Assembly (NCBI RefSeq): GCF_018304945.1
Contig: NZ_JAGQEE010000009.1
Location: forward strand, 62,001-126,000
Reading direction: 5' to 3'
From: Collimonas humicola
Lineage (GTDB): Bacteria > Pseudomonadota > Gammaproteobacteria > Burkholderiales > Burkholderiaceae_D
DNA length: 64,000 nt
The notes beneath the pieces are model-generated. The model ran no database searches and was not told the origin of the DNA. It saw only the letters and a list, made by a program, of their open reading frames with translations. Below, in pieces: positions 1 to 64,000 of the stretch. The position numbers and the translations under genes are program-made. How positions within the stretch are numbered: position 1 is the stretch's first letter; every line of letters starts with the position of its first letter.

Positions 1-446
1 GTCAGCACCTCGGGCAGCGGCGCCCCTTCCAGCACCACCTTATAATTCGGATGGACCACCTCGGCGCCGAAAAAGCCATGGCGGATTTCACCGCGCGCGC
101 GAACCCGGGTGCCGACCGCCAGCTGTTTGGTCTGGCTGCCGTAGAAGTTCAGGAAGCGCATCACCAGCTGGCCGCTGTCGTCGGCGATCGTGACGATCAG
201 CTGGCGCCGCGGCCGGTACTGGATCTCGCAAGAACTGACCACCCCTTCTACCTGGGCGATGCTGGCGCCCATCATGCCTGCCTGGCGGATGGTGACGACC
301 TCGGTTTCGTCTTCGTAGCGCAGCGGCAGGTGCAAAACCAGGTCCATGTCGGTGCGCAAGCCGAGCTTCTCCAGCTTGCTGGCGCGGGTGTTCGCGGCTG
401 GGGCGGGGGCAGGTTTTGCGGCAGGTTTTCGCTTTGGAGCTGGCAT
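1..446 (-). CDS. recG: ATP-dependent DNA helicase RecG, N-terminal part (cut by window edge)
   Basis: The minus-strand frame starts at ATG 446 and runs off the left edge, giving about 148 residues. It begins MPAPKRKPAAKPAPAPA, a basic Ala/Pro-rich leader. It continues into LRTDMDLVLHLPLRYEDET and an OB-fold-like stretch (YRPRRQLIVTIADDSG, then VRARGEIRHGFFGAEVVHPN) typical of the RecG wedge domain. That domain binds branched DNA at stalled forks and Holliday junctions. The helicase motifs would lie outside the window. An in-frame stop ten bases upstream of ATG 446 makes this the only usable ATG at the 5' end. The gene is divergent from queA. Confidence 0.85.
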   Translation of the reverse strand, partial: MPAPKRKPAAKPAPAPAANTRASKLEKLGLRTDMDLVLHLPLRYEDETEVVTIRQAGMMGASIAQVEGVVSSCEIQYRPRRQLIVTIADDSGQLVMRFLNFYGSQTKQLAVGTRVRARGEIRHGFFGAEVVHPNYKVVLEGAPLPEVL

Positions 447-612
447 ATCGGACTGTTAATGGGTGGCTGGACGGCGGCAGGGCGTAAAATAGCGGGTTTG
501 CTCACGGGCTTGCTTGTCAATCGCGGTATCCTGTCCGGATTTCCAGCGTCTGCCATTGTAAAGCCTATGGCTGCAATGGCAACCCGAGCGTTATTTCATT
601 ATTTATCCGAGC
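447..612. promoter_or_regulatory. Divergent intergenic region between recG and queA
   Basis: These 166 bases separate the two divergent starts and must hold promoters for both. I see no convincing -35/-10 pair and no strong hairpin. The Shine-Dalgarno sequence before queA is weak (a GAG a few bases upstream). Apparent open frames crossing this stretch are shadows. Confidence 0.35.
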
Positions 613-1632
613 ATGCATTCTCTTTCCGATTACGATTTCGACCTGCCGCCAGAACTGATTGCGCAGACGCCCTTGGCCGAACGCAGCGCCTCGCGCCTGC
701 TGCACCTGGACGGCGAACAATTGATAGATCGTCAATTCACTGACATTGTCGAGCAGCTCAATGCCGGCGATCTGCTGGTGTTTAACGATACCCGGGTGCT
801 CAAGGCGCGCTTTTTCGGCATCAAGGAAACCGGCGGCAAGGTCGAGGTGCTGGTCGAGCGGGTGGTCGACGACCGTACCGTGCACGCCCAGCTGCGCGCC
901 TCGAAATCGCCGCCGGCCGGCGCCAGGATCCGCCTGGCCGATGCTTTCGACGTCACGGTGGGCGAGCGGGTCGGCGAATTCTATACGCTGCAGTTTCCCG
1001 CCAATGTGTTCGACTTGATCGATGCCCATGGCCGGCTGCCGCTGCCGCCGTATATCGAGCACGATGCCGACGCTTTCGATGAGACCCGTTATCAAACCGT
1101 CTACGCCAAGCATGCCGGCGCCGTGGCTGCGCCGACTGCGGGCTTGCATTTTGACCAGGCATTGCTGGAGCAACTACGCCAGAAGGGCATCGTCTTCGCT
1201 TATGTCACGCTGCACGTAGGCGCCGGCACCTTCCAGCCGGTGCGCAGCGAAAACCTGGCGGAACACAAGATGCACAGCGAGTGGTACACCATCGGCCAGG
1301 CCACGGTGGATGCGGTGCGCGGCACCAAGGCGGCCGGCGGCAAGGTGATCGCGGTTGGCACCACCAGCCTGCGGGCGCTGGAGTCGGCTTCGCAGTCAGG
1401 CGCCTTGCAGGCCGGCAGCGCCGATACCGCTTTGTTCATCACACCCGGTTACCGCTTCAAGACCGTGGACCGCCTGATCACGAATTTCCATTTGCCGAAA
1501 TCGACCTTGCTGATGCTGGTCTCGGCTTTTGCCGGCTATGACCGCATACGTGCCGCCTATGCCCATGCCATCGCCCAGCGCTATCGCTTCTTTAGCTACG
1601 GCGACGCAATGCTGCTCACTTATACCGCTTAA
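613..1632 (+). CDS. queA: S-adenosylmethionine:tRNA ribosyltransferase-isomerase QueA
   Basis: QueA transfers and isomerises the ribosyl part of S-adenosylmethionine onto preQ1-modified tRNA to form epoxyqueuosine, a cytoplasmic step of queuosine synthesis. The 339 residues match the family length. The start ([18 protein letters not shown]) aligns with the usual N-terminus. Family signatures include [42 protein letters not shown] and [19 protein letters not shown] near the C-terminus. tgt follows 24 bases later, so the two queuosine enzymes are probably co-transcribed. Nothing looks degraded. Confidence 0.97.
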
Positions 1633-1638
1633 TTTTGA

Positions 1639-2784
<1,146 letters not shown>

Positions 2785-2929
2785 AGTGGATTGCCTGGTG
2801 GGAAGTATGTATTTTGCAACTATTCCCCCGTAAACGGCTCTAAGCACACTGGTCCAATCTGCCGACGCCAACTATAGTGGCAGCAGGTTGGCCGATTTCC
2901 CGGCAATATGTAGCGCCGGGGAGCGGCTA
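2785..2929. other. Intergenic DNA after tgt with no recognised gene
   Basis: This 145-base stretch between the tgt stop and the long palindrome has no credible coding frame and no T-run terminator. It carries only small inverted motifs such as ccgtaaacgg. Confidence 0.4.
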
Positions 2930-3088
2930 GTGTAGTGTTTCGCATGTAATGGCGCTTAAGAAATGGTGTATTTTCGCGCCAGGCTAGACGCAAACCGGAG
3001 CGATAGTGGGCTATCGCGAGGATTTGCAACGACGCATGGCGTGAAAAGACGCCGTTTATTAAGTGTGATTATGTGCGCAACACTACAC
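2930..3088. repeat. 159-bp imperfect palindrome, MITE-like or REP-like element
   Basis: The left arm starts GTGTAGTGTTTCGCATGTAA and the right arm ends TGCGCAACACTACAC. Aligning the outer 52 bases of each arm by eye gives 41 matches. The complementarity continues inward to a perfect core, gcgatag-tggg-ctatcgc, centred near 3009. The whole segment could therefore fold into one long cruciform or RNA hairpin. It contains no transposase and no good reading frame. The compact symmetric design suggests a non-autonomous dispersed element, but no second copy was noticed in this window. Confidence 0.7.
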
Positions 3089-3095
3089 TCGACGG

Positions 3096-3122
3096 TTGCA
3101 TGCCGTTACCCAATGCTAGAAT
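3096..3122 (+). promoter_or_regulatory. Possible sigma70 promoter for yajC-secD-secF
   Basis: A TAGAAT hexamer (3117-3122) lies 36 bases before the yajC start. A TTGCAT hexamer (3096-3101) lies upstream with a 15-base spacer, shorter than ideal. It sits just outside the long palindrome, which may separate this operon from queA-tgt. The assignment rests on sequence similarity only. Confidence 0.35.
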
Positions 3123-3158
3123 GCTGGGCTATTTTCAAACTATTACCTGGAGCAACTC

Positions 3159-3512
3159 GTGTCAATTATTTCCAGCGCTTACGCGCAAACTGCACCTGCG
3201 GCTACCGCCGCTGCCGGCCCATTCGGCCTGAGCGGCAACCTGACCAGCTTTTTGCCGATCATCCTGATGTTCGTGGTGCTGTACTTCCTGATGATTCGTC
3301 CGCAAATGAAGCGTCAGAAAGAACAGAAAGCCATGATGGATGCCCTGGGCAAGGGCGATGAAGTAGTGACGGCCGGCGGCATGCTGGGCAAGATCACCAA
3401 GGTTGCCGACGGTTACGTCACCCTGGAAATCGCCAGCGGCACTGAAGTCGTGGTGCAAAAGGGTTCGGTTACTACATTGCTGCCAAAGGGCACGATCAAG
3501 ACGGCACTGTAA
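3159..3512 (+). CDS. yajC: Sec translocon accessory subunit YajC
   Basis: YajC is a small inner-membrane protein that associates with SecDF and SecYEG. The gene starts at GTG 3159, placed by a GGAG at 3149-3152, and encodes 117 residues. A hydrophobic segment (LPIILMFVVLYFLMIRPQ, about residues 31-48) ends in the family signature RPQMKRQKE. The cytoplasmic domain follows, with DEVVTAGGMLGKI. Length, order and the downstream secD and secF make the call firm. Confidence 0.95.
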   Translation: MSIISSAYAQTAPAATAAAGPFGLSGNLTSFLPIILMFVVLYFLMIRPQMKRQKEQKAMMDALGKGDEVVTAGGMLGKITKVADGYVTLEIASGTEVVVQKGSVTTLLPKGTIKTAL

Positions 3513-3534
3513 GCAGGCGCCTGACTGATGGAAC

Positions 3535-3558
3535 GAGAGCATCCGGATGGGTGCTCTC
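3535..3558 (+). other. Small hairpin between yajC and secD
   Basis: GAGAGCA (3535-3541) pairs with TGCTCTC (3552-3558) around a 10-base loop. No T-run follows, so it may be a weak attenuator or an RNA-stability element rather than a terminator. The rest of the 178-base gap shows nothing else. Confidence 0.3.
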
Positions 3559-3690
3559 TTCAAATGTATAGTCCGGAATAAAAAAGAGCCTGGCGGCGCA
3601 ATGCTACAAGACATCGCCGTAGGGCATCGGCTGCATCAACCATGCAAGCAAGAGACTCCCTCTGAGACTCACACAGAACGCTGAATCAAT

Positions 3691-5556
3691 ATGAATCGCT
3701 ATCCTCTCTGGAAATATATTCTGATCGTCATCGCGCTGCTGTTCGGCGTGCTGTACACCATACCGAATCTTTTTGGCGAATCGCCGGCGGTACAGGTCAG
3801 CAGCGGCAAATCGACCCTCAAGGTCGACAGTTCGCTGGCCGATCGGGTGTCGCAAGTGCTGCAGCAAGGCAATTTGTCGACGGACAGCGTCACGTTTGAG
3901 AACGCCGGCGCCCAAGGCACGGTACGCGCCCGTTTCCACGATACCGACACCCAGTTCAAGGCCAAGGCACTGCTGGAACAGAGCCTCAATACCGACCCGA
4001 CCGATCCGGTCTACGTGGTCGCCTTCAACCTGGTGCCGAATACGCCGCACTGGCTGCAAGCCATCCATGCGTTCCCGATGTACCTGGGCCTGGACTTGCG
4101 CGGCGGCGTGCACTTCCTGATGCAGGTCGACACCAAGGCGGTCATCAACAAGCGCCTGCAGGGTCTGCAAGCCAGCGTCCGCAGCGAATTGCGCGACAAG
4201 GATATCCGCTACAGCGGCATCAACCGCAATGGCGACACCATCGAAATCAGTTTCCGCGACCAGGATACGCTCAACAAGGCGCGCAATATCCTGACGCCGC
4301 AACTGACGGAAATGTCGATCCAGATAGCGCCTCCGGTTGCCGGTTCCGATCCGATGCTGACCGCATCGCTGAAACCGGAAGCGCTCAAGCAGATCGTCGA
4401 CAACGGCGTTACCCAAAACATCACCACGCTGTCGAAGCGGGTCAATGAGCTGGGCGTGAGCGAACCGATCATCCAGCGCCAGGGCGCGGACCGCATCGTG
4501 GTGCAGATGCCTGGGGTGCAGGACGTTTCGCGCGCCAAGGACATCATCGGCCGTACCGCGACGCTGGAAGTGCGCATGGTGGACGAATCGGTCACGCGCG
4601 GCACCGAAGCGACTGCCGCCATTCCGTTCGGCTCCGAACTGTTCAAGGTCGGCAAGAATGCGCCGGTAGTGCTGTACAAGGACCCGGTCCTGACCGGCGA
4701 CTATATTTCCAGCGCCGCCGTCAGCTATGACCAGAACCAGCAGCCTTCAGTCAGCCTCGACCTCAACGGCGACGGCGGCCGCAAGATGCGCGACGCTACC
4801 CGCGGCAAGGTCGGCAAGGCAATGGCGATCGTGCTGTTTGAAAAAGGCAAGGGCGAAGTCCTGACCGTGGCGACGATCCAGAGCGAGCTCGGTTCGCGCT
4901 TCCAGATCACCGGCATGGGCTCGACGGAAGCGGCGGCCGACCTGGCGCTGTTGCTGCGCGCCGGTTCCCTGGCAGCGCCGATGACCATCATCGAAGAACG
5001 CACCATCGGCCCGCAACTGGGCGCCGAGAACATCAAAAAGGGTTTTGACTCGACCATGTACGGTTTTGCCGTGATCGCCGCGTTCATGATCATCTATTAC
5101 ATGCTGTTCGGTTTCTTCAGCGTGCTGGCCTTGTCGGTCAACCTGCTGCTGCTGATCGCCGTACTGTCGACTCTGCAGGCCACCCTGACCTTGCCAGGTA
5201 TCGCCGCGATTGCGCTGACCCTGGGTATTGCGATTGACGCCAACGTGCTGGTGAACGAACGTATCCGCGAAGAACTGCGTAACGGCAATTCGCCGCAGGC
5301 TGCGATCTCGATCGGTTTCGACCGCGCCTGGGCCACCATCCTGGACTCCAACGTCACCACCCTGATCGCCGGCCTGGCATTGCTGATTTTCGGTTCCGGC
5401 GCGATCCGCGGCTTTGCCGTCGTGCACTGCCTGGGTATCCTGACTTCGATTTTCTCGGCGGTGTTCGTCTCGCGCGGTTTCGCCAATTTGTGGTACGGCC
5501 GCAAGAAGAAACTGACCAGCTTGTCGATCGGCCAGATCTGGAAGCCGACCGCTTGA
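3691..5556 (+). CDS. secD: Protein translocase subunit SecD
   Basis: SecD works with SecF in the inner membrane and uses the proton gradient to help pull exported proteins out of SecYEG. The 621-residue product begins with one membrane helix (WKYILIVIALLFGVLYTIP). A large periplasmic domain follows, containing the conserved LGLDLRGGVHF. The C-terminal helices run from about residue 450, with the conserved GIAIDANVLVNERIREEL. Length agrees with other betaproteobacterial SecD. yajC lies upstream and secF about 100 bases downstream. Confidence 0.97.
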   Translation: MNRYPLWKYILIVIALLFGVLYTIPNLFGESPAVQVSSGKSTLKVDSSLADRVSQVLQQGNLSTDSVTFENAGAQGTVRARFHDTDTQFKAKALLEQSLNTDPTDPVYVVAFNLVPNTPHWLQAIHAFPMYLGLDLRGGVHFLMQVDTKAVINKRLQGLQASVRSELRDKDIRYSGINRNGDTIEISFRDQDTLNKARNILTPQLTEMSIQIAPPVAGSDPMLTASLKPEALKQIVDNGVTQNITTLSKRVNELGVSEPIIQRQGADRIVVQMPGVQDVSRAKDIIGRTATLEVRMVDESVTRGTEATAAIPFGSELFKVGKNAPVVLYKDPVLTGDYISSAAVSYDQNQQPSVSLDLNGDGGRKMRDATRGKVGKAMAIVLFEKGKGEVLTVATIQSELGSRFQITGMGSTEAAADLALLLRAGSLAAPMTIIEERTIGPQLGAENIKKGFDSTMYGFAVIAAFMIIYYMLFGFFSVLALSVNLLLLIAVLSTLQATLTLPGIAAIALTLGIAIDANVLVNERIREELRNGNSPQAAISIGFDRAWATILDSNVTTLIAGLALLIFGSGAIRGFAVVHCLGILTSIFSAVFVSRGFANLWYGRKKKLTSLSIGQIWKPTA

Positions 5557-5664
5557 ACTGCAGTCCCGAATCAGGACCGCGATAGATATTCAATAACGCT
5601 GCCGGCGCGCTTCATCAGCGCGCCGGCACAGCAAGAACCAGTGGTGTGAACCAAAAGGAATGTG

Positions 5665-6609
5665 ATGGAACTTTTCCGTATCAAAAAAGATATTCCGTTC
5701 ATGCGCCATGCATTGATATTCAATGCAATTTCGGCGCTGACGTTTGTATTCGCCGTATTCTTCCTGTTCTCGAAAGGCCTGCATCTGTCGATCGAGTTTA
5801 CCGGCGGTACGGTGATCGAGGTCGCCTATTCCAAGCCGGCCAATATCGAGAGCATCCGCAAGACGGTCGAAGGCCTCGGCTATACCGATAATCAGGTGAC
5901 CAACTTCGGCACAGCGCAAGACGTCATGATCCGCTTGCCGGCCAAGAAAGGTGAAGACTCGGCTGCGCAAAGCGCCACGGTGCTGACTGCCTTGCAAAAG
6001 CAGGACGCCGACGTGACCCTGAAACGCACCGAGTTCGTCGGTCCGCAGGTGGGCGACGAGCTGGCGCACGACGGCTTGATGGCGCTGCTGTTCGTGGTGA
6101 TCGGCATCATGATCTACCTGGCCATCCGCTTCGAATGGAAGTACGCGGTAGCGGCGATTATCGCCAACTTGCACGACGTGGTGATCATTCTCGGCTTCTT
6201 CGCCTTCTTCCAGTGGGAATTCTCGCTGACGGTGCTGGCGGCGATCCTGGCGGTGCTGGGCTACTCCGTGAATGAATCGGTGGTGGTGTTCGACCGCGTG
6301 CGTGAAACTTTCCGCGACCGCCGCTTCGGCAAGCTGGCGGTGGCCGATGTCATGAACCATGCGATCACCAGCACCATTTCACGCACCATCATCACCCACG
6401 GCAGCACTGAAATCATGGTGTTGTCGATGTTCGTGTTCGGCGGTCCGGCGCTGCACTATTTTGCACTGGCGCTGACCATCGGTATTCTGTTCGGTATCTA
6501 CTCTTCGGTGTTCGTGGCGGCAGCGGTAGCCATGTGGCTGGGCGTCAAGCGGGAAGACATGATCAAGCCGATCAAGGAAAAGGATGATGTTGACGGCGCG
6601 GTGGTCTAA
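5665..6609 (+). CDS. secF: Protein translocase subunit SecF
   Basis: SecF is the partner of SecD in the proton-driven secretion motor. Start ATG 5665 is favoured over the adjacent GTG 5662 because AAGGA at 5655-5659 is better spaced. The 314 residues include the N-terminal helix, the periplasmic motif SIEFTGGTVIEV and a bundle of C-terminal helices with VNESVVVFDRVRE. SRTIITHGSTEIMVLSMF lies near the end. An intrinsic terminator follows directly. Confidence 0.97.
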   Translation: MELFRIKKDIPFMRHALIFNAISALTFVFAVFFLFSKGLHLSIEFTGGTVIEVAYSKPANIESIRKTVEGLGYTDNQVTNFGTAQDVMIRLPAKKGEDSAAQSATVLTALQKQDADVTLKRTEFVGPQVGDELAHDGLMALLFVVIGIMIYLAIRFEWKYAVAAIIANLHDVVIILGFFAFFQWEFSLTVLAAILAVLGYSVNESVVVFDRVRETFRDRRFGKLAVADVMNHAITSTISRTIITHGSTEIMVLSMFVFGGPALHYFALALTIGILFGIYSSVFVAAAVAMWLGVKREDMIKPIKEKDDVDGAVV

Positions 6610-6626
6610 GCGTCCGCAGTAATAAG

Positions 6627-6653
6627 AAAACCAGCCTGCGGGCTGGTTTTTTT
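6627..6653 (+). terminator. Rho-independent terminator after secF
   Basis: AACCAGCC pairs with GGCTGGTT around a short loop and is followed by a run of T. The stem is G+C-rich, in the classic intrinsic form. It ends the yajC-secD-secF transcript. Confidence 0.85.
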
Positions 6654-6660
6654 GTGGAGA

Positions 6661-6692
6661 AAAATGGCTGCCGGACTGGCAGCCATTTTTAT
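6661..6692 (-). terminator. Bidirectional terminator after purB
   Basis: AAAATGGCTGCC pairs with GGCAGCCATTTT around a GGACT loop. A/T runs on both sides mean it can act on both strands. It lies 19 bases beyond the purB stop and is a second barrier for secF transcripts. Confidence 0.8.
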
Positions 6693-6710
6693 TTCCGACT
6701 CAGAAGAGAC

Positions 6711-8192
<1,482 letters not shown>

Positions 8193-8269
8193 TTACCATT
8201 TGCACCGTGGTAAATATGCCGCTTTGCGCACGGGCCCGGTTGGCAATGAACAAAGTCGCCAATGTCGAA

Positions 8270-8278
8270 TGCTATAAT
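8270..8278 (+). promoter_or_regulatory. Extended -10 promoter for the GST gene
   Basis: TGCTATAAT matches the extended -10 consensus (TGN-TATAAT) exactly. It lies 29 bases before the ATG at 8308. No good -35 hexamer sits at the right distance, as expected for an extended -10 promoter. The rest of the 229-base divergent region up to purB shows no other clear signal. Confidence 0.6.
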
Positions 8279-8307
8279 CAGCCAACATTTTTTACCATAA
8301 GTGACAT

Positions 8308-8916
8308 ATGAAGCTGATCGGTTCCCTGGGTAGTCCTTTTGTTCGCAAAGTCCGTGTCGTGATGGCGGAGAAGAAGCTTGATTACGACTTTGTGCTGGAG
8401 GACGTGTGGGCGCCTGATACCAAGATCCAGGCTTCCAACCCGCTGGGCAAGGTGCCTTGCCTGGTGATGGAAGATGGCGGCGCCATGTTTGATTCGCACG
8501 TGATCGTCGAGTATCTCGATACCCTGACGCCAGTCGGCAAGCTGATCCCGATCAACAGTCGCGAGCGTTCCGAAGTCAAATGCTGGGAGGCGCTGGCCGA
8601 CGGCGTGCTGGAAGCCGGTGTGCTGATTCGCCTGGAAGGCACGCAACGGCCGGAGGAATTGCGCAGCCAGGCATGGATCGACCGCCAGCAGCGCAAGATC
8701 GACGCCGGCCTCAAAGCCATGTCTGCCGGCCTGGCGGAAAAGCCGTTTTGCTCGGGCACGCATTATTCGCTGGCTGACGTGGCGGTGGGCTGCGCGCTGG
8801 GCTGGCTCAGCTTCCGCTTTCCGGAAATCAACTGGCGCGAAGACTATCCGACCCTGGCCAAGCTGTTCGAGAAACTGTCCGAAAGACAGTCGTTCAAAGA
8901 CACTGTTCCGCAATAA
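8308..8916 (+). CDS. Glutathione S-transferase family protein, YibF-like
   Basis: The 202-residue protein has an N-terminal thioredoxin-like domain (KLIGSLGSPFVRKVRVVMAE, NPLGKVPCLVMEDG, FDSHVIVEYLD) and an all-helical C-terminal domain. The SPFVRK start and overall length resemble E. coli YibF, a glutathione S-transferase whose physiological substrate is not established. It may conjugate or reduce electrophiles with glutathione in the cytoplasm. It appears monocistronic, with its own extended -10 promoter. Confidence 0.85.
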   Translation: MKLIGSLGSPFVRKVRVVMAEKKLDYDFVLEDVWAPDTKIQASNPLGKVPCLVMEDGGAMFDSHVIVEYLDTLTPVGKLIPINSRERSEVKCWEALADGVLEAGVLIRLEGTQRPEELRSQAWIDRQQRKIDAGLKAMSAGLAEKPFCSGTHYSLADVAVGCALGWLSFRFPEINWREDYPTLAKLFEKLSERQSFKDTVPQ

Positions 8917-9229
8917 GCCAGTCTCAGATTACAGTCATTAACAATGGCAGCGCAGAATTTTCCATCCACATGCCAGGCTGCCGCCACCAGCGCAGCGGCA
9001 CTGTGCCGCGTTGTCAAAGCAAAAAAACAGCAGCTCATCTGACCGGAGCGCGCTGTTCCGTCAGATGGGCGACGGAACGGCTGGCTCTCGGCAAATTATC
9101 CCGCAGGCAAACTCCCCCGCACCTCTGAACGGACTCTGAACGCTCCTCATTCAGCGACGAGCTGCATGCGCCGATGACCAAGGCAAGCCGAGTCTTGCGC
9201 GCGCGGCTGCAGCAGTTCGCGTAGTGTGA
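8917..9229. other. Intergenic region with competing inverted repeats
   Basis: No coding frame is supported in these 313 bases. Two hairpins can be drawn. CATCTGAC 9036-9043 pairs with GTCAGATG 9060-9067, and GTTCCGTC 9055-9062 pairs with GACGGAAC 9071-9078. They share bases 9060-9062, so they exclude each other. Neither is followed by a T-run. They may end the GST or AraC transcripts, which converge here. Confidence 0.35.
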
Positions 9230-10033
9230 TTAAGCGGCAGGCCCTGCTTTTTTTGGCGCAAAGAAAGTCGACGGCGACTGGCCGAAGGTCTTCTTGAACA
9301 TGGCGGAAAACGCCGACTGGCTGGCATAGCCGAGTTCGGCCGCGACCAGCGACAGCGGCATGCCGCGCGCGATCATCGGCGCAGCATGCGCCAGCCGCAC
9401 CTGCTGCCGCCACTGGCCGAAGGTCATGCCGAGATCCTTCTCGAACAGGCGCGCCAGCGTCCTTTCCGAAGCGCCGGCCTGGTCCGCCCAGGCGGCCAGC
9501 GTCATGCCGGAGTCGGGTGCTTCGATCAAGGCCTGGCAGATGGCCTGCAAGCGTTTTTCGGTAGGCAAGGCGACCCGGATGCCCGGCGTCCTGGCCGCCA
9601 TCAGTTCATCCAGGATCAACTGCGCCAGCAGCGATTCGCGCACGCTGTCGACGTCGGCTTCGGTCAGGGCGGCGATCAGTTCGCGCAACAGGGTCGAGAC
9701 TTCCAGCACGATGCATTCCTGGCCGGCAAACGGGTTGGCGTCAGCGTGGATGTACAAAGCGCGCAATTGCGATTTTTCTATGGTGGCGATTTCATGCACC
9801 AGTTGCGGCGGAATCCAGATCGCTCGCAGCGGCGGCACAATCCAGGTGCTGTTGCCGACCGTGACGCGCAGCACGCCCTCGGGCGCGTAGGTGACCTGGC
9901 CCCAGGGGTGGGAGTGGGCAGGCAGCAGCTTGGCAGCGCCGAGGTCACGGGCGCGCAGGCGCACCGGGTGGCGGGCGTCGGGTACTACATCGAGCAAGCC
10001 TATCGTGGTGTGGGTCAGGATGTTCGCTGGCAT
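9230..10033 (-). CDS. AraC-family transcriptional regulator with cupin N-terminus
   Basis: The 267-residue protein has an N-terminal cupin-like sensing domain (LPAHSHPWGQVTYAPEGVLR) and a C-terminal pair of helix-turn-helix motifs. The motifs show AAWADQAGASERTLARLFEK and LSLVAAELGYASQSAFSAMF, then GQSPSTF. The layout matches the NimR/YeaM-like AraC group, whose members often control a neighbouring efflux gene. It is divergent from an fsr-like transporter 175 bases away, so control of that gene is likely. The effector cannot be read from sequence. Confidence 0.88.
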   Translation of the reverse strand: MPANILTHTTIGLLDVVPDARHPVRLRARDLGAAKLLPAHSHPWGQVTYAPEGVLRVTVGNSTWIVPPLRAIWIPPQLVHEIATIEKSQLRALYIHADANPFAGQECIVLEVSTLLRELIAALTEADVDSVRESLLAQLILDELMAARTPGIRVALPTEKRLQAICQALIEAPDSGMTLAAWADQAGASERTLARLFEKDLGMTFGQWRQQVRLAHAAPMIARGMPLSLVAAELGYASQSAFSAMFKKTFGQSPSTFFAPKKAGPAA

Positions 10034-10208
10034 GGGGATAGATGAAATTGGCGGAAATGCGACAAATTATGTCTTCCTATCTTAAAACAGTCTTCCGCTT
10101 TTTGCTTACACTTCAGTCTTGCGAATGATAAGCAGTAGTCCGGCTGCAGCCTGGCCGCTTTGTTGTCCTTTTTGTTTGCGCCTCTTCCCAACTATTCAGT
10201 TCATCGCC
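10034..10208. promoter_or_regulatory. Divergent control region, AraC regulator and Fsr-like pump
   Basis: This 175-base region separates the two starts and should carry the regulator's operator. It contains T/A-rich segments (for example near 10060-10110) but no clear operator repeat. A TTG-initiated extension of the pump frame back to 10119 reads as low-complexity and is not favoured. Confidence 0.35.
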
Positions 10209-11444
10209 ATGCAAACCGTTGCCAAGCAGATTTCCCCCGCGCTAGGGTCGCAGGATGCCGAGAAAACCGGTTTCCGCGTACTCGGCGCCATCAGTTTCGC
10301 CCACTTCCTCAACGACATGATCCAGTCGCTGATCCTGTCGATCTATCCGCTGCTGAAAGGGAACTTCAATCTCAGCTTCGCGCAGATCGGCCTGATCACC
10401 CTGACTTACCAGATCACGGCATCGATCCTGCAGCCGCTGGTGGGGTTGTACACCGACAAGCATCCGAAACCGTATTCGCTGGCGCTGGGCATGGGCTTTA
10501 CGCTGGTCGGGCTGCTGCTGCTGTCGGTCGCGCCGAGCTACGGCATCCTGCTGCTGGCGGCGGCGCTGGTGGGTACGGGCTCTTCCATCTTTCATCCTGA
10601 ATCATCGCGCGTGGCGCGCATGGCCTCGGGCGGCCGCCATGGCCTGGCGCAGTCGATCTTCCAGGTCGGCGGCAATGCCGGCAGCTCGATGGGGCCTTTG
10701 CTGGCGGCGTGGGTAGTGATTCCGCACGGCCAGGGCAGCATCGCCTGGTTTTCCGGCGCGGCATTGCTGGCGATCCTGGTGCTGCGGCAGATCGGCAACT
10801 GGTACAAGCGCAAGCGCCTGGAAGCCAAGGGCAAGCCGGCCAAGGCGCAGCATCACTACGTGGCGCTGCCGCGCAAGAAGGTCATATTCTCGATCGGGAT
10901 CCTGCTGTTGCTGATTTTCTCGAAGTATTTCTACATGGCCAGCCTCAGCAGCTACTTCACGTTTTACCTGATCGATAAATTCCAGCTGCCGGTGCAGGCG
11001 GCGCAGCTGCATCTGTTCGTATTCCTGTTTGCGGTGGCGGCCGGCACCGTGCTGGGCGGTCCGATCGGCGACAAGGTCGGCCGCAAGCTGGTGATATGGG
11101 TGTCGATCCTGGGCGTGGCGCCGTTCACCCTGATGCTGCCCTATGCCAATCTGTTCTGGACCGGCGTCCTGACCGTGGTCATCGGCGTGATCCTGGCGTC
11201 GGCCTTCTCGGCGATCCTGGTGTTCGCCCAGGAACTTGTGCCGGGCAAGGTCGGTACCGTATCCGGCCTGTTCTTCGGCTTTGCCTTCGGCATGGGCGGC
11301 ATAGGCGCCGCAGCGCTCGGCAAACTGGCCGACATGACGAGCATTAGCTTCGTCTATCAGGTCTGTTCGTTCCTGCCGCTGATCGGCTTGCTGGCGATGT
11401 TCCTGCCGAACCTTGAGGGTCACCGGCGTAAGGTGGCCGGTTGA
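10209..11444 (+). CDS. fsr: MFS efflux transporter, fosmidomycin-resistance type
   Basis: This is a 12-helix major facilitator superfamily exporter closely similar along its length to E. coli Fsr. Matching stretches include HFLNDMIQSLILSIYPLL, GTGSSIFHPESSRVARMAS, GGRHGLAQSIFQVGGN and SKYFYMASLSSYFTFYL. The conserved GPIGDKVGRKLVIWVSI and SGLFFGFAFGMGG lie in the second half. From ATG 10209 it has 411 residues, close to the 406 of Fsr. Known family members export fosmidomycin and some export other small molecules; the natural substrate here is unknown. The divergent AraC gene probably regulates it. Confidence 0.93.
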   Translation: MQTVAKQISPALGSQDAEKTGFRVLGAISFAHFLNDMIQSLILSIYPLLKGNFNLSFAQIGLITLTYQITASILQPLVGLYTDKHPKPYSLALGMGFTLVGLLLLSVAPSYGILLLAAALVGTGSSIFHPESSRVARMASGGRHGLAQSIFQVGGNAGSSMGPLLAAWVVIPHGQGSIAWFSGAALLAILVLRQIGNWYKRKRLEAKGKPAKAQHHYVALPRKKVIFSIGILLLLIFSKYFYMASLSSYFTFYLIDKFQLPVQAAQLHLFVFLFAVAAGTVLGGPIGDKVGRKLVIWVSILGVAPFTLMLPYANLFWTGVLTVVIGVILASAFSAILVFAQELVPGKVGTVSGLFFGFAFGMGGIGAAALGKLADMTSISFVYQVCSFLPLIGLLAMFLPNLEGHRRKVAG

Positions 11445-11472
11445 CGGCAGATCAGGACGGGTCACGGCCATG

Positions 11473-11507
11473 AAAAAAGCGCGCTGTTATCGGCGCGCTT
11501 TTTTTTT
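11473..11507. terminator. Shared terminator between fsr and the peroxiredoxin gene
   Basis: AAAAAAGCGCGC and GCGCGCTTTTTTTTT form a perfect stem around GTTATCG-type loop sequence. Runs of A and T on either side let it work in both directions. It lies between two convergent genes. Confidence 0.88.
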
Positions 11508-11519
11508 ATGGCGAAGTCA

Positions 11520-12059
11520 TTATTTCTTCTGTTTTGCAGTCCACTGTTCCAGCGCCTGCAAGGTATTGGCAACATGCTTGTCCGGGTCCATGCTGCTGTA
11601 TTCATAGATGATGCTGCCGTTCGGCGCGATCACATAGGAAACCCGGTCGGCATAGCTGGTTTTGGAAAGCAGCACCGAGTCATAGGATTTCATGATTTTT
11701 TGATCGGTGTCCGCGGCCACCGCAAATTTGCTGCGGCATTCGCTCACTGAAAACTTGTTGAGGGTGTCGATGTTGTCGGCGGAAACACCGATCACGCTGG
11801 CGCCCAGCGCCTTGTATTTGTCGACGGCCTCGGCAAACATATGGGCTTCGATGGTGCAGCCTTTAGTGAATGCCGCAGGATAAAAATAGAGCACTACCGG
11901 CCCTTTTTTCAACTCGTCGGCCAGGGAGTAGCTGAACACTTGGCCGCCCAGCGAAGCCTGGGTGGTGAATGCGGGCGCCCGGTCACCGGCCTTGAGGGCG
12001 GCAAAGGCCGGTGCTGCAACTGAACTACAGATCAATAGAGTGGCAATCAGTCGTTTCAT
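11520..12059 (-). CDS. Exported peroxiredoxin (AhpC/TSA, BCP-like)
   Basis: A signal peptide (MKRLIATLLICSSVAAPAFA, cleavage after residue 20) directs this 179-residue protein to the periplasm. The mature part is a thioredoxin-fold peroxidase. The sequence YFYPAAFTKGCTIEAHMF contains the peroxidatic cysteine C68 with the conserved upstream P and T. C108 may be the resolving cysteine. It resembles BCP-type peroxiredoxins, which reduce hydroperoxides using thioredoxin-like donors; the periplasmic donor is unknown. The gene is monocistronic. Confidence 0.88.
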   Translation of the reverse strand: MKRLIATLLICSSVAAPAFAALKAGDRAPAFTTQASLGGQVFSYSLADELKKGPVVLYFYPAAFTKGCTIEAHMFAEAVDKYKALGASVIGVSADNIDTLNKFSVSECRSKFAVAADTDQKIMKSYDSVLLSKTSYADRVSYVIAPNGSIIYEYSSMDPDKHVANTLQALEQWTAKQKK

Positions 12060-12174
12060 GGTGACTCCTGGTTAAAGATAAGCACCATCATGCTGCGAGT
12101 TGCAAGAGTTGTCCAATCACATGTTCAATCTTGAATGTCGAGCGAGTAATACAGCTTCCAGGCTGTTGCTGCTA

Positions 12175-12411
12175 TTAGCGCCAGCCTCTGCCGCCCCAAC
12201 CGTGGCCGCCCCAGCCGCGACCGCCCCAGCCTCGGTAGTAGCCGAAGCCGATATCGACGCTAGGTGCGACATACACCGGCGCCGGTGCGTAATAGCCGCC
12301 GCCGTAATAATCGCCGCCGTAGTACCCATTGCCGCCATAAGGCACGGCAACGCAGCCGCCGAGCAGCAGGCTGGCTCCCAGTGCCGCACTTACCAATAGT
12401 AATTTTTTCAT
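12175..12411 (-). CDS. Small Gly/Tyr/Trp-rich lipoprotein
   Basis: ATG 12411 is preceded by GAGGG and starts MKKLLLVSAALGASLLLGGC. That is a lipoprotein signal with a lipobox ending at Cys20. The 58-residue remainder is low-complexity: YYGGDYYGGGYYAP, then a tail of GWGG-R/H repeats. Similar short Gly-rich lipoproteins occur near many Burkholderiales genes without a known role. Processing and outer-membrane anchoring are predicted; the function is not. Confidence 0.75.
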   Translation of the reverse strand: MKKLLLVSAALGASLLLGGCVAVPYGGNGYYGGDYYGGGYYAPAPVYVAPSVDIGFGYYRGWGGRGWGGHGWGGRGWR

Positions 12412-12615
12412 GATGCCCTCCGTCCATGCAACCAATGCAGGTTCGATTTAAGGGTAGCAGATAAGTTCAGGGTGGGAAGCGCGCCATGTATCACGCCAGA
12501 ATGGCTGAACAGGGGAGTATGTATCGATTGAAGGTAAAACAGAGGCTGGATTGGTTAATTTTTTCACATACCCCGCCTAGTATATCGGCGGGGCATGGTA
12601 AATCATGTGCTACTT

Positions 12616-13548
12616 TTACAAACGGTAACCAAATACCCGGTGGAACTGCTCATCGATTTCTGCACGGCTGGGCGCATGGTTTTGCGGTCCCTGATGGGCA
12701 ATCTTAATGCTGCCCAACAAGCTCGACAGGCGGCCGGTAGTGGCCCAGTCCATGCCGTTGCTGAGACCGTACAGCATGCCGGCGCGGAAGGCGTCGCCGC
12801 AGCCGGTCGGATCCAGGATCCGTTCAGCCTGGACGCAAGGGATGTCGATCTTTTTACCGTCGGTATAGATCTCGGCCCCGAGTTCGCCGCGCGTGACGAC
12901 CAGCGCTGAAACGCGCTCGGCGATTTGCGCCAGCGTCAGGCCAGTGCGCGCAGCCAGCATCTCCGCTTCATAGTCATTCATCGCGATATAGGTGGCGAGT
13001 TCGATGAAATGCTTCAGCTCGTCGCCGTTGAACATCGGCATGCCCTGGCCCGGATCGAAGATCAGCGGAATGCCTTGCGCCACGCAGTCTTCCGAGTGCT
13101 GCAGCATACCGTCGCGGCCGTCCGGAGCGACGATCGCCAGCTTCACCGGACCCGCGTCAGCCACTTTGTTTTCGTGCGAATAGGTCATCGCGCCAGGGTG
13201 GAAGGCGTTGATCTGGTTGTTGTCGGCGTCGGTCGTGATGAAGCATTGCGCGGTGTAGATCGATTCGATGGTGCGTATCGATTTACGTGTAATGCCTTGC
13301 CGATCCAGCCGCTGCAGATAGTCGCCGCCATCGTGGCCGATGGTCGCCATGATTTGCGGCGAGCCGCCCAGCAGCTTGAGGTTATAGGCGATATTGCCGG
13401 CGCAGCCGCCGTATTCGCGGCGCATGGTCGGCACCAGGAAGGAGACGCTGATTTTGTGCAGCTGGTCTGCCAGCAGCGCATCCGAGAATTTTCCCGGATA
13501 TTGCATGATGACGTCGAAAGCCAATGAACCGCAGATGAGAGAGGTCAT
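12616..13548 (-). CDS. PfkB-family sugar/nucleoside kinase, adenosine-kinase-like
   Basis: The 310-residue protein starts at ATG 13548 (MTSLICGSLAFDVIMQYPGK). It shows both PfkB signatures: the N-terminal GGCAGNIAYNLKLLGG and the C-terminal DPTGCGDAFRAGMLYGL with the catalytic Asp. The overall sequence is nearest to adenosine- or ribokinase-like members. The substrate is uncertain because the lid residues are not diagnostic. It follows the zinc-ribbon gene by 45 bases and may be the last gene of the accB-accC-prmA transcript. Confidence 0.85.
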   Translation of the reverse strand: MTSLICGSLAFDVIMQYPGKFSDALLADQLHKISVSFLVPTMRREYGGCAGNIAYNLKLLGGSPQIMATIGHDGGDYLQRLDRQGITRKSIRTIESIYTAQCFITTDADNNQINAFHPGAMTYSHENKVADAGPVKLAIVAPDGRDGMLQHSEDCVAQGIPLIFDPGQGMPMFNGDELKHFIELATYIAMNDYEAEMLAARTGLTLAQIAERVSALVVTRGELGAEIYTDGKKIDIPCVQAERILDPTGCGDAFRAGMLYGLSNGMDWATTGRLSSLLGSIKIAHQGPQNHAPSRAEIDEQFHRVFGYRL

Positions 13549-13593
13549 ATTAAATAGGAAGCTTGCTGGTTGGCGCGTTAGCCCGCGCAAATA

Positions 13594-15036
13594 TTAAGGA
13601 TAAAACAGGTATACACGATAACCGGAAGCCTTGAGCTGCAACAGCTCAAAGGTTACCTTGACCGGCTGTTCCTGGTCGCTGGCAAAGCCCTGCGCCAGAT
13701 TGGCCGATGGATTCAGGTAGTCATGCGGCGCAAACACGCGCCGCGCGATAGGCTTTTCGTTGGCATCGTTGAGGGTCAGCTCGATATTGGGCCAGGCTTG
13801 CACGGTGTCGCTGTGGTTGCGCAGCAGCAGGTTCAGCGAAAACAGGTTGCGTGCCGGGTCGAGTGCCTGCAATTCATTGGCTTCAAACGAAATGCTGTCG
13901 ATCTTCATCGGCAGGCCGACGCTGCAGCCGATTTTTCCGCAGGCGCTGATCAGCGCCGGCTTCAGTTGCGGCATGCGGGCGGCGAGCTGGTCGCGGAAAA
14001 AATAGGTAGCCTGGCCGGCCAGGCCCACCAACAGCAGCGCGCTGATGCCCCACATGGCGCCGCGCAGGGTGCCGCCGATGCGTTGCTGGCGGCGCGCGCT
14101 GAGCACGAAATCGGGTTCCTCGGCCAGGGGTTCTTCCGCTTCAACCGCCTTCTCTCGATTTTTTTTCTTGCCGCTGCTTTCCGCACCGTCGGCGGCGCCA
14201 GACGCCGATGCGGCGGCATTCTTTTCGCCACGCCATGGCTTGCGCTGCAGCTCGTCAATGATGCGGTCGAGTTCGTCGTCGTCCTGGCTGGCCGCTGTCC
14301 CGCCATTTTTTTCCTTGGCTGCCAGCGTATAGTCGTCCTGTCCGGCCACATGCATCAAGGTCATGCGCGCCATCTGTTCTTCCGGCTCGTCGTCGGCATG
14401 GCGATGCCAGACGTTGGGCGCAGGCGCGTCGGCACTTTCCTCGCCGGTTTCGCTGGCGGACGGTTTGATCAGGCCGAACGGCGTGTGATGGACGTCGGCA
14501 GGAGCGGACTGGCTGGTCTCTTCGGCGATGCGCAGGTCTTCTTCGAGGCCGTCGATAGCGGCTTCGACCCGGGTGCTGCTCGGGCTAGCTGTTTTCGTTT
14601 CAGGGACGCTGGCCGGCGCAGCGATGCTTGCGGCCGGCGGCGGATGAGCGGCCGCTATGGCAATCGCCGCGCTGGTTTCCTGCCGCGGTTCCGGCGCTGG
14701 CTCAGGTGCTGGTTCAGGAGCGAAAGGCTCCATGTAAACCGGTGCAGCCGGTTCGCTGACGACTTGCGGGGTTTGTACTGCTGCCTGACTGACGGGGGGC
14801 TGGGCGGCGACTGCCGCGGCGGCCGCTGGCGCAATTGCGGCTTGCTCCGGCTCTGGAGAAGATGCTGCGTCCGGCGCTGCCACGGGGGCAGCCAGTTCCG
14901 GCCGCACCAGGTGTTCGATGCCGTTGAATACTTCGCGGCAGCTGCCGCAGCGGACCAGGCCGCCGCGCAGCTTCAGCTGGTCATTGGCGACCCGGAAGGT
15001 GGTTTGACAATGCGGACATTGGGTCGCGAGCGCCAT
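13594..15036 (-). CDS. Zinc-ribbon (MJ0042) and DUF3426 membrane protein
   Basis: This 480-residue protein begins with a zinc ribbon whose ligands are C7, C10, C30 and C33. A long Ala/Pro/Glu-rich linker of roughly 280 residues follows. One membrane helix (MWGISALLLVGLAGQATYFF) lies near residue 330. The C-terminal DUF3426 domain of about 130 residues is probably periplasmic (LNLLLRNHSDTVQAWPNIEL, FAPHDYLNP). It starts 10 bases after the prmA stop, the usual neighbourhood in Burkholderiales. Biochemical function is unknown. Confidence 0.82.
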   Translation of the reverse strand: MALATQCPHCQTTFRVANDQLKLRGGLVRCGSCREVFNGIEHLVRPELAAPVAAPDAASSPEPEQAAIAPAAAAAVAAQPPVSQAAVQTPQVVSEPAAPVYMEPFAPEPAPEPAPEPRQETSAAIAIAAAHPPPAASIAAPASVPETKTASPSSTRVEAAIDGLEEDLRIAEETSQSAPADVHHTPFGLIKPSASETGEESADAPAPNVWHRHADDEPEEQMARMTLMHVAGQDDYTLAAKEKNGGTAASQDDDELDRIIDELQRKPWRGEKNAAASASGAADGAESSGKKKNREKAVEAEEPLAEEPDFVLSARRQQRIGGTLRGAMWGISALLLVGLAGQATYFFRDQLAARMPQLKPALISACGKIGCSVGLPMKIDSISFEANELQALDPARNLFSLNLLLRNHSDTVQAWPNIELTLNDANEKPIARRVFAPHDYLNPSANLAQGFASDQEQPVKVTFELLQLKASGYRVYLFYP

Positions 15037-15046
15037 GGCGTGCGGC

Positions 15047-15976
15047 TTAGTGACGAGCGTTGCGGGTGCCGGACAGCGCGACCCAGCCGTCCTGCTCGGC
15101 CCACACCGTCAGCGGCAGCCATTGCGCATAGGCGGCGATGACGTCGTTGGCCTGTTCGGCCAGCACGCCCGACAGCGTCAGGCTGCCGCCGGCCGCAACC
15201 CGGCTGCACAGCATCGGCGCCATCAGCTTGAGCGGACCGGAGAGAATGTTGGCGACCACGACGTCGTAGACCTGCGGCGCAGCCTGCTGGCTGCTGAAAT
15301 CTTCCGGCAGATAATAGGCGACCTCGCAATGGTTGCGTTCGCTGTTGTAGCGCGCGGCATCGATGGCGTGCGGGTCGATGTCGACGCCGATCACGGTGGC
15401 GGCGCCGAGCTTCTTGGCGACCATGGCCAGGATGCCGGAGCCGCAGCCGTAGTCCAGCACCGTTTGCGGCTTGTGCGGCGGCAGCTTGGGTATATTCGTT
15501 TCCAGCCACTCCATGCACAAACGGGTGGTCGGGTGGCTGCCGGTGCCGAAGGCGAGACCGGGATCGAGCTCCAGGATCAGTCCGTTGGCGTCGGGCGCAT
15601 CGTGCCAGCTTGGCACTACCCAGATGTTCTTGCCGATATGGATAGGGTCGAATTGCGATTGCGTCAGGCGCACCCAATCCTGCGCCGCCACCGGACGCAG
15701 AGAGTAGGGCGGCACCGCTACGCCGCAGGCTGCGGCGGCGTTGCTGACGATGGCGGCATGGTCGGCGTCGACCTCGGCCAGGGCCACTACGCGGCTGCGC
15801 TGCCAGGCCGCTTCTTTCGGCTCCATGCCGGGTTCGCCGAACAAGGGCTGCTCGTCGGGCGTGCCGAGGTCGGCATCTTCGACCGAGACCGACAGGGCGC
15901 CAGCTTCCATCAACGCGTCCGACAGGGTCTCGGCGTCGCTCAGTGCTACTTCAATAACAATTTCGGTCCAGCTCAT
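15047..15976 (-). CDS. prmA: Ribosomal protein L11 methyltransferase
   Basis: PrmA trimethylates ribosomal protein L11 using S-adenosylmethionine. ATG 15976 ([16 protein letters not shown]) gives 309 residues. The upstream GTG- or ATG-type extension lacks similarity. The methyltransferase core is clear: [51 protein letters not shown] and [10 protein letters not shown]. It lies 61 bases downstream of accC and 10 bases before the zinc-ribbon gene, all on the minus strand. Confidence 0.96.
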
Positions 15977-16037
15977 CAGATGCCTTACAGTGCGTGATGG
16001 ATTTTTCACCGCCCGGATTGCCTGCGGTGAAAAATCC

Positions 16038-17420
16038 TTATTTCTTTACTGCTTTATCTGTTTCCTTGGCCACCACCGGCCGTTCGGCCAGTTTGTGCTC
16101 CAGATAATGGATGTTGGTGCCGCCTTCGATAAAGCGGGCATCGATCATCAGTTCGCGGTGCAGCTGGATGTTGGTCTGGATTCCTTCGACCACCATTTCC
16201 GACAGCGCAATCTGCATCCGTTTGATAGCCTGTTCGCGGCTGGCGCCGTAGGAAATGACCTTGCCGACCATCGAATCATAATGCGGCGGCACGAAATAGC
16301 CGGCGTAAGCGTGCGAATCGACACGGATGCCGGGGCCGCCAGGTGCATGCCACGACAGGATTTTGCCTGGCGATGGCGTGAACTTGAACGGATCTTCAGC
16401 GTTGATACGGCATTCAATGGCGTGGCCGGTGAGCTGGATGTCGCGCTGGCGGAAGCGCAGCTTTTCGCCGGCGGCGATGCGGATCTGTTCCTGCACGATG
16501 TCGATGCCGGTGATCATTTCGGTGATCGGATGCTCCACCTGGACGCGGGTGTTCATTTCGATGAAATAGAACTCGCCGTTTTCATACAGGAACTCAAACG
16601 TGCCGGCGCCGCGGTAGTCCATCTTGCGGCAGGCTTCGGCGCAACGGTCGCCGATTTTCTCGATGATCTTGCGGGGGATGCCTGGTGCCGGCGCTTCCTC
16701 GATCACCTTCTGGTGGCGGCGCTGCATCGAGCAGTCGCGCTCGCCCAGCCAGACGGCGTTCTTGAACTGGTCGGCCAGGATCTGGATTTCCACGTGGCGC
16801 GGATTTTCCAGGTACTTCTCCATATACACTTCAGGATTGCCGAAAGCGGCGCCGGCTTCGGTCTTGGTCATGGTGACCGCATTGGCCAGGGCCGCCTCGG
16901 TATGCACCACGCGCATGCCGCGTCCGCCGCCGCCGCCGGCCGCCTTGATGATGACCGGATAGCCGATCTTGCGGGCGATCTTGACGATTTCCTTGGGGTC
17001 GTCCGGCAATGCGCCTTCCGAACCGGGAACGCAGGGCACGCCGGCGCGTATCATGGCTTGCTTGGCGGATACTTTATCGCCCATCAGGCGGATGTTCGCC
17101 GGCCGCGGGCCGATGAAGACAAAGCCGGATTGCTCCACGCGTTCAGCAAAATCGGCGTTTTCCGACAAGAAGCCGTAGCCGGGATGGATCGCTTCGGCGT
17201 CGGTCACTTCAGCGGCGCTGATGATGGCCGGCATGTTGAGGTAGCTCAGGCTGGACGGCGCCGGGCCGATACAGACCGATTCATCCGCCAGTTTTACATA
17301 TTTGGCGTCACGGTCAGCCTCGGAATGGACCATCACGGTCTTGATGCCCATTTCACGGCAGGCGCGTTGGATGCGCAAGGCGATTTCGCCGCGATTGGCG
17401 ATAAGGATTTTTTCAAACAT
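16038..17420 (-). CDS. accC: Acetyl-CoA carboxylase, biotin carboxylase subunit
   Basis: AccC carboxylates the biotin of AccB with bicarbonate and ATP, the first half of malonyl-CoA synthesis. The 460 residues begin [20 protein letters not shown]. They contain the ATP-grasp Gly loop [12 protein letters not shown], the catalytic segment [18 protein letters not shown] and [10 protein letters not shown] Lys-rich tail of about 15 residues slightly lengthens the C-terminus. accB lies 189 bases upstream on the same strand. Confidence 0.97.
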
Positions 17421-17609
17421 AGGTGGTATGTGTCGCTATGGGTCCAGCGTTATCAAACTTTGGGTTGCCGGTGCGGGGCTCGCGTAGCGTCGGATGACTA
17501 GTGCGGCAGATGCCCCTGCGCTGGCAACCAGAACGGCGAAACCCCGATGAAGCGGATGCCGCCGTGCAGATTACGTGTAACTTACTGTGGATGACTCGGG
17601 GTTGCCGGA

Positions 17610-18080
17610 TTATCCAATGATGAACAACGGCTGGCCGAATTCGACCGGCTGGCCGTTTTCAACCAGGATCTTCTTGACCACGCCGGAAGCGTCGGCTTCG
17701 ATCTCATTCAGCAGTTTCATGGCTTCGATAATGCACAGGGTGCCGCCTTCCTTGATTTCCGAACCGACTTCGACGAATGCCGGCGAGCCGGGAGCCGACG
17801 AGCGGTAGAAGGTGCCGACCATAGGCGATTTGACAATATGGCCTTCCGGTACGGCCGCTACGGCTTCCACCGGAGCTGCCACCGCGACGGGCGCAGGTGC
17901 GGCGACCTGATACTGTGCAGGGTGCTGCTGCTGTTGCGGTTGCATCATGACAACTTGGTTTTGCTGGGATGCAGACGACTTGACGATACGGACCTTGCTT
18001 TCGCCTTCCGTGACTTCAAGTTCTTCGATGTCTGACTCCGCGACCAGGTCGATCAGCGTTTTGAGTTTTCTCAAATCCAT
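17610..18080 (-). CDS. accB: Acetyl-CoA carboxylase biotin carboxyl carrier protein
   Basis: AccB carries the biotin shuttled between AccC and the carboxyltransferase. Start ATG 18080 has AAGGA at good spacing; a TTG two codons upstream is ignored. The 156 residues comprise an N-terminal helical domain, a Gln-rich and Ala/Pro-rich linker (about 38-77) and a biotinyl domain. The domain contains the EAMK motif, so K122 is the biotinylation site. aroQ lies upstream and accC downstream, as in many proteobacteria. Confidence 0.96.
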
Positions 18081-18198
18081 GTGCAATCCTTCAGAATATA
18101 TAAATTATGAAAAGCTATTTTTCGTTTTTTAACATGCAGATCAACGCAGTTGCAGTGATTTTGCAAAGACGTCAGTCAGTTTACTGTAATGCGGTCAA

Positions 18199-18636
18199 CT
18201 AGAGTTTCTTAATGGCAAAATCAATTGCGGCGCGATAGCCATCCACGCCCAGGCCGCAAATGACACCGACAGCGACATCGGATAAATAAGAGTGATGCCG
18301 GAATGCTTCCCGTTGGTGGATATTCGAGATGTGGACTTCGACAAAACGAATCGCCACGCCGCTCAGCGCATCGCGCAAGGCCACGCTGGTATGCGTCAGC
18401 CCGCCGGGATTGATGACAATAGCGTCGATGCCTTCTACCTTGGCCGCATGGATGCGGTCTATCAGTGCACCTTCGTGATTGCTCTGAAAGTGCACAAGTC
18501 GGGCGCCAGCGGCGGTAGCCTGGACCCTAGCTGCTTGTTCAACGTCGCTCAGCGAAGTTGAACCGTAGACTTCTGGCTCTCTTGTTCCCAGCAGGTTCAG
18601 GTTGGGTCCGTTGAGTAGAAGTATATTTTTTGCCAT
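18199..18636 (-). CDS. aroQ: Type II 3-dehydroquinate dehydratase
   Basis: AroQ removes water from 3-dehydroquinate in the shikimate pathway. Start ATG 18636 gives [20 protein letters not shown], the family N-terminus. The longer open frame upstream is not family-like. Catalytic features are the Tyr in [23 protein letters not shown] and [14 protein letters not shown] with the active His. At 145 residues the length is standard. It precedes accB by 118 bases. A second shikimate enzyme, aroE, is at 25951. Confidence 0.96.
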
Positions 18637-18765
18637 GGAGATGATGCTCCGTTTGACGACGATGGCGCATTTTGCCGTCAAATGACGCTGACTGGCAAGG
18701 GAAAATTTGTTTCTGTGAAATTTCAGCGCGGCATTGTTAATTGTTTTTTTGGGTAAGCTTCTCAC

Positions 18766-19287
18766 TTACAGCAGGGATAAATCTTTCCGCAGCTCATCGA
18801 ATTTAATGCTGCCAAGATACATCTTCTTCACCCCGCCATCGCGTCCGATCAGGACCGTAAAGGGCAGGCCACCGGACTGGTTGCCGAACTGCCGCAGCAG
18901 TGCGGTGGCGCCGGTGCCGGCCACATACAGAGGGTAAGAGATTTTGTATTTCTCGGCGAATTTCGCGATGTTATCAGCAGAATCGACGCCGATCCCGATA
19001 ATTTGAACATTTTTCGCTGCAATCTCGCCCTGCAAGGCATTCAGTTCTGGCATTTCCTCCACGCAGGGTGCGCACCAGGTCGCCCAGAAATTGACGATCA
19101 GCGGTTTGCCTTTCCATTGCGCGAGGGAGCTGGCTTTGCCGCCGGCGTCCGGTATTTCCTGGGCAAACAGCGCGGCCACGGCAGCGTTCTCCGGGGCGGT
19201 CGGGGTATTGCGCTGTATGCCGAAATACACGCCGATCGCGCAAAATAAGAGCGCAATCGGCACAAATATCAAAATATTTCTTTTCAT
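18766..19287 (-). CDS. Membrane-anchored thiol-disulfide oxidoreductase, TlpA/ResA-like
   Basis: The 173-residue protein has an uncleaved signal-anchor (ILIFVPIALLFCAIGVYFGI) and a periplasmic thioredoxin fold. The active site is WCAPC with C72 and C75, in FWATWCAPCVEEMPEL. A cis-Pro loop follows in GGLPFTVLIGRDG. Such proteins reduce disulfides outside the cytoplasm, often for cytochrome c maturation or copper centres. Its ATG overlaps the preceding stop (TAATG), so translation is coupled to the gene at 19287-19919. aroQ lies 129 bases downstream. Confidence 0.88.
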   Translation of the reverse strand: MKRNILIFVPIALLFCAIGVYFGIQRNTPTAPENAAVAALFAQEIPDAGGKASSLAQWKGKPLIVNFWATWCAPCVEEMPELNALQGEIAAKNVQIIGIGVDSADNIAKFAEKYKISYPLYVAGTGATALLRQFGNQSGGLPFTVLIGRDGGVKKMYLGSIKFDELRKDLSLL

Positions 19288-19919
19288 TAATTTTCTTCTT
19301 TGTTGATCAGCGCCAGCACCGCGTTCAGATCGGCGCGTTCAGCCCGTTTGCCGGACGCGGCCCTGATACTACCGCGCAAATCGTCAGTTTCATATAGGGT
19401 GAGATGGATACCCTCTTTCTTATACATGAAACTCACAGTTTCCACTGGATCGTTATTACCCCCGCTTTTAAGGGAGGGGCTGGACGACAGTTCGAATTGC
19501 ACATTCTTGTTAAAAAGAAAAATTTCTACGTCTTTCGGACTATCTACGAACAAGTGCAGGTAAATATCGGAGTGTTCCCCGGCAGTCCCATTCAGGGCCG
19601 CGCCGGTCAGGTAAGGCTTGAATTGCGCCAGTTCGCCCATGATTTCCGCCGCCAGCCGGCGCAGGTGCAAGAGCCGGGCCGGCTGCGTGTCGGCGAAGAA
19701 CAGTTCGTTGTATAAACGTACTTCGTCTTCGATCTGGGCGTTATCTGGCATGAAACTGCCGCTACGGCCGCGATTGCTGCCGACGCACAGTTCCAGCGCC
19801 TTGCGTTTTGCGGTTCCATAGTCGGCGCCGTCCTCGGCGATCATGCGTGCCGCCGCCGCCGCGATTTCTGCGCGCAGCTGTTCTAGTTCAGGGGAAAGAT
19901 TGGATGCCATGACCGTCAT
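19287..19919 (-). CDS. Conserved hypothetical protein, possibly nucleotidyltransferase-like
   Basis: I do not recognise a characterised family. The 210 residues start with helical sequence (LSPELEQLRAEIAAAAARMI). The central part reads YLTGAALNGTAGEHSDIYLH followed by LFVDSPKDVEIFLF. That spacing resembles the G-x-x-x-G-T...SDI-x-L motif of minimal nucleotidyltransferases, but the usual GS is replaced by GA and the second carboxylate is uncertain. The start could instead be ATG 19910; neither start has a good ribosome site. It is coupled to the TlpA-like gene by a TAATG overlap. Confidence 0.6.
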   Translation of the reverse strand: MTVMASNLSPELEQLRAEIAAAAARMIAEDGADYGTAKRKALELCVGSNRGRSGSFMPDNAQIEDEVRLYNELFFADTQPARLLHLRRLAAEIMGELAQFKPYLTGAALNGTAGEHSDIYLHLFVDSPKDVEIFLFNKNVQFELSSSPSLKSGGNNDPVETVSFMYKKEGIHLTLYETDDLRGSIRAASGKRAERADLNAVLALINKEEN

Positions 19920-20116
19920 GATATCTCAATGTGCAAACTCCTATTAAGCCCCTATTAATAGTAGCTACTCCTGCCGGGCGCCGGGTGCTCCGGCAGGTGC
20001 ATGCAGGCGAACCGCGCAAATCTGCGATCCCACTTTTTAACACGCTGCTAACGGCGGCAGCGGCCGCTCAGGTAAAATCACGGTATTCCCTCTTTTCAGA
20101 ATAGTGAAACTCAAGA

Positions 20117-21517
20117 ATGCACATTCATATCCTTGGCATCTGCGGCACCTTTATGGGCGGTTTGGCGGTCTTGGCTAAACAGGCAGGACATAAAGTCACC
20201 GGTTGCGATGCCAATGTGTACCCGCCGATGAGCACCCAGCTCGAGGCGCAGGGAATCGACCTGATCCAGGGTTTTGGCATCGAGCAGATCGGCTTGCAGC
20301 CGGATCTGTATGTGATCGGCAACGTGGTGGTGCGCGGCAATCCGCTGATGGAAGAAATCCTGAACCGCGGTCTGCCTTATATTTCCGGGCCGCAATGGAT
20401 CGGTGAGCATATCCTGCGCGACAAATGGGTGCTGGCAGTGGCCGGCACACATGGCAAGACCACGACATCGGCCATGCTGGCCTGGATCCTGGAAGACGCC
20501 GGCTACGATCCGGGCTTCCTGATCGGCGGCGTACCGATGAATTTCGGGATTTCGGCGCGCCTGTCGGGCAAGGCCGAGGTTGGCGCTCACACCGCAGCAT
20601 CCCCATTCTTTGTAATTGAGGCGGATGAGTACGACACGGCATTCTTCGACAAGCGCAGCAAATTTGTCCATTACCACGCCAAGACGGCCATCCTGAACAA
20701 CCTGGAATACGATCACGCCGATATTTTCCCCAACCTGGCAGCCATAGAAACCCAGTTCCACCATCTGGTGCGCACCGTGCCTGGCGTCGGCCGCCTGCTG
20801 GTGAATGCCCGTGAACCTGCCTTGCAGCGGGTGCTGGAGCGCGGCTGCTGGAGCGAAAAGGAATTGTTCGGCGGCGACGGGGAGCAAGGCTGGTCGCTGG
20901 CGACGCTGGACAACGGCCATTTCGAGGTGCGCTTCAATGGCGAGCTGCAAGGCTGCGTGCAATGGGAGCTGAGCGGCGAGCATAACCGCATGAACGCACT
21001 GGCGGCGATTGCCGCGGCGCGCCATGTCGGTGTGCCGCCGGCGCAGGCAATCGCCGCCCTGGCGCGCTTCGAGAATGTCAAGCGGCGCATGGAGTTGCGC
21101 GGCGTCGTGAGGGATATTTCCGTGTACGACGATTTTGCCCACCATCCGACCGCGATCGCCACCACGGTCGCCGGTTTGCGCAAGAAAGTCGGCAAGGCGC
21201 GCATCCTGGCGGTGCTGGAGCCGCGTTCCAATACGATGAAGCTGGGGGCCATGAAAGATGCATTGCCGGGCAGCCTGGGCGAGGCCGACCTGGTGTTCGG
21301 CTACGGCGCCAAGGGCGGCGGCAAGGACGCCCTCGACTGGAACCTGGCCGAAGCGCTGCAGCCGCTTGGCAGCAAAGCAAGTACTTACAGCGAGCTGGAG
21401 CCGTTGGTGGCGGCGATCGTCAAGGCTGCCCAGCCGGGCGACCAGGTGCTGGTGATGAGCAACGGCGGCTTCGGCGGCGTCCACCAGAAACTGCTGACGG
21501 CGCTGGCTGCCCAATGA
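20117..21517 (+). CDS. mpl: UDP-MurNAc:L-Ala-gamma-D-Glu-meso-DAP ligase
   Basis: Mpl attaches recycled murein tripeptide to UDP-MurNAc, a cytoplasmic cell-wall recycling step. The 466-residue Mur ligase has the N-terminal HIHILGICGTFMGGLAVLAK, the ATP loop AGTHGKTTTSAMLAWIL, EADEYDTAFFDKRSKF and LEYDHADIFP. The C-terminal domain contains DFAHHPTAI and VLEPRSNTM. Mpl, not MurC, is indicated by GTFMGG and by the genome context outside any division cluster. It overlaps yqiA by four bases (ATGA). Confidence 0.95.
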   Translation: MHIHILGICGTFMGGLAVLAKQAGHKVTGCDANVYPPMSTQLEAQGIDLIQGFGIEQIGLQPDLYVIGNVVVRGNPLMEEILNRGLPYISGPQWIGEHILRDKWVLAVAGTHGKTTTSAMLAWILEDAGYDPGFLIGGVPMNFGISARLSGKAEVGAHTAASPFFVIEADEYDTAFFDKRSKFVHYHAKTAILNNLEYDHADIFPNLAAIETQFHHLVRTVPGVGRLLVNAREPALQRVLERGCWSEKELFGGDGEQGWSLATLDNGHFEVRFNGELQGCVQWELSGEHNRMNALAAIAAARHVGVPPAQAIAALARFENVKRRMELRGVVRDISVYDDFAHHPTAIATTVAGLRKKVGKARILAVLEPRSNTMKLGAMKDALPGSLGEADLVFGYGAKGGGKDALDWNLAEALQPLGSKASTYSELEPLVAAIVKAAQPGDQVLVMSNGGFGGVHQKLLTALAAQ

Positions 21518-22101
21518 TCCTGTATCTGCACGGTTTCCGTTCTTCGCCGCAATCGTTCAAGGCACGCTTGCTGGCCGAACGCATGCGGCTGCTGGGTCGG
21601 GCCGATGAGTACCAGTGTCCGCAGCTGCCGGCCTCGCCCGCGGCTGCGATCGCCCTGGCGCAGGATCTGGTGCGCGAGGTCGACCCGGCCCAGCTGACGC
21701 TGATCGGCTCCTCGCTGGGCGGCTACTACGCCACCTGGCTGGCGCAGCAGAGCGGCTGCAGCGCGGTGCTGCTGAATCCAGCCGTCAAGCCGCCGCGCGA
21801 CCTGGAGAAATATGTCGGCGTCAGCACCCAATATCACTCCGACGACCCGTTTGAGTTCAAGCGCGAATACATGGCGGAATTGCAGGCCCTGCAGGTTGAC
21901 GTCATCAGCAAGCCAGAACGCTATTTCCTGATCGCCGCCACCGGCGACGAAGTGCTGGACTGGCGCGAGATGGTCGGCCACTATCCGCAAGCCCGGCAAA
22001 TAGTGATCCAGGGCAGCGATCACGGCATCAGCGAATTTGCCGACTACGCCGATGAAGTGCTGGCTTTCTGCGGCATAGAGGCGGAATCGAGCAACCGATG
22101 A
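21514..22101 (+). CDS. yqiA: YqiA/YcfP-family alpha/beta hydrolase
   Basis: The 195-residue protein begins MILYLHGFRSSPQSFKA and contains the nucleophile elbow IGSSLGGYYATWLA, with the catalytic Ser in GSSLGG. An Asp (TGDEVLDW) and a late His (GSDHGISEF) complete the triad. E. coli YqiA is an esterase with activity on short acyl esters; the physiological substrate is unknown. It overlaps mpl upstream and ubiC downstream by four bases each, which implies coupled translation. Confidence 0.9.
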   Translation: MILYLHGFRSSPQSFKARLLAERMRLLGRADEYQCPQLPASPAAAIALAQDLVREVDPAQLTLIGSSLGGYYATWLAQQSGCSAVLLNPAVKPPRDLEKYVGVSTQYHSDDPFEFKREYMAELQALQVDVISKPERYFLIAATGDEVLDWREMVGHYPQARQIVIQGSDHGISEFADYADEVLAFCGIEAESSNR

Positions 22102-22766
22102 TGCATGCCCGTACCCAGGCCAAATGGCATGACCACGCCAACGGCGTAGCGCCGTCCGTCGCCATGCGCGACTGGCTCACTGACCGCGTCTCGCTGACCT
22201 ACAAGCTGATGGCGCACTGCCAGCAGTTCCGGGTGCAGCGCCTGCGCCAGCAGCGGGCGCTGCCGCTGGCCGAGGAGTGGCAGGCGATCGGCTTGCCGCG
22301 CCGCCAGCAGGTGCAGGAACGCGATGTGCTGCTGCGTTGCGACGGCCGTCCCATGGTGCTGGGCCACACGGTGCTGGCGCTGGATGCGACTACCACCGAA
22401 TGGCCGTTCTTCGGCAGCCTGGGTGAGCGCTCACTTGGCTCGACCCTGTTCGGCGATCCTCTGGTGGCGCGCGGACGGTTGCAGTATGCGCGCCTGTATG
22501 GCGGCCATCCGCTGGTGCGGCGCATGTGCGCCGCCAGCGGCGTCGACGCTTTCGCATACCCGCTGTGGGCCAGGCGTTCGGCTTTCCGGCGCAAGACCGG
22601 CATCATGCTGGTGACAGAAGTATTTTTCCCCGAGATCGAGGAATTGCGGCGAGCGCGGGCGGATATCAAGGTGTTGTCCGCCGGGTTTTCCATTTCCTCC
22701 GATCTATCCAGGCATATCCATCCGGCCCATCAATTACTTTCATTTGCCGCTACTAAACAGGTTTAG
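22098..22766 (+). CDS. ubiC: Chorismate pyruvate-lyase
   Basis: UbiC converts chorismate to 4-hydroxybenzoate and pyruvate, the first committed step of ubiquinone synthesis. The 222 residues show the family pattern: MRDWLTDRVSLTYKLMAHC, RDVLLRCDGRPMVLGHTVL, a Leu/Gly segment GSLGERSLGSTLFGDP, and WARRSAFRRKTGIMLVTEVF. The C-terminus beyond FFPEIEEL is about 40 residues longer than in short homologues. The start overlaps the yqiA stop. Confidence 0.9.
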   Translation: MMHARTQAKWHDHANGVAPSVAMRDWLTDRVSLTYKLMAHCQQFRVQRLRQQRALPLAEEWQAIGLPRRQQVQERDVLLRCDGRPMVLGHTVLALDATTTEWPFFGSLGERSLGSTLFGDPLVARGRLQYARLYGGHPLVRRMCAASGVDAFAYPLWARRSAFRRKTGIMLVTEVFFPEIEELRRARADIKVLSAGFSISSDLSRHIHPAHQLLSFAATKQV

Positions 22767-22827
22767 CCTCGGGTAGCAGCGATATCATCAGAAATCCACA
22801 CAGAAATTCACAAGTAAAGCGCATGCA

Positions 22828-24912
22828 ATGAATCTATTTTTTGAAGAGTCCGGCGACTTTAAAGCAGGTGTCGTACTGTCGCAGCAAGGCGAGGCCTATC
22901 AGGTCGAACTGCCAACGGGCAAACGCAGCAAGGTGAAAGCCAAGGACGTGCTGCTGCAATTTACTGCGCCGACGCCGCAGGATCTGCTGGACGAAGCCAA
23001 ACAGATCGCGCAAGGCATGGAGCTCGACTTCCTGTGGGAAGTCGCGGGCCAGGAAGAATTCGGCTTTGCCGAACTGGGCGCCGAGTATTTCGGCCACGCC
23101 CCGCAACCGGTGGAAGCCGCCGGCCTGCTGCTGAGCCTGCACACCGCGCCGATCTATTTTTATAAAAAGGGCAAGGGCCGTTACAAGGCCGCGCCGGAAG
23201 CATCGCTGAGAGCGGCCCAGGCCGGCATCGAAAAGAAACGCCAGCAAGCCCTTGTCCAGGCCGGCTACGTCGACCAGCTCAAGGCCGGCCAGTTGCCGGA
23301 AGTGATGAAGCCGCTGGCGCTGCAGCTGCTGTTCAAACCGGACAAGAACAGCCTGGAATACAAGGCGCTGGAGGCAGCCTGCAATGAATTGCAGACTTCG
23401 CCGCAGCGCCTGATGCTGGCGGTCGGCGGTATTGCTTCGCCGAAGCAGCTGCACCTGTCCAAATTCTTGCTGGAATTTTTCCCCAAAGGTGCGGGCTTTC
23501 CCAAGATCGCCATCCCGGCGGTGGCCGACCTGCCGCTGGCGCAGGTGCAGGCATTCTCCATCGACGACGTCACCACCACGGAAATCGACGATGCCTTGTC
23601 GGTGCAGACCCTGGCTGACGGCAATGTCCGCATCGGCATTCATATCGCCGCACCGGGCCTGGGCATCAAGCGCGGCGGTCCTCTGGACGCGATCGCGCGC
23701 GCGCGCATGTCGACCGTCTACATGCCGGGCGACAAAATCACCATGCTGCCGGACGAACTGGTGGAAGCGTTCACCCTGGCAGAAGGCAAGAACTGTCCGG
23801 CACTGTCGCTGTACGCCACCCTGAATCCGGCCGACTGGAGCCTGATCAGTACCGAAACCAAGGCCGAACTGGTGCCGATTTCCGCCAACCTGCGCCACAA
23901 CACGCTGGACGAACTGGTGACGGAAGAGAACCTGGCCAACGACGCCGGCGACTATCCGCACAAGGCCGATATTGCCGTGCTGTGGAAATGGATACAGGTT
24001 TTGGAGCAAGGCCGCATGGCCAAGCGCGAAGGCTTCGGCTTGCGGCCGGAGCAGAACAACCGCGTCGATTTCAATTTCTATGTCGAAGACGATGTCGTCA
24101 CTATCGCGCGCCGCAAGCGCGGTGCGCCGCTGGACAAGATCGTGGCGGAACTGATGATCTTCGCCAACAGCAGCTGGGGCAAGCTGATGTCGGACCACGG
24201 CGTGCCCGGCATCTATCGTGCCCAGGGCGGCGGCAGCGGCGGCTGGGCTGCCAAGATGCAGGTGCGCATGGTGACGCACGCGGCGCCCCACCAGGGCCTG
24301 GGCGTCGATCAATATGCGTGGAGCACTTCGCCTCTGCGCCGCTATACCGACCTGGTCAACCAGTGGCAGATCCTGGCTTGCGTCGAAGGCGGCGTCGCCG
24401 CGCCGCTGGTGGCGCCGTTCAAGCCGCGCGATGCCGATCTGTTCGCGATCGTCTCCGGCTTCGACGCCGCTTACTCCGGCTACGGCGACTTCCAGTCGAA
24501 CATGGAGCGCTACTGGTGCTTGCGCTGGCTGGGCCAGGAACAGGCGCGCCAGGTAGAAGCCGCGGTGCTGAAGGATGAAATCCTGCGGCTGGCCGAGATC
24601 CCGCTGGTCATCAAATTGCCGGGCATGCAACAACTGGCGCGCGGCACCCAGGTCAAGCTGGACATCATCCGCTGGGACGAGGTCGACCTGACGGTTGAGG
24701 CGCGCTTGCTGGAAGTCTCTGCGCCGCCGGACGACCAGCAGCTCGACGAGCCGGAGGAGGAAGAGGAAATGGCTGCGGAACTGGATGCCGCCATGGACAT
24801 GCCGCACGAGAGCACCGAAGCCGAGCTGGAAGCTGCGCTGGAGAGCGAACCTGCGGCGCCGGCCGCTGATGACGAGTGTGCAACTCAGGAGAGCAAACCG
24901 GCAACGGAGTGA
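22828..24912 (+). CDS. RNase II-family (RNB domain) exoribonuclease
   Basis: The RNB domain catalyses 3'-to-5' hydrolysis of single-stranded RNA. In this 694-residue protein the metal-binding carboxylates appear as IDDVTTTEIDDALSV (D246, D247, D254, D255). Further signatures are IGIHIAAPG, STVYMPGDKITMLP and YAWSTSPLRRYTDLVNQWQI. The N-terminal 240 residues do not look like the two classical cold-shock domains of E. coli RNase II. The last 55 or so residues form an acidic, Glu-rich tail (DEPEEEEEMAAELDAAMDM). This is the RNase II-like type common in betaproteobacteria, not RNase R. Confidence 0.88.
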   Translation: MNLFFEESGDFKAGVVLSQQGEAYQVELPTGKRSKVKAKDVLLQFTAPTPQDLLDEAKQIAQGMELDFLWEVAGQEEFGFAELGAEYFGHAPQPVEAAGLLLSLHTAPIYFYKKGKGRYKAAPEASLRAAQAGIEKKRQQALVQAGYVDQLKAGQLPEVMKPLALQLLFKPDKNSLEYKALEAACNELQTSPQRLMLAVGGIASPKQLHLSKFLLEFFPKGAGFPKIAIPAVADLPLAQVQAFSIDDVTTTEIDDALSVQTLADGNVRIGIHIAAPGLGIKRGGPLDAIARARMSTVYMPGDKITMLPDELVEAFTLAEGKNCPALSLYATLNPADWSLISTETKAELVPISANLRHNTLDELVTEENLANDAGDYPHKADIAVLWKWIQVLEQGRMAKREGFGLRPEQNNRVDFNFYVEDDVVTIARRKRGAPLDKIVAELMIFANSSWGKLMSDHGVPGIYRAQGGGSGGWAAKMQVRMVTHAAPHQGLGVDQYAWSTSPLRRYTDLVNQWQILACVEGGVAAPLVAPFKPRDADLFAIVSGFDAAYSGYGDFQSNMERYWCLRWLGQEQARQVEAAVLKDEILRLAEIPLVIKLPGMQQLARGTQVKLDIIRWDEVDLTVEARLLEVSAPPDDQQLDEPEEEEEMAAELDAAMDMPHESTEAELEAALESEPAAPAADDECATQESKPATE

Positions 24913-24964
24913 AAGCATCAGGCAGCGGAGACCTGCAGTAAATTTCCTGTGGGCATCTCTCTGT

Positions 24965-25006
24965 CGTAGAATGCTTCCCTTGTAGAATTCTACGTTTGTA
25001 GAATTC
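24965..25006. repeat. Three 16-bp-phased GTAGAAT repeats with a 12-bp palindrome
   Basis: GTAGAAT occurs at 24966, 24982 and 24998, exactly 16 bases apart. The second and third copies extend to TGTAGAATTC. The second lies in the perfect palindrome GTAGAATTCTAC (24982-24993). The array lies 49-90 bases before the GTG of the TonB-like gene. It could be an operator, or tandem -10-like TAGAAT hexamers. Confidence 0.55.
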
Positions 25007-25054
25007 CTCTCCGAACTTCTCTTTTCACTTTTAACAGCGACCTTTGGCACACGC

Positions 25055-25954
25055 GTGAAATCCTTTTTTCAAAATCGAATCCTGGTCGGCGCCATCGCGG
25101 CATCGGTATTGGCGCATGCGGCGCTGCTGGCGGTGCGTTTCGCTGCGCCTGAAGCCTTCAAGCTGAAACCCACCGATCCGGCGCTGGAAGTGATCCTGGT
25201 CAACGCCAAGCACAACACCAAGCCGGTCAAGCCAGAAGCGCTGGCGCAAGCCAACCTGGATGGCGGCGGCAATGCCGACGCCGGCCGCGCCAAATCGCCG
25301 CTGCCTGACATGCGCAAATCGGAAGATGGCGACAATGTCCAGGCCGCTCAGCGCCGCATCGAGCAGCTGGAGCAGCAGCAACAGCAGATGCTGGCGCAGA
25401 TGAACAAGCAGACGCCTTTGAAGATGCCTGTCATGGATGTGTCGGACAAGGCCAGCGACAACACGCCGCAGCCTAGCGGCAGGGACCTGGTCGAAAGCGC
25501 CAAGGCGATCGCCCGCAGGGAAGCGGAAATCTCGAAGAATATCGACGACTACAACAAGCGGCCGAAAAAGACCCAGATCACGCCGAGCACCCGCGCGGTC
25601 GGCTACGCGGCTTATTACAAGGCGTTCCAGGACCGCGTCGAAAAACTGGGCACCTTGAATTTCCCGAAAAAGAATGGCAAGAACCTGTACGGCAAGCTGG
25701 TGGTCTATATTCCGATTTACCAGGATGGCTCTTTGTACACCAAAGAAGGCGGCGCCCGTATCGAGCGCGGTTCTGGCAATCGCGACCTCGATGCCGCCAC
25801 CTTGAAAATCATTGAGCGCTCAGCGCCGTTCGGACGCTTCCCAGAGAATATGCGCAGCAGCGGCAAAGACGATGTGTGGGAAGTGATTTCCACTTTCGAG
25901 TTTACCCGCGAAGGGCTGCTGGAAGCACAACTGATGAGCGGAGTAAATCAATGA
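25055..25954 (+). CDS. TonB-like protein (TonB C-terminal domain)
   Basis: The 299-residue product starts at GTG 25055 and has an N-terminal membrane anchor ([19 protein letters not shown]). A Gln-rich coiled-coil segment ([18 protein letters not shown], about 100-117) and a C-terminal TonB-type domain (about 195-299) follow. The domain shows [13 protein letters not shown] and [14 protein letters not shown]-like sequence. TonB proteins pass inner-membrane energy to outer-membrane receptors, but no exbB or exbD is adjacent. Its stop overlaps the aroE start (ATGA). Confidence 0.8.
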
Positions 25955-26802
25955 CAGGCGGCGCCGGATCTACAGCTTGCTTTGCAGACTACGTGGTGAT
26001 CGGCAATCCGATCGCCCACAGCAAATCGCCGGCGATCCATGCCCGCTTTGCTGCCGACACCGCGCAGGACATGCGCTATGCGCACCTGCTGGCGCCGCTC
26101 GACGGCTTTGCGGCCGCGGTGCGGGAGTTCATCGCCCAGGGCGGCCGCGGCGCCAATGTCACCGTGCCGTTCAAGCAGGAAGCCTACGCATTGGCCGACC
26201 AGCTGACTACCCGCGCCAAGGCGGCCGGTGCAGTGAATACATTGAAATTCGACAATGGCGTCATCCTCGGCGATAACACCGATGGCGTTGGCCTGGTCAG
26301 CGACATCGTGCGCAATGCCGGCTTTGACCTTGCGCACAAGAAAATCCTGTTGCTGGGCGCCGGCGGCGCGGCGCGCGGCGCGGTGCTGCCGCTGCTGGAA
26401 GAGCGGCCGGCGCAGCTGGTGATCGCCAACCGCACGGTGGCCAAGGCGGAAGAACTGGTGCGGCAGTTCCAGCAGTACAGCGAGCAGCCAGGCATCCTGA
26501 GCGCCTGCAGTTTCGCGCAGGCGACGCAGGGGTTCGACCTGGTGATCAACGCGACTTCGGCCAGCTTGCAGGCCGAATTGCCGCCGCTGGCTGCCGGCGT
26601 ATTCGGCCCCGCGGCGCTGGCTTATGACATGATGTATGGCAGCCAGCCTACCGTCTTCATGCAGTTCGCCGCAGCGCACGGAGCGCGCGTGCGCGATGGC
26701 CTTGGCATGCTGGTGGAGCAGGCGGCCGAAGCGTTCTTTGTCTGGCGCGGCGTGCGCCCGCATACCGATGCTGTATTTGCGGCCTTGCGTTCTCAGCTTT
26801 AA
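25951..26802 (+). CDS. aroE: Shikimate dehydrogenase
   Basis: AroE reduces 3-dehydroshikimate with NADPH. From ATG 25951 it has 283 residues. The substrate site shows [16 protein letters not shown] and [10 protein letters not shown] with the catalytic Lys75. [10 protein letters not shown] carries the paired Asp. The Rossmann loop [17 protein letters not shown] and ANRT, whose Arg favours NADP, follow. Its start overlaps the TonB-like stop, and mtgA follows 60 bases later. Confidence 0.96.
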
Positions 26803-26862
26803 ATGCGCAGCTTTAAGCGCGCACAACTGGCTGCCCGGATTATTTATTTGCAGGAAATCAGA

Positions 26863-27558
26863 ATGAAATCAGTCGGCAAGATTTTTTTGCGTTTATGTTT
26901 GCTGCTGATCGCCGCAGTCTTGCTGCTGCAGGTTTATTTTTTCGTACAAATCTGGTGGTGGGTCGACCACAATCCAAGCTCCACCAGCTTCATGCGCCAT
27001 CGCCTGTCCGAGCTGCAGGAAACCGTACCGGACGCCCAGCTGCAATTCAAATGGGTGCCGTATGCGCGCATCTCGAACAATCTGAAACGCGCCATCATCG
27101 CTTCCGAAGACGCCAATTTTTCCGAGCATGACGGCGTCGACTGGGATGCGCTGCAACAGGCTTACGAGAAAAACACCAAGAAGGGCAAGGTGGTGCGCGG
27201 CGGTTCCACCATCACCCAGCAGCTGGCGAAAAACCTGTTTCTCTCCGGCGAGCGCAGCTATCTGCGCAAAGGCCAGGAGCTGATCATCACCTATATGCTG
27301 GAGTTCCTGATGGACAAGGAGCGCATATTCGAAATCTATCTGAACGTGGTGGAGTGGGGCAACGGCGTGTTCGGCGCCGAGGCGGCCTCTCAGCACTACT
27401 ACAAAACCTCCGCCACCAACCTCGGCGCCAGCCAGGCCGCGCGGCTTGCAGTGATGCTGCCGCGGCCGCGGTTCTACGATAAGAATCGCGGCTCGGCTTA
27501 TCTGTCGCAGCGCACCGGTTTGATTTTGCGGCGCATGGGATCGGCTGAATTGCCTTAA
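26863..27558 (+). CDS. mtgA: Monofunctional biosynthetic peptidoglycan transglycosylase
   Basis: MtgA polymerises lipid II glycan strands at the inner membrane without a transpeptidase domain. ATG 26863 is preferred because AGGA lies eight bases upstream, whereas the upstream ATG 26803 lacks a ribosome site. The 231 residues have one N-terminal helix and the GT51 signatures [18 protein letters not shown] (catalytic E82), [16 protein letters not shown] and [15 protein letters not shown]. aroE-mtgA is a common betaproteobacterial pair. Confidence 0.95.
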
Positions 27559-27662
27559 TATACGGGCCTGACGGAAGTTGTTTAAATTGCAGCAAGCTCG
27601 GATTGCCGGACTGAAAAAAACTGCATGGCAACGTCCCTGAAAAATCAGTCTGCGAGGTAAGC

Positions 27663-28628
27663 GTGATCAATGTATTCATATTGCAAAACGGCCGGCTCAA
27701 CCAGGTCAATATCGAGAGTCAGAGCGACTTGCAACAGGTCCAGCCGGTCTGGGTCGACCTGACCGAACCGAACGACCAGGAGCGTGCCTGGGTCAAAAGC
27801 ATCTACGGCGTTACCTTGCCCGGCGAGGACGAAGTCAAGGATATTGAAGCCTCGGCCCGCTATTACGAAGCGGAAAACGGCGACCTCCACTTGCGTACCG
27901 ACTTCCTGTTCGAAGAAGACGACGGCCCGTCGTCCACCGTCACCGTCGCTTTCATCCTGGCGCGCGACATCCTGTTTTCAGTGCATGGCGAAGACTTGCC
28001 GGTGTTTCGCCTGGTGCGCATGCGCGCGCGTTCGCGGCCGGGCTCTATCGGCGATTACAAGGACGTGTTGCTCGACCTGTACCAGACAGATGCCGAATAC
28101 TCCGCCGACGCCCTGGAGGGCGTCTACAAGAAGCTGGACGAGGTCAGCCAGCGCGTGCTGCAAAAGAAGCTGACCGACCAGGCTGCGGCCGAAGCGCTGA
28201 GCGCCATGGCGCATGAGGAAGACTTGAACGGACGGATCCGGCGCAACATGATGGATACCCGCCGCGCCGTCAGTTTCCTGATGCGCGGACGCTTGCTGAA
28301 CGTGGATCAGTTTGAAGATGCGCGCCAGATCCTGCGCGATATCGAATCGCTGGATGGCCACACCGCGTTCCTGTTCGACAAGATCAACTTCCTGATGGAT
28401 GCGACGGTCGGCTTCATCAACATCAACCAGAACAAGATCATCAAGATCTTCTCGGTCGCCTCGGTGGCGTTCCTGCCGCCGACCCTGATCGCCAGCATTT
28501 ACGGCATGAATTTCCGTTTCATGCCCGAGTTCGAGTGGCATCTCGGCTATCCGCTGGCACTGGTGCTGATGGTGTGTTCGGCGATCACGCCGTTCTGGTA
28601 CTTCCGCCGGCGCGGCTGGCTGAACTGA
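27663..28628 (+). CDS. corA: CorA-family magnesium/cobalt transporter
   Basis: CorA forms a pentameric Mg2+ channel in the inner membrane. Start GTG 27663 follows GAGG at 27654-27657. The 321 residues have a soluble N-terminal domain and a long helix. Two C-terminal membrane helices are linked by the pore motif YGMNF (Y280, G281, M282, N283). The C-terminus WYFRRRGWLN is typically basic. It appears to be transcribed alone. Confidence 0.95.
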   Translation: MINVFILQNGRLNQVNIESQSDLQQVQPVWVDLTEPNDQERAWVKSIYGVTLPGEDEVKDIEASARYYEAENGDLHLRTDFLFEEDDGPSSTVTVAFILARDILFSVHGEDLPVFRLVRMRARSRPGSIGDYKDVLLDLYQTDAEYSADALEGVYKKLDEVSQRVLQKKLTDQAAAEALSAMAHEEDLNGRIRRNMMDTRRAVSFLMRGRLLNVDQFEDARQILRDIESLDGHTAFLFDKINFLMDATVGFININQNKIIKIFSVASVAFLPPTLIASIYGMNFRFMPEFEWHLGYPLALVLMVCSAITPFWYFRRRGWLN

Positions 28629-28672
28629 AAACAGAATGGGCGCGCCCACCTCGGTGGCCCTGGTTGCGTCTC

Positions 28673-28700
28673 CGTCATTCCCGCGAACGCGGGAATGACG
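28673..28700. repeat. 28-bp perfect palindromic repeat (REP-like)
   Basis: CGTCATTCCCGCG and CGCGGGAATGACG form a perfect 13-bp stem around AA. The same core occurs at 45786-45852. It lies between the convergent 3' ends of corA and hemL, a typical site for such dispersed repeats, and may also help end transcription. Confidence 0.75.
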
Positions 28701-28742
28701 TGGCCGACGAGGCGGACACCTAGACCGGTATGCGGCGGATCT

Positions 28743-30026
28743 TTACGCCAGTTGCGCAAATGCGCCGCGCGCTGCGGCGATGGTTGCCCCGATCACTGCG
28801 TCGTCATGCTGCGCCGACACGAAACCGGCTTCAAAGGCCGACGGCGCCAGGTAGACGCCGGCATCCAGCATGGCGTGGAAGAATTTGTTGAACAGGTCCT
28901 TGTTGGAAGCCATCACCGCGGTGTAAGTGCCCGGCACCTCTGCCGCAAAATACAGGCCGAACATGCCGCCGATGGCGTCGCCGCTGAAGGTGACGCCGGC
29001 TTCCTTGGCAGCGTCGCTCAAGCCTTGCACCAGCTTGGCGGTTTGCGCCGTCAGCCTGGTGTAGAAATCCGGTTCCTGGATCAGCTTGAGGGTGCTCATG
29101 CCCGCCGCCACCGCCACCGGATTGCCGGACAGCGTACCGGCCTGGTACACCGAACCGAGCGGCGCCATGTGCTTCATCAGGTCGGCGCGGCCGCCGAAGG
29201 CCGCCACCGGCAAGCCGCCGCCGATGACCTTGCCCAGCGCGGTGATGTCGGGCTTGATGCTGTATAGCGCTTGCGCGCCGCCCAGCGCCACGCGGAAGCC
29301 GCACATCACTTCATCGAAAATCAGCACAGTGCCGTATTGCGTGCACAGGCGGCGCATGGTTTGCAGGAATTCCGGCGTCGCCCGCACCAGGTTCATGTTG
29401 CCGGCCACCGGCTCGACGATGACGCAGGCGATCTGGTCGCCCATGTCCTTGAAAGCCTGTTCCAGCTGCTCGCAATTGTTGTAGTCGAGCACCAGCGTGT
29501 GCTTGACGAAATCTTCCGGCACACCGGCCGAAGTCGGATTGCCGAAGGTCAGCAAGCCGCTGCCGGCCTTGACCAGCAGCGAATCGGCGTGACCGTGATA
29601 GCAGCCTTCGAACTTGACGATCTTGTCGCGGCCGGTGGCGCCGCGCGCCAGGCGCAGCGCGCTCATGGTCGCTTCGGTGCCGCTGGACACCAGGCGCACT
29701 TGTTCGATCGACGGCACCAGCTTGCAGATTTCTTCTGCGATCTCGATTTCGCCCTGGGTCGGCGCGCCAAAGCTGAGGCCGCGCGCGGCCGCATCCTGCA
29801 CCGCCTTGATCACCACGGGGTGGGCATGGCCGACGATCGCCGGACCCCAGGAGCCGATGTAGTCGATGTAGCGGCGGTCATCGGCGTCCCAGAAATAAGG
29901 GCCTTCGGCGTGCGTGATGAAGCGCGGCGTACCGCCCACCGAACGGAAGGCGCGCACCGGCGAATTGACGCCGCCGGGAGTGGTCAGTTGAGCGCGGGCG
30001 AACAGGGTATCGTTATTGGAAATCAT
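28743..30026 (-). CDS. hemL: Glutamate-1-semialdehyde 2,1-aminomutase
   Basis: HemL makes 5-aminolevulinate from glutamate-1-semialdehyde in the C5 haem route. ATG 30026 ([19 protein letters not shown]) gives 427 residues, matching the family. A GTG nine codons upstream has no ribosome site. Family motifs are [44 protein letters not shown] and the PLP lysine region [17 protein letters not shown]. It lies downstream of thiD by 73 bases on the same strand. Confidence 0.96.
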
Positions 30027-30099
30027 TTGCTTGGTGTCGGAAAAATGGTTCACGAAAGATGTTTGCTATGAATGCATGCTGCTCTGCGTGCGCTGAAAA

Positions 30100-30957
30100 T
30101 CAGGAATCGCCGGCGCCGTCCTCGTCCTTTGTTTCGCGCTCCAGTCCCTCTTCGCGGGCCCAGAAATAGCGGTCCGGTATCAGCCGGCCCATCCCCAGCC
30201 GTTGCGCTGCGGTGACTGCGGCCAAGGTGAATTCCTGGGCTTCGGAAACCGCCTCCGGCACGTCCAGGCCGTTGGCAAGCATGGCTGCGATCGCCGCCGA
30301 CAAGGTAGTGCCGGCGCCGCTGAAAGAGCCGGAGACGCGCGGCCAGGTATCCTGCCGCACCACGCCGTTTTCGCTGAACAGGGTGTTGCCGATTTCGGCG
30401 GCTGGGGTCGGGGTGCCGGTGACGAACAGATATTCGCAGCCGAGTTCGATGACGCGCATCGCGTCGATGCTCAGCATGTCTTCCGACGACTGCTCGCGCC
30501 AGGTTTCCGCCAGCCGCGCCAGCTCCACTGCCGACAGCACCATGACGGTGGTTTGCGGAATCAGCAGTTCACGGATGGCGGTCAGCAGGTCTTCGCTGTC
30601 TTGTCCCTGATCCGGCATGGCCGATAGAAAAGGGTCTAGAATCAGCGGGATTTCCGGATAGTCTGAGACAATCTCGGCGATCACCGACACGCTCTCGATG
30701 CTGCCGACGGCGCCGACCTTGAAGGCGGCCACCGGCATGTCTTCGAGCAGCACGCGGGCCTGGTCGGCGACCCAGTCTGCATCGATCTGCTGGGTGTCTT
30801 CGATGCGGGCGGTGTCGCCGATCAGTATCGACGTGATGACAGACAGGCCATGACAGCCCATCGCTGAAAAAGTGGCCAGGTCTGCCTGGATGCCGGCGGC
30901 GCCGACTGGGTCGGCCACGCCGAAGGTCAATATAAGGGGAGAAGTTTGGTTTTGCAC
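30100..30957 (-). CDS. thiD: Hydroxymethylpyrimidine/phosphomethylpyrimidine kinase
   Basis: ThiD phosphorylates the pyrimidine precursor of thiamine twice. The 285 residues carry the ribokinase-like pattern: FGVADPVGAAGIQADLATF near the start and VSGSFSGAGTTLSAAIAAML at the phosphate loop. The usual GSDPSGGAGIQAD reads GVADPVGAAGIQAD here, and the usual GTGCT-type loop reads FSGAGTTLS. The substitutions suggest a divergent subgroup with perhaps altered substrate handling. The C-terminal 20 residues are acidic. Confidence 0.82.
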   Translation of the reverse strand: MQNQTSPLILTFGVADPVGAAGIQADLATFSAMGCHGLSVITSILIGDTARIEDTQQIDADWVADQARVLLEDMPVAAFKVGAVGSIESVSVIAEIVSDYPEIPLILDPFLSAMPDQGQDSEDLLTAIRELLIPQTTVMVLSAVELARLAETWREQSSEDMLSIDAMRVIELGCEYLFVTGTPTPAAEIGNTLFSENGVVRQDTWPRVSGSFSGAGTTLSAAIAAMLANGLDVPEAVSEAQEFTLAAVTAAQRLGMGRLIPDRYFWAREEGLERETKDEDGAGDS

Positions 30958-31013
30958 GGCGGGTAGATTAAGATATCCGACTTTGCATTTTACTTGATTG
31001 AAGGGTCACTGCC

Positions 31014-31217
31014 GTGAGCAATAACGAAAGCAACGCAACATCGAAGACTGAATACAAAACCTGGATGTGCCTGATTTGCGGCTGGGTCTATGACGAAGAG
31101 GCCGGTTTGCCGGAAGAAGGCATCGCTCCGGGCACCCTGTGGGACGACGTGCCGATGAACTGGACTTGTCCGGAATGCGGCGCGCGCAAGGAAGATTTCG
31201 AAATGGTTGCCATTTAA
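31014..31217 (+). CDS. rubA: Rubredoxin
   Basis: Rubredoxin is a one-iron electron carrier. The 67 residues from GTG 31014 (GAAGGG upstream) contain the two CxxC knuckles: C19 and C22 in CLICGW, C52 and C55 in CPECG. The conserved WVYDEEAGLPEEGIAPGT and DVPMNWTCPECGA lie between. In Burkholderiales a rubredoxin gene often lies just before the pilG-chpA cluster, as here. Its redox partner is not in the window. Confidence 0.96.
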   Translation: MSNNESNATSKTEYKTWMCLICGWVYDEEAGLPEEGIAPGTLWDDVPMNWTCPECGARKEDFEMVAI

Positions 31218-31378
31218 GCTAATCCCCTCTTTTTTATTGTAGAAAGATTAAGTTATCGTTCTCAGTTACAAAATAAATTGAACTTTACCGGCTTCTGTAC
31301 ATAAAACATTGTCCTAAGGAATGTCTTTCTTTGTTACAGTGACGCCGTAGATTTATTTGGATTGAATGAGACGATTTC

Positions 31379-31795
31379 ATGACTACATCACTTGGCGGCG
31401 TCAACCTGAAGGTTATGGTGATTGACGATAGCAGCACGATTCGTCGTTCTGCGGAGATTTTCCTGAGCCAGGCCGGTTATCAGGTAGTACTGGCCGAAGA
31501 TGGCTTCGATGCCTTGGCGAAAGTCAACGATCACAAGCCTGCACTGATTTTTTGCGACATCCTGATGCCTCGCCTGGACGGCTATCAGACCTGCGCCCTG
31601 ATCAAAAAGAGCGCCAAATTCCATGCAACGCCGGTGGTCATGCTGTCGTCCAAGGACGGCCTGTTTGACCGCGCGCGCGGCGCCATGGTTGGTTCAGACG
31701 AGTACCTCACCAAGCCGTTCACCAAGGACAGTCTGCTGAAGGCGGTGCGCCAGCATACCCAGACTGCGGACGGTGCAGTACCGGCTGTGGCATGA
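31379..31795 (+). CDS. pilG: Response regulator PilG (CheY-like)
   Basis: PilG is a single-domain receiver of the Pil-Chp type IV pilus chemosensory system, linked to pilus extension. The 138 residues show VMVIDDSSTIRRSAEIFL, phosphoacceptor D60 in FCDILMPRLDG, a Ser in VVMLSSKDG and Lys in YLTKPFTKDSL. It begins the pilGHIJ-chpA operon, 70 bases before pilH. The 161-base gap from rubA should hold the operon promoter, but I see no clear hexamers. Confidence 0.93.
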   Translation: MTTSLGGVNLKVMVIDDSSTIRRSAEIFLSQAGYQVVLAEDGFDALAKVNDHKPALIFCDILMPRLDGYQTCALIKKSAKFHATPVVMLSSKDGLFDRARGAMVGSDEYLTKPFTKDSLLKAVRQHTQTADGAVPAVA

Positions 31796-31865
31796 GCCGC
31801 AGCGGTTGAACGATTAAATAATTGACGTAAGTAGTTTGCGTAACTGAAGTAAATAAAGGTTGAAA

Positions 31866-32231
31866 ATGGCCATACAAAAAATTCTCATAGTCGACGACTC
31901 CCCAACCGAGCGTTATTTCCTGACCGATATCCTGGCGAAGGCCGGCTACTCCGTGTCGACTTCCGAAAACGGCGAAGGCATCCTCGACAAGATCAAGGCT
32001 GACAAGCCGCAACTGATCCTGATGGACGTGGTGATGCCTGGCCAGAACGGCTTCCAGGTAACGCGCTCGATTACGCGCGACGACGACACCAAGGATATTC
32101 CTATCATCATCTGCAGCAGCAAGGGCCTGGAAACCGACCGTATCTGGGGCTTGCGCCAGGGCGCGCGCGACTACCTGGTGAAACCTATCGATCCGAAGGA
32201 ACTGCTCGCTAAAATCGCTGCGCTCGGTTAA
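31866..32231 (+). CDS. pilH: Response regulator PilH (CheY-like)
   Basis: PilH is the second receiver of the Pil-Chp system, usually tied to retraction control or acting as a phosphate sink. Start ATG 31866 follows AAAGG; a TTG two codons before is not used. The 121 residues show ILIVDDSPTERYFLTDIL, phosphoacceptor D54 in LILMDVVMPGQNG, IICSSKG and YLVKPIDPKEL. The spacing to pilI is 56 bases. Confidence 0.93.
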   Translation: MAIQKILIVDDSPTERYFLTDILAKAGYSVSTSENGEGILDKIKADKPQLILMDVVMPGQNGFQVTRSITRDDDTKDIPIIICSSKGLETDRIWGLRQGARDYLVKPIDPKELLAKIAALG

Positions 32232-32287
32232 TCGAGTGCGGAAGTTGGAATTTAAAGTTTGACCTACGGCATCAGTACACAATCAAT

Positions 32288-32884
32288 ATGACCCAATCAA
32301 CCTCGCCTCTGACGGCGGATTTGCCGCCATCGTCACCGCTGCAACCTGTCAACAAGGTTGCGCTTGACGCCGACTTGCGCCGCAGCCGGCTGCGCGAATT
32401 CCAGTCGCACTTGCTGGAGCGGATGCAGGCTGCCCGCAGCGGCAGCGAGGCGCAGGAAAGCCAGCTTGGCTTATTGATCGGATCGAGCCGGTGGTTGTTG
32501 AATCTGCAAGAGGCCGGCGAAATCGTCGCCGTCGACCAGATTTCGCGGGTGCCATTGACCCACGACTGGTATCTGGGCCTGAGCAATGTGCGCGGCACGC
32601 TGATCAGCGTGATCGATTTTGCACGCTTTCAGGGACAGGGATTGACGCAAATTGACAAGGAATGTCGGATTGTCGCTTTCGCACCGACATTTTCTTTCAA
32701 CAGCGGCTTGCTGGTGTCCCGTGTTATGGGCTTGCGCAACGTCGCTCAAATGACGCTGCAAGCCCCTGATCCGCTGGACCAGACTGGCGCCCGGCGCTAT
32801 CTGGACAGCGATTCCCAGGTCTGGACCGAGCTGAGCATGGCCCAAATCTTGCACGACCCTCGTTTTTTACAAGTAGGTTTATGA
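32288..32884 (+). CDS. pilI: CheW-like adaptor PilI
   Basis: PilI links the receptor PilJ to the kinase ChpA. The 198-residue protein has a low-similarity N-terminus and a CheW fold from about residue 55: [40 protein letters not shown], then VIDFARFQG. The context pilG-pilH-pilI-pilJ-chpA fixes the name. Its stop lies 67 bases before the pilJ ATG. Confidence 0.9.
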
Positions 32885-32951
32885 GTCCCAGGCGCCGTTG
32901 CAACAGCAGCGGTGTCCGGTGGCAGCGAATTGGCAATTAGGAGATTCTGTA

Positions 32952-35339
32952 ATGGCATTCAAACTACCGTCTTTATCCAAGGCGGCCAAGGAAGAGCAGG
33001 GCGAGGCTGGCGATCGTTTCATGCAGGACGCGCTGATGCACGATCCTGAACAGACTGTCATGGAAGAACGTTTCATTCCTGAGCCGCCGCCGGCGCCTGT
33101 CGTGGCGCCGCTTGCTGCGCCAGCCCCTGTTTATAAGCCTGAGCCGACAGCGGCGCCAAGCTTTGCGGCCGTTCCGGAAGCTGCCGTGACGGCTGCGCCG
33201 GCTGCCGCTTTCACCCGCGCTGCCGTTGAAATCGCCAGCCCGGATGCACGGCCGTTGCCACTGATCGGCAAACTGCCGCAGCAAAAGCAGGTCCGCCTGC
33301 TGCTGATCATGCTCGGCGCGGGTTTGCTGCTGACCATTTTGTTCCTGTGGCTGAACGCCAAGAGTTCCACGATGAGCTCGACCCAGACCCAGATCGCCGG
33401 CGACGCGCTGATGCACTCGCAGCGTATCGGTAAGGCGACGCCGAATGCGATTCAGGGTAATGCCGAGGCGTTCAAGCAACTGGCCGACAGCCGCACGGAA
33501 TTCAACCAGGATTTGGGCATCCTGTCGAAAGGCGGCGATTTCAAGGGACACGATATCAGTGCCCCGAGCGCCGCCATGGATTCCAAGCTGACCGACGTCA
33601 ACAAGATCTGGTCGAATACAGACAAGGCCGCGGACACCATCCTGAAGCTGCAAAAGGAATTGACCAGCTTCGGCGTGACCTTGCAAAAACTGAACGGCAT
33701 CTCGCCTAACCTGCTCGACCTGTCGGAACAGATCGCGACCCTGAAGACCCAGACCGGCGCCACCCCGCGCGAAATCGCGGCGTCCTCGCAGCTGGTCATG
33801 TTGACCCAGCGTCTGGGCCGTAGCGCCAATGAATTCCTGACTTCTGAGGGTGTGAACCCGGAAACGGCGTTCTTGCTGGGCAAGGATACCAACACTTTCC
33901 GCGACATCGTCAGCGGTTTCCTGAACGGCAGCGATGTATTGCGCCTGCCGGCCAGCAAGAACGAAGAAGAACGCAGCAAGCTGACCGAACTGGAAAAGAG
34001 CTTTGCCGAATACCAGGAGTCGGTTGCATCGATTCTGGGCAATATGCAGAACTTCGTTTCCGCCAAGCAGTCCGAGCAATTGATCTTTACCGAGAACGAA
34101 AATCTCAAGCAACGCCTGGGTGCGCTGCAGGATACCTATCGTACTGCGCAGGATACGCAAAGCATCTGGTTCTGGCTGATGCTGCTGTCGGCCTTCGCGA
34201 CCCTGCTGGCGGCTGCCGCGATTGCCTGGGTGCAGGTGCAGGACGGTCGTCACCGTACCCACGAAGCTGACGTACGCCGGATGGAAGCGGAAGAACAGCG
34301 TCTGCAGGCGATCAAGCAGGAAGAAGACGCAAGTAACGCCAACGACCAGAACCAGGCCGCGATTTTGCGCCTGATGAATGAATTGCAGGAAGTGGCGGAC
34401 GGTGACTTGACAGTGCAGGCAACGGTGTCGGAAGACATTACCGGCGCGATCGCCGACTCGGTTAACTATACGGTGGAAGAGTTGCGCGGGCTGGTCGGAC
34501 GGGTTACCGCAACGGCGCAGCAGGTTACCGTGGCGTCGGACCAGGCGCAAAGCATTTCGATCGAACTGCTGGCGGCGTCGCAACGGCAGTCGCGCGATAT
34601 TCAGGAAACCACGCAAGCGGTTCTTGACATGGCGACCCAGATTACCGACGTTTCCAAATCGGCTAGTGAATCAGCTGAAGTGGCGCGGCAGTCAGTTAGC
34701 GCGGCGGAAGAAGGTTCCAAGGCGGTGGAAAATGCGATTTCGGGTATGAACGAAATCCGCGAACACATCCAGGAAACCTCCAAGCGCATCAAGCGGCTGG
34801 GCGAATCGTCCCAGGAAATTGGTGAAATCACCGAACTGATTTCCGACATTACCGAACAGACCAACGTGCTGGCGCTGAATGCGGCGATCCAGGCCGCTTC
34901 CGCCGGTGAAGCAGGACGCGGATTCTCGGTGGTTGCGGAAGAAGTTCAGCGCCTGGCGGAACGTTCCGGCGCGGCGACCAAGCAGATTGGCGCGCTGGTG
35001 CGTACCATTCAGACCGACACCCACGATGCGGTGGTGGCGATGGAACGTTCGACGCAAGGGGTGGTCGAGGGTGCCAAGCTGTCAGATGCGGCCGGTGCGG
35101 CGCTGTCGGACATCCGGCGCGTTTCGAACCGTCTGGCGGAACTGATTCAAAGCATTTCCTCCACTACCGAGCAGCAAGCTAATTCTGCAAACGGCGTGGC
35201 CACCAACATTCAAAACATTCTTTCGGTGACGGAAAAGACGCGGGAAGGTACACGCCAGACGGCGCTGTCGATTCGCGAACTGTCGAAGCTGGCAGAAGAT
35301 TTGAAGAGTTCGGTATCGCGTTTCCGCGTGACCAATTAA
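32952..35339 (+). CDS. pilJ: Type IV pilus methyl-accepting chemotaxis receptor PilJ
   Basis: PilJ is the transmembrane receptor of the Pil-Chp system. ATG 32952 follows AGGAG; the frame also opens 18 codons earlier but without a site. The 795 residues have a Pro/Ala-rich cytoplasmic N-terminal extension (1-114), then TM1 ([20 protein letters not shown]). The periplasmic PilJ domain and TM2 ([20 protein letters not shown]) follow, then a HAMP-like linker. The signalling tip reads [20 protein letters not shown]. The N-terminal extension is longer than in Pseudomonas PilJ (682 residues). Confidence 0.93.
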
Positions 35340-35350
35340 TGTGTAGTCCT

Positions 35351-35384
35351 GCGCTTGCCGACCTGCCGTCAGGTCTGCAAGCGC
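35351..35384 (+). other. Strong hairpin between pilJ and chpA
   Basis: GCGCTTGC and GACCTG pair with CAGGTC and GCAAGCGC around a CCGT loop: 14 paired bases with a single c/t mismatch. No T-run follows. It could be a processing or stability element that sets PilJ and ChpA levels, or a weak terminator. The rest of the 163-base gap is unremarkable. Confidence 0.6.
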
Positions 35385-35502
35385 GGTATCGGCCAAGGCT
35401 TGCCCGGGTTTGCGCTGCTACTGCCGCAATCATGGGTGATGTTTTGGCCGATATGCATCATGGTCAACTCGTTTGACCACACCCTGAACCCATGAGGCAG
35501 TC

Positions 35503-38500
35503 ATGACCACCGATTTTTCCAGTTCCGCGGCGCATTTGCAAGATTCAACGCGGACTCATCTTGATACCGGACCATTGTCATGGGTGATGAGCGAAATTCG
35601 CGAGGCGCTGAACCAATCCGGCAATGCCTTGTTGCAAATCAGCGACAAGCAGCAGGCCGGCGACGATCATTCCACCGCCATCCGTCATGCCAAGACCTAT
35701 CTGCACCAGGCGCACGGCGCCTTGCAAATGGTCGACATTGACGGCGTCATCATCATCACAGAAACCGTTGAAGACCTGCTCGAGCGCGCCGAATCCGGCC
35801 AGGCCGAACTGAGCGCGCAGCATGTGCAGACTATCGGCAATGCCTATCAGGCATTGATCGAATACCTGGACGAAGTGCTGGCCGGCGGCAGCCATCAGCC
35901 GGTACGCTTGTTCCCTTATTACCAGGCGCTGCTGGAAATCCGCGGCGCTGAAAGAATCCATCCGGCCGACCTGTTTTTCCCCGACCTGACAATCCGCCCG
36001 CATTTCCCGGCCGCAGATCATGCCGTGGCGATCGAGGCCGAAGCCTATCTGCCCCTGCGCAAGCGCTTTGAGCGCGCGCTGCTGCCGTTCCTGAAAAGCG
36101 CCGACAAGGCGATTGAACTGGAAAACGCCGGCGTCATGCAGGTAGTGGTCGGCGAAGTCGAACAGACCCAGCGCAACCAGCAGGCGCGGGCTTTCTGGTG
36201 GGTCATGCACGGCTTTTCTGAAGCGGTTGCGACGGCGCAGATTTCCAACGAACTGTACGTCAAGCAGTTGTTCGCCCGCATCAACCTGCAACTGCGTCGC
36301 CTCAGCCAAGGCTCTTCCAGCATTTCGGAGAGGCTGTTGCGCGATGCCTTGTTCTTTATCGCCGGGATTGAAAACGCCTCCAAGCTGACTACCCAGATTC
36401 GCGCCGCCTACCGTCTCAATGGCTTGGTGCCGACCGACTACAGCACCCGCCACTACGGCCAGATCAGCCTGGACGCATTGGGCGCCGCCAAAGAACGCCT
36501 GGGGCAAGCGAAGAACATGTGGGACCGTCTGGCCAGCGGCGACGCCGGCCCGGCTGCTGCGTTTGAAAAAGAAATGCACGGCCTCAGCGAAGCCGGCAGC
36601 CAGCTCAACGCGCCGTCCTTGTCCAAGCTGCTGCGCGAACTGAACGGCATCGCGCGCCACGCCGCGCATTCGCGGCCAGGTGACGCGATCTGCATGGAAA
36701 TCGCCACCAGCCTGTTGTTTATCGAAAACACGCTGAACCACATCAGCCGTCTGCCGCAGAATTTCTCCGAGCGTGCCGATGCCATGACTGCGCGCCTGCT
36801 GGCCGTGGTCTCGGGCGAGACCTTGGACAAGCCGGCACAGTGGATCGACGACATCTATCGCGAAGCGCAACAGCGCCAGACCGTCAAGATGCTGGCTTCG
36901 GAAATGCTGTCGAGCTTGCGCCAGGTTGAAAAAATGCTGGATGAGTTCTTCAGGGAGCCAGAGCGGCGGGAAGTGCTGACCCAGATCGAACAAGTGCTGC
37001 ACCAGATCCAGGGCGCGCTGGCGATCCAGGACCAGAGCGACGCTATCCGCGTGGTCGAACACACGCGCAGCACCTTGAAACGTTTTGCCGCCGAGGGTGG
37101 CGAGCTGTTGCCGGAAGCGCCGGAACAAAAGGAGTTTGAACGGATTGCGCAAAACATCGGTGCGCTGAGTTTTTTCATTGAAACGCTGCAGCATCAGTCG
37201 GATACGCAAAACAACCACTTCACTTTCGATGAAGAGGCCGGCGTATTCCGCATCAATCTGCTGGAGCGGCGCGCGATGGTTGCCGCGCCGCAGCCCGATC
37301 CGGTTGTGTCGTCGACAGTCAGCGAGCATCATCCAGCGGCAGCAAGCGCCGGCGGCGACAGCCTGCCATCGCTGCCTGAACTGGCAACTGTGGAAGACGA
37401 GCTGCTGCAGCACCAGCAGCAATCGGCGGAGCTGGCGCTGTCGCTGACAGCGCAGCCGCACGATCCGGAGCTGCAGGAAAGACTGAAGGAATCGCTGGTG
37501 CAGATGCGGGTTGATGCTGCCCTGAGCGACAATCCGGAAGCTACCGACCGCGCCCAGGCTGCGATCGACATTCTCGACCATCCGGATTTCTCCGCTTCAC
37601 AGCAATCGCTGGCGGAGATCGTGACCACCATCGTGCCGCTGCATGCAGCGGAAGCGGCGCCGCCTGTAGCGGCGGTGGCGACGGTGACTGACGAGGAGGC
37701 CGACGCCGAACTGCGTGAGATTTTTTTGTCCGAAGCAGAAGAGGTCCTGACTAACGCCAGGCAAGCCCTTCTGCAATTGCACGGCGCACCGCACAAGCAA
37801 GAGCCGCTGACAGTATTGCGCCGCGCTTTCCATACACTCAAAGGCAGCGGCCGCATGATCGGCTTGAATGCTTTCGGCGAAGCGGCCTGGAGCATCGAAC
37901 AGGTCTTGAACCTGTGGCTGTCGGAATCGCGCGCGGTAAGCGCCGACCTGAGCGCTCTGCTCGATCATGCCGTGACCGAGCTTGATGGCTGGGTCAGGGA
38001 AATCCAGCTGGATGGACACTCGGAACGGACGCCGCATGCATTGGCTGGCATTGCCGAGACTGTGCGCGAAGGCGGTGCTTTCGCCGCTCCGGCAGTCGCC
38101 GCCCCGGTGCTGGCCGAAGCCGCAAGCGAAATCCTGGAACTCAGCGATTTGCCGGAGATGCCGGCGCAAGCCGAGGAAATCCAGCTGAGCGACGACGACC
38201 TGGCCTTGTTCGGCGTCACCCACGCTGAGCACACGGAAACCGTCGTCTCCATCCACAGCAAGGCGCACGAAGCCGGCATTGAAGAAGAACTGACCTCGGC
38301 AGCGGAAATGCATGAACAGCCGCTGGCTGAAGCGGCGCCGGTCGCCGCGTTGCAGGAAGCGCCTGCCAGTGCTGAAGTTATCGCTTTTCCCGGCATGCAG
38401 GAAATCCGGCATGACGACAGCACCAAGCAGATCGGCGACCTGACCATCAGCCTGCCGCTGTACAACATCTATCTGGCCGAGACCGACCAGCTGGTGCGTC

Positions 38501-41496
38501 ACCTCGCGCATGATTTTGCCGAGTGGCGGCATGAACCTGAACGGCCGGTGATGACGCAATCGGTGCACGCCGCCCATTCGCTGGCGGGCAGTTCCGCCAC
38601 AGTAGGTTTCAAGCCTTTACAGGAAGTCGCGCATGCGCTGGAAATGGCTTTGCAGCGCATGGCGTTGCAGCCAGGCAGCCTGCACGGCGCCGATTATGAC
38701 ACCTTGCAATTGAGCGTCGAGCGCGCCAAGTGGATGCTGCAGCAGTTCACTCAAGGCGACATGCCGTATTACGAGCCGGCGCTGGTGAGCAGCCTGGACA
38801 GTTTGTGGCAGCGGCAGGAGTCGCGCGCGCATGAAGTGGAAGAGTTGCCGGAAATAGAAGGCAGCGAAGAAGCGCCGGCGCAGGAAATCGTTGCGCCTGC
38901 TATCGAGCTTGAATCGATAGCTGCAGAAATCGCACCGCAACTGACTGAAGTTCCTGTAGCCCCGATCGCGGCCGTCACCGAACCTGTCGAAAACTGGGAT
39001 GAGGCATTGCACGTGCAGCCGATCGCGATTGCCGCCGTGGCGCCGCATCAGCCTGCAGTGGCGGAAGTGCCGCATCTGTTTGAAGCGCCGAAGGAAGATA
39101 TCGATCCTTTGCTGGCGGTGCGCGATGAGCTGGATCCAGATTTGCTGCCGATCTTCCTGGAAGAGGGCGGCGACATGCTGCCGCAGATCGGCAGCGCCTT
39201 GCGCAGCTGGCAGGAAAATCCGGTCGGCACGACCAGCGCGCATCCGGTGCCGCAGGCTATCCTGCGCCATCTGCACACTATCAAGGGCAGCGCCCGCATG
39301 GCCGGCGCGATGGTGCTTGGCCAGCACATGCACGAGATGGAAAGCCATATCGAGGTGATCCTGCAATCGGGCAGCTCGTCACGCCACACGGTCGACGAAT
39401 TGCTGGCGCACTATGACCGCGGCGTACAGATGTTTGATAATCTGCGCAATCCGCAAGCGGCGCAACCTGTCGCTCCTGCTGCGCCGCTCGCAGCAGAGGC
39501 GGCGGCCCAGGCGCATGCACCGGTCAACCTGCCGAGCGTGATGCCATCGCTGGCTGCCGGCGTGGTGGCGCCGGCGCTTGCCAGCACCGGCGGCCTGGTG
39601 TCGCAGGTGCGCGTCAATGCGGATATTCTCGACCGGCTGGTGAACCAGGCCGGTGAAGTTTCGATCACCCGTTCACGGCTTGAATCCGGCATCGGCACCT
39701 TGCAGCTGTCTTTGTCTGAATTGACGGAAAACGTTGACCGCTTGCGCGGCCAGCTGCGTGAGATCGAAATCCAGGCTGAAGCGCAGATCAGTTCGCGCAT
39801 GACCCTGGCCGGCGAGCGCGAATTCGACCCGCTCGAATTCGACCGCTTCACGCGGCTGCAGGAACTGACACGGATGATGGCGGAGAGCGTCAACGACGTT
39901 GCCTCGCTGCAGAAGAATCTGACCAACACAGTCGAAGGCGCCAACGTCGACTTGCTGACGCAACGCCGGCTGACGCGCGATCTGCAACAGGATCTGATGC
40001 ATGTGCGGATGGTGCAGTTTGCCAGTATCGGCGAGCGTCTGTACCGGCTGACACGCCAGGTCGCCAAGGAACTGGACAAGCGCGTCAACCTGGATATCCG
40101 CGGCAGCCATGTGGAAATCGACCGTAGCGTGCTGGAAAAGATGATCGCTCCGTTCGAGCATTTGCTGCGTAACGCCATCGTGCACGGGATCGAATCGCGG
40201 GAAGCACGGCGTGCTGCAGGCAAGAACGAAACCGGCGAACTGAAAATTGAAATCCGTCAGGACGGTAATGAAATTTTGATTCAGCTGTCGGATGACGGCC
40301 AGGGCCTGAACCTGCCGCGCATCCGCGACAAGGCGCGTTCCGTCGGTCTGCTGGAAAACGATGAGCAGCTCTCTGACCTGGAAACCACCGACTTGATTTT
40401 CCGTCCCGGATTTTCCACCGCTGCGGATGTCACGGAGCTGGCCGGACGCGGCGTCGGCATGGACGTGGTGCGCTCGGAAGCGGCATCGCTGGGTGGCCGC
40501 GTTGCGGTGACCAGCGATCCTGGCCATGGCACGCATTTCACGATTCACTTGCCGCTGACCCTGGCGGTTACCCAGGTCGTGCTGCTGACCACCGGCGGCA
40601 GTACCTACGCCGTGCCGTCGGCGCTGGTGGAACAGGTGCAGCAGTTGAAGGCCAAGGCCTTGGCCGCCGCCTATAACGACGGCACGCTGATGTGGCAGGG
40701 ACACAAGGTGCCCTTGCAGTATCTGTCGACGTTGCTGGGCGATGCCGAGATGGCGCCGGTGGCGCAGCAATATTCTCCGGTCATCATTCTGCGCAGCGGT
40801 AATGACCGGGTCGCCTTGCATGTCGACGAAATCGTCGGCAACCGAGAAGTCGTGGTCAAGAATATCGGTCCGCAATTGTCGCGGATGATCGGGATTGCCG
40901 GCGCCACGGTGCTGGGTTCCGGCGATATCGTGCTGATCCTGAATCCGGTGCCTTTGATGCAGCTGCAACTGCAGCGTTCGGCGCACGAACATCGCGCACC
41001 GCGGCAGTCGCACCTGGCAACCCACGACGCCATGGGCGCCGTGGCCGAGATGAGCGTCAATCCTGAATCGGCAGCGCCGCCGGTGGCACAGGCAGTGCAG
41101 GGCTTGCGCAGCCAGAGCGTGGTGATGGTGGTCGACGATTCCTTGACCGTGCGCCGGGTGACCCAGCGTCTGCTGTCGCGCGAAGGCTACCAGGTAGTGC
41201 TGGCGAAAGACGGCGTCGATGCGCTGGAGCAGCTGCAGGCGATTACTCCGGACGTGATGCTGGTGGACATCGAAATGCCGCGCATGGACGGCTTCGACTT
41301 GACCCGCAATATCCGCAATGACGATCGGACCCGCCATATCCCGATCATCATGATCACCTCGCGTACCGCGGGCAAGCATCGCAGCTATGCGATGGAGCTG
41401 GGCGTCAACGAGTATCTGGGCAAGCCATACCAGGAAGATGAGCTGATCAGCAACATCAAGTCGTTCATCAAAAAAGAAACAAACACCCTGCAATAA
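35503..41496 (+). CDS. chpA: Hybrid chemotaxis histidine kinase ChpA (CheA-type with receiver)
   Basis: ChpA is the central kinase of the Pil-Chp system. The 1997 residues start with a FimL-like region (to about 550). Three histidine phosphotransfer modules follow: H777 in FHTLKGSGRMIG, H1025 in AAHSLAGSSATVG and H1258 in LHTIKGSARMAG. Ala/Glu-rich linkers separate them. The CheA dimerisation and ATPase domains come next (LLRNAIVHGIES near 1555, DDGQGLNL, GRGVGMDVV), then a CheW domain and a C-terminal receiver with D1922. The order matches ChpA/PilL. No pilK or chpB gene lies beside it. Confidence 0.95.
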   Translation: MTTDFSSSAAHLQDSTRTHLDTGPLSWVMSEIREALNQSGNALLQISDKQQAGDDHSTAIRHAKTYLHQAHGALQMVDIDGVIIITETVEDLLERAESGQAELSAQHVQTIGNAYQALIEYLDEVLAGGSHQPVRLFPYYQALLEIRGAERIHPADLFFPDLTIRPHFPAADHAVAIEAEAYLPLRKRFERALLPFLKSADKAIELENAGVMQVVVGEVEQTQRNQQARAFWWVMHGFSEAVATAQISNELYVKQLFARINLQLRRLSQGSSSISERLLRDALFFIAGIENASKLTTQIRAAYRLNGLVPTDYSTRHYGQISLDALGAAKERLGQAKNMWDRLASGDAGPAAAFEKEMHGLSEAGSQLNAPSLSKLLRELNGIARHAAHSRPGDAICMEIATSLLFIENTLNHISRLPQNFSERADAMTARLLAVVSGETLDKPAQWIDDIYREAQQRQTVKMLASEMLSSLRQVEKMLDEFFREPERREVLTQIEQVLHQIQGALAIQDQSDAIRVVEHTRSTLKRFAAEGGELLPEAPEQKEFERIAQNIGALSFFIETLQHQSDTQNNHFTFDEEAGVFRINLLERRAMVAAPQPDPVVSSTVSEHHPAAASAGGDSLPSLPELATVEDELLQHQQQSAELALSLTAQPHDPELQERLKESLVQMRVDAALSDNPEATDRAQAAIDILDHPDFSASQQSLAEIVTTIVPLHAAEAAPPVAAVATVTDEEADAELREIFLSEAEEVLTNARQALLQLHGAPHKQEPLTVLRRAFHTLKGSGRMIGLNAFGEAAWSIEQVLNLWLSESRAVSADLSALLDHAVTELDGWVREIQLDGHSERTPHALAGIAETVREGGAFAAPAVAAPVLAEAASEILELSDLPEMPAQAEEIQLSDDDLALFGVTHAEHTETVVSIHSKAHEAGIEEELTSAAEMHEQPLAEAAPVAALQEAPASAEVIAFPGMQEIRHDDSTKQIGDLTISLPLYNIYLAETDQLVRHLAHDFAEWRHEPERPVMTQSVHAAHSLAGSSATVGFKPLQEVAHALEMALQRMALQPGSLHGADYDTLQLSVERAKWMLQQFTQGDMPYYEPALVSSLDSLWQRQESRAHEVEELPEIEGSEEAPAQEIVAPAIELESIAAEIAPQLTEVPVAPIAAVTEPVENWDEALHVQPIAIAAVAPHQPAVAEVPHLFEAPKEDIDPLLAVRDELDPDLLPIFLEEGGDMLPQIGSALRSWQENPVGTTSAHPVPQAILRHLHTIKGSARMAGAMVLGQHMHEMESHIEVILQSGSSSRHTVDELLAHYDRGVQMFDNLRNPQAAQPVAPAAPLAAEAAAQAHAPVNLPSVMPSLAAGVVAPALASTGGLVSQVRVNADILDRLVNQAGEVSITRSRLESGIGTLQLSLSELTENVDRLRGQLREIEIQAEAQISSRMTLAGEREFDPLEFDRFTRLQELTRMMAESVNDVASLQKNLTNTVEGANVDLLTQRRLTRDLQQDLMHVRMVQFASIGERLYRLTRQVAKELDKRVNLDIRGSHVEIDRSVLEKMIAPFEHLLRNAIVHGIESREARRAAGKNETGELKIEIRQDGNEILIQLSDDGQGLNLPRIRDKARSVGLLENDEQLSDLETTDLIFRPGFSTAADVTELAGRGVGMDVVRSEAASLGGRVAVTSDPGHGTHFTIHLPLTLAVTQVVLLTTGGSTYAVPSALVEQVQQLKAKALAAAYNDGTLMWQGHKVPLQYLSTLLGDAEMAPVAQQYSPVIILRSGNDRVALHVDEIVGNREVVVKNIGPQLSRMIGIAGATVLGSGDIVLILNPVPLMQLQLQRSAHEHRAPRQSHLATHDAMGAVAEMSVNPESAAPPVAQAVQGLRSQSVVMVVDDSLTVRRVTQRLLSREGYQVVLAKDGVDALEQLQAITPDVMLVDIEMPRMDGFDLTRNIRNDDRTRHIPIIMITSRTAGKHRSYAMELGVNEYLGKPYQEDELISNIKSFIKKETNTLQ

Positions 41497-41503
41497 AATG
41501 ACG

Positions 41504-41536
41504 GGGGCTGGTGGAAAAACAATTTTCACCGGCCCC
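41504..41536. terminator. Hairpin terminator between chpA and phrB
   Basis: GGGGCTGGTGGAAA (41504-41517) pairs with TTTTCACCGGCCCC (41523-41536), 14 bp with two G-T pairs and a five-base loop. It sits between convergent genes. A clean T-run is lacking, so strength as an intrinsic terminator is uncertain. Confidence 0.6.
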
Positions 41537-41562
41537 TGGAATTCCTCCCCGTTGCTTCCTTC

Positions 41563-43050
41563 TCACTCTTCAGTTACTTTTCTCACCGCCGCATAACGCT
41601 GCAAGGTCAGCTTGCGCGCCTCATCGTGCTGCACCAGCGGCAGGGGGTAATTTTCTCCCAGGCGGATGCCGGCATCCTGCAAGTCTTTTGCAGGCGCCAG
41701 CCATGGCGCATGGATATGCCTGTTGCCGAGAGCGGCCAACTGGGGCAGGTAGAGGCGGATGAATTTGCCCTCCGCATCGAATTTCTCGGATTGGGTGATG
41801 GGATTGAAGATGCGGAAATAAGGCTGTGCATCGCAGCCGGATGACGCCGCCCACTGCCAGCCGCCATTGTTGGCGGCCAGGTCGAAATCATTGAGCTGCT
41901 CGGCAAAGTAGCGCTCTCCCCAACGCCAGTCGACGCCCAGGTCTTTTATCAGGAAAGACGCAACCAGCATGCGCAGGCGGTTATGCATGTAACCACTCTG
42001 CTTGAGCTGCAGCATCGCCGCATCCACCAGCGGATAACCGGTGCGGCCGGCGCACCAGGCCAGGAACAGCGCCTGCGCATGCTGCCCGCTTTCCCAGGGG
42101 ATGGCGTCGTAGTCCGGCTTGAATGCGCGTTGTGCGACATGCGGATGGTGGTACAGGATCATGAAGTAAAAATCGCGCCACACCAGTTCCGACAGCCATA
42201 CCGCTGCGCCGCTGGCGGCGGCGCCCTGATGCAGGATTTGATACGCGGCGCGGGCCAGGGTGCGGATCGATATGGTGCCGAAACGCAGATGCACCGAGAG
42301 ATAGGATGGTCCTTTGACCGCGGGGAAATTGCGGGCGTCTTCGTATCGGCCGATACGCTGCAGGAAGTCTTCCAGCAGACTGGCTGCGCCGGACATGCCA
42401 GGTGTGATTTTCAAGGCGTGCAGATTGGTTTCCTGGAAGCCGAGTTCGGCCAGGCCGGGGATCATGCCATGCTCCGGCGCGGGCGACGCCAGCCGCGCCG
42501 CGTACTTTTCGATCGGGTAGGGCTTCAGGAAAAAAGGTCCATCTGCCGCAGCCAATCTTTTCATCCAGGCGTTCTTGTAAGGCGTGAATACTGAAAACGG
42601 CCGTCCTGACAGGGTAAGGATTTCGTCTTGTTCAAAAATCACCTGGTCCTTGAAGCTGTGCCAACTGCGGCCGGCAGCGGCCAGGATGCTTGCGATCTTG
42701 GCATCGCGTTGCCGAGCCTGCGGTTCGTAATCGTGGTTGCTGAACACGGCATCGACGCCAAGTTGGGCAGCCAGCGCCGGGACCTCATCGGCAGCGGCGC
42801 CGTGGCGCACGATCAGGCTGCCGCCCAGCTTGCGCAGTTCCCGATCCAGTTCGACGATGCTGTCGCGGATGAATTCGACGCGGCGGTCAGCCGTCAGGCC
42901 GGCATCCAGCAAAGGCTGCAGGATGTCGGTGTCGAAGACGAACGCGCAGAACACGGCCCTGCTGGTTTTTAAGGCGTGATGCAGGGCGGCGTGGTCGAAT
43001 ACGCGCAAGTCGCGGCGAAACCAGACCAGGGATTTTTCAAACTGGGGCAT
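41563..43050 (-). CDS. phrB: Deoxyribodipyrimidine photo-lyase
   Basis: PhrB uses blue light and FAD to repair cyclobutane pyrimidine dimers. The 495 residues begin FEKSLVWFRRDLRVFDHAAL, the antenna-binding Rossmann domain. The FAD domain has AGRTGYPLVDAAMLQLKQSG, YMHNRLRMLVASFL and ANNGGWQWAASSGCDAQPYF, followed by RIFNP. All fit class I CPD photolyases. The gene is isolated, convergent with chpA and divergent from algH. Confidence 0.95.
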   Translation of the reverse strand: MPQFEKSLVWFRRDLRVFDHAALHHALKTSRAVFCAFVFDTDILQPLLDAGLTADRRVEFIRDSIVELDRELRKLGGSLIVRHGAAADEVPALAAQLGVDAVFSNHDYEPQARQRDAKIASILAAAGRSWHSFKDQVIFEQDEILTLSGRPFSVFTPYKNAWMKRLAAADGPFFLKPYPIEKYAARLASPAPEHGMIPGLAELGFQETNLHALKITPGMSGAASLLEDFLQRIGRYEDARNFPAVKGPSYLSVHLRFGTISIRTLARAAYQILHQGAAASGAAVWLSELVWRDFYFMILYHHPHVAQRAFKPDYDAIPWESGQHAQALFLAWCAGRTGYPLVDAAMLQLKQSGYMHNRLRMLVASFLIKDLGVDWRWGERYFAEQLNDFDLAANNGGWQWAASSGCDAQPYFRIFNPITQSEKFDAEGKFIRLYLPQLAALGNRHIHAPWLAPAKDLQDAGIRLGENYPLPLVQHDEARKLTLQRYAAVRKVTEE

Positions 43051-43172
43051 GGAGGCGGTCTATATAAAAATCGCGTGAGGTAGCGCCGAGGCGGGCTTGC
43101 GAGCGACTTTACCCGAGAAGCAACAGTATGCAAAGCGGCTTGCGCCGGTTTAAAACTGATAAAATGCGGCCC

Positions 43173-43829
43173 ATGGCCAAGCTAGATACAACTCCGGACG
43201 ATTCTCCCGCGCGCAAGAGCGCTGCGAAGGCATCGGGCGACCCGGATTCTCCCTCTTTGAATCTGACAAATCATTTCCTTATTGCAATGCCCTCCATGCT
43301 GGATCCGGTTTTTGGCGGAACCGTGGTGTATTTATGTGAGCATAATGCCAACGGCGCCCTCGGCGTGGTGATCAATAAACCTACCGATATGACCATGCAG
43401 CTGCTGTTCGAGCGCATTGACCTGAAGCTGGAAATCAATCCGGAACTGGGCTTTGACGATCCAATCGGCGAGCGGCCGGTGATGTTCGGCGGCCCGGTCC
43501 AGGTTGAGCGCGGTTTTGTGCTGCATACGCCGGGCAAGAGCTATTCATCGACGCTGAAAGTGACGGAACAGATCGCCATGACGACCTCCAAGGATGTGCT
43601 GGAAGAGGTTGCCCAAGGTGGCGGACCGCAGCGAATCCTGGTCAGCCTGGGGTGTTCGGGCTGGAGCGCGGGCCAGCTGGAAAGTGAAATCGTGCATAAC
43701 GGCTGGCTGACGGTGGCTGCTGATCCTGCGATCATTTTCGACCTGCCGGTCGCCGAGCGTTTTGCCGCCGCTGTCAATCTGCTCGGTATTTCTCCGTATA
43801 TGCTGACGTCGGAATCCGGGCGTGCGTGA
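43173..43829 (+). CDS. algH: YqgE/AlgH family protein
   Basis: AlgH/YqgE proteins are conserved and of uncertain biochemical function; in Pseudomonas algH affects alginate gene regulation. From ATG 43173 the protein has 218 residues: a variable N-terminal 30, then LTNHFLIAMPSMLDPVFGGT, VVYLCEHNANGALGVVINKP, FGGPVQVERGFVLH and LGCSGWSAGQLESEI. Upstream ATGs (43164, 43128) are possible. A TAAAAT-like hexamer at 43160 is so close that a transcript starting there would be nearly leaderless. ruvX follows. Confidence 0.88.
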   Translation: MAKLDTTPDDSPARKSAAKASGDPDSPSLNLTNHFLIAMPSMLDPVFGGTVVYLCEHNANGALGVVINKPTDMTMQLLFERIDLKLEINPELGFDDPIGERPVMFGGPVQVERGFVLHTPGKSYSSTLKVTEQIAMTTSKDVLEEVAQGGGPQRILVSLGCSGWSAGQLESEIVHNGWLTVAADPAIIFDLPVAERFAAAVNLLGISPYMLTSESGRA

Positions 43830-43859
43830 GTTGAACGGCAATATGCGCGGGAGCCTGGC

Positions 43860-44258
43860 ATGAGCGGTTTGACAGGCACGGTGCTTGGTTTCGATTTCGG
43901 CCTGAAGCGCATCGGCGTGGCTGTCGGCAATACTCTGTTGAAGCAGGCGCAGCCCTTGCAAGTCATCAGCGCTGCGACCAATGACGGCAAGTTCGCCGAA
44001 ATCGCGCTGCTGATCAAGGAGTGGCAACCGGTGCTGTGCGTGGTCGGCTTGCCGCTGCATCCGGATGGCGCAGAGCATGAAATGAGCGTGCGCTGCCAGC
44101 GCTTTGCCAATCAGCTGCACGGCCGCTATGCAGTCGCCACGGTGCTGGTGGATGAGCGTTACTCGTCGGCGGTGATCAAGCAGCAGCGCGGAGAAGTGAT
44201 CGACGACCAGGCCGCCGCGATTATCTTGCAGCAGTATTTTGACGATTTATCTGAATGA
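43860..44258 (+). CDS. ruvX: Putative pre-16S rRNA nuclease/Holliday junction resolvase-like YqgF
   Basis: The 132-residue RNase H-fold protein shows GFDFGLKRIGVAVGNTLL at the start, the second metal-site region VVGLPLHPDGAEHEMS and VDERYSSAVIKQ. YqgF is implicated in 16S rRNA 5'-end maturation and resembles Holliday junction resolvases. It lies 30 bases after algH, the usual pair, and 28 bases before pyrR. Confidence 0.93.
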   Translation: MSGLTGTVLGFDFGLKRIGVAVGNTLLKQAQPLQVISAATNDGKFAEIALLIKEWQPVLCVVGLPLHPDGAEHEMSVRCQRFANQLHGRYAVATVLVDERYSSAVIKQQRGEVIDDQAAAIILQQYFDDLSE

Positions 44259-44286
44259 TCCTGTTCGATTTTGTGATGAAGACGCA

Positions 44287-44808
44287 ATGACTACTATCAC
44301 CCCCCAATTCGATGCCGAAGCGCTGTACCTGGTGCTTGAGGCAAAAGTAAAAGCCGCGCTGGCGCAGACCGACAATGTGGCGGTCATCGGCATCTATTCC
44401 GGCGGCGCCTGGATTGCCGAACGCCTGGTGGCGGCCTTGCACCTGAATCCGGCGCAGCGGCTCGGCTTTATCGACGTCTCCTTCTATCGCGACGATTTTT
44501 CCGAAAAAGGCTTGCGCACCGATATCAAGCCGACCCAGATTCCATTCGATGTCAACGGCGCCACCATCCTGCTGGTGGACGACGTGCTCTACACCGGCCG
44601 CACCACGCGCGCCGCCATCAACGAGCTGTTCGACTACGGCCGCCCGGCAAAGATCATGCTGGCGGCGCTGATCGACCGCGGCGAGCGCGATTTGCCGGTG
44701 GCGGCGGATTTTGTCGCCGATGCAGTCACCTTGCAGCCTGGCCAGTCCCTACAACTTCAACGCGCCGACGACGGCAGCTTCACTTTAGACATCCAACCCA
44801 ATGCTTAA
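44287..44808 (+). CDS. pyrR: PyrR bifunctional regulator/uracil phosphoribosyltransferase
   Basis: PyrR is a type I phosphoribosyltransferase that in many bacteria regulates the pyr operon. The 173 residues from ATG 44287 include the PRPP-binding loop [20 protein letters not shown]. The upstream frame to 44239 is not family-like. It overlaps pyrB by eight bases, and with pyrC' forms a Pseudomonas-type pyrRBC' set. Whether this protein binds RNA as in Bacillus cannot be read from sequence. Confidence 0.93.
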
Positions 44809-45760
44809 TCCTCAACTCAATAAAAACGGCGAACTGCAGCATCTGCTGACGATCGAGGGCCTGCCGACTTCTGTTGTCACGCACATCCTGGATACGGCTT
44901 CCTCCTTTGTCGGTGTCAGCGACCGCGATGTCAAGAAAGTGCCGCTGATGCGCGGCAAAAGCGTGTTCAACTTGTTCTTTGAAAATTCGACCCGCACCCG
45001 CACCACGTTTGAGATTGCTTCCAAACGCTTGTCGGCCGACGTCATCAACCTGAACATCTCCGCCTCCAGCGCCAGCAAGGGCGAATCGCTGCTGGACACC
45101 ATCGACAACCTGTCGGCCATGCACGCCGACATGTTCGTGGTGCGCCACTCGCAATCCGGCGCACCCTACCTGATCGCCAAGCACCTGACCGATACCAAGC
45201 AGCACCACGTACACGTGGTCAATGCCGGCGACGGCCGCCACGCCCATCCGACTCAGGGCTTGCTGGACATGTACACCATCCGTCACTACAAGAAGGATTT
45301 CAGCAACCTGACGGTGGCGATTGTCGGCGACATCCTGCACAGCCGGGTGGCGCGTTCCGACATCCACGGCCTGACTACGCTGGGCGTGCCGGAAGTGCGC
45401 GCCATCGGACCGCGGACCTTGCTGCCGAGCGGCCTGGAGCAAATGGGCGTGCGGGTATTCACCGACATGAATGAAGGCCTGAAAGGCGTCGACGTCATCA
45501 TCATGCTGCGCTTGCAGAATGAACGCATGAGCGGCGCGCTGCTGCCGTCAGCACAGGAGTTTTTCAAGAGCTACGGCCTGACCCCGGAACGGCTGGCGCT
45601 GGCCAAGCCGGATGCGATCGTGATGCATCCGGGGCCGATGAACCGCGGTGTCGAGATCGACTCGGCAGTGGCCGACGGCGCGCAAGCGGTGATCCTGCCG
45701 CAGGTGACTTTTGGCATTGCGGTGCGGATGGCGGTCATGAGCATTTTGGCTGGGAATTAA
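44801..45760 (+). CDS. pyrB: Aspartate carbamoyltransferase catalytic chain
   Basis: PyrB joins carbamoyl phosphate and aspartate in pyrimidine synthesis. The 319 residues show the carbamoyl-phosphate motif [53 protein letters not shown] and [13 protein letters not shown]. No pyrI regulatory chain is present. In Pseudomonas-type enzymes PyrB assembles with the inactive dihydroorotase-like PyrC', encoded next here, so the same holoenzyme is expected. Confidence 0.95.
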
Positions 45761-45785
45761 AATAGGCCGTTATAAACCACGTCGC

Positions 45786-45852
45786 GTCATTCCCGCGAAG
45801 GCGGGAATCCATTTTACTCAGCAAGTTGGAGCCCAGCGTTCGCGGGGATGAC
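45786..45852. repeat. REP-like inverted repeat inside the pyr operon
   Basis: GTCATTCCCGCGAA at one end is nearly the complement of TTCGCGGGGATGAC at the other. The 67-base segment has a spacer rich in short inverted motifs. It shares its core with the palindrome at 28673. It lies in the 180-base gap between pyrB and pyrC' and could reduce downstream transcription or stabilise the upstream mRNA. Confidence 0.7.
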
Positions 45853-45940
45853 AGCGTTTCTGGGGATCGCGCTCAAGGTGTCGCTGGTTTACGTGTTTTT
45901 ATCCAGATAATTATTTATTGAATCGCCATAACATTTACAG

Positions 45941-47230
45941 ATGAAACTTCACATCAAAAACGGCCGTCTGATCGACCCCGCAAACAATATCGATGCACAG
46001 CAAGATCTGTTTATTGCCGCCGGCAAGATAGTCGGCATCGGCAACGCTCCTGCCGATTTCACCGCCAACAAAACCATCGACGCCAGCGGCCTGGTGGTGA
46101 CGCCCGGCCTGGTGGACCTGAGCGCGCGCCTGCGCGAGCCGGGCTATGAGTACAAGGCGACGCTGGAATCGGAAATGCAGGCAGCGATGCAGGGCGGCGT
46201 CACCAGCCTGGTCTGTCCGCCGGATACCGATCCGGTGCTGGATGAACCGGGCCTGGTGGAAATGCTGAAGCACCGCGCCAAGAGCCTGAACCAGGCGCAT
46301 GTCTATCCGCTCGGCGCGCTGACTGTCGGGCTGAAGGGGCAGGAACTGACCGAGATGGCCGAGCTGACCGACGCCGGCTGCATCGGCTTCGCCCAGGCCG
46401 AAGAGCCGGTACTGGATACCACGGTGCTGCTGCGCGCGCTGCAATATGCGCGCACCTTTTCGTACACCGTCTGGCTGCGTCCGCAAGATCCTTACCTCGG
46501 CGCCGGCGGCATCGCCCACAGCGGCCCGATTGCGTCGCGGCTCGGCCTGTCCGGCGTGCCGACCATGGCCGAAACCATACGGCTGCAGACCATTTTCGAG
46601 CTGGTCCGCTCCACCGGCGCACGTGTGCACCTGTGCCGGATTTCTTCCGCCGAAGGCTTGGAACTGATACGCAATGCCAAGAAAGAAGGCCTGCCGATCA
46701 GCTGCGACGTCGGCGCCCACCACATCCATATGACGGATGTCGACATCGGCTTTTTCGATTCCAATGCGCGCATGACGCCGCCGTTCCGTTCGCAGCGTGA
46801 CCGCGATGCGATCCGCCAGGCGCTGCTGGACGGCACCATCGATGCCATCTGCTCGGATCACACGCCAGTCGACGACGATGAGAAACTGCTGCCGTTTGGC
46901 GAAGCGACGCCCGGCGCCACTGGGTTGGAACTGCTGCTGTCGCTGGCCTTGAAATGGGCCGAGGAATGCGTCGACGCAGCACCGCAGCGCCTCACCCGTG
47001 CGCTGGCAAAAATCACCACTGACGCTGCGCGCGTGGCTGGCTTGCCGGCCGGCCAACTGGCCGTCGGCAGCGTCGCCGATATCTGCCTGTTCGATCCGGC
47101 GGTGCGCTGGACCGTCGCCGCCAAAGAACTGGCCAGCCAGGGCAAGCACACGCCATTCCTCGGGTATGAACTCAGTGGACGCGTCAAGACCACGATCGTG
47201 GCCGGACACATCACGTTCGAACGCGTATGA
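45941..47230 (+). CDS. pyrC': Dihydroorotase-like subunit PyrC', probably catalytically inactive
   Basis: The 429-residue protein has the amidohydrolase fold of type I dihydroorotase, but the N-terminal HxH metal site is changed. PGLVDLSARLREPG has S61 and R63 where active enzymes have His. Other expected His positions are also altered (VWLRPQDPY and HLCRISS), while HHIHM and SDHTPVDDDEK remain. This fits the PyrC' of Pseudomonas ATCase, a structural partner of PyrB. A separate active pyrC should exist elsewhere in the genome. plsC overlaps its end by four bases. Confidence 0.9.
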   Translation: MKLHIKNGRLIDPANNIDAQQDLFIAAGKIVGIGNAPADFTANKTIDASGLVVTPGLVDLSARLREPGYEYKATLESEMQAAMQGGVTSLVCPPDTDPVLDEPGLVEMLKHRAKSLNQAHVYPLGALTVGLKGQELTEMAELTDAGCIGFAQAEEPVLDTTVLLRALQYARTFSYTVWLRPQDPYLGAGGIAHSGPIASRLGLSGVPTMAETIRLQTIFELVRSTGARVHLCRISSAEGLELIRNAKKEGLPISCDVGAHHIHMTDVDIGFFDSNARMTPPFRSQRDRDAIRQALLDGTIDAICSDHTPVDDDEKLLPFGEATPGATGLELLLSLALKWAEECVDAAPQRLTRALAKITTDAARVAGLPAGQLAVGSVADICLFDPAVRWTVAAKELASQGKHTPFLGYELSGRVKTTIVAGHITFERV

Positions 47231-47997
47231 AGCGGCTGCAATTTGCCTGGCGCCTGACGCGCGTGCTGCTGCATCTGGTGATCGGCCTGTGGACCTGTGC
47301 GGTGGTGTTTCCGTTTGCCGATGCCACAGGCCGGCGCTGGCGCATCCGCCAATGGTCGGTCGAACTGCTGGCTATCTGCCGGGTAGAAGTCGCCTTGCGC
47401 AATCCTGGCGACAGTGTCGCCGCAGTGCGGGCGCTGATTGTCGCCAATCACGTATCCTGGCTCGACATTTTCGTCATCAACTCGATCCAGACCTGCAGTT
47501 TCGTCGGCAAATCGGATATCCGCGACTGGCCGCTGCTTGGGTGGCTATGCGAGAAGGGTGGCACCATCTTTATCGCGCGCGGCAAGCAGCGCGACGTGCG
47601 GCGCATTTTCCAGGGGCTGGTCACGAGCATCCAGGCCGGCGAGCGTGTTGCTTTTTTCCCGGAAGGCACCACCGCAGCGCAAGGAGCATTGCTGCCGTTT
47701 CATGCCAACCTGTTTGAAGCCGCGCTGGATGCCAAGGTGCCGGTGCAGCCATATGCGCTGCGCTACCTGGATGCGCAAGGAGCGCTGCATCCGGCGGCGG
47801 ATTTTATCGGCGACATGACTTTTGCGCAGAGCATGATCGCGATCTTGCAGGGCGAGCCGATGAAAGCCGAGCTGATCCAGCTGGCCCCGATCGAAACCGC
47901 AGGCGTACACCGGCGGCAGCTGGCCGCTACTGCGCAAGCCTTGATTGCCGATGCATTGGAACAGCCTCAGGCCGAGCGGGTCAGCGCTGCGGCATGA
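47227..47997 (+). CDS. 1-acyl-sn-glycerol-3-phosphate acyltransferase (PlsC family)
   Basis: This membrane-bound acyltransferase probably acylates lysophosphatidic acid or a related lysolipid. The 256 residues have an N-terminal hydrophobic segment (VLLHLVIGLWTCAVVFPF), the HX4D catalytic motif in NHVSWLD, GTIFIARGK and the FPEGTT motif. Its start overlaps pyrC' by four bases. Similar genes follow pyrC' in several Burkholderiales, but no functional link to pyrimidines is known. Confidence 0.88.
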   Translation: MKRLQFAWRLTRVLLHLVIGLWTCAVVFPFADATGRRWRIRQWSVELLAICRVEVALRNPGDSVAAVRALIVANHVSWLDIFVINSIQTCSFVGKSDIRDWPLLGWLCEKGGTIFIARGKQRDVRRIFQGLVTSIQAGERVAFFPEGTTAAQGALLPFHANLFEAALDAKVPVQPYALRYLDAQGALHPAADFIGDMTFAQSMIAILQGEPMKAELIQLAPIETAGVHRRQLAATAQALIADALEQPQAERVSAAA

Positions 47998-48010
47998 TGC
48001 CATTTCCGCT

Positions 48011-48850
48011 TCAGGGCTGACCGGGCCGTTGCGCTTGCGGGCAGCTCACTTGCAGCAGCGCCCGGTCGGCCAGGCGCACGGCAGTCAGTTTGCCGCCCCA
48101 GACGCAGCCGGTATCGAGCCCGATCAGATTGGGCCTTTGTATCAATCCCAGCGTCGACCAGTGTCCGAACACCACGGTGACGTCCTCCGTCTGGCGCCGC
48201 GGCGCATCGAACCACGGCAGGTAGCCGGGCAGGGAAATTCCAGTGCTTTCCTTCGCCGCCAGTTCCATCGTTCCGTCTTTGTCGCAAAAGCGCAGGCGTG
48301 TCAGGGCGTTGACGATGCAACGCAGGCGTTCGTTGCCTTTGAGTTCATCGTTCCAGTGCAAGGGATGATTGCCGTACATCTCGCGCAAGAAGCCTATCCA
48401 GTCAGGTCCTTGCAGCACGTCGCCTACTTCTTGGGCCAATGCCAACGTTTTCGTCGCCGACCATTGCGGCAGCACGCCGGCGTGTACGAATAAATGATCT
48501 TGCTGGTATAGGGCCAGAGGCTGGCGTCTTAGCCAATCAAGCAACTCTTCCCGGTCAGGTGCATTCAGGATTTCATCCAAGGTATCGCTGCGATGGAGTT
48601 TGCGGATGCCATGGGCGGCGGCCAGCAGATGCAGGTCGTGGTTGCCAAGCACGGCCTGCGCGCGTTCGCCCAGGGAGCGTATCAGGCGCAGCGTTTGTAG
48701 AGACTGCGGGCCGCGATTGACCAGGTCGCCGGCAAAAATGAATGTGGCGCCAGGGGTTGCCGCCTCGATCTTGTCTATCAGGGTTATCAGGCTTTGGTAA
48801 CAGCCTTGCAGGTCGCCGATGGCGTATGTCAAAGGACTAACGATTGGCAT
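48011..48850 (-). CDS. apaH: Symmetrical bis(5'-nucleosyl)-tetraphosphatase
   Basis: ApaH hydrolyses Ap4A to two ADP and also removes Np4-type RNA caps. The 279 residues start [20 protein letters not shown] after a short N-terminus. They show the metallophosphatase motifs [15 protein letters not shown] and [11 protein letters not shown], then LFVHAG and VVFGHWS. It converges with the plsC gene, whose stop is 13 bases away. Confidence 0.95.
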
Positions 48851-49233
48851 AAATGGAAGTATGAATTGGCGGGTTGACGGTTGCCATTGTAGATCGGTAG
48901 CAGGTTTCAGCGCAGAGATAGATGTTTTGAAGGTTTTCCGGCCACACGGGGGTTATGTAATTGAGATAAGTTGATTTTTGGCACTTTCCGTCGCAAAGGT
49001 GGTCCTAATTGCCCATCGCGATCATTTCCAGTTATTTAGATAGAAAATACTTGCATGAATGCATAGAAATTGCACCGACTTTTCGGCCGAACTAATCCGA
49101 AATGTGCTGCAAAGGTCGGATTTCTACGGATAATGGGGGATAATCTCGAACTGTTCAGATATTTTTATATTGCAAAAATATAATCAATATAAAATATCGC
49201 TTTTAATTTTTGCACTGCATTTAGGATGACCTC
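48851..49233. promoter_or_regulatory. Region upstream of the polysaccharide cluster, with possible rmlBA promoter
   Basis: No gene is supported in these 383 bases. The last 100 become very A+T-rich. A TATAAT at 49179-49184 lies 50 bases before the rmlBA start; a weak TTCAGA at 49154 has a 19-base spacer, so the -35 is poor. The A+T-rich stretch 49160-49215 is a plausible target for an H-NS-type silencer such as the protein at 60949. No JUMPstart/ops motif was recognised. Confidence 0.45.
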
Positions 49234-51213
49234 ATGATTTTTATCACTGGAGGAGCCGGCTTTATCGGTTCCAATTTCGTACTGGACTGGCTGGCGCAGA
49301 ATGACGAGCCAGTGATCAATTTCGATAAGCTGACTTACGCTGGAAATATCAATAATCTGGTGAGTTTGCGTCAGGATCCGCGCCATATCTTTGTACAAGG
49401 AGATATTGGCGATACGGCTCAGGTGGCTGCTTTGCTAGCCAAGCATAAGCCGCGCGCAATTGTGCATTTTGCGGCGGAAAGCCACGTTGATCGCTCCATC
49501 CATGGACCAGCCGCTTTTGTGGAGACTAATGTCAACGGCACCTTCGGCTTGCTTGAAGCAACGCGCGCATACTGGGGGGCTCTGCCGGAAGCTGAGAAAG
49601 CAGCCTTTCGTTTTCTGCACGTTTCAACCGACGAAGTGTACGGCACCCTGGGTCCGGATGATGCGCCGTTTACCGAAACGACTCAGTACGCGCCTAATAG
49701 CCCTTATTCTGCATCGAAGGCTGCATCGGATCATCTGGTCCGCTCCTATCATCATACTTACGGCCTGCCTACGCTGACCACCAATTGTTCCAACAATTAC
49801 GGCTCCTACCATTTTCCCGAAAAGCTGATTCCTTTGATCATCACCAATGCGCGCGCCGGCAAAGCACTACCTATTTATGGCGATGGACAACAGGTGCGCG
49901 ACTGGCTCTACGTGAGCGATCATTGCGCGGCGATTCGCCGGGTGCTGGAGGCCGGCAAGCCGGGCGAGGTATATAACGTTGGCGGCTGGAATGAGAAGGC
50001 CAATCTGGAAGTGGTGCACACCTTGTGCGACATCCTGGACCAGTTGGACCCCAAGCCGGCTGGCAGTTATCGTGACCAGATAACTTATGTTACCGATCGT
50101 CCTGGCCATGACCGGCGTTACGCCATCGATGCGCGAAAGATTGAACGCGAACTTGGCTGGAAGCCGCTCGAAACCTTCGATACGGGCATTCGCAAGACGG
50201 TCCGGTGGTATCTGGACAATCAGGAGTGGGTCAAAAATGTCCAGTCTGGCGATTATCTGAAGTGGGTTGAGCAAAATTACGAGCAGCGCCAGAGTTCGGT
50301 AGGGGGGTGTCCAATGAACGAGCCGATTTCGCAAAGCCGTAAAGGAATTATTCTCGCTGGCGGTTCCGGCACACGTCTGTATCCAGTGACGATGGCGGTC
50401 TCCAAACAGCTGCTGCCAGTGTATGACAAGCCGATGATCTACTATCCGCTGACTACGCTGATGCTGGCAGGGATACGCGAGATTCTGATCATTTCGACGC
50501 CGCAGGACACGCCGCGTTTCAAAGAGTTGCTGGGCGACGGACGGCAATGGGGAATCGAACTCAGCTATGCTGTGCAGCCGACGCCGGATGGTTTGGCACA
50601 GGCGTTCATTATCGGCCGTGAATTCGTCGGCGACTCGCCATCCGCCTTAATTTTGGGCGACAACATTTATTATGGCCACGATTTCGAGAGTCAGTTGCGT
50701 GCAGCATCTGCACGCACTGAGGGCTCTACAGTCTTTGCCTACCATGTTCATGATCCGGAACGCTATGGCGTGGTTGAGTTTGACGATCAGCGGCGCGCGG
50801 TGAGCATCGAAGAAAAGCCTGCCCAGCCTAAATCTCACTACGCGGTTACCGGACTCTATTTCTACGACAACGAAGTGTGCGATATCGCTGCCGGCATCAA
50901 GCCATCGCCGCGCGGCGAGCTTGAGATTACCGATGTCAATCGCGTCTACCTCGAGCAACATCGTCTGAACGTCGAGTTGATGGGGCGAGGCATGGCTTGG
51001 CTGGATACTGGTACGCATGAATCGTTACTGGAAGCGGGGCAATTTATTGCCACTATTGAAAATCGTCAAGGCCTGAAAATAGCCTGTCCGGAAGAGATTG
51101 CCTATCGCAAGGGATACATCGATGCTGAGAAACTAGAGCAATTGGCACAGCCGTTAAAGAAAAACGGATATGGCCAATATCTGCTGGGCTTATTAAAAGA
51201 CAAGGTGTTTTAA
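49234..51213 (+). CDS. rmlBA: Fused dTDP-glucose 4,6-dehydratase (RmlB) and glucose-1-phosphate thymidylyltransferase (RmlA)
   Basis: Residues 1 to about 352 are Rml[28 protein letters not shown] and the [15 protein letters not shown] catalytic Tyr/Lys. The end [17 protein letters not shown] is normal for RmlB. Residues 361-659 are a complete RmlA ([47 protein letters not shown]). The junction reads SSVGGCPM across a six-G run at 50302-50307. With five Gs, RmlB would end at a TGA overlapping the RmlA ATG (50314), and AGGGGGG is a good ribosome site. It may thus be a real fusion, a slippage site or a sequence error. Confidence 0.85.
50301..50316 (+). promoter_or_regulatory. G-run and internal ribosome site at the rmlB-rmlA junction
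   Basis: AGGGGGGTGTCCAATG combines a purine-rich ribosome-binding site with the ATG of the RmlA half. It could allow separate RmlA translation even in the fused frame. A one-base change in the G-run would restore the usual ATGA-type overlap. Confidence 0.6.
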
Positions 51214-51215
51214 AT

Positions 51216-51761
51216 ATGCAAGTACAAACCACAAATATTCCTGAAGTATTGATTTTTGAACCAAAGGTTTTTGGTGATGATCGCGGCTTCTTCTACGAAA
51301 GTTTCAATGAACGCGGTTTTAATGAATTAACCGGTCTCAGCGTTAATTTTGTTCAAGACAATCATTCCAAATCCGCCAAAAATGTCTTGCGCGGACTGCA
51401 TTACCAGATCCGTCAGCCGCAAGGCAAGCTGGTGCGCGTCGTCGCCGGCGAGGTATTTGACGTTGCGGTTGATGTGCGTAAGAGTTCACCCACTTTCGGG
51501 CATTGGGTCGGCGTGACGTTATCGGCGGAAAACAAGCGCCAGTTATGGATTCCTGAAGGATTTGCACATGGTTTCGTGGTCACCAGCGAATCGGCTGAGT
51601 TCCTGTACAAGACTACGGACTACTGGGCGCCTGAATTCGAACGCAGCATTTTATGGAACGATCCTGCCATTGGCATTGACTGGCCGATTCAGGGAGCGCC
51701 GTTGTTATCAGGCAAGGACCAGATCGGGAAATTACTGGCTGACGCAGAGGTTTTTGCATGA
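51216..51761 (+). CDS. rmlC: dTDP-4-dehydrorhamnose 3,5-epimerase
   Basis: RmlC epimerises the keto sugar from RmlB. The 181 residues show EPKVFGDDRGFFYESFNERG, VLRGLHYQ with catalytic His62, the cupin core VRVVAGEVFDVAVDVRKSSP and GFAHGFVVTSE. It follows rmlBA by two bases and overlaps rmlD by four, so the four rhamnose activities form one operon. Confidence 0.96.
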   Translation: MQVQTTNIPEVLIFEPKVFGDDRGFFYESFNERGFNELTGLSVNFVQDNHSKSAKNVLRGLHYQIRQPQGKLVRVVAGEVFDVAVDVRKSSPTFGHWVGVTLSAENKRQLWIPEGFAHGFVVTSESAEFLYKTTDYWAPEFERSILWNDPAIGIDWPIQGAPLLSGKDQIGKLLADAEVFA

Positions 51762-52627
51762 AAATTCTCGTCACAGGTAAAACCGGCCAAGTCGGCTATG
51801 AGTTAGAGCGCAGCTTGCAAGGCCTTGGTGAGATCATCTCTCTTGATCGCAATCAGATGGATTTATCGGATTTGACCCAGGTCCGGGACGTCATTCGTGA
51901 GATCAAGCCAAATCTGATCGTCAATCCGGCCGCCTATACGGCGGTGGACAAAGCCGAGACGGAATCCGAGCTAGCCATGCGCGTCAATGGCGAGGCGCCT
52001 GGAGTCATGGCGGAAGAGGCCCGCAAGCTGGGCGCAGCGATAATCCATTACTCTACGGACTATGTATTCGATGGCAGCAAGACGAGTCCATATACAGAAA
52101 ATGATCCCACCTGTCCGATCAACGTGTACGGACGCAGCAAGCTGGCCGGAGAACAGGCAATTCAGGCTGCAGGCATTCCACATTTGATTTTGAGGACCAG
52201 CTGGGTCTACGGCGCACGGGGGAAAAATTTTCTGCTGACGGTGCTACGGCTAGCCCAAGACCGCAGCGAGTTGCGCATCGTTGGCGACCAGCACGGGGCG
52301 CCAACCTGGTGCCGGACAATTGCAGACACAACTGCGCATATAGTGGCTCAGGCATCGAGTGCCCAGGATTCACATGTCTGGTGGCAGGAGAAGAGCGGTT
52401 TGTATCATCTGACCGCACAAGGCCAGACCACTTGGGCGGGATTCACGGAAGCGATACTGGCAAACGCTGTTATCTCTAAAAAGCCCATCGTAACTGCTAT
52501 TACTACGCAGGAATATCCGTTGCCGGCAAAGCGCCCAAGCTATTCAGTTATCTCGTGCGAGAAATTAATCGCAACTTTCTGCGAATTGCCAACTTGGGAA
52601 AATTCTTTACGATTATGTCAATCTTGA
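51758..52627 (+). CDS. rmlD: dTDP-4-dehydrorhamnose reductase
   Basis: RmlD reduces the keto group with NAD(P)H to give dTDP-L-rhamnose. The 289 residues start MKILVTGKTGQVGYELERSL, an NADP-binding Gly motif. They have VNPAAYTAVDKAE, HYSTDYVFDG and the catalytic YGRSKLAGEQ, with LRTSWVYG. The start overlaps rmlC. It is the last gene of the G+C-typical rml block; base composition falls after its stop. Confidence 0.95.
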   Translation: MKILVTGKTGQVGYELERSLQGLGEIISLDRNQMDLSDLTQVRDVIREIKPNLIVNPAAYTAVDKAETESELAMRVNGEAPGVMAEEARKLGAAIIHYSTDYVFDGSKTSPYTENDPTCPINVYGRSKLAGEQAIQAAGIPHLILRTSWVYGARGKNFLLTVLRLAQDRSELRIVGDQHGAPTWCRTIADTTAHIVAQASSAQDSHVWWQEKSGLYHLTAQGQTTWAGFTEAILANAVISKKPIVTAITTQEYPLPAKRPSYSVISCEKLIATFCELPTWENSLRLCQS

Positions 52628-52861
52628 GAACGTCAAATATACCCGACATTTATAATATGATGGTTCATTTTCGTATATTTGATTATGTTTCTCAGAAATT
52701 GGCATTGTGCAAATTATCTTGCGGGTGAGCGGTTAGATGCCGGTTATTTGGAAATGTGAAATAGCTTTTAAATTATTTGCTGTTGAAGATTTATGATTTT
52801 TCAAAGAGGTATTATTATTTCTTTGTTTAATTGAAATTGGAAATAAATTATGGACTTTTAA
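52628..52861. other. A+T-rich intergenic stretch before the flippase
   Basis: No coding frame longer than a few codons is supported. The sequence is very A+T-rich, which marks the change into the low-G+C segment. It may hold a promoter, but no hexamer pair is convincing. Confidence 0.4.
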
Positions 52862-54139
52862 ATGTCGCTTAGTAAAAATACAATATGGAATTTGGCTGGA
52901 GCTGGACTTCCACTAGTTGTTGGTGCTGTAACTATCCCATTTCTGATGAATAAATTAGGAATTGAGAGATTTGGGATACTTACTCTTTTATGGGCGATTA
53001 TTGGTTATTTTAGTCTTTTTGATTTCGGATTGGGGCGGGCAATCACGCAACAGGTGGCTGCGTCATTAGGAGCTGGAAGATTAGGCGAGATACCTGGCTT
53101 AATTAAGATGGGAGTGAAATTCACCTTCCTAACCGGATTGGCCGGTGCTCTCATACTTGTTATTGCTTCTTATCCGCTTGGCTATAAAGGCCTGAATGTA
53201 TCCGTCTCGTTGCAACAAGAAACTTTCTATAGTTTGTTGATTGCGGCCTTGGGTATTCCGCTTGCCACTGTGAGCTCTGGACTACGCGGGGCGCTCGAAG
53301 CGTATGAGCATTTTTTTGCAAGTAATGTCGCGAAGATTTTTCTTGGTGTATCGATATTTTTCTTTCCCGTGATTGGCGTGTTTTTTTATGGGAAAAGTCT
53401 GTTGGCAGTTACTAGCTTCCTCATTCTTGCAAGATTGCTGAGCTGTGTCTTATATTGGTATTTGGTTAGTAAACTCCCTTGTGGAAATATTGCTAAAGGC
53501 ACTGTCGATATTGGAATGAGAAAGAAACTATTTTCATTCGGAATATGGATGACTGCGAGTAATTTGATTAGTCCATTATTGGTGAATATGGATCGATTTA
53601 TTATTTCATATTTATTGGGCGCGACAATGGTCGCGTATTATACGGTTCCATTTGAATTTCTCGTCCGCATGCTGATATTGCCGGGTGCAATTGGCGCCAC
53701 GTTATTACCAAGGCTAGCAAGAGATTTCACTATTGATTCAAAAACAGCAAGAGCCACATTCAACGGCGGCGTAAAAATAACATCAATTATTATGTTTTTA
53801 TTATGCCTTGCAGCCGCACTTCTGGCTTACCCTTTAATGAAGCATTTTCTTTCTGCTGATTTTGCAGATAAATCCTGGGTATTGGTTTTAATACTGTCAT
53901 TGGGCGTGTTGGTGAACGGCATTGCTTATATGCCTTATACTGCGTTGCATGCGCTCGGATATGCCAAGCCAACTGGAATATTACATATTACCGAATTTAT
54001 TGTTTATATCCCGTTGCTATTTTTATTAGTTAAAATGGGTGGGTTAGAAGGGGCTGCCATCGCATGGCTGATTCGAGCTGCAGTGGATTGCTTCGGACTT
54101 TTCTATTTATGCTATGGCAGGATCAACCGAGATATTTGA
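52862..54139 (+). CDS. wzx: Wzx-like polysaccharide/O-unit flippase
   Basis: The 425-residue protein is highly hydrophobic with about 12 to 14 predicted membrane helices. It starts MSLSKNTIWNLAGAGLPLVV, the usual beginning of MATE/Wzx-type exporters. It would move undecaprenyl-linked sugar units across the inner membrane. Codon use is A/T-rich, unlike the flanking housekeeping genes, consistent with transfer. Family assignment rests on topology and N-terminal similarity; the substrate is not deducible. Confidence 0.8.
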   Translation: MSLSKNTIWNLAGAGLPLVVGAVTIPFLMNKLGIERFGILTLLWAIIGYFSLFDFGLGRAITQQVAASLGAGRLGEIPGLIKMGVKFTFLTGLAGALILVIASYPLGYKGLNVSVSLQQETFYSLLIAALGIPLATVSSGLRGALEAYEHFFASNVAKIFLGVSIFFFPVIGVFFYGKSLLAVTSFLILARLLSCVLYWYLVSKLPCGNIAKGTVDIGMRKKLFSFGIWMTASNLISPLLVNMDRFIISYLLGATMVAYYTVPFEFLVRMLILPGAIGATLLPRLARDFTIDSKTARATFNGGVKITSIIMFLLCLAAALLAYPLMKHFLSADFADKSWVLVLILSLGVLVNGIAYMPYTALHALGYAKPTGILHITEFIVYIPLLFLLVKMGGLEGAAIAWLIRAAVDCFGLFYLCYGRINRDI

Positions 54140-54352
54140 GCTTAGAATAATATTTTTATTGCCATGTTCAAGCCAAATAATTGGGTATTTGTTTTTTGAA
54201 GATGCATATTTTTCTTCACCAGATTTTTGGCTGTTACTTGGGGGCTCCCATTTTTCATGTTTTTCAATAAATCATTTCGTACATCGAACCAAGTAGCCTA
54301 CTGATCAGTTTGCAGGCAGAATTTTCACTTCGTTAAATTTTAAGGTTATGCA
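54140..54352. other. A+T-rich gap between flippase and glycosyltransferase genes
   Basis: A possible 60-codon frame overlaps the wzx end and continues here, but it has no ribosome site and no family resemblance. Nothing else is seen in the 213 bases. A good AAGG ribosome site lies at the end, for the next gene. Confidence 0.35.
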
Positions 54353-55576
54353 ATGCAGAAGATCGCGTCAGTAACAATTTGTTCAATTAATTATATTGCC
54401 AAGGCTTTGGTCCTTTTTGATTCATATCGATTGCATCATCCGGATCATGATTTTTATGTCGTCATAGTGGATAGAAAAAATGCGGATTTCAAAGTTGACC
54501 GCGAGGGAATATCTGTTATTTGGGCAGAGGATTTAGGAATACCTGATTTTCATCAAAAGGCCTTTACTTTCGATGTTATCGAATTTAATACAAATGTTAA
54601 ACCGACAGCTTTGAAAATGCTGCTCAAAAAATATAGCGCCGTACTATATTTGGATCCCGACATTGAAATTTTTTCACCTCTGATCCCTGTTTTTGATGGA
54701 CTTGAGCATGCTCCCATTGTGGTAACCCCACATTGCAATACTCCCATTCTTGATGGATGTAAGCCCGATGATCTGGAGCTTTTGAAGTTTGGGACTTTCA
54801 ATCTGGGTTTTGTTGGCGTTTCACAATGCGACGAGGCGTTTGGATTTCTCGATTGGTGGTCGGCCCGCTGTCTTGAGCATGGCTTTTATGAGCCGCAAGT
54901 CGGACTTGCGGTTGATCAAAAATGGGTCAGTTTGGCACCGTCATATTTTCCAAATCTAAAAATCCTGCACGATGTCGGATTGAATCTGGCATTTTGGAAT
55001 CTGCATGAAAGAACTCTTTCATTGAAAGATGGTGCGTGGGTGGTAAATGACCATGTGCCATTGCGATTTATTCATTTCAGCTCATTCAATGCTTCTAAGC
55101 CAGAAATGATTGCGCAAAAACAAGATAGATTCGCGCCAGGAAGCCGCCCGGATTTTGAACCGCTGGCCAAAATCTATGCTGCTAAGTTGATTTCCGCGGA
55201 ATCAGAGAAATATAGTAAGCAAAAATATGGTTTCGATTATTTTGATGACGGTATTTATATCACTCCTGCGCTGCGACGATTCTACGCTGCATTGTATTTG
55301 GAGAGATTTTCCGAGATCAAGAATCCTTTTGAGGAAAATGGTCCGGTAAAGAAATTTGCCATGAAAAATAATCTGCTGGTGCGCGGCAATGTCCCGGCAA
55401 AAAGACATAATTTTCATGACATGAAATCCTATGGCCTGCAAATCAAAATAATCTTGAAAATGTTTCGCTTTGCTTTATATGTCGTTGGACCAGAAAAATA
55501 TTTTAATCTTATGAGATATTTGGCGCATATTTCTTCTCTGAGAAACCAGGCTGATATTTTCGATAAAAGAAAATAG
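54353..55576 (+). CDS. Glycosyltransferase-like protein (GT-A, GT8-like)
   Basis: The 407-residue protein begins with IASVTICSINYIAKALVLFD, a start seen in GT8-like glycosyltransferases. YLDPDIEIF (D-P-D, residues about 100-102) supplies the DxD-like metal and nucleotide site. Later motifs are FNLGFVGVSQ, DQKWVSL and FIHFSSFNAS, as in GT-A enzymes with a conserved late His. The donor and acceptor sugars are unknown. It is A/T-rich and lies between the flippase and the epimerase-like gene. Confidence 0.72.
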   Translation: MQKIASVTICSINYIAKALVLFDSYRLHHPDHDFYVVIVDRKNADFKVDREGISVIWAEDLGIPDFHQKAFTFDVIEFNTNVKPTALKMLLKKYSAVLYLDPDIEIFSPLIPVFDGLEHAPIVVTPHCNTPILDGCKPDDLELLKFGTFNLGFVGVSQCDEAFGFLDWWSARCLEHGFYEPQVGLAVDQKWVSLAPSYFPNLKILHDVGLNLAFWNLHERTLSLKDGAWVVNDHVPLRFIHFSSFNASKPEMIAQKQDRFAPGSRPDFEPLAKIYAAKLISAESEKYSKQKYGFDYFDDGIYITPALRRFYAALYLERFSEIKNPFEENGPVKKFAMKNNLLVRGNVPAKRHNFHDMKSYGLQIKIILKMFRFALYVVGPEKYFNLMRYLAHISSLRNQADIFDKRK

Positions 55577-55636
55577 ATTTTAACTAATTTTAGTATCGGT
55601 ATAAACTGATATTATATTTTTATTGATAATTTTATT

Positions 55637-56767
55637 ATGAACATACTTATTACTGGCGGATTGGGATTTATCGGGACGAATCTTGCGCTTTCTCTTCAGA
55701 AAGTAAATCAGCACAACGTTCGGATATTGGATAATTTGAGCCCGCAAATTCACGGTGTGATTCCTGCCGTGGATGCTCGAATACTCGGGCTTGCGAATGT
55801 GGAAATAGTGCGCGGGGACGTATGTGATCAGGCTGCCTTGAAAACGGTGTTGAATGGCATAGACGCCGTAGTTCATTTGGCTGCAGAAACAGGCACTGCA
55901 CAGTCGATGTATCAGATTTCACATTATAATAATGTCAATAGTCAGGCAACTGCCCAATTGTTGGATTTGTTGGCGAATACTCCACACTCAGTGAAGAAGA
56001 TCGTTCTCGCATCATCAAGATCTATTTATGGTGAGGGGGCATACGAGTGCAAGAATCACGGGACCGTTTATCCCGCAGCCAGAAGCGCTGCACAGTTGAA
56101 GAATCATCAATGGGATCCTGTTTGCCCGCAATGTGGTAATTCCATAACATCGATAGCGACACCAGAGGCGGCCCGGCCAAGTCCGGCATCCATTTACGCT
56201 GCGACAAAATATGCACAAGAGGATCTTATCCGTATTGCTGGGGATTCACTTGGCATCGGAACAGCAATCTTGCGGTTTCAGAATGTTTATGGCGCTGGCC
56301 AGTCACTCAATAATCCTTATACGGGAATTTTATCAATTTTTTCCACGCGGATACGTCGTGGTATGTCACTGCCAATCTTTGAGGATGGGCAGGAAAGTCG
56401 TGATTTTGTCCATGTCAGCGACGTTGTCCGTGCAATTGAGCTCGCACTTTTAAATGAGGCAGCGAACGGAGGCACTTTCAACGTTGGTGCCGGTGAACCT
56501 ACCTCTGTATTGGAGATTGCCAATATGCTTGTAGATGCCTTCGAGGGGAAAATAAGACCGGTAGTGACGGGCCAATATCGCTTGGGTGACATTCGCCACT
56601 GTTATGCGGACTTGAGCGAGATTAGATCGAAATTGAAATTCGAGCCACAGATATCCCTGAAGCAAGGAATAGAGGAGTTTGCGAACTGGGTTCTTTCGCA
56701 GCCTTTGCCGGAAGATGGCTTGGACAAAGCTAATGAAGAGTTGAAAAAACGCAAGATGATGTCATGA
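55637..56767 (+). CDS. NAD-dependent sugar epimerase, dTDP-rhamnose 4-epimerase-like, with Cys-rich insert
   Basis: The 376-residue extended SDR has GGLGFIGTN for NAD binding and the catalytic YAATK (Y187, K191). Between SSRSIYGEG and that motif lies an insert with C138, H141, C163 and C166, which looks like a zinc knuckle. This insert is a feature I associate with the dTDP-L-rhamnose 4-epimerase-like subgroup that makes dTDP-6-deoxy-L-talose. Its location after rmlBACD would supply the substrate. The name is therefore probable but not certain. It overlaps the acetyltransferase by four bases. Confidence 0.65.
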   Translation: MNILITGGLGFIGTNLALSLQKVNQHNVRILDNLSPQIHGVIPAVDARILGLANVEIVRGDVCDQAALKTVLNGIDAVVHLAAETGTAQSMYQISHYNNVNSQATAQLLDLLANTPHSVKKIVLASSRSIYGEGAYECKNHGTVYPAARSAAQLKNHQWDPVCPQCGNSITSIATPEAARPSPASIYAATKYAQEDLIRIAGDSLGIGTAILRFQNVYGAGQSLNNPYTGILSIFSTRIRRGMSLPIFEDGQESRDFVHVSDVVRAIELALLNEAANGGTFNVGAGEPTSVLEIANMLVDAFEGKIRPVVTGQYRLGDIRHCYADLSEIRSKLKFEPQISLKQGIEEFANWVLSQPLPEDGLDKANEELKKRKMMS

Positions 56768-57315
56768 GTTTGAAAGCAATTTTATTTGCGGATTTGAAGC
56801 GCCAATATCAGGTCGCTGGACAGTTGGAAAAGGAAGCAACTTTTTTCCGACTCTTGAAGAGCTCGTTTTCCCCGCGCTTCATGCCGGTGGTTCTATTCCG
56901 GTTGTCTCACTGGTTTTTACAATGCAAGCTGTCCCCTGTGGCCAAAATATTCAGCCTTGTAAATTTCGTCCTGTTTGGTCTTGAAATTGCAGCACGATGC
57001 GAAATTGGTCCTGGTTTGTATTTTCCGCATACTCAGGGAACAGTTATTGGTGCGAATAGAATTGGGGATAATGCCACGATTTATCACAACGTGACTTTGG
57101 GGGCTCGCGAGATTGATCTTGATTATTCCACCGCATCTCGTCCAAGTATCGGCGACAACGTTATCTTAGGTGCTGGCGCAAAAATTCTTGGCCCTGTAAT
57201 GGTTGGAAGCAATGCGCGCGTGGGCGCGAATGCCGTTGTTGTTGATGACGTGCCGGTCGGTGCGACTGTCGTTGGCATTCCGGCACGTATAGTAAAGCAG
57301 GTGTCGTCAACATGA
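56764..57315 (+). CDS. Hexapeptide-repeat O-acetyltransferase, CysE-like
   Basis: The 183-residue protein has an N-terminal helical part and a left-handed beta-helix of hexapeptide repeats (IGPGLYFPHTQGTVIG, IGDNATIYHNVTLGA, IGDNVILGAGAKILG). The ending VPVGATVVGIPARIVK is typical of serine acetyltransferase-like enzymes. In this context it more likely O-acetylates a sugar of the glycan than serine. It is translationally coupled on both sides by four-base overlaps. Confidence 0.8.
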   Translation: MSLKAILFADLKRQYQVAGQLEKEATFFRLLKSSFSPRFMPVVLFRLSHWFLQCKLSPVAKIFSLVNFVLFGLEIAARCEIGPGLYFPHTQGTVIGANRIGDNATIYHNVTLGAREIDLDYSTASRPSIGDNVILGAGAKILGPVMVGSNARVGANAVVVDDVPVGATVVGIPARIVKQVSST

Positions 57316-58319
57316 TGCAGACAGGTCAGCGCGTGCTGTTTATTGCCCCCAGTTTTTTTGGCTATGAGAAAGAAATTCAAGGCGAATTGGAGGCCGCTGG
57401 TTGTAAAGTCGACTGGTATGATGACAGGCCTTCTTCTACATCGCTCATGAAAGCAATGATCCGCTTTCGTCCTGAACTGGTAAACAAGGTAGTTAACGAT
57501 TACTTTGAGAAAATTGTCAGCCGTGCCACTAGCATTGCCTACGATGTGGTGTTTGTTATCAAGGGCGAGGCGCTCCCTGTCGGGAAAATCTTAGCTTTAA
57601 AGGCTGCGTTGCCAAATGCAAGATTTTTATACTACACATGGGATTCTTTGAAAAATTTCAAAAATAGCCATGAGAAATTGCCGTATTTCGATAAGGTATA
57701 CAGCTTTGACCGTTTCGATTCCGTTGATAACAAAAATATTAAGCATCTTCCGTTGTTTTATTCACGTGCCTACGAGGCGCTAGGGAAAGTGGATAGAGCA
57801 GGCCGAGAAACGGAAGTTGACCTATTGTTTCTCGGGTCAATACATTCAGATCGTTATCCGGTTGTACAAAAAATATGGAGTGCGGCAAAGAGAGTCGCAC
57901 CAGATATTCGCCTTTATGCCCATTTTTTTTATCAAAGCAAGTGGGTTTTTGCAATAAGAAAAATTTTTGACCCGCAATTTCGATCGATTCCCTGGCATGA
58001 TGTGAAATGGAACTCATTGAATTTTGCAGATACGCTGGAGTTAATCGAACGTAGTAAGATACTGGTGGACGTACACCATCCTGGTCAAACTGGATTGACC
58101 ATGCGCACTATTGAATGCCTGGGGGCAAAAAAGAAGTTAATTACTACAAATATGGATGTGAAAATTTACGATTTTTATAATCCCGATAATATTCTGGTAA
58201 TTGATAGGCTGGCACCGGTAATACCCGATGATTTTATACGTACTGCTTTTATTGCCATTGGCGAAAATATCTATGAAAAATATAGCTTGCGTGGATGGCT
58301 AGCTGAAATATTTTCTTGA
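57312..58319 (+). CDS. GT-B-like glycosyltransferase family protein
   Basis: The 335-residue protein has a Rossmann-like start (QRVLFIAPSFFGYEKEIQGE) and a nucleotide-sugar-side region (VDVHHPGQTGLTMRTIECLG, then AKKKLITTN). This resembles CgeB/WaaS-type GT-B enzymes. A second ATG (57315) directly follows the first. The sugar specificity is unknown. The gene is A/T-rich and overlaps the acetyltransferase. Confidence 0.65.
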   Translation: MMQTGQRVLFIAPSFFGYEKEIQGELEAAGCKVDWYDDRPSSTSLMKAMIRFRPELVNKVVNDYFEKIVSRATSIAYDVVFVIKGEALPVGKILALKAALPNARFLYYTWDSLKNFKNSHEKLPYFDKVYSFDRFDSVDNKNIKHLPLFYSRAYEALGKVDRAGRETEVDLLFLGSIHSDRYPVVQKIWSAAKRVAPDIRLYAHFFYQSKWVFAIRKIFDPQFRSIPWHDVKWNSLNFADTLELIERSKILVDVHHPGQTGLTMRTIECLGAKKKLITTNMDVKIYDFYNPDNILVIDRLAPVIPDDFIRTAFIAIGENIYEKYSLRGWLAEIFS

Positions 58320-58334
58320 GAGATTAGATAACGA

Positions 58335-58895
58335 ATGAAAAGATCTTTTGACTTATTTTTGGCCTTGATTGCGTCAATATTATTATTTGCACCAATAGTT
58401 GTAGTTGCTTTTCTGGTGAGATTTACATCGACGGGACCGATTATTTATTGGTCAGATCGTGTCGGTCGTCACAATAAAATCTTTAAAATGCCAAAATTCC
58501 GTACGATGCGTACAGACACGCCGGCAGTTGCAACGCATTTACTACCGGATCCTAAGAAATTCCTGACCCCTATAGGATCTTTTTTGCGCAAATCGAGTCT
58601 TGATGAGTTGCCGCAACTGTGGAGCATCATTGTTGGTGATATGAGTTTTGTCGGACCTCGTCCAGCGCTGTTCAATCAGGACGACTTGATTGCGATGCGA
58701 ACAGAATACGGTGTTGACGAATTATTGCCGGGGCTGACTGGATGGGCACAAATCAATGGACGAGATGAACTGCCAATTCCTGAGAAAGTTAAACTAGACG
58801 TGGACTATCTTCGGCAACGATCGTTTTTCCTGGATATTAAGATTATCTATCTAACATTTTTGAAGGTTGTTCGTAGAGACGGCATTACGCATTGA
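58335..58895 (+). CDS. Initiating sugar-phosphate transferase, PglC/WcaJ-type
   Basis: This 186-residue polyprenyl-phosphate sugar-1-phosphate transferase starts glycan assembly on undecaprenyl phosphate. One N-terminal membrane segment (LFLALIASILLFAPIVVVAF) precedes the catalytic core: KFRTMRTDTP, SLDELPQLWSIIVGDMSFVG, GPRPALF and LPGLTGWAQINGRDE. It lacks the extra helices of full-length WbaP and is of PglC size. The linked WbpM-like gene may make its substrate. Confidence 0.9.
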   Translation: MKRSFDLFLALIASILLFAPIVVVAFLVRFTSTGPIIYWSDRVGRHNKIFKMPKFRTMRTDTPAVATHLLPDPKKFLTPIGSFLRKSSLDELPQLWSIIVGDMSFVGPRPALFNQDDLIAMRTEYGVDELLPGLTGWAQINGRDELPIPEKVKLDVDYLRQRSFFLDIKIIYLTFLKVVRRDGITH

Positions 58896-58969
58896 TGACA
58901 GATGATAAATCAAAAGTTTTTTCAAAATGTTGTGATTTTCTTATGCTGGCAGTTAACTAAATTATCGAC

Positions 58970-60904
58970 ATGAATTCTTTTTTAAATTTGTCCCGTCTTC
59001 AGAAGCAGATAATTGCTGCGTCAGCGGACCTTTTCATGCTGCCGCTGACGTTTTGCCTGGCCATATGGCTGCGTCACGACGGACTCAGCTCCTGGCTGTT
59101 GCATCAATACGGTTTGTTGATCGTGGCCGCGCCCTTGATATCGATCCCGATCTTCATCAGGCTAGGGTTGTATCGAGCTGTTGTTCGTTTCATAGATCAC
59201 AAGATAGTGTATGTCGTCGTTCTCGGCGTAACGTTGTCAGTGATTGCCTTAGGAGCGCTTGGTACTTTTACGCAGACAGCGGGTTATTCTCGCGCGGTTT
59301 TTGGCATCTATTGGGTTAGCGCCATCCTGTATGTGGCGGCCAGCCGGTTTTTGGCACGTGGCTATCTGCTCCATGTGAGTGGCGCAACCGGTGCCGTGCC
59401 AGTGGTTATTTACGGCGCAGGTCAGGCTGGATCGCAACTGGCGAGTGCGCTTCGCGCGGGCCATGAATATTTGCCGGTAGCGTTTGTTGATGATAAAAAA
59501 GAACTCCATAGAGCAACAATCGCTGGCATCAAAGTCTTTGCGGCAAGTGATTTGCCGAGCTTGATTGCCAGATACAATCTCAAAGAGGTTTTGTTGGCAA
59601 TGCCATCCTTAAGCAAGCTGCAGCAAAAGCATATCCTTGATCAGCTAGAGCCTCTCAAAGTTAAAATCAAAGTAACGCCGCCAATCAAGAGCTTGATCAA
59701 CGGTGAGCTGCGCGTACAGGATATTCGCGAGGTCGAGATTGAAGATTTGCTGGGGCGTGATCCGGTTGAGCCCAATCCGGAATTGATTTCCGCTTGCATC
59801 GTGAATAAATCCGTACTTGTGACCGGCGCAGGAGGCTCTATTGGCTCTGAGCTGTGTCGTCAGATTATCCGGCAACGGCCATCACGGCTGATTTTGCTTG
59901 AAATGTCAGAGTTTGGCTTGTATGCGATAGAGCAGGAGTTGAGTGAGTTGCAGCGTAGTCTTGGTTACAGCATTGAACTACTGCCCTTTCTTGGCTCTGT
60001 CCTGGAAACCGAGAAATGTACGCGCATCATGCGTACGTTTTTTGTTGAAACGGTGTATCACGCGGCGGCGTACAAGCATGTGCCGCTGGTTGAGCATAAT
60101 CCTATCGAAGGTATTCGGAACAACGTGTTTGGCACGCTGAGTGTAGCCAAGGCCGCAATGCAAGCTGGCGTCAAATCTTTTGTATTGATTTCGACCGACA
60201 AGGCGGTTCGTCCAACCAATGTGATGGGCTCGACCAAGCGTTTTGCGGAATTGATTTTGCAGGCTTTTTCGCGCACGCAAGCCAAAGGGGCCTCAAAGAC
60301 CAGATTTTGCATGGTGCGTTTTGGAAATGTACTCGGCTCATCAGGTTCGGTCGTGCCGCTGTTTCGCAAGCAGATCATTGCAGGTGGACCAATCACCTTA
60401 ACCCATCCGGAAATCACCCGCTATTTCATGACAATTCCTGAGGCTGCTCAATTGGTGCTGCAGGCTGGGGCCATGGGACAAGGAGGAGATGTATTCGTAT
60501 TGGATATGGGGGACCCGGTAAAAATTATTGACCTGGCGACAAGGATGGTCCATTTAAGCGGACTGGAGGTGCTGTCCGATTTAACACCAGACGGTACGAT
60601 AGAAATCAACCATGTAGGCTTGCGTCCCGGTGAAAAACTATACGAAGAACTCCTGATCGGTGAGAATGTCGAAGGAACGGAGCATCCGCTGATCATGCGC
60701 GCACAAGAAGTGGAGATTCCTTGGTCAATTCTGGAAGATCTGCTGAGTAAACTGGATGATGCTTGCGTCAGGTTTTCCTATGAAGAAGTACGTGAACTAC
60801 TCTTGCGTACAGTCACCGAATATTCGCCGCAATGTGGCATCGAAGATTTCATATGGCGTGCTAAACGCCAGTTGTCGGACGCCAATGATACGACTCTTCA
60901 CTAA
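58970..60904 (+). CDS. Membrane UDP-sugar 4,6-dehydratase, WbpM/CapD/PglF type
   Basis: The 644-residue enzyme has four N-terminal membrane helices (to about 115) and a nucleotide-binding domain (YGAGQAGSQLASALR). The SDR catalytic domain starts at TGAGGSIGSEL (285-295). STDK (408-411) and M419/K423 in VMGSTKR give the S-M-K arrangement known for WbpM and related large dehydratases, where Met replaces the usual Tyr. It converts UDP-GlcNAc-type sugars to the 4-keto-6-deoxy form used to make initiating deoxy amino sugars. Confidence 0.92.
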   Translation: MNSFLNLSRLQKQIIAASADLFMLPLTFCLAIWLRHDGLSSWLLHQYGLLIVAAPLISIPIFIRLGLYRAVVRFIDHKIVYVVVLGVTLSVIALGALGTFTQTAGYSRAVFGIYWVSAILYVAASRFLARGYLLHVSGATGAVPVVIYGAGQAGSQLASALRAGHEYLPVAFVDDKKELHRATIAGIKVFAASDLPSLIARYNLKEVLLAMPSLSKLQQKHILDQLEPLKVKIKVTPPIKSLINGELRVQDIREVEIEDLLGRDPVEPNPELISACIVNKSVLVTGAGGSIGSELCRQIIRQRPSRLILLEMSEFGLYAIEQELSELQRSLGYSIELLPFLGSVLETEKCTRIMRTFFVETVYHAAAYKHVPLVEHNPIEGIRNNVFGTLSVAKAAMQAGVKSFVLISTDKAVRPTNVMGSTKRFAELILQAFSRTQAKGASKTRFCMVRFGNVLGSSGSVVPLFRKQIIAGGPITLTHPEITRYFMTIPEAAQLVLQAGAMGQGGDVFVLDMGDPVKIIDLATRMVHLSGLEVLSDLTPDGTIEINHVGLRPGEKLYEELLIGENVEGTEHPLIMRAQEVEIPWSILEDLLSKLDDACVRFSYEEVRELLLRTVTEYSPQCGIEDFIWRAKRQLSDANDTTLH

Positions 60905-60948
60905 CTGGCGAAACAATATTTAGTTGAATTTCACTTATCGGGGGAAAT

Positions 60949-61269
60949 ATGGATTTATCAGGATTGACAGTAGCCGAATTACGAACACTTCAAGATCAGG
61001 TCAAGCAAGCCTTGAAAGATCGCGAGCATCAAGAACAGGTCAAGGCGCGCGAGCAAATTCTGGCTATTGCCCAAGGTGCCGGAATCTCTCTGCAGGACCT
61101 GTTCGGCGCGCAGTCGCGTGGAAAAACGACAACCTCGAAGGCCAAGGTGGCGGTCCGCTATCGTCATCCATCGGATTCATTGCTGCAGTGGACCGGTCGC
61201 GGCCGTCAACCTAAATGGGTGCAGGATTGGGTCGCTTCAGGCAACTCCTTGGATACGATACGCGTATAG
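60949..61269 (+). CDS. H-NS-family nucleoid-associated protein
   Basis: The 106 residues have an N-terminal coiled-coil oligomerisation segment (LRTLQDQVKQALKDREHQEQ) and a C-terminal DNA-binding module. The module has YRHPSD-x-LLQWTGRGRQPKWV, the TGRGRxP motif typical of betaproteobacterial H-NS. A GGGGGA ribosome site (60940-60945) precedes ATG 60949. Such proteins silence A/T-rich acquired DNA. It sits directly next to the A/T-rich glycan cluster, so a local role is possible. Confidence 0.92.
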   Translation: MDLSGLTVAELRTLQDQVKQALKDREHQEQVKAREQILAIAQGAGISLQDLFGAQSRGKTTTSKAKVAVRYRHPSDSLLQWTGRGRQPKWVQDWVASGNSLDTIRV

Positions 61270-61403
61270 CAATTGGAGCCATTTCATTGTTTCTGTTATT
61301 TGTGAATGACAATGATTTGATGGCAAATGTTTGAGCCGAAGGCGCATGCTGAGGTCGAAGGATGCGTTCTTTGCTCCACTTAGCGCCCAGTCTTTATTGA
61401 AAA

Positions 61404-61443
61404 TGGCGTATGAGTAGCACGTTCCCCTCAGTTTCATACGCCA
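61404..61443. repeat. 10-bp perfect inverted repeat upstream of the phosphomannomutase gene
   Basis: TGGCGTATGA (61404-61413) pairs with TCATACGCCA (61434-61443) across a 20-base loop. It lies just before a TATACT -10-like hexamer (61452-61457). It could be an operator or a leader hairpin. The remainder of the gap 61270-61473 holds no gene. Confidence 0.55.
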
Positions 61444-61473
61444 CAGACAGCTATACTCTTCGTACATAAATTT

Positions 61474-62862
61474 ATGCTTCCACTCTCAAATTCCATCTTC
61501 AAAGCGTATGACATTCGAGGTGTAATCGACATTACGCTGGATGCGGGCATCGCGCGCCAGATTGGTCACGCTTTCGGTGTCGCTGCCCGTGCTAAAGATG
61601 AAAAAACGGTAATCATCGGCCGCGACGGCCGTTTGTCCGGACCGGAGCTGAGCGCTGCCTTGGCCACAGGTTTGCAGGACGCGGGCGTGGATGTGATCGA
61701 CCTGGGTGTAGTGGTGACGCCGATGGTGTATTTCGCGACGCATGTGCTTGGCGCACAGTCCGGCATCATGGTCACCGGCAGCCATAACCCGCCTGATTAC
61801 AACGGCTTCAAGATGGTGCTGGCCGGGGAAGCGATTTATGGCGAAACCATCCAGCAGCTGTATCACGCCATCGCCAATGGCAGCAGCGGGGCTACCGTAG
61901 CAGCGCCCAACGGCAGCTATCGGCGGCACGACATCAAGGATGCCTACCTGCAGCGCATCGTCGGCGACATCAAGCTGGCGCGGCCGATGAAGATCGTGGC
62001 CGACTGCGGCAACGGCGTCGCCGGCGCCTTTGCCGGCGAGCTGTATCGCGCCCTCGGCTGCGAGGCGCAGGAACTGTTCTGCGAAGTGGACGGCACTTTC
62101 CCCAACCATCATCCCGATCCGGCCCATCCGGAAAACCTGCAGGACGTGATCCGCGCCTTGCAGAACTCCGATGCGGAAATCGGCCTGGCGTTCGATGGCG
62201 ACGGCGACCGTCTTGGCGTCGTCACGAAAGACGGCCAGATCATCTATCCGGACCGGCAGCTGATGCTGTTTGCCGCCGACGTGCTGACGCGCCATCCCGG
62301 CCGTGAGATTTTGTATGACGTCAAATGCACCCGTCACCTGGCGCCATGGATCACCGGGCGCGGCGGCAAGCCCTTGATGTGGAAGACCGGCCACTCGCTG
62401 GTCAAGGCCAAGATGCGCGAAACCGGCGCGCCGCTGGGCGGTGAAATGAGCGGCCATGTTTTCTTCAAGGATCGCTGGTATGGTTTCGATGACGGCCTGT
62501 ATGCCGGTGCGCGCCTGCTGGAACTGCTGAGCCGCGAAAGCGATCCGTCCGCGCTGCTGAATGCCTTGCCGCAATCGTCCAGTACGCCTGAGCTGCAATT
62601 GAAACTGGAAGAGGGCGAGAATTTCTCCCTGATCGAGAAATTGCAGGGTGAGGCGCATTTCCCGGGGGCGGAAGAAATCATCAAGATCGACGGCTTGCGG
62701 GTTGAATACGCCGACGGTTTCGGCCTGGCGCGTTCTTCCAACACCACGCCGGTGGTCGTGATGCGCTTCGAGGCCGAGTCGGAGCAGGCGCTGGCGCGGA
62801 TCCAGTCGGAATTCAAGCGCGTGATCCTGGCTGCCAAGCCCGACGCATCGCTGCCTTTCTGA
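61474..62862 (+). CDS. manB: Phosphomannomutase/phosphoglucomutase
   Basis: This 462-residue alpha-D-phosphohexomutase interconverts mannose-6-P and -1-P and likely glucose-6-P and -1-P, feeding GDP- and dTDP-sugars. Key features are IFKAYDIRGVIDITLDAG, the phosphoserine S103 in VTGSHNPPDYNG, the metal loop DGDGDR (D241, D243, D245) and RSSNTTP at the C-terminus. These match the AlgC type. Its product glucose-1-phosphate could supply RmlA. An IR and a possible -10 lie just upstream. Confidence 0.93.
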   Translation: MLPLSNSIFKAYDIRGVIDITLDAGIARQIGHAFGVAARAKDEKTVIIGRDGRLSGPELSAALATGLQDAGVDVIDLGVVVTPMVYFATHVLGAQSGIMVTGSHNPPDYNGFKMVLAGEAIYGETIQQLYHAIANGSSGATVAAPNGSYRRHDIKDAYLQRIVGDIKLARPMKIVADCGNGVAGAFAGELYRALGCEAQELFCEVDGTFPNHHPDPAHPENLQDVIRALQNSDAEIGLAFDGDGDRLGVVTKDGQIIYPDRQLMLFAADVLTRHPGREILYDVKCTRHLAPWITGRGGKPLMWKTGHSLVKAKMRETGAPLGGEMSGHVFFKDRWYGFDDGLYAGARLLELLSRESDPSALLNALPQSSSTPELQLKLEEGENFSLIEKLQGEAHFPGAEEIIKIDGLRVEYADGFGLARSSNTTPVVVMRFEAESEQALARIQSEFKRVILAAKPDASLPF

Positions 62863-62886
62863 TCAACCTGTCGAAATGGCCGCGAT

Positions 62887-63885
62887 TTGAACATTCTGAT
62901 CGTCCGCGTCTCCTCTTTGGGCGACGTGGTGCATAACATGCCGATGGTATCGGACATCCGGCGTCATTATCCCGATGCGAATATCGACTGGGTCGTGGAA
63001 GAAGGGTATACCGGCCTGGTGCGCATGAATCCGGACGTGCGCCGCATCATTCCGATTGCCTTGCGCCGTTGGCGCAAGAGTCTGTTGTCTGCCGCCACAA
63101 GGGCGGAAATTTCAAATTTCAGGCAGCAGCTCAAGCAGGATACCTACGATTTCGTGTTCGATACACAAGGCTTACTGAAAACCAGTGTAGTAATGTGGAT
63201 GGCGCGGCTTGCGCAAGGCGGCCAACGGGTCGGATTGGCGAATGCAACTGAGGGCTCAGGCTATGAGCCGCTGTCACGCGTATTTCATTCCAAGAGCGTC
63301 GAGGTGGACCTGCATACGCACGCTGTATTGCGTGCCCGTGAAGTAGCGGCAAAGGCGCTTGGCTACAGCGTCGACGGCGTTGCAGATTTCAATCTGCATC
63401 AGCCGGCCATGACGCCCGCAGAGCGGCCCGCATGGCTGTCGGATGCGCCATACGCGGTCTTTTTCCATGGCACGGCGCGTGCTGCCAAGCAGTGGCCCAA
63501 TATTAACTGGGTGCGCATTGCGGCGCTGCTTGCCGAACGGGGGCTGCGCGTGTTGCTGCCTTGGGGGAGCGATGCTGAGAAAAACACTGCGGAGCAACTG
63601 GCGAGTCAAATGAGCAATGCGTGGGTGCTCCCTAAATTGTCACTGTTGGAGGCTGTGGTGCTGGCGCAGCGTGCGGAGTTAGTGATTGGTGTTGACACTG
63701 GTTTGACTCATATTGCTGCTGCATTCAATCGACCGACAGTCGAGTTGTACTGCGATTCACCTCGCTGGAAAACCGAGGGTAATTGGTCAGATAAAATCGT
63801 CAATTTGGGTGATCATGGGTACTCACCGACGGCGGAGCAGGTCGAGGATGCCGTGACCATGCTCATAGATTCTGTCAGCAGGTAA
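62887..63885 (+). CDS. waaC: ADP-heptose:LPS heptosyltransferase I
   Basis: WaaC adds the first heptose to Kdo2-lipid A. The 332 residues start at TTG 62887 (MNILIVRVSSLGDVVHNMPM) and have the GT9 hallmarks DFVFDTQGLLKT, FHGTARAAKQWP, VIGVDTGLTHIAAAFNRPTV and ELYCDS. It links the cluster to lipopolysaccharide core synthesis. Its stop overlaps the next ATG (TAATG). Confidence 0.93.
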   Translation: MNILIVRVSSLGDVVHNMPMVSDIRRHYPDANIDWVVEEGYTGLVRMNPDVRRIIPIALRRWRKSLLSAATRAEISNFRQQLKQDTYDFVFDTQGLLKTSVVMWMARLAQGGQRVGLANATEGSGYEPLSRVFHSKSVEVDLHTHAVLRAREVAAKALGYSVDGVADFNLHQPAMTPAERPAWLSDAPYAVFFHGTARAAKQWPNINWVRIAALLAERGLRVLLPWGSDAEKNTAEQLASQMSNAWVLPKLSLLEAVVLAQRAELVIGVDTGLTHIAAAFNRPTVELYCDSPRWKTEGNWSDKIVNLGDHGYSPTAEQVEDAVTMLIDSVSR

Positions 63886-64000
63886 TGTATATCGATCTAT
63901 CAAAAACATGCCGAAGTGCCGACCCGTTGACTGCCTTTCTAAAGGATGTTTTTGTTAAGCTAACCGCAGCGCAGATTCAAGTAATCTTTACAAGTATCTT
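63885..64000 (+). CDS. Start of a coupled gene cut by the window edge
   Basis: ATG 63885 overlaps the waaC stop as TAATG and opens a frame to the window end (MYIDLSKTCRSADPLTAFLK...). The 38 residues visible show no recognisable domain. Overlap and continued reading support a real gene, probably in the LPS set, but I cannot name it. Confidence 0.5.
   Translation, partial: MYIDLSKTCRSADPLTAFLKDVFVKLTAAQIQVIFTSI

Follow-up and report, generated by a model that had tools for sequence, protein, structure and literature searches.

A 659-codon frame spans rmlB and rmlA

The window analyzed here, by which we mean the whole stretch of 64,000 nucleotides of Collimonas humicola DNA, contains on its forward strand rmlB and rmlA in a single open reading frame, which runs from 49234 to 51213 through 659 codons free of stops before it ends at a TAA. 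An earlier note, made from the sequence alone, had drawn attention to this frame, to the GGGGGG at its junction and to the ATG of RmlA within it, and all three were confirmed. The features referred to below are the following (positions are those of the window).

49234 to 51213, forward strand: fused rmlB-rmlA open reading frame, 659 codons plus TAA.
49234 to 50313, forward strand: rmlB part, dTDP-glucose 4,6-dehydratase, 360 codons ahead of the RmlA ATG (TIGR01181; PDB 1g1a_A).
50301 to 50307, forward strand: AGGGGGG, probable ribosome-binding site of rmlA, a role suggested by GGAGG-like purine stretches in congeners.
50302 to 50307, forward strand: six-G run, with an extra column occupied by the window alone in an alignment with 14 relatives.
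50314 to 51213, forward strand: rmlA part, glucose-1-phosphate thymidylyltransferase, with its own ATG, 299 codons plus TAA (TIGR01207; PDB 5ids_A).
50315 to 50317, forward strand: +1-frame TGA that shares bases with the RmlA ATG; its counterpart in the closest relative, G006, terminates rmlB.
51216 to 51761, forward strand: rmlC, the next gene of the operon.
51758 to 52627, forward strand: rmlD, overlapping rmlC by 4 bases.

The names of rmlC and rmlD follow the earlier note and our reading of the translations. The two genes share the 4 bases 51758 to 51761, as that note had stated when it likened their overlap to the one that rmlB and rmlA would form with one G fewer.

Both enzyme halves are complete. 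The RmlB half passes the NCBIfam model TIGR01181 with 498.8 bits (cut-off 365.1; profile positions 2 to 321 of 321), and the RmlA half passes TIGR01207 with 523.9 bits (cut-off 360.65; positions 1 to 285 of 286). The solved structures of RmlB (PDB chain 1g1a_A) and RmlA (PDB chain 5ids_A) match residues 2 to 353 and 368 to 659 of the fusion, respectively, thus leaving approximately 14 residues as a linker. The calculated mass of the fused product is 73.7 kDa. A division at the methionine of RmlA, which is encoded by the ATG at 50314 and is residue 361 of the fused frame, gives calculated masses of 40.3 kDa for the part before it and 33.4 kDa from this residue onwards. No second good copy of rmlB or rmlA was found in the genome, in which the next matches are weak (E values of 3.7e-17 or worse).

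The letters of the junction are GTA GGG GGG TGT CCA ATG A. Removal of a single G would close the rmlB frame with GTC CAA TGA, and this stop would overlap the ATG of RmlA by 4 bases. A translationally coupled pair has the stop of the upstream gene lying over the start of the downstream gene; in the window, the TGA at this position sits in the +1 frame and does not end rmlB. Counted on both strands of the window, GGGGGG occurs four times, as opposed to 27.7 times expected from dinucleotide shuffles. Runs of this kind are thus scarcer than chance, and the six-G run is in itself unremarkable. A second GGGGGG on the same strand is located within the body of rmlB (49574 to 49579), where it is read in frame.

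rmlB and rmlA are separate genes in other Collimonas genomes

Among 14 congeners, 12 have a readable junction; G001, with weak matches only, and G004, in which the contig ends within rmlB, were left out. rmlB and rmlA are separate in all 12. The earlier note had recommended a comparison of this junction among related genomes and had regarded a normal two-gene arrangement in all close relatives as speaking against its reading of the fusion, and this arrangement is the one found. In the closest relative, G006, the RmlB protein of which is 96% identical, the junction is A-GGGGG-C-GTC-CAA-TGA, with five Gs and a TGA that overlaps the RmlA ATG by 4 nt (ATGA). Given that the junction of G006 is the same with five Gs, the window carries one extra base. 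The one-G arithmetic of the earlier note was therefore correct, with G006 exhibiting exactly the predicted five-G, two-gene form, and its description of a short overlap as the usual operon style agrees with the ATGA of this relative. An alignment of 15 junctions, in which the row of G007 covers only the rmlB tail and that of Glaciimonas immobilis is a few bases too long, has an extra column that is occupied by the window alone. For G007, separate readings outside the alignment place rmlB and rmlA in separate genes. It is the fused frame, absent from every relative examined, that is the noteworthy feature of this locus, and not the G run as such.

The longest G run at the junction is five in two of the 12 readable congeners (G006 and G013) and three or fewer in the other ten, and six Gs are present in none. 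In G013, five Gs in the rmlB tail are followed by AGG, directly ahead of a GGAGG-like site (GGGGGAGG). At the position homologous to the G run of the window, the 11 congeners other than G006 have GGAGG (seven genomes) or GGAGA or GAGAGG (four genomes). Based on these GGAGG-like stretches, the G run of the window occupies the place of the rmlA ribosome site, which bears out the proposal of the earlier note that AGGGGGG resembles such a site. The stretch consists of Gs throughout only in the window and in G006, which suggests that the homopolymer may have arisen through replacement of an A by a G within a Shine-Dalgarno sequence.

The fusion is unique among the genomes sampled

We searched 392 genomes of the family and 398 genomes of the phylum, each set being an even sample of a larger group with a single genome for every species; both sets include the genome of the window, and they are partly shared with each other. 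The query was the whole fused protein, for which a fusion is expected to be ranked at the top, whereas a protein with RmlA first would not appear as one row. In the family set, six rows among the matches listed contained both halves, and only one of them, the window's own, was free of stops; the other five were rejected as fusions given that each has at least one internal stop codon. Among the matches listed for the phylum set, there was no stop-free fusion besides that of the window. The 15 other phylum rows with both halves, one of which begins only at residue 143, contain at least one stop each and were rejected likewise.

In addition, 123 loci were fetched, comprising 88 distinct pairs of adjacent and separate genes, 7 exact duplicates of these, 24 loci with intervening genes, 3 without one of the halves, and a single fused locus, which is the window's own. 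In none of these 88 adjacent pairs does a G run between the enzyme cores reach six; four of the pairs have a run of five. The fusion is thus not kept in more than one species: it is present in the genome of the window alone among the family and phylum genomes (in the matches listed) and the 123 loci. It is unique in this sample and would most simply be derived. Open frames of about 960 to 1030 amino acids in several genomes had suggested triple fusions of RmlB, RmlD and RmlA, but all seven that were fetched (L150 to L156) proved to be separate frames. A literature search covering titles and the openings of abstracts found no earlier RmlB-RmlA fusion, which is no proof of absence in print.

The earlier note interpreted the run as a one-base switch with coexisting forms, that is, as a phase-variable or slippage-prone tract which would mix fused and separate RmlB. 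Homopolymers can slip. A single G decides the frame, start and stop signals are present for both forms, and the congener G013 also has a five-G run followed by AGG in its rmlB tail. However, the tract is just six bases long, and the body of rmlB contains another one of this length. A phase-variable tract would be expected to be conserved in relatives and kept at the same place, whereas the tract of G006 at this place counts five Gs, and neither the 12 readable congeners nor the 88 pairs include a junction with six. According to the accessible text of the GeneTack survey (PMC3711429), at least five related genes in a cluster are needed for phase variation to be called. With six Gs in none of these other junctions, the proposed switch is unsupported, and we consider it very unlikely.

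RmlA and RmlB catalyze successive steps, RmlA acting first, and the earlier note also put forward that their fusion could channel substrate. A bifunctional RmlB-RmlA enzyme selected for the channeling of dTDP-glucose would be in keeping with the succession of the two steps and with the completeness of both halves. Fusions of enzymes for later steps of rhamnose biosynthesis are known: RmlC/D of Prymnesium parvum as well as plant RHM and NRS/ER are described as fused and biochemically tested enzymes in the accessible part of PMC6556577. The protein encoded in the window resembles these in uniting neighboring pathway steps on a single polypeptide. By contrast, the fusions described there are spread over lineages and concern other steps, and RmlB-RmlA is known from the sequence of one genome. 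The protein also has the two enzymes in the reverse order, given that RmlA precedes RmlB in the pathway yet follows it in the polypeptide. As there is no other stop-free fusion in the 392 family genomes and 398 phylum genomes (among the matches listed) or in the 123 loci, a selected bifunctional enzyme is unsupported and appears highly improbable. Most likely, the fused frame reflects a recent single-base change or a slip in the assembly, and not a novel conserved enzyme or a switch.

A real insertion is favored over a sequencing error

The earlier note rightly raised the possibility that the sixth G is an error of sequencing or assembly, in which case the overlapping genes of the strain would be an ordinary pair with five Gs at their junction. 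In agreement with an error, all aligned relatives have a shorter junction, the change lies within a homopolymer of six bases, and the fusion occurs in only one of the assemblies searched (among the matches listed). The GeneTack survey (PMC3711429), in the text accessible to us, regards a frame change found only once as probably due to an indel mutation or a sequencing error; for one class of such singletons, it expects errors and not genuine indels. The junction of the window is similar to such singletons as a lone frame change between neighbors that lies outside a conserved cluster, but it differs from them in that two complete genes are joined and none is broken (PMC3711429).

For comparison with G006, about 280 kb of aligned DNA were available, 136 kb on the contig of the window and 143 kb on another contig. 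In a frame test, 209 genes of G006 (108 + 101; 221.6 kb) were read in the genome of the window. No out-of-frame base was present in 181 of these (93 + 88). Another 19 (11 + 8) have out-of-frame bases in their first fifth only, and these are taken as starts called too early. The remaining nine (4 + 5) have between 1 and 24 out-of-frame bases in later parts of the gene and include rmlB, with 9 such bases at its end. In several of the nine, these bases lie right at the 3' end, and the junction accordingly resembles the normal variation of a tail under little constraint. Since the count of out-of-frame bases beyond the first fifth is at most 24 in every one of the 209 genes, gene bodies in the genome of the window show no errors of the homopolymer type, which argues against an assembly generally prone to them and weighs against an error at the junction. 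In the reverse test, 103 + 104 genes of the window's genome were read in G006, of which 92 + 89 have no out-of-frame bases, 4 + 8 have them in the first fifth only, and 7 + 7 have them elsewhere. These last 14 cases are the fused frame, two genes of the window's genome with longer shifts (314 and 194 bases, both in the first third), which may reflect starts called too early, and 11 with 1 to 30 bases each.

G/C runs of at least six bases with both flanks aligned are spaced equally in 22 cases and differently in seven, the junction included (runs were counted from either genome, so that a pair may count twice). The equal spacing of the 22 stands against an error, and the further one-base differences in run length from G006 are in its favor. 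At four of the seven differing runs, including the junction, the genome of the window is longer by one base. One of these is a run of six Gs at a site with an open reading frame of 133 codons in G006 that the window's genome lacks. At another, the run of six Gs belongs to G006, and the window's genome has its additional base next to this run. On contig C11 near 812,885 (L165, at about base 12885), the spacing of a C6 run exceeds that of G006 by one base; the surrounding stretch is gappy and has no clear coding pattern. No broken gene was seen at the three other runs with an additional base, the C6 site being ambiguous in its gappy surroundings.

Across the fused frame, differences from G006 number 29, 12 and 205 at codon positions 1, 2 and 3, respectively, as under purifying selection; with most of them in third positions, there is no sign of decay. 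Overall, the clean result of the frame test favors a real and recent insertion over an error. We regard a single error at this one place as the less likely, though still plausible, alternative.

Gene overlap facilitates fusion by a single base

In the 88 distinct adjacent pairs of related genomes, the junction is of the ATGA type in 35, TAATG or TGATG in 22, GTGA or TTGA in 4, and of other kinds in 27. Stop and start thus overlap as ATGA, TAATG or TGATG in 57 of 88 pairs. In 55 pairs, adding one base to the rmlB tail would suffice to fuse the two genes, indicating that the frame geometry makes fusions of this kind easy. The RmlB tail past the aligned core comprises between 5 and 27 residues across these pairs, and given this variable length its sequence seems to be little constrained. 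Same-strand neighbors most often overlap by 4 nt or 1 nt, all other distances being far less common, and translational coupling depends on these overlaps, according to the accessible text of PMC10666635. The rmlB/rmlA pairs of relatives correspond to such operon neighbors. In the window, unlike in the overlaps described there (PMC10666635), the TGA is out of the rmlB frame, and the overlap has turned into a read-through fusion.

We propose that a recent, real insertion of one G probably joined an ordinary overlapping gene pair in the strain represented by this one assembly, as judged from the sequence comparisons above. The ancestor would have had two overlapping genes, with the rmlB stop TGA contained in the ATGA at the start of rmlA, and these were probably translationally coupled. 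The gain of a base in a G run is a common kind of replication slip. In both the window and G006 the ribosome-site stretch of rmlA is a G run, in which one G would have been gained in the genome of the window. Because rmlA was one frame off rmlB, an extra base brings rmlA into frame, and rmlB reads through. Ribosomes moving past RmlB would then continue into RmlA and may produce a functional RmlB-RmlA protein of 74 kDa, its halves connected by some 14 linker residues. The ATG of rmlA and the G-rich stretch ahead of it are retained, so that some free RmlA (about 33 kDa) is likely still to be made from this internal start. Free RmlB, on the other hand, would arise only if slippage at the run shifted reading into register with the TGA at 50315 to 50317. 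Given that the RmlB tail is variable in relatives, a selective purpose is unnecessary for the proposed insertion to have occurred. It is improbable, in our judgment, that the 74-kDa RmlB-RmlA protein and free RmlA are really made together and that this architecture is maintained by an altered use of dTDP-glucose.

Were the sixth G an error after all, the locus would illustrate that, at overlaps of 4 nt and 1 nt, a one-base slip can yield a false fusion instead of a broken gene, and a false fusion of this type may escape quality control aimed at disrupted genes. If the insertion is real, as we favor, the locus would provide a clean snapshot of the birth of an enzyme fusion, brought about by one base at an overlapping operon junction, in which neither gene is damaged and a near relative still has the shorter form.
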